Assembly: GCA_025360845.1 (NCBI GenBank)
Contig: JANYBJ010000320.1
Coordinates: forward strand, 1-42,731
Reading direction: 5' to 3'
Source of the DNA: a bacterium
GTDB taxonomy: Bacteria > Verrucomicrobiota > Kiritimatiellia > RFP12 > UBA1067
Length of the DNA: 42,731 nucleotides
The translations under genes were made by a program, and so were the position numbers. Shown one piece after another: positions 1 through 42,731 of this stretch. Positions within the stretch are counted from its first letter, which is position 1. The number at the start of each line of letters is the position of its first letter. The notes under the pieces are model-generated. The model ran no database searches and had not been told where the DNA came from. It was given only the letters and a program-made list of their open reading frames with translations.

Positions 1-1
1 A

Positions 2-118
2 GAGATGCTGGTGCGTATTGTCTCGATGCTGGCGGGCTTGATACGCAGCACGTCCGCTGAGCGTATTCATGAGGAACCGGCCGAATATGAGGCCGGCAAC
101 CGGCGGTTAGCGGATTAG
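2..118 (+). CDS. 3' end of a truncated-by-window CDS (EMLVRIVSMLAGLIRSTSAERIHEEPAEYEAGNRRLAD*), possibly four-helix-bundle / 23S rRNA IVS-type protein
   Basis: Open frame from the window edge to TAG at 116-118; helical C-terminus. Family call is weak. Confidence 0.4.
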   Translation, partial: EMLVRIVSMLAGLIRSTSAERIHEEPAEYEAGNRRLAD

Positions 119-160
119 GATTACGATTAGGATTAGGATTACGATTAGGATTAGGATTAC
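113..160. repeat. Hexamer array GATTAG/GATTAC (8 units), with 18-nt higher-order period GATTAG-GATTAC-GATTAG
   Basis: Read directly: GATTAG GATTAC GATTAG GATTAG GATTAC GATTAG GATTAG GATTAC. Confidence 0.95.
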
Positions 161-244
161 GATCAAAAAGGGTATCCACCAACAGAACTGCCATGCGCCC
201 CAATCGACACGAAGGCGTCGGCAAACGTATGAACTCCTGACCTT

Positions 245-682
245 CTACCCCCTTTTGCGGCGGCGGGATGAGCGGGTGGCCGGGCGGGCGGGCGGCTCTT
301 GCGGCTGCGGCTCGAAAGGCTGGAGAAAGGCCTCTTCAAACGCATACCCGTTCCTGAAGTCCTCGCGGCTGTCGCTCTCGGTTTTTCCGAGGCGCCCGGA
401 CTCGACCAGATTGAAGACGATCTCGCCGAAATCCAACGTGTTGTGGATGCCCCATTCGGCGAAAACGGTGAAGGTCATGGGGCCGAACTCTTCAAGCGCG
501 TACTCCTTGATGCCGTCGAGCAACTCTTTGCCGGTGACGTGCCGACCGTGGTCCGGCTGGTTCTTGCGGATGTCCTTGACCGTGACATCAAGCGCCTCGA
601 CCAGAAAGAAATAGGCGTCCGAATGGTAACGGGGATCCTTTTTGCAGATATCGAGGACGGTCTCTTGATAGGAAGGGTTCAT
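245..682 (-). CDS. Minf_1886 family-like conserved protein (145 aa)
   Basis: MNPSYQETVLDICKKDPRYHSDAYFFLVEALDVTV...GKELLDGIKEYALEEFGPMTFTVFAEWGI. Start trimmed from the longer ORF to the MNPS methionine. Confidence 0.8.
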   Translation of the reverse strand: MNPSYQETVLDICKKDPRYHSDAYFFLVEALDVTVKDIRKNQPDHGRHVTGKELLDGIKEYALEEFGPMTFTVFAEWGIHNTLDFGEIVFNLVESGRLGKTESDSREDFRNGYAFEEAFLQPFEPQPQEPPARPATRSSRRRKRG

Positions 683-696
683 AGGGGGAGGGAGTT

Positions 697-1104
697 TTAG
701 GTGGTGAGGCGGCTGTGGATGTCGGAGAGTTCGGAAGCATCCTCGTAGGTGCCGGGAAGCCAGTTGACGGCGCGTCCGTTCCAGCGGGGGATGATGTGGA
801 AATGGACGTGCGGCACGATCTGTGTGGCGCAGACGCCGTTGTTCTGCACCAGGTTGAAGCCGTCGCACGGCATTTTTTTGAGAAGCAGGGCTGCCACACT
901 CTGTACGGCGGCGATGAAGGTCGCGAGCTGCGTCTGCGGCAGATCCGTGAGATAGGCGGTGTGGTACTTGGGCACGACCAGCACATGGCCTTTCTCGAAA
1001 GGGGCGATGTCGAGGAACGCGAGGGCGTGTTCGTCCTCGTAGACTTTGAAGGCGGGAATCTGGCCCGCGATGATTTTACAGAAGATGCAGGTGGGGTCCG
1101 TCAA
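697..1104 (-). CDS. HIT family (histidine triad) hydrolase
   Basis: CIFCKIIAGQIPAFKVYEDE, HVLVVPKYH, and the HVHFHIIPR triad. Confidence 0.93.
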   Translation of the reverse strand: MTDPTCIFCKIIAGQIPAFKVYEDEHALAFLDIAPFEKGHVLVVPKYHTAYLTDLPQTQLATFIAAVQSVAALLLKKMPCDGFNLVQNNGVCATQIVPHVHFHIIPRWNGRAVNWLPGTYEDASELSDIHSRLTT

Positions 1105-1286
1105 GGCAGGCTCTCCTTTCGCTCTGTGAAGGAGACGCTATTAAAGCAAAGATAAGCAAAGGGTTAAAGGGGATTGTGTCAAGCCCGCAGAGGCGGGTCG
1201 TTTTCGCTTGTTATCCGGACGAGGGGTGCCTATATTTTGCTCCTGATGTTTACCAAGGTTAAAAAGCTGGCGCGAGGGGCTGCGGA

Positions 1287-3545
1287 ATGAGCGCAGGGCT
1301 GACCGTCGCGCTGGTGGGGAACCCCAACACCGGCAAGACGACGCTGTTCAATCTGCTGACCGGCGCGCGCGAGCGCACGGGCAACTGGACCGGCGTGACG
1401 GTCGACAGCGCCCATGCGTGCTTTGAAGTGACGGGCCGCGTTCTCCGAGTGGCCGACCTGCCGGGCATCTACTCCTTCTCGCCGAACACCGAGGACGAGC
1501 GCGTGGCGCGCGATTACCTGATCGGCAGCACGCCGGCGGTGGTGATCAACATCGTGGACGCTTCGAACCTTGAGCGCAGCCTCTATCTCACCGCGCAACT
1601 GCTCGACATGCGGGTGCCTCTGGTGGTGGCGCTCAACCAGATGGACACGGCGGAGCGGCACGGAATGCGGGTGGACCCTGCGCATCTGTCCAAGCATCTC
1701 GGCTGTCCGGTGATTCCGATGATCGCCTCGCGCGGCGAAGGCGCCGAAGCGCTGAAAGAGGCGGCTTTGCAGATCGCGGAGTCGCGCCGGCTTCCCGCGG
1801 CAAGGGTTTTGTACGGGGATGCCGAACGTTCGGTGCTGCGGCTGCAAGTGTGCCTGACCGTGGCGGCGGACGACGCGGGTGTGGACTCGCGTTGGCTGGC
1901 GATCAAACTGTTGGAGCGTGATCCGTTCGCACGCGAGCTTACGAAGGGGCTGTTCGACGAGGTCGTGGCCGAGGAGAACGTGCGGCTTAAGCGGCATACG
2001 GGACTCAAGCCCGAGGTCGTCGTGATGGATGCGCGGCTGGGGTTCATCCGCGGTTTGGCACGCGACGTGGTCACGCGGCGGCTGATGGCGCGCCGGCGTT
2101 TCTCGGACATGGCGGACCGTTTCCTGCTGAGCCGTCCGGTGGGCATTCCCGCGTTCCTGTGCGTGATGTACGGGGTGTTCTGGCTGACGGTGCGGCTGAC
2201 GCAGCCGCTGGTGGATTTTATCGACGGCGCGTTCGGCGCGCTGCTGGTACACGGGCCGCGCGTGTGGCTGCATGCGGCGGGCGTGCCTGAGCTGGCGGTG
2301 TCGGTGGTGTCCGACGGCTTGGGGTCGGGCCTCACGACCGTGGCGACCTTTATGCCGCCGATCTTCATGATATTCTTTTGTCTGAGCCTGCTGGAAGAGT
2401 CGGGCTACATGGCGCGTGCGGCCTTCATCATGGACCGGTTCCTCAACCTGATCGGGTTGCCGGGCAAGGCCTTTATCCCGCTGCTGGTGGGGTTCGGCTG
2501 CACGGTGCCGGCGCTGATGGCGACGCGCACGCTGGAGCAGCGGCGCGACCGGGTGCTGACCATGCTGATCGCGCCGTTCATGTCGTGCGGAGCGCGGATG
2601 CCGGTGTATGCGATCTTCGCGATGGCGTTCTTTCCGCAACACGGTAACGCGGTCATCTTCGCTCTGTACGTGATCGGCGCGGTGCTCGCGATCCTGTCCG
2701 GGCTGGTGTTGCACAAGACGCTTTTCAAGGGCGAGGTGTCGGCCTTCGTGATGGAGCTGCCGCCGTATCATGCGCCCGCACTGTGGGGATGTTTGGAACA
2801 CGTGTGGTATAATTTGCTGAGCTTCTTGGTCAGGGCGGGCAGGGTGATTCTGATGATCGCGGTGTTGCTGAGCTTGGCCAACGGGGCCTTCGAGTCAATC
2901 AGTCATGGGCACAGGCAGGCGGATGCCTGGCGTTCGGCGGCGGGCCGGGTGATGACGGTGGTGCTGCGTCCGATGGGTGTGGGCGCGGACAACTGGCCTG
3001 CGGCCGCCGGACTGATGACCGGACTGATGGCGAAAGAGGCGATCGTGGGCACGTTGGAGGTTCTGTATTCGCAGACGGATCAGCCGGGGGCACCCTTGCC
3101 TACGGCGGGCACCTTCGATCTTGCCGCCGAGTTGCATGTCGCGGTCAGGCAGTTGATGACGGATTACGGCTGGGGTGGTGAGCACCCGCTCGCCGTTTCG
3201 CCGTCAGTCGGTCCCCCCGGAGGAGGCAATGGCCTGCTGGAGGCGATGCGGCGCAATTTCGGCTCTCGGGCTGCGGCTTTCGCCTATCTGCTGTTCGTGC
3301 TGATCTACTCGCCCTGCGTGGCGGCGCTGATCGTGCTGGGGCGCGAGGCCGGCTGGCGCTGGATGGTTTTTTCGATCCTGTATCAGACGGTGCTGGCGTG
3401 GATGGTGGCGACGGCGTTCTATCAGATGGCCACCTTTTGGGCCGACCCCGCGCGTGCCGCGGTGTGGCTGGGCGTGGTGGCGGCGATGGCGGCTGGCGGT
3501 GTCGGATTGCTCCATTGGGCAGGAAAGAGAAAGACGCATGAGTGA
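1287..3545 (+). CDS. feoB: Ferrous iron transport protein B
   Basis: N-terminal G domain (GNPNTGKTTLFNLLTG, GNWTGVTVD, DLPGIYS, NQMD), FeoB membrane core (GFGCTVPALMATRTLEQRRDR), followed by feoA. Confidence 0.95.
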   Translation: MSAGLTVALVGNPNTGKTTLFNLLTGARERTGNWTGVTVDSAHACFEVTGRVLRVADLPGIYSFSPNTEDERVARDYLIGSTPAVVINIVDASNLERSLYLTAQLLDMRVPLVVALNQMDTAERHGMRVDPAHLSKHLGCPVIPMIASRGEGAEALKEAALQIAESRRLPAARVLYGDAERSVLRLQVCLTVAADDAGVDSRWLAIKLLERDPFARELTKGLFDEVVAEENVRLKRHTGLKPEVVVMDARLGFIRGLARDVVTRRLMARRRFSDMADRFLLSRPVGIPAFLCVMYGVFWLTVRLTQPLVDFIDGAFGALLVHGPRVWLHAAGVPELAVSVVSDGLGSGLTTVATFMPPIFMIFFCLSLLEESGYMARAAFIMDRFLNLIGLPGKAFIPLLVGFGCTVPALMATRTLEQRRDRVLTMLIAPFMSCGARMPVYAIFAMAFFPQHGNAVIFALYVIGAVLAILSGLVLHKTLFKGEVSAFVMELPPYHAPALWGCLEHVWYNLLSFLVRAGRVILMIAVLLSLANGAFESISHGHRQADAWRSAAGRVMTVVLRPMGVGADNWPAAAGLMTGLMAKEAIVGTLEVLYSQTDQPGAPLPTAGTFDLAAELHVAVRQLMTDYGWGGEHPLAVSPSVGPPGGGNGLLEAMRRNFGSRAAAFAYLLFVLIYSPCVAALIVLGREAGWRWMVFSILYQTVLAWMVATAFYQMATFWADPARAAVWLGVVAAMAAGGVGLLHWAGKRKTHE

Positions 3546-3783
3546 AAATAGACAGAGCGCCCTGGTTTCACAGCCGCGTTGCCTGATGGATCTGAAAGAC
3601 GGGGAGCAGGCGGTGATCCGCGTGAATGGCGACCGTAAGTCGACCGAAATGGGACTTTTCCCTGGAGCCCGCGTGAAAATGTTCCGCAACCGCAAGTCCG
3701 AGCGGTCGCTGGTGATCGGCGCGGGGGACGCGCGGTTCCTCGTGTCGCGTGTGATCGCCAAGGTTGTGGAAATCGAGGGGTAA
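3538..3783 (+). CDS. feoA: FeoA-like ferrous iron transport protein (81 aa)
   Basis: MSENRQSALVSQPRCLMDLKDGEQAVIRVNGDRKSTEMGLFPGARVKMFRNRKSERSLVIGAGDARFLVSRVIAKVVEIEG. ATG overlaps the feoB stop by 8 nt. Confidence 0.9.
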   Translation: MSENRQSALVSQPRCLMDLKDGEQAVIRVNGDRKSTEMGLFPGARVKMFRNRKSERSLVIGAGDARFLVSRVIAKVVEIEG

Positions 3784-3929
3784 GGGTTCAGCGTCCCGGT
3801 TAAAGGCAGGGACGCGGCCCTTCTTGGACCCCTAAGCCTGAACCCCGATATTTTGCTTTCTGCCGCGATTCGTGTTTCCTTCGGGCCTGAATCATACTAA
3901 AATAGGCGTATCTAAACTGGAGGTGTTTC

Positions 3930-4466
3930 ATGTGTAATTGGATGGTCATGCTTTTGTTGGTGCCGGCGCTGGCCGGATTCTGTCAGGACGCCGCAAAGCC
4001 TGCCGAGCCGCAGACGGTGGCCTCCTATGTTTGGGTCAACCAGAACGCGGAGAAACTGGACGTGTTCATGCAGGACGTGGCGTCGTTCTTTGAAAAGAAC
4101 GACTACTTCTACCTGGCGACGAGTGACGGCCAAGGTGCGCGCGTGCGTCCGATCCGCTATACGATGGTGGCGGACAACAAGCTGCTGTTCGTGACCTCGT
4201 CCAAGAAAGAAATGCACGCGCAACTGCTGAAGAATCCGAACGTCGAGTTGTCGCGGACCGCCAAGGACGACAGCGCGTACATCCGCTACAAAGGCAAGGC
4301 GGTCGTGGAGAGCGATCCGAAGGTGAAGGCCAAAATGCTGGAGCTCCAGCCGGCGATGGGCAAGAAGTTCGGCGATGACACGGTGATCTTTGCGATCGAG
4401 CCGGAGCAGGTCGGCATCTTTCCGATGAAGGGCGGTCAGGCCAAGACCAAGATTTTCACGAAGTGA
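3930..4466 (+). CDS. Pyridoxamine 5'-phosphate oxidase-like flavin-binding protein with N-terminal signal peptide
   Basis: MCNWMVMLLLVPALAGFCQDA signal; FFEKNDYFYLATSDGQGARVRPIRYTMVADNKLLFVTSSKKEMHAQLLKNPNVEL is PNPOx-like. Confidence 0.75.
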   Translation: MCNWMVMLLLVPALAGFCQDAAKPAEPQTVASYVWVNQNAEKLDVFMQDVASFFEKNDYFYLATSDGQGARVRPIRYTMVADNKLLFVTSSKKEMHAQLLKNPNVELSRTAKDDSAYIRYKGKAVVESDPKVKAKMLELQPAMGKKFGDDTVIFAIEPEQVGIFPMKGGQAKTKIFTK

Positions 4467-4517
4467 TGCCGCCGGACGTTCGGATTCCGGCTGTGACGGA
4501 ACAGGAGAATCATCGCC

Positions 4518-6035
4518 ATGAACGCTCCGGCCCAAGCGCCTGCCCGTTTCTGTCTCGAAGTCTCGCCGGCGCCCTGCGTGCTGGTTTTCTTCGGCGCGAC
4601 GGGAGACCTCGCCCGCCGCAAGCTGGTCCCGTCACTCTACCAGCTCGAAACGCGCGGGCTGCTGCACGCCTGTTCGCGCATCGTGGGGTGCGGACGGTCA
4701 CCGCATGACGACACCTCGTTCCGCGCCTTGATTGCCGAGGCCCTGCCCGACGTCGCTCCGGCCCAACGTGACGCGTTCCTTAACCGCCTCTCCTACGTAC
4801 GAACGGACGACACGGACCCCGCCACCTTCACGCGCCTCGCCGAACATCTCGCCGCCCTCGACACGCTAGAGACCCCGGCCCCTTTCAACCGCCTCTATTA
4901 TCTCGCCACGCCGCCCGCCTCGTGCCAGCCGCTCGTCACCCGACTCGCGGCGGCCGGACTGCTCACGGAGACTCCCGGCAGCGACGCGTGGCGTCACCTC
5001 GCGCTAGAGAAGCCGTTCGGCGCCGACACCGCCTCGGCCGCCGCGCTTGACGCCTTCCTGCACAGTCATGTGCGCGAAGACCAGATTTTCCGCGTCGACC
5101 ACTACCTCGCCAAAGACACCGTCCAGAACATCCTGATGCTGCGCTTCGCCAATATCCTTTTCGAGCCGGTCTGGAACGCCCACTACATCGACCACGTGCA
5201 GATCACGGTAGCCGAGAGCGTCGGCCTCGAAAACCGCGCGGGCTATTTCGAACAGGCCGGCCTCTTGCGCGACATGTTCCAGAACCACCTGCTCGAAATG
5301 CTCGCGCTCGTCGCCATGGAACCGCCCGCCACCTTTACCGCCGACGCCATCCACGCCGAAAAGAAAAAGCTCATCCAGGCGATCCGGCCCTTCCTCGCCG
5401 ATGCGCTCGAAACCTGCGTCGTGCGCGGCCAATACGCGGCGGGCAAAGGCCTGCCGGGCTATCAGGACGAACCGGGCGTGCGCCCCGCCACGCAGACCGA
5501 GACCTATGTGGCGGCCAAGCTGTTCGTCGACAACTGGCGCTGGCACGGCGTGCCGTTCTACCTGCGGGCGGGAAAGCGGCTGGCCGTGCGGGAGAGCGAG
5601 ATCGCACTCGTCTTCAAGCCCGTCCCTCACTCCATGTTCGACCCGGCCGCGCCCAACACGCTCACGCCCAACACGCTGACGCTGCGGGTCCAGCCGCAGG
5701 AGAACGTCAACCTGCTGCTCCAAGCCAAACTGCCCGGCCCGAAACTCTGTATCGGCGACCTGCCGCTGCACTTCGCCTTTTCGGACCTCGGCGCGTGGGA
5801 CGCGCCCGACGCCTACGCGCGGCTGCTGCTCGACGTGATGCTGCACGACCACACGCTCTTCGTGCGCAGCGATACCATCGCCGCCGCGTGGCAGCTCTTC
5901 ACGCCGGTGCTCGACGTGTGGCGCAACGCGCCCGAGACCTGTCCGTTGCACACCTACCCCGCAGGCTCGGAGGGCCCCGACGCGGCCGCCGACCTTCTCG
6001 CCCGCGACGGCCGCGCCTGGCGCACGGAGGTTTAA
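4518..6035 (+). CDS. zwf: Glucose-6-phosphate 1-dehydrogenase
   Basis: FFGATGDLARRKLVPSLYQL, LALEKPFGAD, active-site RVDHYLAKDTVQNILMLRFAN. Confidence 0.96.
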   Translation: MNAPAQAPARFCLEVSPAPCVLVFFGATGDLARRKLVPSLYQLETRGLLHACSRIVGCGRSPHDDTSFRALIAEALPDVAPAQRDAFLNRLSYVRTDDTDPATFTRLAEHLAALDTLETPAPFNRLYYLATPPASCQPLVTRLAAAGLLTETPGSDAWRHLALEKPFGADTASAAALDAFLHSHVREDQIFRVDHYLAKDTVQNILMLRFANILFEPVWNAHYIDHVQITVAESVGLENRAGYFEQAGLLRDMFQNHLLEMLALVAMEPPATFTADAIHAEKKKLIQAIRPFLADALETCVVRGQYAAGKGLPGYQDEPGVRPATQTETYVAAKLFVDNWRWHGVPFYLRAGKRLAVRESEIALVFKPVPHSMFDPAAPNTLTPNTLTLRVQPQENVNLLLQAKLPGPKLCIGDLPLHFAFSDLGAWDAPDAYARLLLDVMLHDHTLFVRSDTIAAAWQLFTPVLDVWRNAPETCPLHTYPAGSEGPDAAADLLARDGRAWRTEV

Positions 6036-6364
6036 GAGCCACCGGGATCATGCATTCGGGGCTTTGACGGAACGGCGGACGAAACGGAAATGAACGACGT
6101 GAAGAAGAGGTGCAAGGGGCGCCTTGCGGTTGTGCTTTTACCTATCGCCGCCGTTTTGGCTTTCGTTTTGTGGGGTCCAGATGTGTCGATTCCCTGGGTT
6201 GAAACCCGCGTCGTCCTGCCTGACATCGGTGCAGTTCACTCCTGCCGTCAAAGAGAGCCACGAACGTTAATAATCAAGCGTAACATTACGCCAACAAGTG
6301 GAAGTGAACGTCCGTGACAGCGTGATTCCGATTCCGATTCGCGCGTAAAGCAACATGTGCTACA

Positions 6365-6393
6365 TTGACAACGGATGTATTCTTTTGTATTCT
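6365..6393 (+). promoter_or_regulatory. Sigma70-type promoter of the TA operon: TTGACA-N17-TATTCT
   Basis: TTGACA 6365-6370, 17-nt spacer, TATTCT 6388-6393; TGTATTCT direct repeat (6376-6383, 6386-6393) spans spacer and -10. Confidence 0.65.
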
Positions 6394-6431
6394 GTCTCAC
6401 ATCAAACGAATCAACGGAAACGAGGTGAACC

Positions 6432-6671
6432 ATGTCGAAAACAGTCACATTGCGGCTCCCGGATGTCACCTATCAGCGATTCCGAGTCTTAGCCGAGCGC
6501 GAGAATCGTCCCCTGTCCAATTTCATTGAGACTGCGGCTTTCCGCTATACGGAGTCGGACCAGTATGCCGACGAGTTCGAAATGGAAGAGATCCGCACGA
6601 ATGCCGCACTGAAGCGCAGTCTGAAACAGGGGGTAAAAGATGCGAAAGCAGGGCGCGGACGCTTCGCCTGA
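6432..6671 (+). CDS. Ribbon-helix-helix (CopG-like) antitoxin (79 aa)
   Basis: MSKTVTLRLPDVTYQRFRVLAERENRPLSNFIETAAFRY; overlaps the downstream toxin ORF. Confidence 0.8.
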   Translation: MSKTVTLRLPDVTYQRFRVLAERENRPLSNFIETAAFRYTESDQYADEFEMEEIRTNAALKRSLKQGVKDAKAGRGRFA

Positions 6672-6945
6672 TTTCAGGATGTTCGAAACCGATGAATTCC
6701 AGAAAAGGCTGGAACAACTGGCCGTGTTAGACTCGCGGTTCATCCAGCGAAAACTGATCGAATACGTGTATCCCCAGCTCCGCAAAGACCCGTTTTTCGG
6801 CCTCAACATCAAAAAGCTCAAAGGCTATAACCCGGAAACATGGCGCTATAGGATCGGCAGGTTCAGGATCTTTTATCTTATTGATCAGACCGAAAAAATC
6901 GTCTCGATCCTCTCGCTTGACAACCGCCGAGATGCATACAAATGA
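6640..6945 (+). CDS. RelE/ParE superfamily toxin (start may instead be ATG 6679)
   Basis: FQKRLEQLAVLDSRFIQRKLIEYVYPQLRKDPFFGLNIKKLKGYNPETWRYRIGRFRIFYLIDQTEKIVSILSLDNRRDAY. Confidence 0.85.
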   Translation: MRKQGADASPDFRMFETDEFQKRLEQLAVLDSRFIQRKLIEYVYPQLRKDPFFGLNIKKLKGYNPETWRYRIGRFRIFYLIDQTEKIVSILSLDNRRDAYK

Positions 6946-6968
6946 CGGCTCTCCAACTGAACGGATAA

Positions 6969-6992
6969 AGATTAAGAGTAAGATTACGATTA
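6969..6992. repeat. Degenerate hexamer repeat AGATTAAGAGTAAGATTACGATTA
   Basis: 18-mer AGATTAAGAGTAAGATTA is identical to 27343-27360. Confidence 0.85.
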
Positions 6993-7059
6993 CGACCGGA
7001 AATGGCGCTTATCTTAGCCCCATTCCGGCCCAGCGGTCCGTCCACACTGCTTGTAAGAC

Positions 7060-10000
7060 CTAAAACTCGAACGCGTACGTCCCCGAAACCGCCCGCAGCG
7101 GCACGCTGCCTCGCGCCTCACCCAAAAGAGTCAGTCCCTTGGCTTGAGCCAGCGGCGCTCCGCCTTCGAGCACCTGCGCCGCCGACGCCACAGGCAAGAG
7201 GATGTCCGCTCGCGTGTTCGGCGGCACGACGACCTTGACCCGGTATTTCCCGGCCTCTTTCTTCCACTCGGAAACGATCTCGCCGTACATCGACGCGTAC
7301 GAGGTTGAGGCCCACATCAAGCCCTCCCCGATCACCGGCGCGACAACGAACTGACGATACCCCGGCTCCGTCGGCGAAATCCCGCCGACGCACGAGAACA
7401 GGTACTGCCCGCACGAGCCGAACGCATAGTGGTTGAACGAGTTCATGTTCGCATCCTGAAAGCCTTTGTCGGGCCGCCAGCCGTCCCAGCGCTCCCAGAT
7501 CGTCGTCGCGCCGAGCGTCACCGGATAGAGCCATGAGGGATACTCGCGCCGCAACAGCATGCGGTACGCCTCCGCGTCCAGCCCCGCGGCATGCAGCCCG
7601 GTCAGCAGACGAGGCGTGCCGATGAAACCGGTCGCCACGCAGTCTTTGAAGCGCTCGACCTCGGCTTTGAAACGCGCCGCCGCCTTTTCGCGCAGCGCGT
7701 CCGGAACGAGGCCCATCGTGAAGGCCAGCGCATAGCCGGTCTGACTGCTCTCCAGAATCGAGCCGTCCTCTTTGAAGAAGGCCTTGTCGAAGGCCGCGCG
7801 CGCCTCCTGCGCCATCGTGCCGAACTGCGACGCGTCGTCGCCCTTGCCGATCGCCGCCGCCATCTCGGACATCAGCCCCGCGAGATAGGACTGATAGGCC
7901 GTGCCACACACCTCGCCCTTGGCGCCGCCGCCCACGTTGAGCCAGTCGCCGTAGCTCCCCGCGCCGCGGATGTGGTTCGTGCAGGTCGACGAGAGCGTCA
8001 GGACGTGTTTCTTCATCTGCGCGTAGTGCGTCTCGATCACGCGCGTGTCGCCGTAAGTCCGGTAGAGCACGTAGGGACACACGACGCCCGCGTCGCCCCA
8101 GCCCGTGTTGCCTGCGCCGAGCTTGCCGTAGTAGGGCGCCATGTCGGCGAAGCCTTTGCCATCGACGAACGAGTCCTGGCACATGTCGAACAGCCATTTG
8201 CTGAAGAAGGCCGCCACATCGAAATTGTACACCGCCGTGGGCATGAAGAACTGCGCGTCCCCCGCCCACCCCGCACGCTCGTCGCGCTGCGGGCAGTCGG
8301 TGGGGATGCCCATCATGTTGCCGCGCTGCGACCACTGGATGTTCTGCGCCAGTCGCGTCAACAGCGGGTCGGAACAGGAGAATGTGCCCGTCTGCTTGAA
8401 CGACGTATGGAAGACGCGCCCCGTCAGCAGCGCCTTGTCGGGCTTCGCCTTAAGCCCGGACACCTCCGCGTAGCGGAACCCCATGTAGGTGAAGTGCGGC
8501 TCGTAGGTCTCGGCCCCGCCGCCGCGCAGCGTGTAGCGCACGGTCTGGCTCTGCTCCTTGCCCATTTTGCCCGCGTGAAGGTTCTCGCGGTAGACCGTGC
8601 CGTCGGGATTGAGCATCTCGTTGAAGAACAGCTCCACCGTATCGCCAGCCGTACCCTGCACCCTCAGCCGTGTCCAGCCCACCATGTTCTGCCCGAAATC
8701 GAAAACATACACGCCGGGCTTGGGTTCGGTCACGGCCACCGGCTTCAGCTCTTGGGTCACGCGGATCGGCTCGCTGCGCTGCCACGCCAGCGCCCCCGCA
8801 CGCACGGCGCGGTCGATCAGCGCGGGCTGCCAGCGGACGTCGGCCTTGAACCCGGGAGCGTCCCACCCGTCCATCTCCTTGCGCGCGTCGTACGTTTCGC
8901 CCTCATAGATGCCGGAGAAGCGCAGCGGGCCGTCCGCCGTTGCCTGCCACGCCTCGTCGGTCGCCACGGTCTGGCGCTTGCCGTCAGCGAACTCGATCTC
9001 CAGCTGCGCCTTGAGCCGCGGCTCGTAGCCGTACAGACAGATCTCGGGCGGCCAGCACTGCACGCGGCCGCAATACCAGCCGTTGCCCAAGAGCGCGCCC
9101 AGCGCGTTCGCGCCCGGACGCACCAGCGCCGTCACATCGTAGGCCTGCACCTGCACGCGCTTGTCATAGGCGGTCCACTCGGGCGCCAACAGCGCATCGC
9201 CCACGCGCTGCCCGTTGAGCCGCGCCTCATAAAGCCCCAGCGCCGTGACATAGAGCGTGGCCCGCACCGGCTTCGCCGATACCTCAAAATCACGCCTGAG
9301 ATACCGCGGGGTCTGAATCCGTTTGACCTGCGGCGCCTCGGCATCTTTTGTCTGCTCCGGCGCGGTGACGAAGGCGTTTTCAGGCGCGCTTGCCGTATTG
9401 CGCTTGCCCCCGATCTCGTATACGACCTCCAGCCGCTTGCCCCCGCCGATGGCCGGGTCGCCGAAAAGCTCGTTGCTGGCCTGCACCAGCAGCACGCCCC
9501 CTTTGGCGGCGACAATCTCCCGCACCTTATCGGTCACGGTGTTGATCTTCTTTTCCTCGGGTATGCCGTAGACCGCGCTGATGACCGTCAGTTTGGGAGG
9601 CTCTGTCTTCGCGGCAGCGTCCTCCGGCAACACCTCTTCCACCCTCAACCACTCGGCCCGCCAATCCGACACATGCAACAGACCCATGCTCCATAGCGCA
9701 CCGGCGCTCCAAGACGTCTCGCGTTCGTCCTGATCCCACGCGCGGACTTTCCAGTAACAGCGGTCACGCGCGACAAGCGGACGACCTTTGTAAGCGATCT
9801 GGATGCTCTTCTCCGAACGCACGCGCCCCGAGTCCCACAGGTCAGCATCGCCCTTCGCCAGCGCTTCGGGCGAGGAGGCCACGAGAATCTGATACGCCGT
9901 CTGTGCGGCACCCCTGCCGCCCGAGTCGTCCTTCATGGTCCACGAGAGCCGCGGCTCGCGTTCGCCGATGCCGAGCGGATTCACCCGATACTCGCAGCGC

Positions 10001-10074
10001 AAATTCTCCAGTGTCACCGCCTGCCCCCAAACCGCCCACGCGCCCGCCATAAGCCCAAGAAACAAACCCTTCAT
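7060..10074 (-). CDS. GH78-type alpha-L-rhamnosidase, secreted, with an inserted DUF3395-like module
   Basis: Signal MKGLFLGLMAGAWAVWGQA; ENLRCEYRVNPLGIGEREPRLSW; MGIPTDCPQRDERAGWAGDAQ; TIWERWDGW; SFNHYAFGS. Confidence 0.92.
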   Translation of the reverse strand: MKGLFLGLMAGAWAVWGQAVTLENLRCEYRVNPLGIGEREPRLSWTMKDDSGGRGAAQTAYQILVASSPEALAKGDADLWDSGRVRSEKSIQIAYKGRPLVARDRCYWKVRAWDQDERETSWSAGALWSMGLLHVSDWRAEWLRVEEVLPEDAAAKTEPPKLTVISAVYGIPEEKKINTVTDKVREIVAAKGGVLLVQASNELFGDPAIGGGKRLEVVYEIGGKRNTASAPENAFVTAPEQTKDAEAPQVKRIQTPRYLRRDFEVSAKPVRATLYVTALGLYEARLNGQRVGDALLAPEWTAYDKRVQVQAYDVTALVRPGANALGALLGNGWYCGRVQCWPPEICLYGYEPRLKAQLEIEFADGKRQTVATDEAWQATADGPLRFSGIYEGETYDARKEMDGWDAPGFKADVRWQPALIDRAVRAGALAWQRSEPIRVTQELKPVAVTEPKPGVYVFDFGQNMVGWTRLRVQGTAGDTVELFFNEMLNPDGTVYRENLHAGKMGKEQSQTVRYTLRGGGAETYEPHFTYMGFRYAEVSGLKAKPDKALLTGRVFHTSFKQTGTFSCSDPLLTRLAQNIQWSQRGNMMGIPTDCPQRDERAGWAGDAQFFMPTAVYNFDVAAFFSKWLFDMCQDSFVDGKGFADMAPYYGKLGAGNTGWGDAGVVCPYVLYRTYGDTRVIETHYAQMKKHVLTLSSTCTNHIRGAGSYGDWLNVGGGAKGEVCGTAYQSYLAGLMSEMAAAIGKGDDASQFGTMAQEARAAFDKAFFKEDGSILESSQTGYALAFTMGLVPDALREKAAARFKAEVERFKDCVATGFIGTPRLLTGLHAAGLDAEAYRMLLRREYPSWLYPVTLGATTIWERWDGWRPDKGFQDANMNSFNHYAFGSCGQYLFSCVGGISPTEPGYRQFVVAPVIGEGLMWASTSYASMYGEIVSEWKKEAGKYRVKVVVPPNTRADILLPVASAAQVLEGGAPLAQAKGLTLLGEARGSVPLRAVSGTYAFEF

Positions 10075-10130
10075 TTCATCCCCCCCCGTCAAATAAAATC
10101 CCTCGCAAGGAGCCCAGAGCAACGGCAGCC

Positions 10131-11921
10131 TTACGGCGCGGCAGGAATTTGCAGCTCGTGGCCGCGGATCTTGATATGCAGCTCGCGCAACTGTTTCTCG
10201 GAGACATCCGATGGCGCGTTCATCATCAGGTCCTGGGCCTTCTGGTTCATCGGGAATGCGATCACCTCGCGGATGTTGTCCTCGCCCGCGAGCAGCATGA
10301 CCATGCGGTCGACGCCCGGGGCGATGCCGCCGTGCGGCGGCGCGCCGTAGCGGAAGGCGTTCAGCAGGCAGGAGAACTTTTCCTCCACCACTTCGGGGCC
10401 GTACCCGGCGATTTCGAACGCCTTGTACATGATCTCCGGGAGGTGGTTGCGGATCGCGCCGCTGGAGAGTTCGATGCCGTTGCAGACCACATCGTACTGG
10501 AAGGCGAGGATGTCGAGCGGGTGCTTGTTGAGCAGCGCGTCCATGCCGCCCTGAGGCATGGAGAACGGGTTGTGCGAGAAAGCGGTCGCGCCGGTCTCCG
10601 GATCCTTCTCGAACATCGGGAAGTCCACGATCCAGCAGAACTTGAAGACGTTCTTGTCGATCAGCTCCAAGTCACGCCCGAGCTTGACGCGGAGGTCGCC
10701 GCCCATCTTGGCGGCCTTCTCGGCCTCGTCGCAGAGGAAAAAGATCACGTCGCCATCCTTGGCGTTGCCCATCGACGCGAGTGCGGCCAGCTCCTCCGGC
10801 TTCAGGAACTTCTGGATCGGACCCTTGACCGTGTCGCCGTCCCAGATCAGGTAGGCGAGTCCCTTAGAGCCGAGCGTCTTGGCGTGATCGCCCAGCTTGT
10901 CGAAGAAGCTGCGGGGCTTGTCCTTGATGCCTTTGACCGGAATCGCGCGCACCGCGGAGCCGGCCTTGACGGCGGCGGCGAAGGCGTTGAAGCCGGAGTT
11001 CTTGAACACCTCCGAGCAGTCGAACATCTCGATCGGAATGCGCAGGTCGGGCTTGTCGCTGCCGTATTTCAGCATCGACTCGCGGTAGGGGATGCGGATC
11101 CACGGTGTGGCGTCAACCGTCTTTTTCGAGAAAGTCGAGAATGTTTTGGAGATCACGTCCTCGACCACGGCGAAGATGTCCTCCTGCGTCACGTACGACA
11201 TCTCCATGTCGAGCTGATAGAACTCGCCCGGCGAGCGGTCGGCGCGCGCGTCCTCGTCGCGGAAGCAGGGCGCGATCTGGAAGTAGCGGTCGAAGCCGGC
11301 CACCATCAGGAGCTGCTTGAAGAGCTGCGGGGCCTGCGGCAGCGCGTAGAACTTACCGTGGTGTACGCGGCTGGGCACGAGGTAGTCGCGAGCGCCTTCG
11401 GGCGAGCTGCACGTCAGGATCGGCGTCTGATACTCGTTGAAGCCGTGCGCCTCCATCGCCTTGCGAAGGAAGGAGATGATCTTGGAGCGAAACACGATGT
11501 TGTTGTGGATGCGCGCGCGGCGAAGGTCAAGGAAGCGGTATTTCAGGCGCAGGTCCTCGGCTCCGTCCTCGTCGCCCGGCAGGTAGAGCGGGGTCTGCTC
11601 TGAGGCTGCCTCGACAATACACTCGTTGGCGACCAGTTCGACTTCGCCGGTGGGGAGGTCGGGGTTGATCGTGGAGGGCTCGCGCAGGGTGACCTCGCCG
11701 ACGACGGTGATGACGGTCTCCAGCTTCGCCTTGCTCAGGGTTTCAAAAAACGAGCGGCTGGGGTGAACCACGACCTGGGTCATGCCGTAGTGGTCGCGGA
11801 GGTCGATGAAGAGGATGCCGCCGTGGTCGCGGACCCGGAAGATCCAGCCGGAGAGTTTGGCGGTCGCGGCCGCGTCGCTCGCGCGGAGTTGGTTACACGT
11901 GTGAGTGCGGTAAAGATGCAT
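10131..11921 (-). CDS. aspS: Aspartyl-tRNA synthetase
   Basis: Bacterial-type AspRS: RTHTCNQLRASD, FLDLRRARIHNNIVFRSKI, FRDEDARADRSPGEFYQLDMEMS, PHGGIAPGVDRMVMLLAGEDNIREVIAFPMNQKAQDLMMNAPSDV. Confidence 0.97.
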   Translation of the reverse strand: MHLYRTHTCNQLRASDAAATAKLSGWIFRVRDHGGILFIDLRDHYGMTQVVVHPSRSFFETLSKAKLETVITVVGEVTLREPSTINPDLPTGEVELVANECIVEAASEQTPLYLPGDEDGAEDLRLKYRFLDLRRARIHNNIVFRSKIISFLRKAMEAHGFNEYQTPILTCSSPEGARDYLVPSRVHHGKFYALPQAPQLFKQLLMVAGFDRYFQIAPCFRDEDARADRSPGEFYQLDMEMSYVTQEDIFAVVEDVISKTFSTFSKKTVDATPWIRIPYRESMLKYGSDKPDLRIPIEMFDCSEVFKNSGFNAFAAAVKAGSAVRAIPVKGIKDKPRSFFDKLGDHAKTLGSKGLAYLIWDGDTVKGPIQKFLKPEELAALASMGNAKDGDVIFFLCDEAEKAAKMGGDLRVKLGRDLELIDKNVFKFCWIVDFPMFEKDPETGATAFSHNPFSMPQGGMDALLNKHPLDILAFQYDVVCNGIELSSGAIRNHLPEIMYKAFEIAGYGPEVVEEKFSCLLNAFRYGAPPHGGIAPGVDRMVMLLAGEDNIREVIAFPMNQKAQDLMMNAPSDVSEKQLRELHIKIRGHELQIPAAP

Positions 11922-12003
11922 GGGTTATTCCTTAAAATGAGCCCAAAGTTTAACAGAAAACAGAGGGAGGCGTCACGGCGGAATTTCGCTTTGCTGAAGC
12001 CGG

Positions 12004-15000
12004 CTACCGCAATTTGATCAGGGTGGCTGACTTGTCGTGCAGGACGGTCAGCATGCCGGTTCCGGAGAAGTGCGCGTCGTCCTTGGTTGTCGCGGCGCTG
12101 CCGGTTGATCCATAGGTGCCGACGCGCTGCAGCTTGCCATGTAGCCACAGCCAGCCCACAGTCTCGTTCACGCCGCCGGCCAGATCCACCTTGGCCGTGC
12201 CGCCGTCCGCAACGGTGAGCGTCGCGGCGTCGGCGATAGCGGACGACGTCTGGAGCGAAAGGGTGCCTGTGGCCGCAACCGTGACGTTGGTGCTGTTGCC
12301 GAGCGTGCCGGCGCCGCTCACCGCCAGCACGCCGCCGCTCACCGTGAAGTTGCCGACGGTGCTGCTGGCGCCGGTGAGCGTCAGGCTGCCGCCGCCGGTT
12401 TTGACGAGGCTGAGCGCGCCGGTCAAAGCTCCCGGATAGGACAGGGTGTCGCTCTGGTTGACCGTCAGCGTGGCGGGCGTGGGGCTAGTGATGATGAGCA
12501 CGCCGGGCGCGGGCTCAAATTTCTCGATGCCGGTTACGGTCTGGTCGAAGCCGTTCAAGTCGACGGTGCCGTTGGGACCCCAGGAGATGCCGCCGATCTT
12601 GAGCCGGGTGGTCGGCGGCAAAGCGTTGGCGACATCCGTCCGCAAGGTGCCGTTCGCGACCATCGTGTCGCCCCATGAGTTCCCCGCTACCCCAATGACC
12701 GTCAGGCCGGAGGTGTCGGTCCAGAAAGTCCCCGACCCGAGATTGAGGGGCAGGTTGGAGAAGGCGATCGTGCCCGCGGCGTTGATCACGAAGAAGGGGT
12801 TCGAAGCCGTGACGCCGCCCGTGATGTTGAGGCGGGTGCCTTCTGAGGCATAGAAACGGGCGCTCGACGTGGTGATCGGCCCGCTGATCGTGTTGGTTCC
12901 GCCCCAGTTGCAGATACATGAGCCGTTGACCGACCCGCCGACGATGGTGATCGGCTCTGTCAGGGTGAGCCCGCCGACGAGGCCGATCCAGGCGCTGCTG
13001 CCGGAGGGTGTGACCGTGTTGATGACGGTGCCTCCGGCTGTGGAACCCAGGGCTGAAGAACTGAACAGGAGAATGCCGCCGTTCTCGATGGTTGTGACGC
13101 CGTCGTAGGTGTTATTGCCAGCGAGTTGGAGTGTGCCGTTGCCGGTCTTGGTGATCCCCATGGGGAAGTCGCCATCGCTGATGGCACCAGTAAAGTCCAA
13201 GCGGGTGTCTGCCCCCGGAGCGTTGCTGACGTCCCACGTCTGAGGCTCGTCAAGTGTCACCTGTTCGGCCACCCTGTAGAGACGGTAGCCGGACGACGGA
13301 GAGGCGGCGGCGATGCCGCCCAGCCCGAGGGTCAGCGCGCCGCCGCCGTTTGCGAGGATGAAGTCGCCGCGGTTGAAGGTGATGCCGTACAGGCTCGCCT
13401 GCGTGTTCACCGTCGCCGAGCTGCCGCCCGTACCGAAGGTGGCGTAGGCGGTGCCGTCGAGCGCCGGCGTCGCGTCGCCGACCCAGTTTTCCGGGGTGCT
13501 CAAGAGGGTGTCTGCGCCGCCCGCGTCCCAGGTGGCTTGGACGGGCGTGATCGGCGGATTACTCAACACGCGAATCTTCCCGCTGCCGCCGAAGTGGCTG
13601 TCGTCGAGCGTGCCGGCACCGCTGCCCGTGGCGCCGTAGGTGCCCCTCCGCTGCGGGACGCCGCCCAGAATCAGCGAGCCCACCGTCTCCGTGAGGCTCG
13701 AGTCGATCAACACCTTCGCGCCGCCGTCCTCGATGGAGAGGCTGGCGTTGTCCGCGATCGCCGTTCCGGTCTGCAGCTCCAACACGCCGCCTGCCACCAG
13801 AAGGTTCGTGCTGTTGCCGAGACTGGCCGTGGCGGCCACCACCAGGGTTCCGTTGCTCACAATGAAGTCGCCGGTCGTCGTGGTGCCCGCGCTCTCCAGG
13901 GTTAATTTTCCCGTCCCTGTTTTGCACAGGCCTGCTGCTCCGGTAAACGAACCGTCGAAGCTTTGGGTGCTGCCTTGATTGACTGTCAGGAGGGCGGGCG
14001 TCGCACTGGTAATGACGCGCGTGCCCGTGTTCGGCGACCCCCACGTCAGCAGTTCGCTGGCGGTCTGGCCGCACCCGTTCAAATCCACCGTCCCATTCTG
14101 GGAGTAGCCGACGCCCACAATCAGACTGGCTGCGGGTGGGAGAGCGTTCGGGACATCCAACCGTAAGGTTCCTCCCGCGACCAACGTAGAGCCCCAGATA
14201 TTCCCGGAAACGCCCACGACCGTGAGTCCGCCTGCATCCGTCCAGAAAATCTTCGCACCCAGGCTGAGGGGCATCGTGTTGAACACCACGGCGGCTGAGG
14301 AATTGATGACGAAAAGCCCGCCGCTGTCGCTCTGTGTGACGCCGCCGGAAATGACCAGCGTTCCGCCTTGGATCTGGAACCGGACCTGATTGTAGCAGGT
14401 GATCGGTCCGCTCAGGGTGTTGTCGCCCCAGCTCGCCAAGGTGCCCCCGTTATTCAGTTCGCCGTCCAGCACCAGGGGTTCTGCCAGAGTGATGTTATTG
14501 CCGAGGTAGATGTAACCGCCCAACGTGCCCATGACGGTCGTGTTGCCGGCGGTGCTGCCAAGGGCGTTGGAGTGGAGGACCACGACTGTCCCGTTACTCA
14601 CGGTGACGTCTCCTGCAAAGGTGCTGTCACCCCGAAGCCACAGGTTCTTGCCGCCTGCCTTGACCAGGCCTCCAGCGCCGCTCAGGGTTCCGTTTAAAGT
14701 GATGTCTCCTGCGGCGGCGTTGACGGTCCGCGTGCCATTGAGAATCATGGGCAGGTTGACGGTCTGGTTGTCGTTGTCGCTGTTCACCAGGTCGCCGCCC
14801 AAGGTGAGCCGGTTGCCCGAGAGGGTGAACGCGCCCGCGCCGCTGTTGAAGGTGATGCCGGAGAACGAAATGCCGTCGGCCAGATCATTGGAGTTCTCCA
14901 GCTTCTGCGCTCCGCCGAAAAAGAGCGCGTCGCTCTCGGCGGGTGCTGAGGCGTCCCCGTCCCAGTTGTAGACCGTGCTCCAGTTGGCGTCGCTGCCTCC

Positions 15001-15081
15001 GCCGTCCCAGATGCGGTCTGCGGCGCTCACGGTGAGAGTGATAGCCGTCAATGCCAACGTCAACGTTACCTGATTGATCAT
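12004..15081 (-). CDS. Secreted autotransporter-associated beta-strand repeat protein (about 1025 aa) built of two roughly 500-aa copies
   Basis: MINQVTLTLALTAITLTVSA signal; GGLVKAGGKNLWLRGDSTFAGDVTVSNGTVVV, GNGTLQLAGNNTYDGVTTIENGGILLFSSSALGS. Confidence 0.88.
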   Translation of the reverse strand: MINQVTLTLALTAITLTVSAADRIWDGGGSDANWSTVYNWDGDASAPAESDALFFGGAQKLENSNDLADGISFSGITFNSGAGAFTLSGNRLTLGGDLVNSDNDNQTVNLPMILNGTRTVNAAAGDITLNGTLSGAGGLVKAGGKNLWLRGDSTFAGDVTVSNGTVVVLHSNALGSTAGNTTVMGTLGGYIYLGNNITLAEPLVLDGELNNGGTLASWGDNTLSGPITCYNQVRFQIQGGTLVISGGVTQSDSGGLFVINSSAAVVFNTMPLSLGAKIFWTDAGGLTVVGVSGNIWGSTLVAGGTLRLDVPNALPPAASLIVGVGYSQNGTVDLNGCGQTASELLTWGSPNTGTRVITSATPALLTVNQGSTQSFDGSFTGAAGLCKTGTGKLTLESAGTTTTGDFIVSNGTLVVAATASLGNSTNLLVAGGVLELQTGTAIADNASLSIEDGGAKVLIDSSLTETVGSLILGGVPQRRGTYGATGSGAGTLDDSHFGGSGKIRVLSNPPITPVQATWDAGGADTLLSTPENWVGDATPALDGTAYATFGTGGSSATVNTQASLYGITFNRGDFILANGGGALTLGLGGIAAASPSSGYRLYRVAEQVTLDEPQTWDVSNAPGADTRLDFTGAISDGDFPMGITKTGNGTLQLAGNNTYDGVTTIENGGILLFSSSALGSTAGGTVINTVTPSGSSAWIGLVGGLTLTEPITIVGGSVNGSCICNWGGTNTISGPITTSSARFYASEGTRLNITGGVTASNPFFVINAAGTIAFSNLPLNLGSGTFWTDTSGLTVIGVAGNSWGDTMVANGTLRTDVANALPPTTRLKIGGISWGPNGTVDLNGFDQTVTGIEKFEPAPGVLIITSPTPATLTVNQSDTLSYPGALTGALSLVKTGGGSLTLTGASSTVGNFTVSGGVLAVSGAGTLGNSTNVTVAATGTLSLQTSSAIADAATLTVADGGTAKVDLAGGVNETVGWLWLHGKLQRVGTYGSTGSAATTKDDAHFSGTGMLTVLHDKSATLIKLR

Positions 15082-15303
15082 GGTTGATATCCTTCCACTA
15101 GCATCCCATAGGCTTGACCGGTGACACACCGGTTCCGATGAATGGCACCTATTATGCGGGGGGGGTGAAAAGAGTCAATCCAGAACTCCCCCACAAATTT
15201 CTTTCATCAAGTGTAATACAAAGGGACAGGTATTTAGTAGTAAATTGTCGTTGCTGTCGTTCGGGTGCGGTGATATGATGGTGGGCATCTGGATTGGGAC
15301 GGG

Positions 15304-16347
15304 ATGATTAGGAAGGGGGGCGGCATGAGGCGCGCGCGGGTGAAAGCTGAGGGAGTCGGGTGTTACCATGTGGTGAGCCGGATCGTGGATCGCACCTTCC
15401 GGCTGGACGACAGGGAGAAAGAGGTCTTCCGGGGCACGATGCGTCGCGCGGCGGCGTTCTGCGGCGTGCGGGTGCTCACCTACGCGGTCATGGCGAACCA
15501 CTTCCACCTGCTGGTCGAGGTGCCCGAGCCGACCGGGGTGGATGAGTCCGAGCTTGTGCGGCGGATGACGATTCTCTACGGCAAGGCCCATGTGGCCAAT
15601 GCCCTTCGGCAGTGGGCCGAGTGGCGGCGGACGGGCGCGGGGCATCTCGTCGAAGAGCAGCAGGGCAGGCTGCGGGCGCGGATGTTCGATCTCAGCGCGT
15701 TCGTGAAGACCGTCAAGCAGCGCTACAGCATGTCCTACAACGGACGCTACGGCCGCAGGGGGACGCTCTGGGAAGACCGCTTCAAGAGTGTTCTGGTTGA
15801 AAACGCGGAGAGCGCGAAGGCGGCGGTCGCGGCGTACATCGACCTCAACCCCGTGCGTGCGAAGATCGTCGCGGACCCCAAGGACTACCGCTGGAGCGGC
15901 TACGGCGAGGCGTGCGCGGGCGGCAAGCTCGCGCGGGATGGTCTGACCGCGGTGCATGCCTCGCGCCACCTCGAGCAGCAAGGCGACTGGCGGCACGCGG
16001 CCCGGCGCTACCGCGTGCTGCTCTACACCGCCGGCGAGGAGAAGCGCGAGGCGTTCAGCGAAAGGGTCAAGCGGTCGGGCCTCGCGACGGCCGAGGTCGA
16101 CCGCGTGATCGGGGTCGGCGGGAAACTGACGCTCCAGCAGGCGCTGCGCTGCCGGGTCAGGTACTTCACAGACGGCATGGTCTTGGGCAGCCAGGCCTTC
16201 GTGGACGGGGTGTTCGAGAGCAACCGGCGCTTTTTCGGCCCGAAACGCAAAGACGGCGCGCGCAAGATGCGCCTGGCAGACTGGGGCGGTCTGCGCGTGG
16301 CACGCGCGTTGCGCGTCGCGCCCGTGCAGGTCCCGATGACGACATGA
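15304..16347 (+). mobile_element. RAYT / Y1 (IS200-like, REP-associated) transposase (start may be 15325)
   Basis: GCYHVVSRIVDRTF, MANHFHLLVEVPEP (HUH motif), RYSMSYNGRYGRRGTLWEDRFKSVLVE, AYIDLNPVRAKIV. Confidence 0.9.
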
Positions 16348-16387
16348 GAGCGTACAAAGAGCCAACTTATGAACGCATTTCAAACGA

Positions 16388-16431
16388 CAACGCTCAACGC
16401 CGAAGTTGTTACACTTAGGCGTTGAGTGTTG
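16388..16431. repeat. Inverted repeat CAACGCTCAACGCC-N16-GGCGTTGAGTGTTG downstream of the transposase
   Basis: 13/14 complementary arms at 16388-16401 and 16418-16431. Confidence 0.85.
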
Positions 16432-16452
16432 AAAGTTGAGCGTTCTCTCGGG

Positions 16453-17529
16453 CTAGCCGTTACGAGTCTCAAAGGTCTTCATGAAGTCGACCAGCTCCTG
16501 GACGCCGGCGACCGGGAAGGCGTTGTAGATCGAGGCGCGGATGCCTCCCACGGAGCGGTGGCCCTTGAGCTGCTTCATGCCGGCTTCGGAAGCCTGCTTG
16601 ATGAAGAGCGTCTCGAGTTCCTCGGTGGGCAGGCGGAAGGTGACGTTCATGTCCGAGCGGAACTCCGGCTTGGCGGTGCCGCGGTAGAAGCTGGAGGCGT
16701 CGACGGCGTCATAGATGAGCTGCGCCTTGTCGCGGTTGATCTTGAACATGTTCTGCACGCCGGTCTTCTTGAGCCAACGGGTCGTGAGGCAGAGCATGTA
16801 GATGCTGAAACAGGGCGGCGTGTTGTAGAGCGAGTTCTCGTCGATGTGCGTCTGATACCGCAGCATGGTGGGCAGGGAGATGCTGCCTTTGGCGGCGAAG
16901 TCCTTGCGGATGGCGATGAGCGCGACGCCCGACGGGCCGAGGTTCTTCTGCGCGCCGGCGTAGATCATCGCGAACTTGGTGTAGTCCAGCGGGCGCGAAA
17001 GGATGTCCGAGGACATGTCGGCGATGAGCGGAGAACCGGTCTCCGGCATCACTTTCAACTGCGCGCCGGAGATGGTCTCGTTGGTGGTGATGTGGCTGTA
17101 GGCCGCGCCGGGGGTCCACTTCATTTCGCCCGCGTCAGGCATGCGTGTGGGGATGTCCTTCTGGCAGTCGGCCGCGATGTTGACGTTGCCGAGGAGGCGC
17201 GCCTGTTTGACGGCGGCCGAGCCCCAGGAGCCGGCGTTCACGTAATCGGCGGTCTGGCCTTCGCCCAGAAAGTTCATCGGGATCATCGCGAACTGGAGGC
17301 TTGCGCCGCCTTGGAGGAAAAGGACCGAGTAATCGTTGTTGAGCCCCATCAGCTCTTTGACGTTGGCGATGGCTTCATTGTGGAGGGCGTCGTACTCCTT
17401 GCCGCGGTGCGACATTTCCATGACCGACATGCCGGAGCCTTTATAATCAACCAGATCGGCTTGGGCTTCCTGTAGGGCTTCCAAAGGCAGGACCGCGGGC
17501 CCCGCGCTGAAATTGTAGACTCGTGCCAT
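16453..17529 (-). CDS. serC: Phosphoserine aminotransferase
   Basis: MARVYNFSAGPAVLPLEALQEAQADL, GMSVMEMSHRGKEY, YAGAQKNLGPSGVAL, HRSVGGIRASIYNAFP. Confidence 0.96.
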   Translation of the reverse strand: MARVYNFSAGPAVLPLEALQEAQADLVDYKGSGMSVMEMSHRGKEYDALHNEAIANVKELMGLNNDYSVLFLQGGASLQFAMIPMNFLGEGQTADYVNAGSWGSAAVKQARLLGNVNIAADCQKDIPTRMPDAGEMKWTPGAAYSHITTNETISGAQLKVMPETGSPLIADMSSDILSRPLDYTKFAMIYAGAQKNLGPSGVALIAIRKDFAAKGSISLPTMLRYQTHIDENSLYNTPPCFSIYMLCLTTRWLKKTGVQNMFKINRDKAQLIYDAVDASSFYRGTAKPEFRSDMNVTFRLPTEELETLFIKQASEAGMKQLKGHRSVGGIRASIYNAFPVAGVQELVDFMKTFETRNG

Positions 17530-17782
17530 AGTTGTGCTCCTTAGTGTTTAGCCGTCGGTTGGCTCACTTCAAACGCCTTCGGCTATGAATGAGTTATAAT
17601 AATGCCCGTGAGACCGGGCGTTGTCAATGCGGGATCACCGTTTTTTGAGCAGGGGCGAAGGTCGACTTTCGGGGTCTGCCGGACCTCGGGAAAAATGTTG
17701 TCGGGCACGGGTTGACCATTCCCGGCCGGTGTGATAATCTAACTCACTATTTTTTAATTGAAACCAGTAGGAGAAGACCAAC

Positions 17783-17920
17783 ATGAAGATGATGTATCAA
17801 CCTTCGAAAATCAAGCGGGTCCGCAAGCTGGGCTTCCGCGCCCGTATGGCCACGAAGGGCGGACGCGCGTTGCTCAATGCCCGTCGCCGCAAGGGACGCC
17901 TCAGTTTGACTGCGGTGTAA
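17783..17920 (+). CDS. rpmH: 50S ribosomal protein L34 (45 aa; missing from the ORF track because of length)
   Basis: [45 protein letters not shown]. Confidence 0.95.
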
Positions 17921-17925
17921 CGGTG

Positions 17926-18345
17926 ATGCCCGAGGGCGTCATGAACGGTCCAGAACAGAACAGGGATGACGGTGCGCCGCTGCCCGGACCCTTCCGGCTC
18001 GATTCATCAAAATACAAATGTGTTTTTGCTGAAAAGAGATCGTTCTACGGTCGTTCATTGGTGATTTGGGTAACAGGTACGTCGGACGCCGGCCGCAGGG
18101 CCGGCGTTGTCGTTTCCAAGAGGACCTTTCGCCGTGCGGTGGATCGCAACCGCGCCAAGCGCCTGATGCGAGAGGCGTTCCGTCTGAGCCGGCACAACCT
18201 GATGCCGCAGGTGGACATGATCCTGATCGCACGTGCCGGTATCGCGGGCAAGCGGTGTCAAGAGGTGATGTCGGATTTCGAGCAGGTCTGCCGCCGGGCC
18301 AAGGTGTGGCAAGCCTCCTCGCAAACAGGGGACACGCATGTGTGA
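17926..18345 (+). CDS. rnpA: Ribonuclease P protein component
   Basis: RAGVVVSKRTFRRAVDRNRAKRLMREAFRLSRHNLMPQVDMILIARAG; immediately after rpmH. Confidence 0.93.
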   Translation: MPEGVMNGPEQNRDDGAPLPGPFRLDSSKYKCVFAEKRSFYGRSLVIWVTGTSDAGRRAGVVVSKRTFRRAVDRNRAKRLMREAFRLSRHNLMPQVDMILIARAGIAGKRCQEVMSDFEQVCRRAKVWQASSQTGDTHV

Positions 18346-18356
18346 CGGAGGCGCCG

Positions 18357-18611
18357 ATGAAGAGACTCCTGTCCGTCGTCAGCCGGGCTGTGGGCGGCCT
18401 GCTTATTCTGCTGGTACGGGCGTATCAGGTGACGCTCTCGCCGCACATCGGAAGCTGTTGCCGGTTCGAGCCCACCTGTTCGGCGTATTGCATCGAGGCT
18501 TTGCGCATGCATGGGGTTGTCAAAGGCTGTTGGCTGGCGTTGCGGAGGCTCCTGCGTTGCCGTCCGTTCGGACCGTCGGGATACGACCCGGTTCCGCCAA
18601 GACAGAAGTAG
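18357..18611 (+). CDS. yidD: Membrane protein insertion efficiency factor YidD (84 aa)
   Basis: VRAYQVTLSPHIGSCCRFEPTCSAYCIEALRMHGVVKGCWLALRRLLRCRPFGPSGYDPVP. Confidence 0.95.
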   Translation: MKRLLSVVSRAVGGLLILLVRAYQVTLSPHIGSCCRFEPTCSAYCIEALRMHGVVKGCWLALRRLLRCRPFGPSGYDPVPPRQK

Positions 18612-18648
18612 GGGCAGACCTCGGCGTCTGCCCGTGTTAAAGGTTTTT

Positions 18649-20460
18649 ATGAACAAACAAGAACGAATCATAGCCATTCTGCTGGGTGTCGCTTTAATCG
18701 GTTGGATGTTTTACAGCCAAAAGCAGGCGGCCATACAGGCGAAAGCGGCTCCTCAGAGGCCGGCGGCGACGGTGGCCGCCGGGACGATGGCTACGAACGG
18801 GCTGGACCGGACGGCCTTGGCTGCGCCTGCTCCGACGGCGGCTTTGCCCGACTTGGAAGAGGCGGTGCCGACGGTGCCTTCCGAGCCCGAAGAGGTCGTA
18901 ACCCTGAAGGGCGAGGACATGGCGCTGGAGGTCTCCTCGTATGGCGGCGTGCTTAAGCATGTGACGCTGAGCAAGTTCAACTCTGCGCCGGGCAAGGCGA
19001 GCGAGCAGAATTCTCCGGTGACGTTGGATTTCGCCTCCGCGCCGGGGATGGAGCTGACCGGTTTTCCGGGCTTGTCCGGCAATGCGGTGTATCTTATGGA
19101 GCGCGACGCTGCAGGGCAGGCGGTGACGTTGACAACGACCACAGAGAAGGGTTTGGCCCTCACGCGCCGGATCACCCTGCTGAAGGACTATCAGGTCAAG
19201 GTCACGGACACGATCCGCAATGCGGGTGAGAACGTGGTGACGATTGGCACGAACGGGGTCGGGATGGGAGTGATGCGCAAGGGCGCCTCGAAAAACGAGA
19301 TGCTCTCGATCGACTCGCTGCCCGCCGTGGCTGCGGCCAAGGCCCGTCACTGGGGGTCTGAAAAGGCCACCAAGCAGTATCTCGTCGGCGGCACGGCCGG
19401 CGGCGGGCTCGGCTGCGGCGGCGCGCCGTCGGCGGTCGGCATGGCCGACCAGGTCACGGTGCCGGTGCTCGAACCCCAGGCGTGGGTCGCGCTCAAATCG
19501 AGATTCTTTGTGACGCTCTTTTCGTCTTCGGAGACGAACTGCGGGTTCACGGTCCGGATGGCTCGCGATGTTGCCAAACCGACCTACGAGTTGAAAGACC
19601 TGACGGCCCGGGTCCTCTTCCCCGGCCGTGTGCTGGGGCAGGGCGAGACGCTGACGCGCGACTACACGCTCTACATCGGGCCGAAGGAGCTCTCGCGGCT
19701 ACAGGCGCTGGGGGGCGGCAAAGACTCGGTGATGGAGTTCGGTTTCTTCACCTGGTTCTGCAAATTGCTGGTGCCGACGCTCAACTTCTTCCACCGCATC
19801 ATTCCGAACTACGGCGTCGCGATCATCCTGCTCACCTTCCTTGTGCGCATCATCTTCTGGCCGCTCACGCACAAGAGCACCGTGAGTATGAGAAAGATGC
19901 AGGAGATCCAGCCGCAGCTGAAGGAGCTCCAGGCGCAGTACAAGGACAACCCGCAGAAGATGCAGCAGGAGACGTGGGCGCTCTACCGCGCGAACAAGGT
20001 GAACCCGCTGTCGAGCTGTCTGCCGATGCTGATTCAGATCCCGGTGTTCATCGCGCTCTTCACGGTGTTGCGCAGCGCGGTGGAGCTGCGCTACGCGCCG
20101 TTCCTCTGGATCGGAGACTTGAGCGAGCCCGAGAACCTGTTGGCCGGGCTGTTGCCGATCCCGTTGAACATCCTGCCGTTCCTGATGTCCGCCACCATGG
20201 CGCTGCAGAGCTACCTCACGCCGTCGATGGGTGACCCGCAGCAGCAGAAGATGATGATGATCATGATGCCGATCATGATGCTCTTCATGTTCTACAGCTT
20301 CCCGGCCGCGCTCTCGCTCTACTGGACGGTGAGCCAGGTGCTCTCCATCGTGCAGATGCTGATGATCCGCCAGAAGATCGCGCACAAACACGATCCGGAA
20401 GGCGGCATGACGGTCGAGGCGCCGCAGACGCGCCAGCAGCGCCGGTCGGCGGCCAGGTAA
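18649..20460 (+). CDS. yidC: Membrane protein insertase YidC (603 aa)
   Basis: MNKQERIIAILLGVALIGWMFYSQKQ, NYGVAIILLTFLVRIIFWPLTHKSTVSMRKMQEIQPQLKELQAQYKDNPQKMQQE. Confidence 0.96.
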   Translation: MNKQERIIAILLGVALIGWMFYSQKQAAIQAKAAPQRPAATVAAGTMATNGLDRTALAAPAPTAALPDLEEAVPTVPSEPEEVVTLKGEDMALEVSSYGGVLKHVTLSKFNSAPGKASEQNSPVTLDFASAPGMELTGFPGLSGNAVYLMERDAAGQAVTLTTTTEKGLALTRRITLLKDYQVKVTDTIRNAGENVVTIGTNGVGMGVMRKGASKNEMLSIDSLPAVAAAKARHWGSEKATKQYLVGGTAGGGLGCGGAPSAVGMADQVTVPVLEPQAWVALKSRFFVTLFSSSETNCGFTVRMARDVAKPTYELKDLTARVLFPGRVLGQGETLTRDYTLYIGPKELSRLQALGGGKDSVMEFGFFTWFCKLLVPTLNFFHRIIPNYGVAIILLTFLVRIIFWPLTHKSTVSMRKMQEIQPQLKELQAQYKDNPQKMQQETWALYRANKVNPLSSCLPMLIQIPVFIALFTVLRSAVELRYAPFLWIGDLSEPENLLAGLLPIPLNILPFLMSATMALQSYLTPSMGDPQQQKMMMIMMPIMMLFMFYSFPAALSLYWTVSQVLSIVQMLMIRQKIAHKHDPEGGMTVEAPQTRQQRRSAAR

Positions 20461-20488
20461 CGCGTATTTTTTTGGTATACTGAACCCC

Positions 20489-21061
20489 ATGGCACAAGAA
20501 TGGAATATCCGCCCGCGAGGGCATGTCTGCAGCATTTGCGCGCAACCGTTTGTGGACAAGAAGCCGTGCGTGTCGGTCTTGCGCGAGACCGAGAACACGT
20601 ACGAGCGGCTGGATTGCTGTTCGGGCTGCTGGAAGTCGACCCCGCGCGACTGGGAGCCCTTCAGCGTCTGGGAAGGCGACTACGAGGCACCCGCGCAGGC
20701 TTCGCACAAACAGGAGACGGTCAAGAAAGAGACGGCCGAAAGCCTGTTGCGCCGGCTGATCACGCTCGAAGATCCGGCGATGCAGAACGTGGTGTATGTG
20801 CTGGCGGTGATGCTGGAGCGCGGCAAGCAGTTGATCGAGCGCGACGCCAAGCCCCATGAGAGCGGCGGCATCCTGCGGGTGTATGAGCAAAAGAAGACCG
20901 GCGACACGTTCGTGGTGCTCGATCCGCGCCTGCGCCTCGACCAGCTCGGACAGGTGCAGCAGCAGGTGATCGCGTTGCTCAGCGGCACGCACTCGTTGGG
21001 AGATGCTGTGGACGGCGTGGAACATACGGATTCGAGCGCCCCTGCGGCGGGTTCGGTGTAG
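20489..21061 (+). CDS. Conserved hypothetical protein with N-terminal CxxC...CCxxC zinc-ribbon-like motif
   Basis: HVCSICAQPFVDKKPCVSVLRE...LDCCSGCWKS; downstream of yidC with a TATACT -10 just upstream. Confidence 0.7.
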   Translation: MAQEWNIRPRGHVCSICAQPFVDKKPCVSVLRETENTYERLDCCSGCWKSTPRDWEPFSVWEGDYEAPAQASHKQETVKKETAESLLRRLITLEDPAMQNVVYVLAVMLERGKQLIERDAKPHESGGILRVYEQKKTGDTFVVLDPRLRLDQLGQVQQQVIALLSGTHSLGDAVDGVEHTDSSAPAAGSV

Positions 21062-21133
21062 GCCACCAAGAGACCGTTACACACGCACGGTTTTAGAAAG
21101 CACGGTTTGTGCCGTAAAAAATTACGGCAGATG

Positions 21134-21162
21134 TTGAGGTGGGGGGCGTGCGATGGTATACT
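21134..21162 (+). promoter_or_regulatory. Promoter TTGAGG-N17-TATACT upstream of the D-aminoacylase, followed by 16-bp palindrome ATAAGTCATGACTTAT at 21181-21196
   Basis: Hexamers and exact palindrome read directly. Confidence 0.6.
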
Positions 21163-21263
21163 ATTCGCTTGTACTTGCCTATAAGTCATGACTTATCCCA
21201 TCGTTTTTTCGCGGCTCCGCCTCGCGGCGGGCTTATTACTTTCTGGAAGAAGATGGTGGAGGA

Positions 21264-22886
21264 ATGACCTTCGACCTGATCATACGTAACGGACGCGTGG
21301 TTGACGGCACAGGCGCGCCGGAGCGTCCCGCGGATGTCGGCGTCGCTGCAGACCGTATCGTGGCTGTCGGCGACCTCTCGGATGCGACAGCCGTGCGCGA
21401 AATCGTTGCGGAGGGGCGCGTGGTCGCTCCGGGCTTCATCGACGCGCATGCCCACTCCGACGCCTATCTGCTGCTCGAACCCGAGGCCCCCAGCAAGCTC
21501 GCGCAAGGCATCACGACCGAGGTCAACGGGCAGTGCGGCGGCTCGGCCGTGCCGCGTTTGGGCCAGGCGCGACTCTCTTCGGATTGGGCTTCGCAGGTGT
21601 ATCCTTATCACACCTCCGGAGGTGTGATAAAACAGAGCGAGCGGACGGGGCCGACGTGGAGTTCCGTTGCCGATTACCGCGAGTTGTTCGACGCGGTGCG
21701 CCCGGCGGTCAATACGGTGCAGTTCATCGGGCACAACACGCTGCGTGCCGGTGTCATGGGTTACGAGCCGCGGGTGGCCTCGCCGGACGAACTGTGCGAG
21801 ATGCGCTGTCGCCTGGAACAGGCGCTGGAAGAGGGCGGCTGGGGACTCTCCACCGGTCTGCTGTATCAGCCCGGCAAATATGCCGCCGCCGAAGAGGTGG
21901 CCCTGCTCGCCGGCGCGGCCGCGGCGCGTGGCGGGATGTACGCCACGCACATGCGCAGCGAGGGCGATCAGCTGCTGGAGTCGGTCAACGACGTGCTGGC
22001 GCTCTCCCGGGAAACGGGCATCCAAGTTCAGATCTCGCACCTGAAGACCACCGGAAAAGCCAACTGGCACAAGATCGACGCGCTGCTGGATCTTCTCAAT
22101 CAGGCGCGCGCCGAAGGCGTCAACGTTCAGGCCGACCGCTATCCCTACACGGCGGCGGGCACAGACCTCGACGTGGTTCTTCCAGACTGGGCGTCTGCGG
22201 GCGGGCGCGATGCGATCCTCGGCGGCCTGCGCAACGCGGTGTCGCGCAAACGGGTCGCGGACGAGTTGGACGCGGAGGGGCGCGACTGGTCGTCGGTGAT
22301 GGTCGGCGGCGGATGGAGCGAGGAGGTCCGGGCCTTCAGCGGGAGAACGGTGGCCGGGGCGGCCGCGGAGCTTGGGCTTACCGCAGGGGAAGCCGTGTGC
22401 CGCTTCATCGATCTGGACGATACGCGCACAGGTGCTTTCTTCTTCGGCATGTGCGAGGCGAACCTGCGGCGGATCTATGCGGAGCCGTGGGTCATGCCCG
22501 GCAGCGACGCGTCCCTGCGCGCGCCGTGGGGACCGCTGGGAGCGGATCACCCGCATCCGCGGGCGTACGGCACCATGCCGCGCTTCCTGAGGCTCGTGAC
22601 CGGCCGCATGGAGGGCTTTGAAAAAATCTGCGGGCTCGAAGAGGCGGTGCGCCGCATGTCGGGTCTGCCTGCCCGCACCTTCGGCATCCGTGACCGCGGC
22701 GTGCTGACGGCGGGCGCCTTTGCCGATATCGTGGTGTTTGACGAGTCCGCCTTTTGCGACAGGGCCACGTATGCGAAACCGCATCAGTTCGCCGTCGGCG
22801 TGCGGCAGACGATCGTGAACGGCGCGGTGTCGTTCGACAGCGGCAAATTCACGGGCCTGCGCCGCGGGCGATTCCTGACGCGCTAG
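21264..22886 (+). CDS. N-acyl-D-amino-acid deacylase (D-aminoacylase, amidohydrolase superfamily)
   Basis: DLIIRNGRVVDGTGAP, GFIDAHAHSD, GLSTGLLYQPG, YATHMRSEGDQ, QISHLKTTGK, GSDASLRAPWG. Confidence 0.92.
   Translation: MTFDLIIRNGRVVDGTGAPERPADVGVAADRIVAVGDLSDATAVREIVAEGRVVAPGFIDAHAHSDAYLLLEPEAPSKLAQGITTEVNGQCGGSAVPRLGQARLSSDWASQVYPYHTSGGVIKQSERTGPTWSSVADYRELFDAVRPAVNTVQFIGHNTLRAGVMGYEPRVASPDELCEMRCRLEQALEEGGWGLSTGLLYQPGKYAAAEEVALLAGAAAARGGMYATHMRSEGDQLLESVNDVLALSRETGIQVQISHLKTTGKANWHKIDALLDLLNQARAEGVNVQADRYPYTAAGTDLDVVLPDWASAGGRDAILGGLRNAVSRKRVADELDAEGRDWSSVMVGGGWSEEVRAFSGRTVAGAAAELGLTAGEAVCRFIDLDDTRTGAFFFGMCEANLRRIYAEPWVMPGSDASLRAPWGPLGADHPHPRAYGTMPRFLRLVTGRMEGFEKICGLEEAVRRMSGLPARTFGIRDRGVLTAGAFADIVVFDESAFCDRATYAKPHQFAVGVRQTIVNGAVSFDSGKFTGLRRGRFLTR
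21605..21630. repeat. Perfect 26-bp palindrome inside the D-aminoacylase CDS
   Basis: TTATCACACCTCC|GGAGGTGTGATAA. Confidence 0.95.
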
Positions 22887-22979
22887 AGCGGAGCCGCCTG
22901 GCGAGGGATACACCCTTTCATTTCCGTTGCGCTTGTGAAGGTGGGGAGTTTATACTGATCGCATTAAAGGATACGCGAT

Positions 22980-24583
22980 ATGAGCTTGATGGTCGGTATT
23001 GTTGCTTTGCTGACGGTATTCGAAACTATGGCAGCCATGACCCGTCTGGGTTCAAACTTTACATAGACGGTACGCTCTGCGCCACGGGTCAGCCGCCATG
23101 GCGGGTGGATGTGGGCAACCTGACAGCCGGACTGCATACAATGACGATACGGTGTGTGACCTTCCCCGATATGTCTGACTCGGCCACGATCACGGTCGTC
23201 AAAGTCGACATCGCCCCAGCCGAGACGAACCTTTGCTGGACAACTCAGTCAGCGACTCTGAACCTGACCAGCGACAGCTTTCCGGGCGGTCCTGTGGAGT
23301 GGACGGTCGCGCCTTCGACGGGACTCTCAATAAACTCTTCCGACAATACCTCGTTCACCTTCAGTCCAACCAATTCGACTTCGGGGACGTACACGGTAAC
23401 TGCAAAGTCTTTAATGGTGGCTTCTCATCTGGACACATGCACGGTGAATATCGTTCAGAGTGAAGTCACCAACATCAAGTTTAACCACGACTCAGGGGCA
23501 TCGGTGCAGGACGCGCTCAACATTCGACAGGACTACAACACAGCTTATGACCTCTCGAACGGCGAATGGGTCAAGGGCGGTACGAACCTTCCGGCTTGTT
23601 ACACGACCCATACGGTTGTGACGATCAAGGCGCGTCTGACCGTACAACCGGCAAGCATCACGAGCGCCGACATATGGGCGGTTTCGACAGACTCTGACGG
23701 CTCTCTGGGCGATGTGATCAAGACCAACGTCATATTTTCAGGCGGCGTGTCCAGCCCTGAGTATGTGACCTTTCAGGTCTCCGGTCCAACGCCAAACGCC
23801 ATTAAGAAAACCACCAGCGACGTTTGGCAGTGGAAGATGGAAAACGTGAAAGGGACTGGTTCCGCCGCATGGGATTTGAACATTTCAGGTGCCCATAAGG
23901 TATATACGATTTTGAATGAACCAGTCGCACCATGGATTAATGCGACAGGGAGCCAGAAGAACGCTTGGACAAAGGCTTTGGATTTCGTAATCGCTAATGC
24001 GTCCTGTAATGGAGATTCGACCGCGTCCAACGCGCTTCTTCACATTGCCCAATATCTTCATACAGGCCACGGCCTTACATATGACATCAACGGTGGCCGT
24101 TCGAAGTACGCATCAAGTCAACTAGGTGGCACAATGAGTTTGACCGGATATATTGACAAGTCGGCAACAATATACGGAACGGCTGGCAATGTCATCAATT
24201 GCTATGATCAGGCTTCTGGGGTTTATTCGTTCGGGCGAATGCTAGGTATTTCTGTCGCATATCGTTACATGTCTCCTTTTGGCTACATTAATATCGTCAA
24301 CCTCGTTGGAGAAGGGAACTGCAACAATCCGTTCTATCCATATACGACGGGAGGTAAGATCGCTGGTGATGATGATGCCGATCCTGTTCGGTCTGGGTTT
24401 GGAAATCATGCCTTCACTGTATTCGGCGGTTACGTATATGATGCCTGCGCTGGCCCTCAAACTGGGACTCGGACAGAAACGCAGTATGTGTCCGACACTG
24501 TGGATGCATCAACTCCGGCGGAGGCGTTCGTGGCTGGGGATACGTCAAACATCAGTTCCGGCGCAGTTACAGATCTTCAATAA
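22980..24583 (+). pseudogene. Secreted Ig-like plus transglutaminase-like domain protein; signal-peptide ORF and body are in different frames
   Basis: Frame 0: MSLMVGIVALLTVFETMAAMTRLGSNFT* (22980-23066). Frame 2 body: DPSGFKLYIDGTLCATGQPPWRVDVG...NCYDQASGVYSFGRMLGI...GNHAFTVFGGYVYDACAGP. Confidence 0.65.
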
Positions 24584-24596
24584 AGAGAGGTTAATT

Positions 24597-25202
24597 ATGA
24601 AACTGAGCAGACGCATTCTTGAAGGCGGGGTTATGATAATGCTTATGGCAACAAGTTGTTTTGGAGAAAACGACACGACGGAAAGAGCTATGCGACTTAT
24701 GTCTGCGCTACACTTCCCGACCAATACCGGAAGTGCCGTAACAAGCGAGTCTGTCTTTTCCGGTAAGAATCAAGTGAAGGTTGGAGACTTCCAGATGAAG
24801 CAAAAAGGGAGATCGACTATTGATTCTGGGGCTGTGGTGGATGTCGAGATACTCGACAAAGACGGCCAGATAACGGTTACGGGTTGCTTAATCGAGAGGG
24901 TGTCTTCCGATGGTGCTCGTAAAGCTTTGGCGGAAAGGCTGGTTCAGAACTCAATGCCCATCAACGTGCTGATTCGGAAATATGAACTGCGACCTGTGAG
25001 ATTGCGGATGCGCGGGGAATCTGCTTTACTGTTCACATGCTTGACACCCGCCCGATCACCGCCTATCTGCAGCAGGTCGCAAAGCTACTGCCGAATGCCC
25101 GCAGCAAAGAACGCGCTTACCGCTCGGATCTGCAAAATCTGGCGACCAAGGTGTGGAAACGGTCTTGCCACCATACCGGAAATAGTATGGTGTTTTCAGT
25201 AA
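24597..25202 (+). CDS. Small secreted hypothetical protein, probably C-terminally truncated or altered at the accessory junction
   Basis: MKLSRRILEGGVMIMLMATSCFGENDTTERAM signal; unnatural composition after about 25020. Confidence 0.5.
   Translation: MKLSRRILEGGVMIMLMATSCFGENDTTERAMRLMSALHFPTNTGSAVTSESVFSGKNQVKVGDFQMKQKGRSTIDSGAVVDVEILDKDGQITVTGCLIERVSSDGARKALAERLVQNSMPINVLIRKYELRPVRLRMRGESALLFTCLTPARSPPICSRSQSYCRMPAAKNALTARICKIWRPRCGNGLATIPEIVWCFQ
25037..25201 (+). pseudogene. 5' relic of a larger gene, methylase/restriction-like N-terminus
   Basis: MLDTRPITAYLQQVAKLLPNARSKERAYRSDLQNLATKVWKR..., then runs into the RM cassette. Confidence 0.4.
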
Positions 25203-26089
25203 GACAGCAAGAGTCGGTCATGAACGATCTCGTTTTCGAGCGTCCCCCCCTCGCACTGAAAACGTTTTAGCATGCTGCGTCCGCAATTGACGAAGACCTC
25301 ACGTTCAAATAACCCTTCTGGAATATCAAACGTGCAGTTCACGCGGCCTGACTTCTTGGTACCGTCAATGCTTAATGCGACCCTGACACCTCGATCCTTG
25401 CAGGCCATTATGGATTGCATGAGGCGAGGCAATGAGAAGTTCTGTCCACGATACAGAATAGCTTGACTGCAGACATACGGGGGATCACAGTAAACCAAAT
25501 CACCCTCCTGTGCCATAGCCATGGCCGCTTCAAAATCCAGATTTTCGAAGCTGGCCCCCGCTGTGCGACGCTGCCAGATTAGCACGCGTTCGGAGAACGA
25601 CGCGGGTGAGATCGGATCGTGTATTCCACACGGAGTCGATATGTACCCGTCTCTCTTACGGAAGCGAACGACACCCCCATAACATGAGCGGCAGATAAAC
25701 AGAAGGTCCGCACCATTCGGCTGTTCGTTGTACCGGGCTTTAATCTGTTCGTACCCGTCCGCCCGACCGAGTTTGTGATATTCAGTGTACCGGTCGCGAT
25801 ACCATTTCATGACCAACTCGGGATCCCGCTGTAACGTCTGCCAAATCTCAATCAAAGGCGTGAACACATCCGACCCGACCGCTTTCGGAGGCTGTAACGC
25901 ACCGAGCACCGCACCGCTACCCAGAAACGGCTCGCGGTATGTTCGAATGTCTGTGGGGAAGAATGACGCGATTTCATGTGCGAAACGCTGTTTATTGCCA
26001 ATCCATTTTAGAAGCTGCGTCTTGAACTCCGATACATGCTGAAAGGCGGTTCCGTAAAAAATATCAAGCGTATCTTCCTTAACTTTCAT
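25196..26089 (-). CDS. D12-class (Dam-like) N6-adenine DNA methyltransferase
   Basis: LLKWIGNKQRFAHEIASFFPTDIRTYREPFLGSGAV (motif I), DLVYCDPPYVCS (DPPY motif IV). Confidence 0.92.
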   Translation of the reverse strand: MKVKEDTLDIFYGTAFQHVSEFKTQLLKWIGNKQRFAHEIASFFPTDIRTYREPFLGSGAVLGALQPPKAVGSDVFTPLIEIWQTLQRDPELVMKWYRDRYTEYHKLGRADGYEQIKARYNEQPNGADLLFICRSCYGGVVRFRKRDGYISTPCGIHDPISPASFSERVLIWQRRTAGASFENLDFEAAMAMAQEGDLVYCDPPYVCSQAILYRGQNFSLPRLMQSIMACKDRGVRVALSIDGTKKSGRVNCTFDIPEGLFEREVFVNCGRSMLKRFQCEGGTLENEIVHDRLLLSY

Positions 26090-26095
26090 GAATAC

Positions 26096-26124
26096 AGTAT
26101 ATCCTGATTTGGGATACAGGTCAA
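26096..26124 (-). promoter_or_regulatory. Predicted methyltransferase promoter TTGACC-N17-TATACT; ATG 6 nt downstream of -10 (leaderless)
   Basis: Reverse complement: TTGACC (26124-26119), TATACT (26101-26096), ATG at 26089. Confidence 0.65.
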
Positions 26125-26144
26125 CTATATCCTATACTAGGATA
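26100..26144. promoter_or_regulatory. Two 17-bp dyad operators (C-box-like): TATCC-N7-GGATA at 26100-26116 and 26128-26144
   Basis: TATCCTGATTTGGGATA and TATCCTATACTAGGATA; centres 28 bp apart, in the divergent intergenic region. Confidence 0.75.
26109..26138 (+). promoter_or_regulatory. Predicted XRE-regulator promoter TTGGGA-N18-TATACT; GTG start 7 nt downstream (leaderless)
   Basis: TTGGGA 26109-26114, TATACT 26133-26138, GTG 26146. Confidence 0.6.
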
Positions 26145-26145
26145 C

Positions 26146-26391
26146 GTGAAACGAAACAGATACGCTGGCAGCGAACAACATCTACGGCGCATTTTGCGCG
26201 ATTCCCGTATGTCCAGGGGAATTAAACAAGAGGATCTTGCGGAAACGCTCAAGGTGCCGCAGTCCTTTGTCAGCAAATACGAATCCGGCGAGCGGATGCT
26301 GACTTTTGTTGAAACCGTTTCGATCTGCCTCGCCATGGACATCACCCCGGAAACACTCTTAAAGGAGTACTTGCCTCACCATGAAACCTGA
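26146..26391 (+). CDS. XRE-family HTH regulator (C-protein-like controller of the RM cassette)
   Basis: LRRILRDSRMSRGIKQEDLAETLKVPQSFVSKYESGERMLTFVETVSICLAMDITPETLLKEYL; GTG start. Confidence 0.85.
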   Translation: MKRNRYAGSEQHLRRILRDSRMSRGIKQEDLAETLKVPQSFVSKYESGERMLTFVETVSICLAMDITPETLLKEYLPHHET

Positions 26392-27222
26392 CATGCGCTT
26401 TGTTGGTCTTCCAAAATGTTTCTGGGCATCGGTCCGTTTGATCGGGCAAGAATGCGGTTACGCCAAGGCAAAAATACTGACCATCCCGACACGCGAAAAG
26501 GTCGAAGCTGTTTTCTCCCGGCTCAACCTCGATGCGGCAACGCTCGACAAGTCGTTAGGCAACGGGCGGACTATGTGGAAGATGCTCGTGGCATATTTGA
26601 CTTATCGCGCTGCGGTTCTGCACAATCATTTCGACCCCAACCTCATGGATGCAGCGGCGGCAAAGCGAGCGTTCGACAAACTCAAGAAGGAGTTCCATCC
26701 AAAGTGTCCTTTGCCGATGAACAAACAGAAAGGAGTAAAAAAGCTCCTGCCTATTTCACTGGCATAATCAATATCTTAATCGAAGCGAATGCTGACGGAA
26801 CACCCTGCGATTTCGATCCGAGGGTGTTGGCAACCGTCTCGAAAAGTGGTGTGCCCATCCGAACATTTGCACGAAGAATGGACGGCGGTTTTCCTTCGGT
26901 CACAAACCCCCTCGCCATATGGGAAGTGAAAGAGTATTACTACACAACCACCTTTGGCAGCCGTGTGGCCGACGGTGTTTATGAAACGTTGCTTGATGGC
27001 ATGGAGATCGAAGAACTTGAAGCGTCTGAGGGAATTAAGGTCCTCCACTACTTGATGATTGACGCGCATTACACATGGTGGGAGTGTGGTAAATCCTATC
27101 TGTGCCGAATCGTGGACATGCTTCACATGGGTTACGTTGACGAGGTCCTTGTCGGAAAGGAAGTCCTTAGCCGCGTGCCCGAACTTGTTAAAGAATGGAA
27201 CACGCAACTCGCTCGTTCATGA
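26381..27222 (+). CDS. Putative type II restriction endonuclease (PD-(D/E)XK-like) requiring -1 frameshift at A_AAA_AAG (26737-26743); fusion about 280 aa
   Basis: Frame A (26381-26767) ends ...PMNKQKGVKK|LLPISLA*; frame B continues KK|APAYFTGIINILIEANADGTPCDFDPR...NPLAIWEVKEYYYTTTFGSRVADGVYE... Confidence 0.7.
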
Positions 27223-27334
27223 TCGGGTGTATGGTGATTTTCACGCGTTTCGCCCTTTGTTCGCGCGTTACACGCGCCTGATCGCCGCGCTCGACGAGAC
27301 CGCCGAGATCATGGCCAAGCTGTCATATAGGTAA
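27223..27334 (+). pseudogene. 3' relic with a methylase/restriction-like C-terminal signature
   Basis: VYGDFHAFRPLFARYTRLIAALDETAEIMAKLSYR* in an ORF whose upstream part is only the shadow frame of the endonuclease. Confidence 0.4.
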
Positions 27335-27342
27335 CCTCAAGC

Positions 27343-27365
27343 AGATTAAGAGTAAGATTAAGATG
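27343..27365. repeat. Degenerate hexamer repeat AGATTAAGAGTAAGATTAAGATG
   Basis: Shares an exact 18-mer with 6969-6986. Confidence 0.85.
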
Positions 27366-27439
27366 GCGAAACGCCGGCGCTTTTTTTCAGAAAAAAAAAC
27401 GTATTGTATGCAGGCGCGGCGCGGGTTAAACTAAGCTCC

Positions 27440-28498
27440 ATGAAAATTAACAACATTCTTTTGTTGGGTTTGTCAATCTGTGCGTTTTTGTATGTCGGTT
27501 GCGGCAAGAAGCAAGGGCCGGGGCCGGAAGGAGCCGCGCCGCAGAAGGCGGCGGTCAAGCTGACGTACAGCGTGTTCTTCCCGCCGACACATGTGCAGAC
27601 AAAGGTGGCCACCGAGTGGGCGGAGGAGATCAAAAAGCGCACGGGCGGGCAGGTCCAGATCACCGTGTTTTCAGGCGGTTCGCTGACGAAGGCCGACCAG
27701 TGTTACCAGGGTGTGGTGGACGGCGTGTCCGATATCGGCATGAGCGCTTTCGCCTATACGCGCGGCCGCTTCCCGTTGCTCGAGGGTTTGGATCTGCCGG
27801 TCGGTTATCCCAATGGTGTTGCCGCGACCCGCATCGCGAACACGCTTGCCGCGAAGTTCAAACCCGCCGAAACGAAGGATGTGAAGCTGTTCTATGTGCA
27901 TGCTCACGGGCCGGGGGTGCTGGGTTCGAAAAGGCCGGTGGCGAGGTTGGCGGACATGAAGGGTCTCAAGGTCTGTGCGTCAGGCGAGTCTGAGCGGATC
28001 GTCGAGAGTCTCGGCGGTTCGCCGGTCAGCCTGCCGCAGGGCGAAACCTGCGAGGCCCTCCAGAAGGGCGTGGCTGACGCGACGTTCTGTCCGACCGAGA
28101 CGCTCAAGGGCTGGAAGCAGGGCGAGGTCATCAACTGCGTGACGGACTCCAAGTGTATCGGATACACGACGGCGTTTTTTGTGGCGATGAACAAGGAGAA
28201 GTGGGCACAGTTGCCCGCCGACGTTCAGAAGACCATCGAAGCGGTAAACGCCGAGTGGGTCGTCAAACATGGCCAGGCGTGGAACGATGCCGACGCCGAG
28301 GGGCTCACTTACATCAGCGGGCTGAAACGGGGCATCATCCCGTTGACGGCAAACGAACAGGCCTTGTGGATTGCGAAAGTGGCTCCGCTGCTGCAGGATT
28401 ACGCGACGCGTGCGGCACAGAAGGGTTTGCCCGGCGAGGCGTTTCTTAAAGAGCTGAAGGCCGCTGTCGCAGAAGCCCGCGCGCCTCAAGGGAAGTGA
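27440..28498 (+). CDS. TRAP-type transporter substrate-binding lipoprotein (DctP family)
   Basis: Lipobox-like [71 protein letters not shown]. Confidence 0.9.
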
Positions 28499-28503
28499 GC
28501 GCG

Positions 28504-28641
28504 ATGCGGAAACCGGTCAGAAAACCGCTCGGCCCCTTTCTGCTGGCGCTGTTCGTGGCGTGCGGATTGCTGCTGGCGTTTCCGCTGGTTTTCAAGGAGA
28601 ACCATCCGGCAGCGGCGATGGCGGCTGAGAGTCCGGCATGA
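28504..28641 (+). CDS. Small single-TM ORF (45 aa) following DctP
   Basis: MRKPVRKPLGPFLLALFVACGLLLAFPLVFKENHPAAAMAAESPA*. Overlaps a coding-like antisense stretch. Confidence 0.4.
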   Translation: MRKPVRKPLGPFLLALFVACGLLLAFPLVFKENHPAAAMAAESPA

Positions 28642-28717
28642 GTGCCGCGAGGTCGGGCGTGCCGACAAAGTCGGTGTCGGACGTGTACCGGTAGCGCACC
28701 TCGCAGCCGTCGTCAAT

Positions 28718-29005
28718 TCAAAGGGACAGATGGGCCATTACGGCTTCTGCGGTTAAGCCGTGGAGCTTGATGCGCTTGAGGCGCGAGGTGTCGCCGGTGA
28801 GGAGTTCGACGGAGCGTTTCGGGAGGCCGAACGTTTTGGCGAGAAGCGCGGTAAGTTCCGTGTTCGCCTTGCCATCGACAGGCGGAGCTTGGAGCCGCAT
28901 GCGCAGCCACTCGGGGTCCGCGCCTGCGATTTCGGATTTTGACGCGCGCGGAGTGACCTTGACGGTCAGGATGCAGCCGTCTTTAGTGGAAAGCAGCCAG
29001 TTCAT
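28718..29005 (-). CDS. DUF167 (YggU-like) family protein
   Basis: CILTVKVTPRASKSEIAG, VDGKANTELTALLAKTFGLPKRSVELLTGDTSRLKRIKL. Confidence 0.92.
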   Translation of the reverse strand: MNWLLSTKDGCILTVKVTPRASKSEIAGADPEWLRMRLQAPPVDGKANTELTALLAKTFGLPKRSVELLTGDTSRLKRIKLHGLTAEAVMAHLSL

Positions 29006-29056
29006 GGAAGAGGAGGGGGCCGGGTTCGGGGTTCAGGGAAACGCACATCAATGAAG

Positions 29057-29962
29057 TCAGTTGAACAGGGGCAAGTGGATCAGGTTAAAAAGGCCGATGC
29101 AGATGCTGTTGTACATCATATCCACGACAAAAAAGTAGATGAGCGGCGTGAAGTCGAAACCCGCTCCGCCGATCCGGTTGCGCGCGAAACGCCCCAGCAA
29201 GAGTTCGACCCCTTCGCTGCAGATGATGACCGCGCCGCGCGCCTGCAGGATCGCTGCGGCCAGGTTGCCGAGGATGAGGATGAAGAGCGCCCGCGTGAGC
29301 ATCGACAGCCCGTCGGCGAAGGAGAGCGCGGCCAGCCAGCCGGTCTTCAGGATCTGCGCAAACAGCGGGCCGGCCAGAAAGGGGGATGTGGTGATCGGTT
29401 TGGCGCTTTCCGTAATCTGGCTGAGGGTGCTCAGGGCTCCGGTGCGCGAGACGGTGAACGCCAGCGCGGCGTGCAGCGCGAACAGGACGAACGGTTGCGC
29501 CAGCAGCGGCAGCCGCGAGAAGGGACGGGCGAAGAAGTCGAACGTCTCTGTGGCGCGGTTGGAGCGGAAGGGCGGCGTGATCAGGCGCACCAGCAGGTAG
29601 ACGGTCCAGAGTTTCAGCAGAAACGCCGCGAAGTGCAGGAGGTTGAAAAGCAGCAGCCCGGACATCCGGTCGCCGACGACGATGGGTGAGAAATGGAAAA
29701 AGGTGCCGAGCTTGATGGTCAGGGGCACTTGCAAACGCAAAAAAAGGAGCGCCTTGAAAAGGATGACAAAGAGCAGGATCACCGTGGCGGCAGCCTGCTC
29801 AGGCAGGTAGAGCACGGGGCGCAGGAAGGCGAGCGCCGAATCGGTGAATTTGATCGTGCCGGAAAGGAACGGGTTGAAGTAAAACTCTTTAGAGGGTGCC
29901 GACCAGAGCCGGATCCAGAAGAGCAGCAGCAAGAGGTTGAACGAAAAAATCAAATAGTCCAT
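29057..29962 (-). CDS. YggT-like integral membrane protein
   Basis: MDYLIFSFNLLLLLFWIRLWS...; two similar hydrophobic halves; next to DUF167 as commonly seen for YggT/YggU. Confidence 0.65.
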   Translation of the reverse strand: MDYLIFSFNLLLLLFWIRLWSAPSKEFYFNPFLSGTIKFTDSALAFLRPVLYLPEQAAATVILLFVILFKALLFLRLQVPLTIKLGTFFHFSPIVVGDRMSGLLLFNLLHFAAFLLKLWTVYLLVRLITPPFRSNRATETFDFFARPFSRLPLLAQPFVLFALHAALAFTVSRTGALSTLSQITESAKPITTSPFLAGPLFAQILKTGWLAALSFADGLSMLTRALFILILGNLAAAILQARGAVIICSEGVELLLGRFARNRIGGAGFDFTPLIYFFVVDMMYNSICIGLFNLIHLPLFN

Positions 29963-30305
29963 AGTGATTCCGATGTGAAGGCAGGTGTAAGAATAAGGGT
30001 AATCCGGTTGTTCAGCAAGGGGAAAGGCGGAAGAGCGCAGCGGGCGGGCCACGGCTTATTCTTTTGGTGACGAATTCGGCTCGCCCAGCGGTCGAGCCCT
30101 ACCCAAAGATGCCGAAACCGGCCAGGAAGTTCGTCCCCAAGGGACGGACCGCGGGGCCTTCCTGTTAACGGCTGCGATCAAAGCGATCACGGCAAAGGGT
30201 GCGAAGGTTGCGGAGTCCACACGCGGTCAAAACGCACGCGAACTGACGTTGAAGAAAGGCCGTCCGGCCCAGTTCCAACTCGAGTTCTAACACACGGGAT
30301 GGGCT

Positions 30306-30698
30306 TCACGGCCGGGAAGGAGGAAGCTTCCCGGTGGCCTGTCGCACATAGTGGTCGGCCTTGGAGTACTTCATCCAGGTTTTCTCGGCGCAGGCCCAGC
30401 GCAGGGCCAGCAGCGCTCCGGCCAGATAAACAGCCCCGAGCACGAGGAGCACGAGCGCATTGGCCGGCGCCGGGAGCAGCGCGTAGAGCCCCACGTGCAG
30501 AAGCACGAAGCCCACCACCGCCAGCGCCACGAGGAACGCCAGCGCCAGCACGCCGATGAAGAGCTGGCGTGCGGCGCCGACGCCGCGCACGTACCAGACA
30601 GCGGCCTCGATGCGAAGCAGATCCAGCGAGGCGCGGCGGTAGCTTTTCAGCACCCACAGCGCCACGCTGGTCAGCACATTTGAGAGGTACTGCTTCAA
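30306..30698 (-). CDS. YqjE-like / phage holin superfamily III-like membrane protein
   Basis: LLRIEAAVWYVRGVGAARQLFIGVLALAFLVALAVVGFVLLHVGLYALLPAPANALVLLVLGAVYLAGALLAL; next to a YqjD-like gene. Confidence 0.55.
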   Translation of the reverse strand: MKQYLSNVLTSVALWVLKSYRRASLDLLRIEAAVWYVRGVGAARQLFIGVLALAFLVALAVVGFVLLHVGLYALLPAPANALVLLVLGAVYLAGALLALRWACAEKTWMKYSKADHYVRQATGKLPPSRP

Positions 30699-30722
30699 AT
30701 GGCCACCAGCCCTTTCAGGTCG

Positions 30723-31061
30723 CTATTTCTTGTGGCCCAGGATGAACCCGGCCAGCAGCGCGACCACGGCGGTCCCGCCGATGTACGGCCACGGATTGGA
30801 GCGGACGTGACCGTCGACGATGGTCGCGGCTTCCTTGACCTTCGCCGCGCTCACTTCCTTCGCATGGAGCAGCGCTTCGATCTCGCGCTTCTGAACGGCC
30901 GACAGGGCCTCGGCGGCCGAGTGCTCGGCATCCACCAGAACGGTCTTCAGGTGGGTGTATTTGTTGCTGACGAGATTCCGCAGCTCGTCCTTCTTCTCTT
31001 TCGCGGCTTCCTCAAGAAGTTTCAGGGCTTCCGCGATTTTATCATTGCTGGTTGCTTCCAT
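30723..31061 (-). CDS. DUF883 (ElaB/YqjD-like) membrane-anchored protein
   Basis: MEATSNDKIAEALKLLEEAAKEKKDELRNLVSNKYTHLK...VDGHVRSNPWPYIGGTAVVALLAGFILGHKK. Confidence 0.8.
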   Translation of the reverse strand: MEATSNDKIAEALKLLEEAAKEKKDELRNLVSNKYTHLKTVLVDAEHSAAEALSAVQKREIEALLHAKEVSAAKVKEAATIVDGHVRSNPWPYIGGTAVVALLAGFILGHKK

Positions 31062-31401
31062 TTTGACACCTCGCTTGTTGCGATTAATCCGGGGGCTAGC
31101 CCGATTAAACAACACGTTACACGGTTAAAAACAATAACCGCATTTCATCCGTGCGTCAATTGTTTGTGTGTTCTGTTCCATCTCGGTTGCCGCATACCAT
31201 GCAGCTACAATCAAGATTATGCCGGATTCTACCCGCGTGCTCAATAGGGTAAACTCCCCATGGCGCGCAAGGCTAAAGGCCAGCAGGTGGCTGCTTCTGG
31301 AAACGCTTGATAAGACCGGATGTTTATGTGAAACTATCCGCATCGTTGGGATCGAGGCACAGAGGCATCGGTACGGTTGAAGCAGAAGAGGGCAGCACCG
31401 T

Positions 31402-32096
31402 TTGCGGTGCGGGTCGGGGATCACTTTTCAGAGGGCTTCGTCTTTGAAACATGGGACATCACTTTTACTCTGCACCCTGTTCCTGACCGTTTTGACAGAT
31501 GCCCTTGCCGCGCCAGCCCTCACGCCCGGCGTCTGGACCAGAATGACTCCTGCGGCAGTGACCATCAACGACACCAACCATGTCTTCTGCCAGGGCATGG
31601 CGATAGATCCGGGCAATCCGTCTACGCTCGATCTTGGAATTTGCGCCTACGATGTGTCGATGGCCGGACTTTACAAAACCACCGACGGCGGTGCCACTTG
31701 GGCAAAGACCGGCAATCTAGACGAACCGGTGCATATGGTTGTTGACCCGCACAACTCAAAACACCTGTATTGCGTAGACGGCGTGCGCGGAAACACCATC
31801 GGTTTCTGGGTCTCGAACGACGGTGCCGCCACGCCACCTGGACCAAGCCGCCGGGGTTCATTGCGGCCACGCAAGACCCGGTCGGCACTCAGGACGTGTA
31901 TTCGATAGCGACCGAGCCCGGCGATTTCAACCATATTCTGGTAAGCTTTCATTCACCCTGGAACGACGGTTCAAAAAACGCCGGCGTTCTTGAAAGCAAA
32001 GACGGCGGCATCACTTGGATTGTTCACAACCCGCCTGCGGGATCTGCAAGCGGTTACGGCATGTCGGTATATTGGCATCTGCGGGGACGGGAATAA
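31402..32096 (+). pseudogene. Secreted BNR/sortilin-type beta-propeller protein, frameshifted and truncated
   Basis: GLYKTTDGGATWAKTGN...VSNDGAAT| frame break |ATWTKPPGFIAAT...GVLESKDGGITWIVHNPPAG. Confidence 0.75.
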
Positions 32097-32126
32097 GTGA
32101 AACCGCTCTAGGTAAACAGCGTCGGC

Positions 32127-35100
32127 TCACTTCTCCGAAACCCAGGCATAGATTGCCTCGGGCGGCTCGAGGCGCACGTCTCCCCAGGCGCCCCAATCGC
32201 CGCTGCTGTCGTCTTTCGCGCCCACGTCGGTGACGAGCAGCAGCGACACGGACTTGCCGGCCCACGGTGTCAGCGCGGCTTCCAAGGGGACCCAAGCGTG
32301 TGTCGTGACGGAGCGGCTGGCGACCTCGGTGCGCTTCCCTTTCTCGTCTTCGACGACCACGCGGAACAGGATGCCGTCGCCCGGATCGCTGCCGTCCTGC
32401 TTGCCGACCGCGCACCGCAGAGCCAGCGGCTGCGGCGGCAGTGTGAGCGCGTAGCGGGCGAAGGTGTAGCCGGTTCCCTTCATGTAGGGCGGGTGCATGA
32501 AGAGCCCGTTCGCCTTCGTGATGCCGCCGCAGGTGGAGGCGGTGGCGTAGAGCTGGGCGCCGGAGGCCTGCGCCAGCGGCGTCTCCGCCGCGTTGCGCAA
32601 ACACATGCCGGCCACGCGCATGGCTGGCAGCGGAGCAGCCTGAGACAGATCCGGCTGCCGCGTCAGTTTGCGCGTGATGGGGGCGACGCCTTTGGCCCCG
32701 TCGAGATGGAGCGAGAACGTCAAGGCGGTGGACTGTAGGGTTTCGGGCGGCAAGGGGAGACGCTGCGTCGTGTTGGTGCCGGGGACGAGCGTGAAGCGGG
32801 ATTCAGCGCTGCCGCAGACCAGTCGGGCGTCGCAGGGCGCGGGCATGCGCGAAGAGGCGCAAACGGCCAGCGCCTGGTGATCGACAGCGGAAGTGAGCGT
32901 GACGGGCTCGACCACCGTGAAGTCGATCCACGCGTTTTCGAAGGTCTGCCACACCCGTGTGCCGGGCTTCGCGTCGGGCGGGATCGTGACCTCGTGTGTC
33001 GTGCTGCCGCGCACGGTGAGGCGTTCTCCGGCGACCACCTCCGAGCGGTCACACGTGAGTGTCGCGACAGGGGGCTGCGCGGCCTTGCGGATGCGGTAGA
33101 AGAAGGCGTTCGTGACCGGCTGCAGATAACTGAGGCCGCGCGAGGCGCGCACCTCGGCGTGGCCCAGGACGCCGTTGGTTTTGTCGAGGGCGATGGCTTC
33201 AGAGATGGTGATGGGGAAGCCCGCCTCGGCGGTTTTGTAGAGCAGGATTTCGCCGATGTTTTTGGGGAGCGTGCGGCAAATGGCGACGCCCGCGCTGGCG
33301 CCTTCGGGGAACCGCGTGAAGGTGCCGCGCCCGTCGATATAGGTGTAGCCGGGCGAGAACGAGAGGTCGGCGCGGTGGCCGTCGACGTTGCCGCTGAAGA
33401 CGCGCACGACGCCGTTCGAGCCGCGGCCCCAATAGCCGTTGGGCGGGAGGTCGAGCGCGGTGTCGTCGACTTGGGTTTTCAGGCGTTCGCTCATGCTGCC
33501 GTTGACGGCGGTGACGCAGCCGTTGGCGTAGCGCGTGACGAGCTGGGAGCGGCGGAAGGTGTCGTTTGCCAGGGCGGTCGAGGTGTCGAAGGTTTCGCCG
33601 TCGGCTCCCACGTAGCGGATGGATTCGGCCGAGGCCTGCGTGTAGAGGCTGGCGAGGGCTTGGATCATGTAATAGCTGCGCAGTTCGCCCTCGCGCCCGT
33701 GGACCAGGAAGCCGGGGTGTCCGAAGGCGACGGTCGCGGCGAGGAAGCGGTCGCGCGCCACATCGGGGTCTTTGGGCTCGCTTTGGCCCGGACAGAACAT
33801 GTCGGGACTGCCCATGCCGAAGTTGCAGCAGAGGTCGTGCAGCTTGAGGAGGTCGAAGTCCACGAGCCACGGGTTGTCGGAGAACCGGTAGTTCTGGTCT
33901 TGGGCGTAGTTGCCGTCGGTCAGCCCGCAGTAGGGGAAGTGGTTGTTGCCTTCGGAATAGACCGGACCGTTCCACCCCGCTTTCTGGAGAAGCATGATCT
34001 CGCCGAAAGCGTAGAAAACCGCGGCGAAAGTGCCCGCGCCGGGCACGCGGGCGTCGAAGTCCACGCGGCTCCAGGGGGTGACTGCGGTGTGGACGTCGCA
34101 GTAGGCGGTGCTGAAGCCGAACTTCTTCTCGATGATCGGCGTGAGCTTTTCGCAGAACTCTACGGCGCGGGCGGGTTTGGGCGCGTAGCAGCGCTCCCAC
34201 GCCTGCAGGAGCTGATTGTCCTGGGTGCGCGAGATGAGGTCGCTCGTCCAGAAGCCGTTGACCGGCGCGAAGTCGGTGAAATTGTTGTAGGGTCCGTAAA
34301 CGATGCCGAGCTTGTCCTGCATGAGGCGCGCATAGTCGAACTGGCCCTGGTCGCCGCCCTTTTTCGGCGCGGTCTTGGTGCGGAAAGTGAAGCTCTCGTT
34401 GTCGTCGCGCCAGCCGGTCTCATGGTCGGTGACCACGAGCTGGGTCATGCCCCAGTGGTGGACTTCGCGCCAATAGGCGGCGTCGAGCGTGCGGTCGCCC
34501 GCGCCGTGGGCCCGCCAGACGCGCGTGCCGGTGATGTGTTTCCAAGGCGAGGCCGGGTTGGGGATGTTGGGCAGCGTGTCCTCGAATTTCGGCGAGAGCG
34601 TGAGGACAAAGCGTTCAAAGCAGGGGTTGCGCGTGCCGTCCGTTTTGGGGAGATAGCGCGTGCCGCCGTTGCTGGCGAGCGTGCCGTCGAAGCGTTGGTT
34701 TTCGGCCCAGAGCGTGGAGGCGTTGGATTGGGTCCAGTCGATGTGGGCCATGAAGAAGAGCGGGGCGTTGGTTGTGCCGGAAACGATGACCGCCGGGCGC
34801 GTGTCGGCGAAGCCGTAGGTGTAGTAGGGCAGGGTCACGAGGCGAGGGGCCGAGAAGCCGCTCGTGGCGCCGAACCGCACTTCCTGCACGTGGCCGCCAT
34901 CGGCCTCAATGTCCATGACCAGCGACTTGCCGATGAGGTGGAAGCGGAGCGAGACGTTCGAGGCGTGCGTTCCGGAGGAAAGCCAGCCGGTGTAGGTGAC
35001 GCTCTTGCCGTCGGAGGTGACGCGCACCTCCTCGTTGGTCGCGCGCAGCGGAGCGGCGTCGGCCTGATCCGCGGAGAGGTAGATGCCGCCGCCGAGACAC

Positions 35101-35987
35101 ACGGGGATCCACGGGCTCGTGTCCGACCAGCGCATGGCGAGGTCGTCCCAGTCGCCGGCCTTCGAGGGAAGCCGGACCTCGAGGCGGCCATCCTCGCCGT
35201 CGCGGATCAGCAGGTGGCGTCCGCTGCCGCTCTTGGCGACGCGCGTCACGCTCGGCGCGGAGTCGCGCGGGATGATGGTGAGGGGCGTGTCCGGGAAGGG
35301 CAGTGTGCCGGGGCCGGTATTGACGCCGGGGCTGCAGGCGGGGAAGAGACGCACCCCGCGCTGCGGGCGGGGCTCGAAGGTGAGGGGCGCAAAGGCTTCG
35401 GTGAAGGCGGCGAGGCTGTTGAGGTAGAGCGTGCGCGTTTCGGCGTTGCGCCCGTTGGTCACCGTGATCGAGAGAAGTTTCCCGCCTTTGGCGACGCGCG
35501 GGTTCTGGTCGGACTCGAGGCGGCGGTGGCAGAGGAACCACTCTTTGAAACACACCGTGGCGAGATTGACCGGGAACGGCTTGCCCTCTTGGTCGGCCAT
35601 GTTGAGCGTGACGCTGACCGGCGGCGTCTTGGGATCGGGCGCGTAGCTGTGGTTGTTGCCGTAGATCCAGCAGGTGACGGCGTCGAAAGCATTCGTGACC
35701 GCGACGGGGGCAGGCGGGATGAGCGTGATGCAAGGATTATTGCCGGTGGCGCGGTAGGTGAGCTTCGCCACGGCGTCGCCGAAAAGCAATACGTCCTGCG
35801 CGCGTTCGAGGCGGGCTTCGGCGTCGACGGTCTCCACGCGCCAGCCCTCGACGTCCGTGAAGGGGATCAGCGCGGGATGGTCATCCTGCGTGCGTTTCGC
35901 CCAGACCATTTCGTAAGGGCGCTCGCCGGCCGTTAGCGAAACGGCAAGCAGTGCGAGCGCTGCGGAGAAGAGGCGGCTGTTGTTCAT
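32127..35987 (-). CDS. Very large secreted protein (1286 aa), probable TIM-barrel glycosidase-like enzyme of unrecognised family
   Basis: Signal MNNSRLFSAALALLAVSLTAG; YWREVHHWGMTQLVVTDHETGWRDDNESFTF, FGFSTAYCDVHTAVTPW, GPVYSEGNNHFPYCGLTDG. Confidence 0.75.
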   Translation of the reverse strand: MNNSRLFSAALALLAVSLTAGERPYEMVWAKRTQDDHPALIPFTDVEGWRVETVDAEARLERAQDVLLFGDAVAKLTYRATGNNPCITLIPPAPVAVTNAFDAVTCWIYGNNHSYAPDPKTPPVSVTLNMADQEGKPFPVNLATVCFKEWFLCHRRLESDQNPRVAKGGKLLSITVTNGRNAETRTLYLNSLAAFTEAFAPLTFEPRPQRGVRLFPACSPGVNTGPGTLPFPDTPLTIIPRDSAPSVTRVAKSGSGRHLLIRDGEDGRLEVRLPSKAGDWDDLAMRWSDTSPWIPVCLGGGIYLSADQADAAPLRATNEEVRVTSDGKSVTYTGWLSSGTHASNVSLRFHLIGKSLVMDIEADGGHVQEVRFGATSGFSAPRLVTLPYYTYGFADTRPAVIVSGTTNAPLFFMAHIDWTQSNASTLWAENQRFDGTLASNGGTRYLPKTDGTRNPCFERFVLTLSPKFEDTLPNIPNPASPWKHITGTRVWRAHGAGDRTLDAAYWREVHHWGMTQLVVTDHETGWRDDNESFTFRTKTAPKKGGDQGQFDYARLMQDKLGIVYGPYNNFTDFAPVNGFWTSDLISRTQDNQLLQAWERCYAPKPARAVEFCEKLTPIIEKKFGFSTAYCDVHTAVTPWSRVDFDARVPGAGTFAAVFYAFGEIMLLQKAGWNGPVYSEGNNHFPYCGLTDGNYAQDQNYRFSDNPWLVDFDLLKLHDLCCNFGMGSPDMFCPGQSEPKDPDVARDRFLAATVAFGHPGFLVHGREGELRSYYMIQALASLYTQASAESIRYVGADGETFDTSTALANDTFRRSQLVTRYANGCVTAVNGSMSERLKTQVDDTALDLPPNGYWGRGSNGVVRVFSGNVDGHRADLSFSPGYTYIDGRGTFTRFPEGASAGVAICRTLPKNIGEILLYKTAEAGFPITISEAIALDKTNGVLGHAEVRASRGLSYLQPVTNAFFYRIRKAAQPPVATLTCDRSEVVAGERLTVRGSTTHEVTIPPDAKPGTRVWQTFENAWIDFTVVEPVTLTSAVDHQALAVCASSRMPAPCDARLVCGSAESRFTLVPGTNTTQRLPLPPETLQSTALTFSLHLDGAKGVAPITRKLTRQPDLSQAAPLPAMRVAGMCLRNAAETPLAQASGAQLYATASTCGGITKANGLFMHPPYMKGTGYTFARYALTLPPQPLALRCAVGKQDGSDPGDGILFRVVVEDEKGKRTEVASRSVTTHAWVPLEAALTPWAGKSVSLLLVTDVGAKDDSSGDWGAWGDVRLEPPEAIYAWVSEK

Positions 35988-36074
35988 AAGTGGACTCGAT
36001 CAAAACTGAAAAGCACAAAACAGAACGATGACGATTTGTCCCCAGTCTAAAGGTTTCATACGACAACAGGCAAT

Positions 36075-36119
36075 GGCAAACATGTTTGTCGGATTCTGTC
36101 TGCTACAAACATGTTGCCA
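36075..36119. promoter_or_regulatory. Pair of dyad sites (G)GCAAACATGTTTGT / ACAAACATGTTGCC forming a larger inverted repeat upstream of the 1286-aa gene
   Basis: Arms 36075-36089 and 36105-36119; each arm centred on AAACATGTTT-like dyad. Confidence 0.6.
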
Positions 36120-36356
36120 GAGAGCCGAGTATCCGCATTAATTTTCCGCCCAAGAAGAGGGAATGGCATACAGCGTGTTTTTGGAAGCAGTGATCTCGGC
36201 AGCGCCACTCTTCATGTGGACGGAAGAACCGAAGCTCACGTCCTCGCGAGCCGCGGATTGGTTATACACTTTCTGAAAATGGATAGCGGAAAACGCACTC
36301 AACTTCCAGTCCCAACAGCCTTCTCAAGCGGAGATCTGAAAGTCAGAAAACAACGA

Positions 36357-36390
36357 ACGCCGCGCGGCACGGGGTGCGGCGCGGCGTTTT
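36357..36390. terminator. Strong hairpin terminator ACGCCGCGCGGCAC-GGG-GTGCGGCGCGGCGT + TTTT
   Basis: 13/14 complementary arms; T-tract on + strand and T-rich flank on - strand, downstream of the DUF1097 gene. Confidence 0.75.
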
Positions 36391-36421
36391 GAAAGAACGT
36401 TCAACGCTGAACGCTCAAGTG

Positions 36422-36979
36422 CTATTTGGCGAGGGAGGCCTCGTACTTGCCGCGCCAGAAGACGGTGATGTAACCGAAGCTCAGGCCCAAGGCGCAGTAG
36501 ATCAACTCGGCCTGCGTGGCGTAGAGGAACTTGGTGGTCATGTCGCCGCCGGGCACGGCCGCGGTCAGTGCGGCATGGCCCATCGAGGCGAAGAACGCGC
36601 CGGAGCCGATGAAGAGCGCGGGCACCATGTTCTTGAAGTTTTCGGACATGATCGCGGGGATGACCACGATGAAGACGGCGATCGCCATGGTGAAGTTCAT
36701 GCCCGCAACAAAGGGGATGCCCTTGATGCCGGGAGCGCCCATCAGCTCGATGATCGCGATGGAGGCGATGATGCCGGTCAGATAACCGATCCACGCCTTC
36801 AGGCCGTTCATCGGCGTGCAGCCGGCCACGAAATAAACCGCCCAGGCCTGAAAGGCGATCCACATCATGTCCATGCCGTGTGTGAGTTTCGGCACAAACC
36901 CGTTGATGAGGACGAGAATCGCGGCCTGAAGGGCCAACCCGCAGGACACAACGAACAATTGCTTATGAGACAGAGCCAT
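36422..36979 (-). CDS. DUF1097 family integral membrane protein
   Basis: MALSHKQLFVVSCGLALQAAILVLINGFVPKL...GMDMMWIAFQAWAVYFVAGCTPMNGLKAWIGYLTGIIASIAII. Confidence 0.7.
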   Translation of the reverse strand: MALSHKQLFVVSCGLALQAAILVLINGFVPKLTHGMDMMWIAFQAWAVYFVAGCTPMNGLKAWIGYLTGIIASIAIIELMGAPGIKGIPFVAGMNFTMAIAVFIVVIPAIMSENFKNMVPALFIGSGAFFASMGHAALTAAVPGGDMTTKFLYATQAELIYCALGLSFGYITVFWRGKYEASLAK

Positions 36980-37186
36980 CTTCACCCACCCCTTTTTCTT
37001 AACTGTTCAGGCGGCCGCCAACACCCGTTGTCGGCGAATCCCCACCTTGAATGACTGCATTCTAGCCGAATCACCTTGGGGATGCAAAGGGGAAGATGGG
37101 CGATGTCGGGCGCGGACGCGCTTTTTTTCTTCGTGGTTTTTCGGGAAGCGCGTATACTAGGATTCAACTTCAACCGGAGGGCGTTT

Positions 37187-39121
37187 ATGGAAGCGTTGGC
37201 TGTTCTGATCGGGTTCGCGGTTTTCGGCATCATTTTTGTGCTTCCCGTGATTATTCTTGTACGGCTCTCGTCTGTGCTTCGCGAACTAGAGACGTTGAAT
37301 GAGCGGCTCCGCCTGTTCGAGAGCGCGCGGAAAAGGGAACCTGCGGAAGCCTCTGTCGAAGCGGCGAAAAAAGTGCCGCCGCCTGTAACGGCGCCTGCGG
37401 CGGCGCCGCTTCCTGTAGCCGCCCCTGCGCCTGCCGCGCGTGAGGCGCCCGTTCAGAAACCGCCCGTGCCGGCGACGGTGCAGGCGGAGCCGACGCCTGC
37501 CGAACGCGTGATGAGCAAGGCGTGGAACTGGCTGGTGATCGGCGAGGAATACCGCCAGCCGGGCGTGTCGTGGGAGTATGCGGTCGCGACGAACTGGCTG
37601 TTGCGCATCGGCATTCTGGTGGTGTTGGCGGGTATCGCGTTCTTCCTGAAATACTCGATCGAAAAGGGCATCATGGGTCCGCTCGGACGCGTGGCTCTGA
37701 GCCTGACCGCAGGCCTTGGCATGATCTGTTTCGGCGTGCGGTTGCTCTTCAAGCGGTATCACCTGCTGGGACAGGGACTGGTGGGCGCAGGATTCGTCAC
37801 GCTCTACTTCGCGTTCTACGCGGCTTCGGGGATGTATCACCTGATGGCGCAAAGCGCGGCGTTCGCGCTGATGGCATGCGTGACCGTGGCGGCGGGCGTG
37901 CTGGCGGTGCGGTATCAGTCCGTGATGATTGCGGTGCTGGGTGTGGTCGGCGGATACGCCACGCCGGTGATGATCGGCGACACGGGTTCGATCGATTTGT
38001 TCTTCTACGGCTATATCCTGCTGCTGGGGTGCGGCGTGCTGGGGATCTCGCTGGTCAGACGCTGGCCGATGCTGAACGTGTTGGGCATGCTCGCCTCGTA
38101 CGCGCTTGCTTTTCTTTTCTGCGAGGGGCACCGCGGAACGACACAACTGGTTCACGATCTGATTTTTCTTTCCGCGATTCACCTGCTCTATCTGTTTTCC
38201 GTGATCGTGATCCACATCCGCAAACGGCTGGCGACGACGGTTGTCGAATGGGCGGCCATTTTCTTAAACGCGGGGATTTTTTGGGCATGGGCTTTTCTGC
38301 TGTTCAAACCGATTTTCGGCAAAGAGGGAACCGGGCTCGTCGCGCTTGCGGTGGCTGCGGTTTATGTGGGCTTGGTCTACGCTTGCCTGCAGCGTAAGCT
38401 GTTGGACAAGGCCCTGATCGGCCTTTTCATCGGGCTGGCGTCGGTCTTCTTGGCGATGAGCCCGGTGCTGATGATTTCGGGCGAGTGGCTGACGATGGCC
38501 TGGTGTCTACAGGCGCTGGCGATGCTCTGGATTTCGCGCAGGACGGGCAGTCGGTTCATGGGGAATATGGCGGTCGTCCTGTTCGCGCTGGCCTGTGTGC
38601 GCGGCATGAGCTGGGATTTGGACCGGCTGTACGACCCCTTGCACCCGTCGACCTTGAGAGGCGCGGCGTTCTGGCATGCGGCCGGACTCCGGGCGCTCAC
38701 CTACGGCGCGTTGCCGGCGACGCTGCTTGCGGCGTGGCGGCTCACGCGTCCGAGTCCGGCGGCGGCCAAGGTGCTGGGCCTGGTGCTGGTTCAGGTGTGG
38801 CTGTATCTGACACTGGAGACGGACGTGATCGCCCGGGTCTATGCGCCCGAGTTCCAGCACAGCGCGGTGACGGTGGTGTGGACGCTCTTCGCCTTCGCGC
38901 TGCTCTTCGCGGGCATCCGCTTGCGCGGCAAATGGCTGCGCTGGTGCGGGCTGGGGCTCTTCGCGCTGGCTGTGGGCAAGCTGTTGGTTATCGACCTCGC
39001 AGGGCTCGATACGCTCTACCGTATCGTCGCTTTCATATCGGTCGGCATCCTGCTGGTGCTGGGCTCGTTCGTGTATCTCAAGTACAAAGCGCTCTTTGAA
39101 CCGGAAGTCGGAGGACAGTAG
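37187..39121 (+). CDS. DUF2339 family multi-spanning membrane protein
   Basis: SWEYAVATNWLLRIGILVVLAGIAFFLKYSIEKGIMGPLGRVALSLTAGLGMI, GVVGGYATPVMIGDTGSIDLFFYGYILLLG; followed by DUF3999. Confidence 0.88.
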   Translation: MEALAVLIGFAVFGIIFVLPVIILVRLSSVLRELETLNERLRLFESARKREPAEASVEAAKKVPPPVTAPAAAPLPVAAPAPAAREAPVQKPPVPATVQAEPTPAERVMSKAWNWLVIGEEYRQPGVSWEYAVATNWLLRIGILVVLAGIAFFLKYSIEKGIMGPLGRVALSLTAGLGMICFGVRLLFKRYHLLGQGLVGAGFVTLYFAFYAASGMYHLMAQSAAFALMACVTVAAGVLAVRYQSVMIAVLGVVGGYATPVMIGDTGSIDLFFYGYILLLGCGVLGISLVRRWPMLNVLGMLASYALAFLFCEGHRGTTQLVHDLIFLSAIHLLYLFSVIVIHIRKRLATTVVEWAAIFLNAGIFWAWAFLLFKPIFGKEGTGLVALAVAAVYVGLVYACLQRKLLDKALIGLFIGLASVFLAMSPVLMISGEWLTMAWCLQALAMLWISRRTGSRFMGNMAVVLFALACVRGMSWDLDRLYDPLHPSTLRGAAFWHAAGLRALTYGALPATLLAAWRLTRPSPAAAKVLGLVLVQVWLYLTLETDVIARVYAPEFQHSAVTVVWTLFAFALLFAGIRLRGKWLRWCGLGLFALAVGKLLVIDLAGLDTLYRIVAFISVGILLVLGSFVYLKYKALFEPEVGGQ

Positions 39122-39122
39122 C

Positions 39123-40472
39123 ATGAAAGCGGACAGGATTTGCGGAATGCTTATGTTGGCTGCGGGAGCGGCGTGCGCGGGTGAATGGCGCGTGACCCGT
39201 GCGGTCAGCGGAGGAGCCGAAACGGCCGCGGTGGCGGAGGTGGCGCTCGACGAGCACGTGTTCGCCAACAGCCAGCCGGAGTATGCCGATGTGCGGGTGC
39301 TGGACGGGGCGGGGCGCGAGGTGCCGCGCGTGATTCAGGAGAAACGCGCGTACGCTTTTGAAGAGCGCCACACGGCGCGCGAAGCGCGGGTGACGGGCGT
39401 CGAGCAGTTGCCCGAAGGCGGACTCGCGGTCGTGTGCGAACTGGACAGGACCAACCTCCTGTCGCTGACGCAAGTCACCCTGCGGACGCCGCTGCGCAAT
39501 TACGAGCAGACGGTGACCGTGTATGTTCAGGACGCGGGCGGAGCGTGGCAACCGGTCAAGCCGGCCGAGCCGCTTTTCGATTACAGCCGCTTTGCGGATG
39601 TGAAGAAGGAGACGGTCGAGCTGCCAGCACTGACGAACCGGTTGTTCAAGCTGGTCGTCGGGCAGGCGGACGACCGCGTGTTTTCGGCCTATTCCTCTGT
39701 GACGGAAGAGAAGTCGGGAGCGGCATCGGAGCGGCAGACCAAGCGCTACACGGTGGAGAATCGGACGTTTCGAATCGATGCGGTCATTTTCCGCGATACG
39801 GCGCGTGTGGCGGTCCTGAAGGATGAGGCGCGTCTGCCGGTCGGCGCGCGTGCGGTCGAGACGGCCGAGGATGCGGCGCGCAAGGCGACGGTGCTGACCT
39901 TCGCGGTGCGGCAGCAGCCTGTCGTGGGCATTGTGCTCAATCCCGCCGAGCAGAATTTTGAGCGCGGGGTGACGGTGGAGTGTCCCGCGCCCGGCGGCTG
40001 GCGGACGGTGGCGCAGGGCCGCGTGGTGCGGACGCGTTTGCCCGGTGTGCCCCAGCAAGAGAGCCTTCAGGTCAGCTTCGCCGAGGTGCGGGCAGAGCGT
40101 TTACGTGTGAAGGTCAACAACGATGACAATCCGCCGCTCACCTTTGGAGAGGGGGGTGTGGCCTATCAGCGGATGGGGTATGGCGTGATGTTCATTGCGG
40201 AAAAAGGGCAGCGCTATCGGCTGGCCTATGGCAACCCCGACGTCACGGTGGCCCCGGTGTATGAGCAAGGGGTCACAGGCTATTTGCGGAGCGGACTGCC
40301 GGCGCAGCTCTTGCAACTGGCGCCGCCGCCGCAGGGGGACGTCACGTACGGTTCCAGGGTGCGCGTGCGGCAGTTTCTGGCCAAGCACGGGCTTATCATG
40401 ATCTCCGCGCTGGTCATGGCGGTGCTGGGCCTGCTGATTCTGCGGGCGGTGCGGCATGTGGAAAAAAGGTAG
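39123..40472 (+). CDS. DUF3999 family protein, secreted with C-terminal TM
   Basis: Signal peptide, YADVRVLDGAGREVPRVI, coupled to the DUF2339 gene (stop ends 39121). Confidence 0.75.
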   Translation: MKADRICGMLMLAAGAACAGEWRVTRAVSGGAETAAVAEVALDEHVFANSQPEYADVRVLDGAGREVPRVIQEKRAYAFEERHTAREARVTGVEQLPEGGLAVVCELDRTNLLSLTQVTLRTPLRNYEQTVTVYVQDAGGAWQPVKPAEPLFDYSRFADVKKETVELPALTNRLFKLVVGQADDRVFSAYSSVTEEKSGAASERQTKRYTVENRTFRIDAVIFRDTARVAVLKDEARLPVGARAVETAEDAARKATVLTFAVRQQPVVGIVLNPAEQNFERGVTVECPAPGGWRTVAQGRVVRTRLPGVPQQESLQVSFAEVRAERLRVKVNNDDNPPLTFGEGGVAYQRMGYGVMFIAEKGQRYRLAYGNPDVTVAPVYEQGVTGYLRSGLPAQLLQLAPPPQGDVTYGSRVRVRQFLAKHGLIMISALVMAVLGLLILRAVRHVEKR

Positions 40473-40523
40473 CGCGGGCTCTCCGAGCACGCGGACGCCT
40501 CGGGGAGGCGTCCCTACCTGAAC

Positions 40524-41378
40524 TTACGGTGCGGAAGGCACGAGCTTGGCGACTTTGGCTTGGGCCTCCAGGAGTTCCTTCTCCAGCGCCTGGAGTTGGG
40601 GATCGGCGGCGAGTTTGGCCGGGTCGGCCGGATGAGACGTTTTCCACGCCTTATAGTCGGCGGCTTCGGCGTCCGCCCTCGCCTTGATGCGCACCTGGTC
40701 GTATTTGAGCGCACGCAGGGCTTCGTCGGCCTTGGCCTTGCTCGGGCCGGCGAGCGTGTTCATCTGTTTTTCCATTGCGGCGGCTTTGGTGACACTGTCT
40801 TGGTAGGCTTGCTGCGCCTGTCGCGCGGCCTCGAAATGCGGATTCGAGGCGAGCGCCTCGTCGGCGAGCGCTTCTTTACGGTCGGCGATTTTCCCTTTGA
40901 GAGCGAAATAGGCGCCAAGATTATGGAGGGTCTCGGGGTCGAGCGCATCGGGGTCGCCCTCATAGGCGGCAACGTCGGTGCAGTCCAGCAGCAACGGGCC
41001 TTCCCATGCGTCTCCGCGTTTCACGGTGCAGACCAGCATGGCGTTTTTCGAGGTGGCTTTCACGGCGGTGTATTTGAAGAGCGTGCCGCCGGGCAAGGCA
41101 CCCGCGTGCTTGCCTTGCGGCGAGTAACAGGGGCTGGTCGCCTGGGTGAAGCCCCACCCCTTTTTGGGTCCGAGAAAGGTGACCTTCGTGACCGTGTCTT
41201 TAGCTGCCTCGCGCGGAGCTGGGGAAACGTTCAAACCGGAGTTCCCGCTGCGCGTGGAGGCGGCGCCGTCGCCGGGGCTTTTGGACAGCGGCTCCAGATT
41301 GCGCGAAGATTTTTTTACCTCCGCAAAGGAGGTGCAGACGAACAGAAACAGAGCGGGTGTCAATAAAACGCGATTCAT
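40524..41378 (-). CDS. Secreted hypothetical protein with C-terminal coiled coil
   Basis: MNRVLLTPALFLFVCTSFAEV signal; long Ala/Lys/Glu-rich C-terminus. Confidence 0.7.
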   Translation of the reverse strand: MNRVLLTPALFLFVCTSFAEVKKSSRNLEPLSKSPGDGAASTRSGNSGLNVSPAPREAAKDTVTKVTFLGPKKGWGFTQATSPCYSPQGKHAGALPGGTLFKYTAVKATSKNAMLVCTVKRGDAWEGPLLLDCTDVAAYEGDPDALDPETLHNLGAYFALKGKIADRKEALADEALASNPHFEAARQAQQAYQDSVTKAAAMEKQMNTLAGPSKAKADEALRALKYDQVRIKARADAEAADYKAWKTSHPADPAKLAADPQLQALEKELLEAQAKVAKLVPSAP

Positions 41379-41492
41379 GTGTTCTCCATGACAACAAGCC
41401 AATAAGCCGTCAAAAATAAACGCTCACCGCCCACCGTTCAACTCCCAACCTTCAAGCTGCCGGGAAGAGGGGAGTTGCGGGCAAAGTCCGCA

Positions 41493-42035
41493 TTAGCGCA
41501 GGACAACGGCGCCGAGGCCGATGAGGAGAAGTCCGAGCAGGACGTCGAGCGCTCCGGCGAGGCGGAAGAGCGGCGTTCTCCGGGTGAGCCAGACGATGAC
41601 TTGGCGCATTTTCCAAGGATAAAGGATCAGGATCATGCCTTTGAGAATGCAGAGGTAGGCGAGGGTGACGAGCACCAGCCGCCACGGCGAAGGGTGGACG
41701 CGGGCGGTGTGCAGCAGCTCATAGGGGAAAAGCACGAGGATGCCGCCGAACGCGCGGCAGGTCAGCAGGTTGTCGAGCCAGAACCACGTGAGGGGGATGC
41801 AGACCAAGACGGCGACGGGAAGGAACTTTTTGAACGGCACAAGGAAATCGAGCTGCATGGTCCAGAGCGCGTAGCCGGCCCAGGCCCAGGCGATCGAGCT
41901 GAGAACCCGGCCTGCGGTCACGCTGCGCGGCAAGGCGTTGTAGAAACGGGCGAGCGGCGCGGGGGCGGCAACGATCGCAGCGCCCATCAGGACGCAGATG
42001 AGCCCGAGCAGATAACACCAGCAGGAAAGAGGCAT
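41493..42035 (-). CDS. Hypothetical multi-TM membrane protein (180 aa)
   Basis: MPLSCWCYLLGLICVLMGAAIVAAPAPLARFYNALPRSVTAGRVLSSIAWAWAGYALW... Confidence 0.7.
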   Translation of the reverse strand: MPLSCWCYLLGLICVLMGAAIVAAPAPLARFYNALPRSVTAGRVLSSIAWAWAGYALWTMQLDFLVPFKKFLPVAVLVCIPLTWFWLDNLLTCRAFGGILVLFPYELLHTARVHPSPWRLVLVTLAYLCILKGMILILYPWKMRQVIVWLTRRTPLFRLAGALDVLLGLLLIGLGAVVLR

Positions 42036-42108
42036 GATAGATTTCCTTTAAAAGTGAGGCAGTATTAAAACACATCGGGGCGGTCGGTTAAACCTAAAAG
42101 CGCAACTT

Positions 42109-42525
42109 GTGCTCGGGCCTCCGGCAGCGTTCCCGCCGGGTCCCGAAAACATCCAGTACTCCAGCCCGCGGTTCTGCGAGTGGCACCCGTCCCTCGCGCT
42201 GCCGGTCATGGCCGACGCCGCCGCGGGCGTCACCAACCGGTTCGCGTGGTCGGATACCGGCCTGCTCCTCTCTTCGTGGGACGCCGTGTCCGCCGTCTCC
42301 TTCGCCTACAACGCCAACGGCCAGCCCGCCGCGGTCACCAACGCCAACGGGCACGTCACGTCCTTCAGCTACGACGCAGGGGGCTATCCTTCCCTGACTA
42401 CGCCTGCCGCCCGCACGGTCTTCGACGCTTACGGGCACCTCACCGAGTCCGCCCTGCCCGCGCCCGGCGGCGGTTGGCGCTCCACCGTCTTCACGAACGA
42501 CACCTTCGGCCGCGTCGGCTCATAA
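42109..42525 (+). pseudogene. YD-repeat (Rhs-like) protein fragment
   Basis: VTNRFAWSDTGLLLSSWDAVSAVSFAYNANGQPAAVTNANGHVTSFSYDAGGYPSLTTPAARTVFDAYGHLTES; no convincing start and a short C-terminus. Confidence 0.75.
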
Positions 42526-42563
42526 TCAGGTTGCCACGACAAGAATCGAGGGCAATTTGTCTA

Positions 42564-42731
42564 ATGTCAAATTACAACCCCAAATCCGCCCTCAACGAGG
42601 AAAACAGGGCGCTTTCCGCGCGCGTGGCGGAGATGGAGTCGCGGCTCAAGCAGCAGCACCGGATGAAGTTCAAGCGGAACAGCAAGCCCGCCGTCCCGCA
42701 GGCGGGGGGCGCGCCCGACGGCAAGCCCCGC
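42564..42731 (+). mobile_element. 5' end of an IS66-like transposase (continues past window)
   Basis: MSNYNPKSALNEENRALSARVAEMESRLKQQHRMKFKRNSKPAVPQAGGAPDGKPR, coiled coil then basic/Pro-rich linker. Confidence 0.55.

What the first reader, a model, noticed from the sequence alone, without database searches (positions are those of the whole stretch)
25196..27222. Compact M/C/R-like module with a candidate uncharacterised endonuclease
Seen: D12 methyltransferase (DPPY), 81-aa XRE regulator whose end overlaps the next ORF by 11 nt, and a protein with D...WEVKEYY and highly ordered YYTTTFGSRVADGVYETLLDGMEIEELEAS motifs. Inference: the EVK could be the (D/E)XK of a PD-(D/E)XK nuclease paired with the methylase. 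Base composition looks lower-GC than the surrounding genes, consistent with horizontal acquisition. Recognition sequence cannot be inferred from sequence alone.
Basis: inference. Interest (0 to 1): 0.7.

Follow-up and report, generated by a model that had tools for sequence, protein, structure and literature searches.

The report
BclI-type restriction system, broken nuclease gene
This is a horizontally acquired relative of the BclI (TGATCA) restriction-modification system whose DNA-protecting enzyme and regulator are intact but whose DNA-cutting enzyme is split by a frameshift, so it is an ordinary, partly decayed defence cassette.

Summary
In detail: a methylase (M, 25196-26089 -) diverges from a controller and a nuclease (C, 26146-26391 +; R, 26381-27222 +), with an 11-nt C/R overlap and 51% G+C against 63% outside. 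The "uncharacterised" protein belongs to the R.BclI family (Pfam DUF7690+DUF7687; PADLOC REase_II PDLC03423). The same M-C-R order lies on plasmid pBcl1 of the BclI source strain NEB414, beside the crystallised C.BclI, and that strain's methylome shows TGATCA m6A. EVK sits on the expected strand of a predicted PD-(D/E)XK core; D168, E182 and K184 are invariant. R is broken here: the frame shifts by -1 at an A6 run (26737-26742), so the likely state is M+ C+ R-. Intact copies exist in relatives; among 25 loci with M and R, R is interrupted in 9 and M in none. The cassette stands between the two ends of a type ISP restriction gene whose middle is missing, in an islet absent from a same-genus genome. 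Two conserved 17-bp palindromes over divergent promoters suggest the usual C-protein switch. Specificity TGATCA is inferred, not shown. New member of a known kind; low interest.

The parts
25196..26089 (-). M: D12-class (Dam-like, alpha) N6-adenine DNA methyltransferase, 297 aa, intact; 50% identical to the methylase of the BclI plasmid pBcl1
   Evidence: Pfam PF02086 E=2.1e-27; PADLOC MTase_II PDLC03290 E=4e-66, also the best model for the pBcl1 methylase; pairwise alignment
26146..26391 (+). C: XRE/HTH_3 controller protein, 81 aa, GTG start
   Evidence: Pfam HTH_3 E=1.9e-9; PADLOC Control_protein E=1.7e-6; conserved in L002-L011
26381..26743 (+). R, first part (codons 1-121): N-terminal DUF7690 domain plus start of DUF7687; this frame stops at 26767
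   Evidence: PF24739 E=2.6e-16; PADLOC REase_II PDLC03423 E=3.7e-10; read across the break, 85% identical to intact L002
26743..27222 (+). R, second part in the -1 frame: DUF7687 catalytic part, to the stop codon
   Evidence: PF24736 E=8.7e-75; PADLOC REase_II E=3e-48; dN/dS 0.08 and 0.07 against L002 and L003
26737..26743 (+). Site of the frame break: A6 run read in frame as A AAA AAG, in the loop of a short AGGAG/CTCCT inverted repeat
   Evidence: sequence; none of the intact relatives has the run or the break
26881..26931 (+). Predicted PD-(D/E)XK catalytic residues: D168 (26881-26883), E182 (26923-26925), K184 (26929-26931)
   Evidence: invariant in 20 aligned relatives and present in the pBcl1 protein; E-V-K on the third core strand of the model of L002
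26100..26116 (.). Putative left operator TATCCTGATTTGGGATA, between the -35 and -10 of the M promoter and over the -35 of the C/R promoter
   Evidence: conserved at the same place in L002-L011 and L026, in part in L012-L014
26128..26144 (.). Putative right operator TATCCTATACTAGGATA (7 of 8 pairs), over the -10 of the C/R promoter
   Evidence: palindrome scan and footprint in relatives
26096..26124 (-). Predicted M promoter TTGACC-17-TATACT
   Evidence: promoter scan, 10 of 12 matches
26109..26138 (+). Predicted C/R promoter TTGGGA-18-TATACT, poor -35
   Evidence: promoter scan, 9 of 12 matches
24992..25156 (+). Remnant of the 5' end of a type ISP restriction gene (93% DNA identity over 24992-25141 to the gene on contig C141 of the same genome)
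27261..27334 (+). Remnant of the 3' end of the same type ISP gene (91% over 27261-27315)

Best explanation
It is a C-protein-controlled type II restriction-modification cassette of the BclI family. M methylates adenine, most probably in TGATCA. C binds two operators in the shared M-C intergenic region, shutting down M and first switching on, then limiting, C and R. R would be a PD-(D/E)XK endonuclease cutting unmethylated TGATCA, but here it is interrupted by a -1 frame break, so the cell most likely carries an M+ C+ R- remnant that methylates without restricting. The cassette arrived horizontally and sits where the body of a type ISP restriction gene used to be. Shown: gene content, family membership, frame break in the assembly, flanking remnants, absence from a same-genus genome, conserved operator-like palindromes. 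Inferred: TGATCA specificity, the regulatory switch, the catalytic roles, loss of activity.
For: Family hits; M-C-R order identical on pBcl1 and pBM69; the C protein of pBcl1 matches C.BclI, PDB 2B5A, over all 77 residues; PADLOC REase_II model PDLC03423 fits the pBcl1 R protein 1-285/1-285 with E=3.6e-206; BclI recognition T^GATCA and TGATCA m6A in NEB414, assigned to its type II alpha methylase (PMC5805893). Catalytic residues invariant; model pLDDT 90 with the alpha-beta-beta-beta-alpha-beta order around E-V-K; best solved-structure matches are the restriction enzymes PspGI and BstEII, with MUS81, Hef and Can2 nucleases further down, all weak. Frame break. Homology block limited to 25196-27201. 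Type ISP remnants on both sides. Islet absent from same-genus genome G011. Operators and promoters.
Against: R is only 41% identical to the pBcl1 R protein and M 50%, so the recognition sequence could have drifted. TGATCA is not specially avoided in the genome: observed/expected 0.67, rank 19 of 64 palindromes in 0.33 Mb. Fold matches are individually below significance. The frame break rests on one draft assembly whose reads I could not see.
Confidence: 0.82

Rival explanations
1. The frame break is an assembly or sequencing error and the system is a fully working BclI-type restriction system.
For: The break is a change of phase at a homopolymer in a draft, 326-contig assembly; the downstream half is still under purifying selection (dN/dS 0.07-0.08); the close relative L002 is intact.
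Against: The run is only six A long, one of 24 A or T runs of six or more in the window, while the other large window genes read as long open frames. Across 25 loci R is interrupted in 9 and M in 0 (Fisher p=0.0016); random assembly error would hit M, which is of similar length, as often.
Confidence: 0.22
2. The A AAA AAG heptamer is a working -1 ribosomal frameshift site, giving a small, regulated amount of full-length nuclease.
For: The heptamer is in the right phase and is the dnaX-type slippery sequence (established knowledge; position); the -1 frame continues the conserved sequence exactly at the junction.
Against: No downstream RNA structure beyond chance (z=-0.16); the upstream AGGAG is about 1 nt from the heptamer rather than about 10; no intact relative has the site, so it is not a family trait.
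Confidence: 0.05
3. The third protein is not a nuclease.
For: Pfam still calls its domains DUF7690/DUF7687 and the solved-structure matches are weak.
Against: It is in the family of the R gene of the BclI locus, next to C.BclI and a TGATCA methylase, with invariant D and E-X-K on the expected strands.
Confidence: 0.02

Closest known systems
BclI restriction-modification system (plasmid pBcl1, Bacillus caldolyticus NEB414)
   Same: Divergent M and C-R genes in the same order; same methylase, controller and DUF7690+DUF7687 nuclease families
   Different: 41% (R) and 50% (M) identity; C and R overlap by 11 nt here but are adjacent on pBcl1; the M-C intergenic sequence is different; R broken here
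BclI-like loci in Verrucomicrobia/Kiritimatiellae MAGs L002 and L003
   Same: 85% DNA identity over the module, same operators, same C/R overlap
   Different: L002 R is intact; L003 R is broken near codon 14 instead
Plasmid-borne homologues: Bacillus methanolicus pBM69 and Corynebacterium glutamicum pGA2
   Same: M, HTH regulator and R in the same order
   Different: 37-40% R identity; R annotated only as hypothetical protein
Type ISP restriction gene on contig C141 of the same genome
   Same: Its two ends match the two flanks of the cassette
   Different: An unrelated single-chain restriction enzyme (Type_ISP_C E=2.4e-81); it marks the insertion site, not the family

Membership tests
BclI-type C-controlled type II restriction-modification system | Nuclease of the R.BclI sequence family | tested here: met
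   PDLC03423 and DUF7690/DUF7687 hits for both the window R and the pBcl1 R
BclI-type C-controlled type II restriction-modification system | Paired D12-class N6-adenine methylase | tested here: met
   PF02086 and PDLC03290; 50% identity to the pBcl1 methylase
BclI-type C-controlled type II restriction-modification system | C protein gene upstream of R, with operators | tested here: met
   HTH_3 protein overlapping R by 11 nt; two conserved 17-bp palindromes. Binding itself could not be tested
BclI-type C-controlled type II restriction-modification system | Intact R reading frame | tested here: not met
   -1 frame break at 26737-26743: a member by descent, probably not a working system
BclI-type C-controlled type II restriction-modification system | Recognition of TGATCA | not testable with these tools
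   Inferred from homology; no special TGATCA avoidance
PD-(D/E)XK nucleases | Conserved D ... (D/E)-X-K on an alpha-beta-beta-beta-alpha-beta core | tested here: met
   Invariant D168, E182, K184 and matching order of elements in the model
PD-(D/E)XK nucleases | Significant structural match to a solved member | tested here: inconclusive
   PspGI best at E=0.011, probability 0.72; no match at E<=0.001

The most novel reading that the evidence does not exclude
The nuclease is expressed at a low, useful level by -1 frameshifting on A AAA AAG, a safety device that keeps restriction weak in the host.
Probability: 0.04. Interest if true: 0.5.

Novelty: new member of a known kind. Interest (0 to 1): 0.22.

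Why it matters
It links Pfam's DUF7690/DUF7687 to a textbook restriction enzyme (BclI), so many proteins annotated 'hypothetical' can be named. It also gives a small, counted example of restriction systems losing the nuclease before the methylase, and of one restriction system standing where another used to be.

Tried and rejected
Sequence search of solved structures with R read across the break: no relative. Phage records: no match. Genome-wide TGATCA avoidance: 1596 sites in 5.17 Mb; a Markov estimate on 0.33 Mb gave 0.67 of expectation, not outstanding. RNA structure after the A6 run: none beyond chance. Literature searches for R.BclI, DUF7687/DUF7690 and BmeTI (recalled from memory as a BclI isoschizomer of B. 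methanolicus, a lead only): nothing usable in the library. Structural matches to viral proteins were uninformative.

Full report
Observation. M is on the minus strand (25196-26089), C (26146-26391) and R (26381 onwards) on the plus strand. C and R overlap by 11 nt. The module has 50.7% G+C against 62.8% outside the islet. The ORF from 26416 that carries the quoted motifs is only the second half of R: codons 1-121 are in another frame from 26381, and the frame shifts by -1 at the A6 run 26737-26742. A reading across this point was used for searches only.

Identity. Pfam gives MethyltransfD12 for M, HTH_3 for C and DUF7690 + DUF7687 for R. PADLOC gives MTase_II, Control_protein and REase_II. A plasmid search with R found pBcl1 of Bacillus caldolyticus NEB414, pBM69 of B. 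methanolicus and pGA2 of Corynebacterium glutamicum, each with methylase, HTH regulator and R in the same order, plus a more distant Marinobacter locus. NEB414 is the source of BclI, T^GATCA, and its methylome holds TGATCA m6A assigned to its type II alpha methylase (PMC5805893). The pBcl1 regulator matches C.BclI, PDB 2B5A, over all 77 residues. The PADLOC model hit by the window R fits the pBcl1 R from end to end (681 bits). The window R is therefore a member of the R.BclI family. That the pBcl1 gene is R.BclI itself is inferred from its place next to C.BclI and from the PADLOC model; no paper read here states it gene by gene.

Catalysis. In 20 relatives D168, E182 and K184 are invariant, and they are present in the pBcl1 protein. 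The model of the intact L002 protein (pLDDT 90, pTM 0.88) has helix 125-137, strands 152-155, 158-162, 169-171 and 179-184, helix 194-217 and strand 222-227, the order expected of a PD-(D/E)XK core with E-V-K on the third core strand. The best solved-structure matches are PspGI and BstEII, with other PD-(D/E)XK nucleases further down, none significant alone.

Regulation. Between M and C lie TATCCTGATTTGGGATA (26100-26116) and TATCCTATACTAGGATA (26128-26144), conserved in place in relatives whose R proteins are down to about 64% identical. A good M promoter (TTGACC-17-TATACT) has the first palindrome between its hexamers. The C/R promoter has a poor -35 under the first palindrome and its -10 under the second. 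By analogy with known C-protein systems, C would repress M and activate C/R from the left site and repress C/R from the right site. This is inference.

History. DNA similarity to L002 covers 25196-27201, and to L003 25196-27185, where its contig ends. In same-genus genome G011 the genes that flank the islet (amidohydrolase ending 22886; DctP from 27395) are about 0.8 kb apart, with an unrelated gene between. The R family is patchy: 3 of 115 genomes of the taxonomic family, and it spans many phyla. The cassette is flanked by the first about 36 codons and the last about 20 codons of a type ISP restriction gene, another copy of which, long and open, is on contig C141. So the cassette stands in place of the body of another restriction gene.

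Is R dead? The half after the break still shows dN/dS of 0.08 and 0.07, so the break is recent or artefactual. In 25 loci that carry both genes, R is interrupted in 9 (L003, L004, L011, L017, L020, L022, L023, L026, window) and M in none (Fisher p=0.0016). The loci were found through R, which biases against finding broken R. They are related, so the p-value is only a guide. This makes a real loss more likely than an assembly error. Frameshifting at A AAA AAG cannot be excluded but has no supporting RNA structure and is not conserved.

Verdict. A new, partly decayed member of a known kind; interest is low.

Noticed in passing
24992-25156 and 27261-27334: Both ends of a type ISP restriction gene flank the cassette, its middle missing; another copy lies on contig C141 (L053).
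   Followed up: yes
22942-25000: Two low-G+C ORFs of no Pfam family (a possible secreted protein ending 24583 and a small one from about 24600) share the islet absent from G011.
   Followed up: partly
genome G000, 0.33 Mb sample (L055-L074 and window): GTGCAC, CAGCTG and GAGCTC are strongly under-represented (0.15, 0.17, 0.25 of expectation), as if other restriction systems had long acted on this lineage.
   Followed up: no
L027 (viral contig) 4001-5760: A BclI-family R and M lie convergent, with no C gene detected, in a predicted viral contig.
   Followed up: no
L031 1056-3845: Marinobacter plasmid with a Dam-like methylase, regulator, second methylase and a distant R relative in a row.
   Followed up: no
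L075 636-806: pBcl1 also carries a 56-aa fragment annotated as a BglII/BstYI family endonuclease.
   Followed up: no
15304-16347: ORF that by eye looks like a REP-associated tyrosine transposase.
   Followed up: no

What the first reader, a model, noticed from the sequence alone, without database searches (positions are those of the whole stretch)
26381..27222. Putative restriction endonuclease split exactly at an A_AAA_AAG slippery heptamer
Seen: frame A (26381-26767) reads ...CPLPMNKQKGVKK then LLPISLA*. Frame B carries APAYFTGIINILIEANADGTPCDFDPR...NPLAIWEVKEYYYTTTFGSRVADGVYE. The two join seamlessly by a -1 shift on 26737-26743 (A AAA AAG in the zero frame), with AAAGGAG immediately upstream and a weak TGCC/GGCA stem 4 nt downstream. 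Known: A_AAA_AAG is the E. coli dnaX -1 frameshift heptamer and A-runs also support transcriptional slippage. Inference: the nuclease is either made by recoding, which would limit R relative to M, or switched off by a 1-nt homopolymer indel (phase variation, decay or assembly error). An alternative is a second product starting at GTG 26704, behind AAGAAGGAG.
Basis: partly seen in the sequence, partly recalled or inferred. Interest (0 to 1): 0.88.

Follow-up and report, generated by a model that had tools for sequence, protein, structure and literature searches.

The report
Broken BclI-type restriction enzyme gene
A bacterium's copy of a BclI-like DNA-cutting defence gene has lost one letter, so the cutter is probably no longer made while its protective partner gene is intact; this is an ordinary step in the decay of such systems, not a programmed frameshift.

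Summary
Frame A (26381-26767) and frame B (to 27222) join at 26737-26743 (A_AAA_AAG) by a -1 shift and together make one protein. That protein is a BclI-type restriction enzyme: both halves share Pfam DUF7690/DUF7687 with the restriction gene next to C.BclI on plasmid pBcl1, and the neighbours (divergent D12 adenine methyltransferase, HTH controller) match. Recoding is not supported. Relatives are single-frame or broken elsewhere. The two closest read GCC/GCA-AAG-AAA-GCT where the window reads GTA-AAA-AAG-CT, so the window lacks one base, and that loss created the heptamer. The GGAG lies 1 nt from the heptamer, the downstream stem is no better than shuffles and also occurs in an intact relative, and the genome has a tRNA-Lys(CUU). 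In 28 loci with both genes readable, the endonuclease is broken in 9, by different lesions, and the methyltransferase in none; this favours biological decay over assembly error for the family. The window branch still shows mainly synonymous changes on both sides of the junction, so the break is recent (or, for this one contig, an assembly error). Most likely: a recently inactivated restriction gene beside an intact methyltransferase. Ordinary; low interest.

The parts
25196..26089 (-). Dam/D12-family N6-adenine DNA methyltransferase (M), 297 aa, intact
   Evidence: Pfam MethyltransfD12 E 2.1e-27; PADLOC MTase_II E 4e-66; 94% and 90% identical over full length to M of L007 and L008, 50% to M of the pBcl1 BclI system
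26090..26145 (.). M-C intergenic region with two conserved dyads (TATCC...GGATA type), the presumed controller-protein operators
   Evidence: alignment of 14 loci; binding is inferred
26146..26391 (+). HTH controller (C) protein, 81 aa, GTG start, overlaps the start of R by 11 nt
   Evidence: HTH_3 E 1.9e-9; matches C.BclI 2b5a E 5e-7 and C.AhdI 1y7y E 4.4e-5; present at the same place in relatives
26381..26767 (+). 5' fragment of the endonuclease gene (frame A, 128 aa; real homology ends at codon 121): DUF7690 plus the first ~35 positions of DUF7687
26737..26743 (+). AAAAAAG run: site of the 1-nt deletion relative to relatives (AAGAAAG in L007 and L008) and apparent A_AAA_AAG heptamer
26743..27222 (+). 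3' fragment of the endonuclease gene (frame B), rest of DUF7687, containing the D-x13-E-V-K motif and the predicted catalytic core

Best explanation
The window holds a BclI-type Type II restriction-modification system, in the order M, divergent C, R. Its endonuclease gene has recently lost one base in a Lys-Lys codon pair (GTA AAR AAA GCT to GTA AAA AAG CT). Translation from ATG 26381 now stops at 26767 and gives a 128-aa product without the nuclease core. The methyltransferase and controller are intact, so the cell probably carries modification without restriction. Shown: one-protein homology, the base missing relative to relatives, intact M and C reading frames, and repeated independent breaks of R in the family. 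Inferred: that R is inactive, that the base is truly missing in the cell, and that M is active.
For: R is single-frame in 19 of the 28 loci with readable M and R, and in none of the others is the break at this place. Closest relatives L007 and L008 have AAG AAA at the junction. R is broken in 9 of the 28: window; L008 (T5 to T4 at codon 14); L016 (GGG to GG near codon 15); L009, L023 and L026 (nonsense); L028, L029 and L032 (deletions). M is broken in none; sign test p = 0.004. Assembly error should hit M and R alike. Family identity: the C protein on pBcl1 is identical to C.BclI, PDB 2b5a; the R beside it has the same DUF7690+DUF7687 architecture; NEB414 is the BclI source with TGATCA methylation (PMC5805893). 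AlphaFold2 model of intact L007 R (pLDDT 92): invariant D168, E182 and K184 lie on the strands after the junction at residue 121.
Against: Both halves still look selected on the window's own branch (13 synonymous: 3 nonsynonymous changes before the junction, 15: 3 after). This fits a recent break but equally a still-working gene, whether by recoding or because the missing base is an assembly error. No reads were available. One MAG consensus cannot show whether the whole population carries the deletion.
Confidence: 0.72

Rival explanations
1. Assembly or consensus error: the gene is intact in the organism and one base of the A/G run is missing from this MAG contig.
For: Purifying selection on both sides of the junction on the window's branch. 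A short A-rich run is an error-prone place. The contig comes from a 326-contig MAG.
Against: M, of about the same length, is never broken in 28 loci while R is broken in 9, so most R breaks in the family are not random errors. No frameshift was confirmed among ORFs shared with a same-genus genome (about 12,000 aligned aa); one of two weak candidates was inspected and is a gene border, the other rests on a 17-residue match and was not followed. A run of six A is short for Illumina errors (own knowledge; platform unknown).
Confidence: 0.17
2. Programmed or incidental -1 ribosomal frameshifting (or transcriptional slippage) at A_AAA_AAG makes a useful amount of full-length endonuclease.
For: The heptamer is the dnaX type, in the right frame and direction. 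Selection on the 3' half persists. Rescue of an interrupted gene is known for tssM with 11 A (PMC4256274).
Against: Relatives do not use a shift here; where A_AAA_AAG occurs (L018) it is read straight. GGAG ends 1 nt before the heptamer, whereas the dnaX stimulator lies about 10 nt upstream (own knowledge). The stem is no better than shuffles and also present in intact L007. The genome has tRNA-Lys(CUU) as well as (UUU); a CUU tRNA is expected to reduce slippage at AAG, though it does not exclude it (PMC4066793, PMC5009743). Six A is far below the 11 A of tssM.
Confidence: 0.08
3. Two-product gene: the C-terminal nuclease is made on its own from GTG 26704 or another internal start.
For: GTG 26704 lies in frame B behind AAGAAGGAG.
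Against: The AAGAAGGAG is 11 nt from the GTG and encodes the Lys-Lys-Glu stretch of frame A. The product would lack DUF7690 and the start of DUF7687, which intact relatives keep. No intact relative is organised as two genes.
Confidence: 0.03

Closest known systems
BclI Type II R-M system (Bacillus caldolyticus NEB414 plasmid pBcl1; T^GATCA)
   Same: Gene order divergent M - C - R; M 50% identical; R with the same Pfam architecture DUF7690+DUF7687 at ~41% identity; C related to C.BclI (2b5a)
   Different: R is split by a 1-nt deletion here; specificity of the window system is not shown, and TGATCA is only mildly depleted in the genome sample (obs/exp 0.73, rank 24 of 64 palindromes)
Solitary (orphan) methyltransferases beside degraded endonuclease genes (reported by Seshasayee et al., as cited in PMC6471742)
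   Same: Intact M next to a broken R
   Different: The break here looks very recent; C gene and presumed operators are still intact
E. coli dnaX -1 frameshift cassette
   Same: A_AAA_AAG heptamer in the correct frame
   Different: No correctly spaced upstream SD, no convincing stem-loop, no conservation, and a second lysine tRNA (CUU) in the genome

Membership tests
BclI-type Type II R-M system | R homologous over its whole length to the R encoded next to C.BclI | tested here: met
   fused query residues 1-271 align with the pBcl1 protein at 41% identity; same Pfam pair; PADLOC REase_II model, 285 positions
BclI-type Type II R-M system | D12-type m6A methyltransferase divergent from the controller gene, with R downstream of it | tested here: met
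BclI-type Type II R-M system | controller protein of the C.BclI/C.AhdI kind | tested here: met
   2b5a E 5e-7, 1y7y E 4.4e-5; two general XRE-family proteins score slightly better
BclI-type Type II R-M system | recognises and cuts T^GATCA | not testable with these tools
   word statistics inconclusive; needs methylome or digestion
BclI-type Type II R-M system | uninterrupted R reading frame | tested here: not met
   1-nt deletion at 26737-26743: filed as a broken member
PD-(D/E)XK nuclease fold | conserved D ... (D/E)xK on core strands followed by helix and strand | tested here: inconclusive
   invariant D168, E182, K184 and a strand-strand-strand-helix-strand order in a confident model; Foldseek best hits PspGI, BstEII, Shedu nucleases but E >= 0.044
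programmed -1 frameshift gene | slippery heptamer conserved as the joint between frames in homologues | tested here: not met
programmed -1 frameshift gene | stimulatory SD or structure at suitable distance | tested here: not met
   GGAG 1 nt upstream; stem z -0.40
programmed -1 frameshift gene | full-length product made from the split gene | not testable with these tools
   needs a reporter or mass spectrometry
phase-variable R-M gene | long hypermutable repeat (about 8 or more units) at the switch point | tested here: not met
   only six A at the site; relatives have no longer run there; length threshold from own knowledge

The most novel reading that the evidence does not exclude
The deletion is tolerated because low-level -1 slippage at the new A_AAA_AAG still makes a trickle of endonuclease, so the lesion has lowered R relative to M rather than abolished it.
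Probability: 0.06. Interest if true: 0.6.

Novelty: new member of a known kind. Interest (0 to 1): 0.2.

Why it matters
It is a clean example of how restriction is lost before modification: in this BclI-type family about a third of the readable endonuclease genes carry independent breaks while the linked methyltransferase is never broken. It also ties two Pfam domains of unknown function (DUF7690, DUF7687) to the endonuclease of a commercial restriction enzyme. If the recoding reading were right, it would be a rare case of frameshift control of a restriction enzyme, but the evidence points away from that.

Tried and rejected
Programmed frameshifting was tested by conservation of the heptamer, spacing of the upstream SD, folding of the downstream RNA and the lysine tRNA set; rejected as the main explanation. 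Heptamer rarity: 3 in-frame cases in 73,175 codons, but the deletion itself makes the heptamer, so rarity is no argument. Site avoidance as a clue to specificity: TGATCA not notably depleted, inconclusive. Search for an R relative in phage records: none; viral contigs: one, with an intact R. TIGR02397 (dnaX) gave no match over its cut-off in the genome, so no comparison with the host's own dnaX was made.

Full report
What is there. Frame A runs from ATG 26381 to a stop at 26767, and frame B is open to 27222; AAAAAAG lies at 26737-26743. Pfam places DUF7690 and the first 35 positions of DUF7687 in frame A and positions 29-187 of DUF7687 in frame B, so the two frames are parts of one protein.

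What the gene is. Upstream lie a controller gene (26146-26391) and, divergent from it, a D12 adenine methyltransferase gene (25196-26089). The same order M - C - R occurs on plasmids of Bacillus caldolyticus, B. methanolicus, B. cereus and Corynebacterium glutamicum. On the B. caldolyticus NEB414 plasmid pBcl1 the controller is identical in all 77 residues to C.BclI (PDB 2b5a), and NEB414 is the source strain of BclI with m6A at TGATCA (PMC5805893). The R beside it carries the same two Pfam domains and aligns with the joined window protein over its residues 1-271 at 41% identity. The identification of that protein as R.BclI rests on its place next to C.BclI and M; it was not found named as such. 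PADLOC calls both halves REase_II. The window system is therefore BclI-type; its own recognition site is not shown.

Where the break lies in the protein. AlphaFold2 on the intact relative L007 with 18 others gave pLDDT 92. Invariant D168, E182 and K184 sit on or beside consecutive core strands followed by a helix and a strand, the order of PD-(D/E)XK nucleases. Foldseek gave only weak hits (best E 0.044), but the top ones are PspGI, BstEII and Shedu nucleases. The junction is at residue 121, so the frame A product has none of the predicted catalytic core.

Why it is a deletion and not a recoding site. In the relatives that cover this place the reading frame runs straight through the Lys-Lys (or Lys-Arg) codons; L023 has a nonsense codon a few codons earlier but the same frame. 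L007 (85% identical) reads GCC AAG AAA GCT and L008 (89%) GCA AAG AAA GCT; the window reads GTA AAA AAG CT, one base fewer. Losing one base from GTA AAR AAA G produces the heptamer by itself. L018 has A_AAA_AAG in frame and is read straight. The GGAG ends 1 nt before the heptamer. The downstream stem scores z -0.40, and L007, which needs no shift, has a longer form of it. The genome carries tRNA-Lys(CUU) and tRNA-Lys(UUU); a CUU tRNA is expected to reduce slippage on AAG, although elements with such motifs exist in species that have it (PMC4066793; PMC5009743). Six A is far below the 11 A of the documented tssM slippage (PMC4256274).

Decay, error or still working. In 28 loci where M and R can both be read (window, 21 from the genome scan, 4 plasmids, 1 viral contig, 1 same-phylum genome; duplicates L033, L034 and L137 left out), R is broken in 9 and M in none, sign test p = 0.004. 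The lesions differ: L008 lost a T from TTTTT, L016 lost a G from GGG, L009, L023 and L026 have nonsense changes, L028, L029 and L032 have deletions. Sequencing error should strike both genes equally, so the family pattern is biological. This is the known path by which R is lost and M stays; orphan methyltransferases next to degraded endonuclease genes have been reported (cited in PMC6471742). For the window itself, changes on its own branch are mainly synonymous on both sides of the junction (13:3 and 15:3). So the break is recent, or it is an assembly error, or the gene still works; only reads or an assay can tell. A comparison with a same-genus genome showed no confirmed frameshift in about 12,000 aligned residues.

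Verdict. A recently inactivated BclI-type endonuclease gene beside intact M and C genes, probability about 0.72; assembly error 0.17; recoding 0.08; separate internal start 0.03. Ordinary biology, with a mildly useful by-product: DUF7690 plus DUF7687 is very likely the BclI-type endonuclease.

Noticed in passing
window 26090-26145: Two conserved dyads (TATCCTGATTTGGGATA and TATCCTATACTAGGATA) between M and C, shared by most compared relatives, likely controller operators with GTCAA between them.
   Followed up: partly
L008 2963-3004 (and L033), L016 1993-2053 (and L034): Two other related MAGs have R broken by independent 1-nt deletions in short runs at the same Phe-Trp-Ala codons 14-16.
   Followed up: yes
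L030 3001-3471; L140 1501-1920; L031 3001-3240: C-terminal R fragments without a neighbouring M, apparent remnants of lost systems.
   Followed up: partly
L006 (Marinobacter salarius plasmid) 1544-4333: A variant system with a Dam-type M, a controller, a second site-specific methyltransferase and a distant DUF7687-like R in one cluster.
   Followed up: no
L057 3001-4760: A viral contig (IMG/VR) carries R and M in convergent order, unlike the divergent M - C - R order elsewhere.
   Followed up: no
genome sample G000: GTGCAC, CAGCTG and GAGCTC are strongly depleted (obs/exp about 0.18-0.24), less so in the same-genus genome, which hints at other restriction systems.
   Followed up: no
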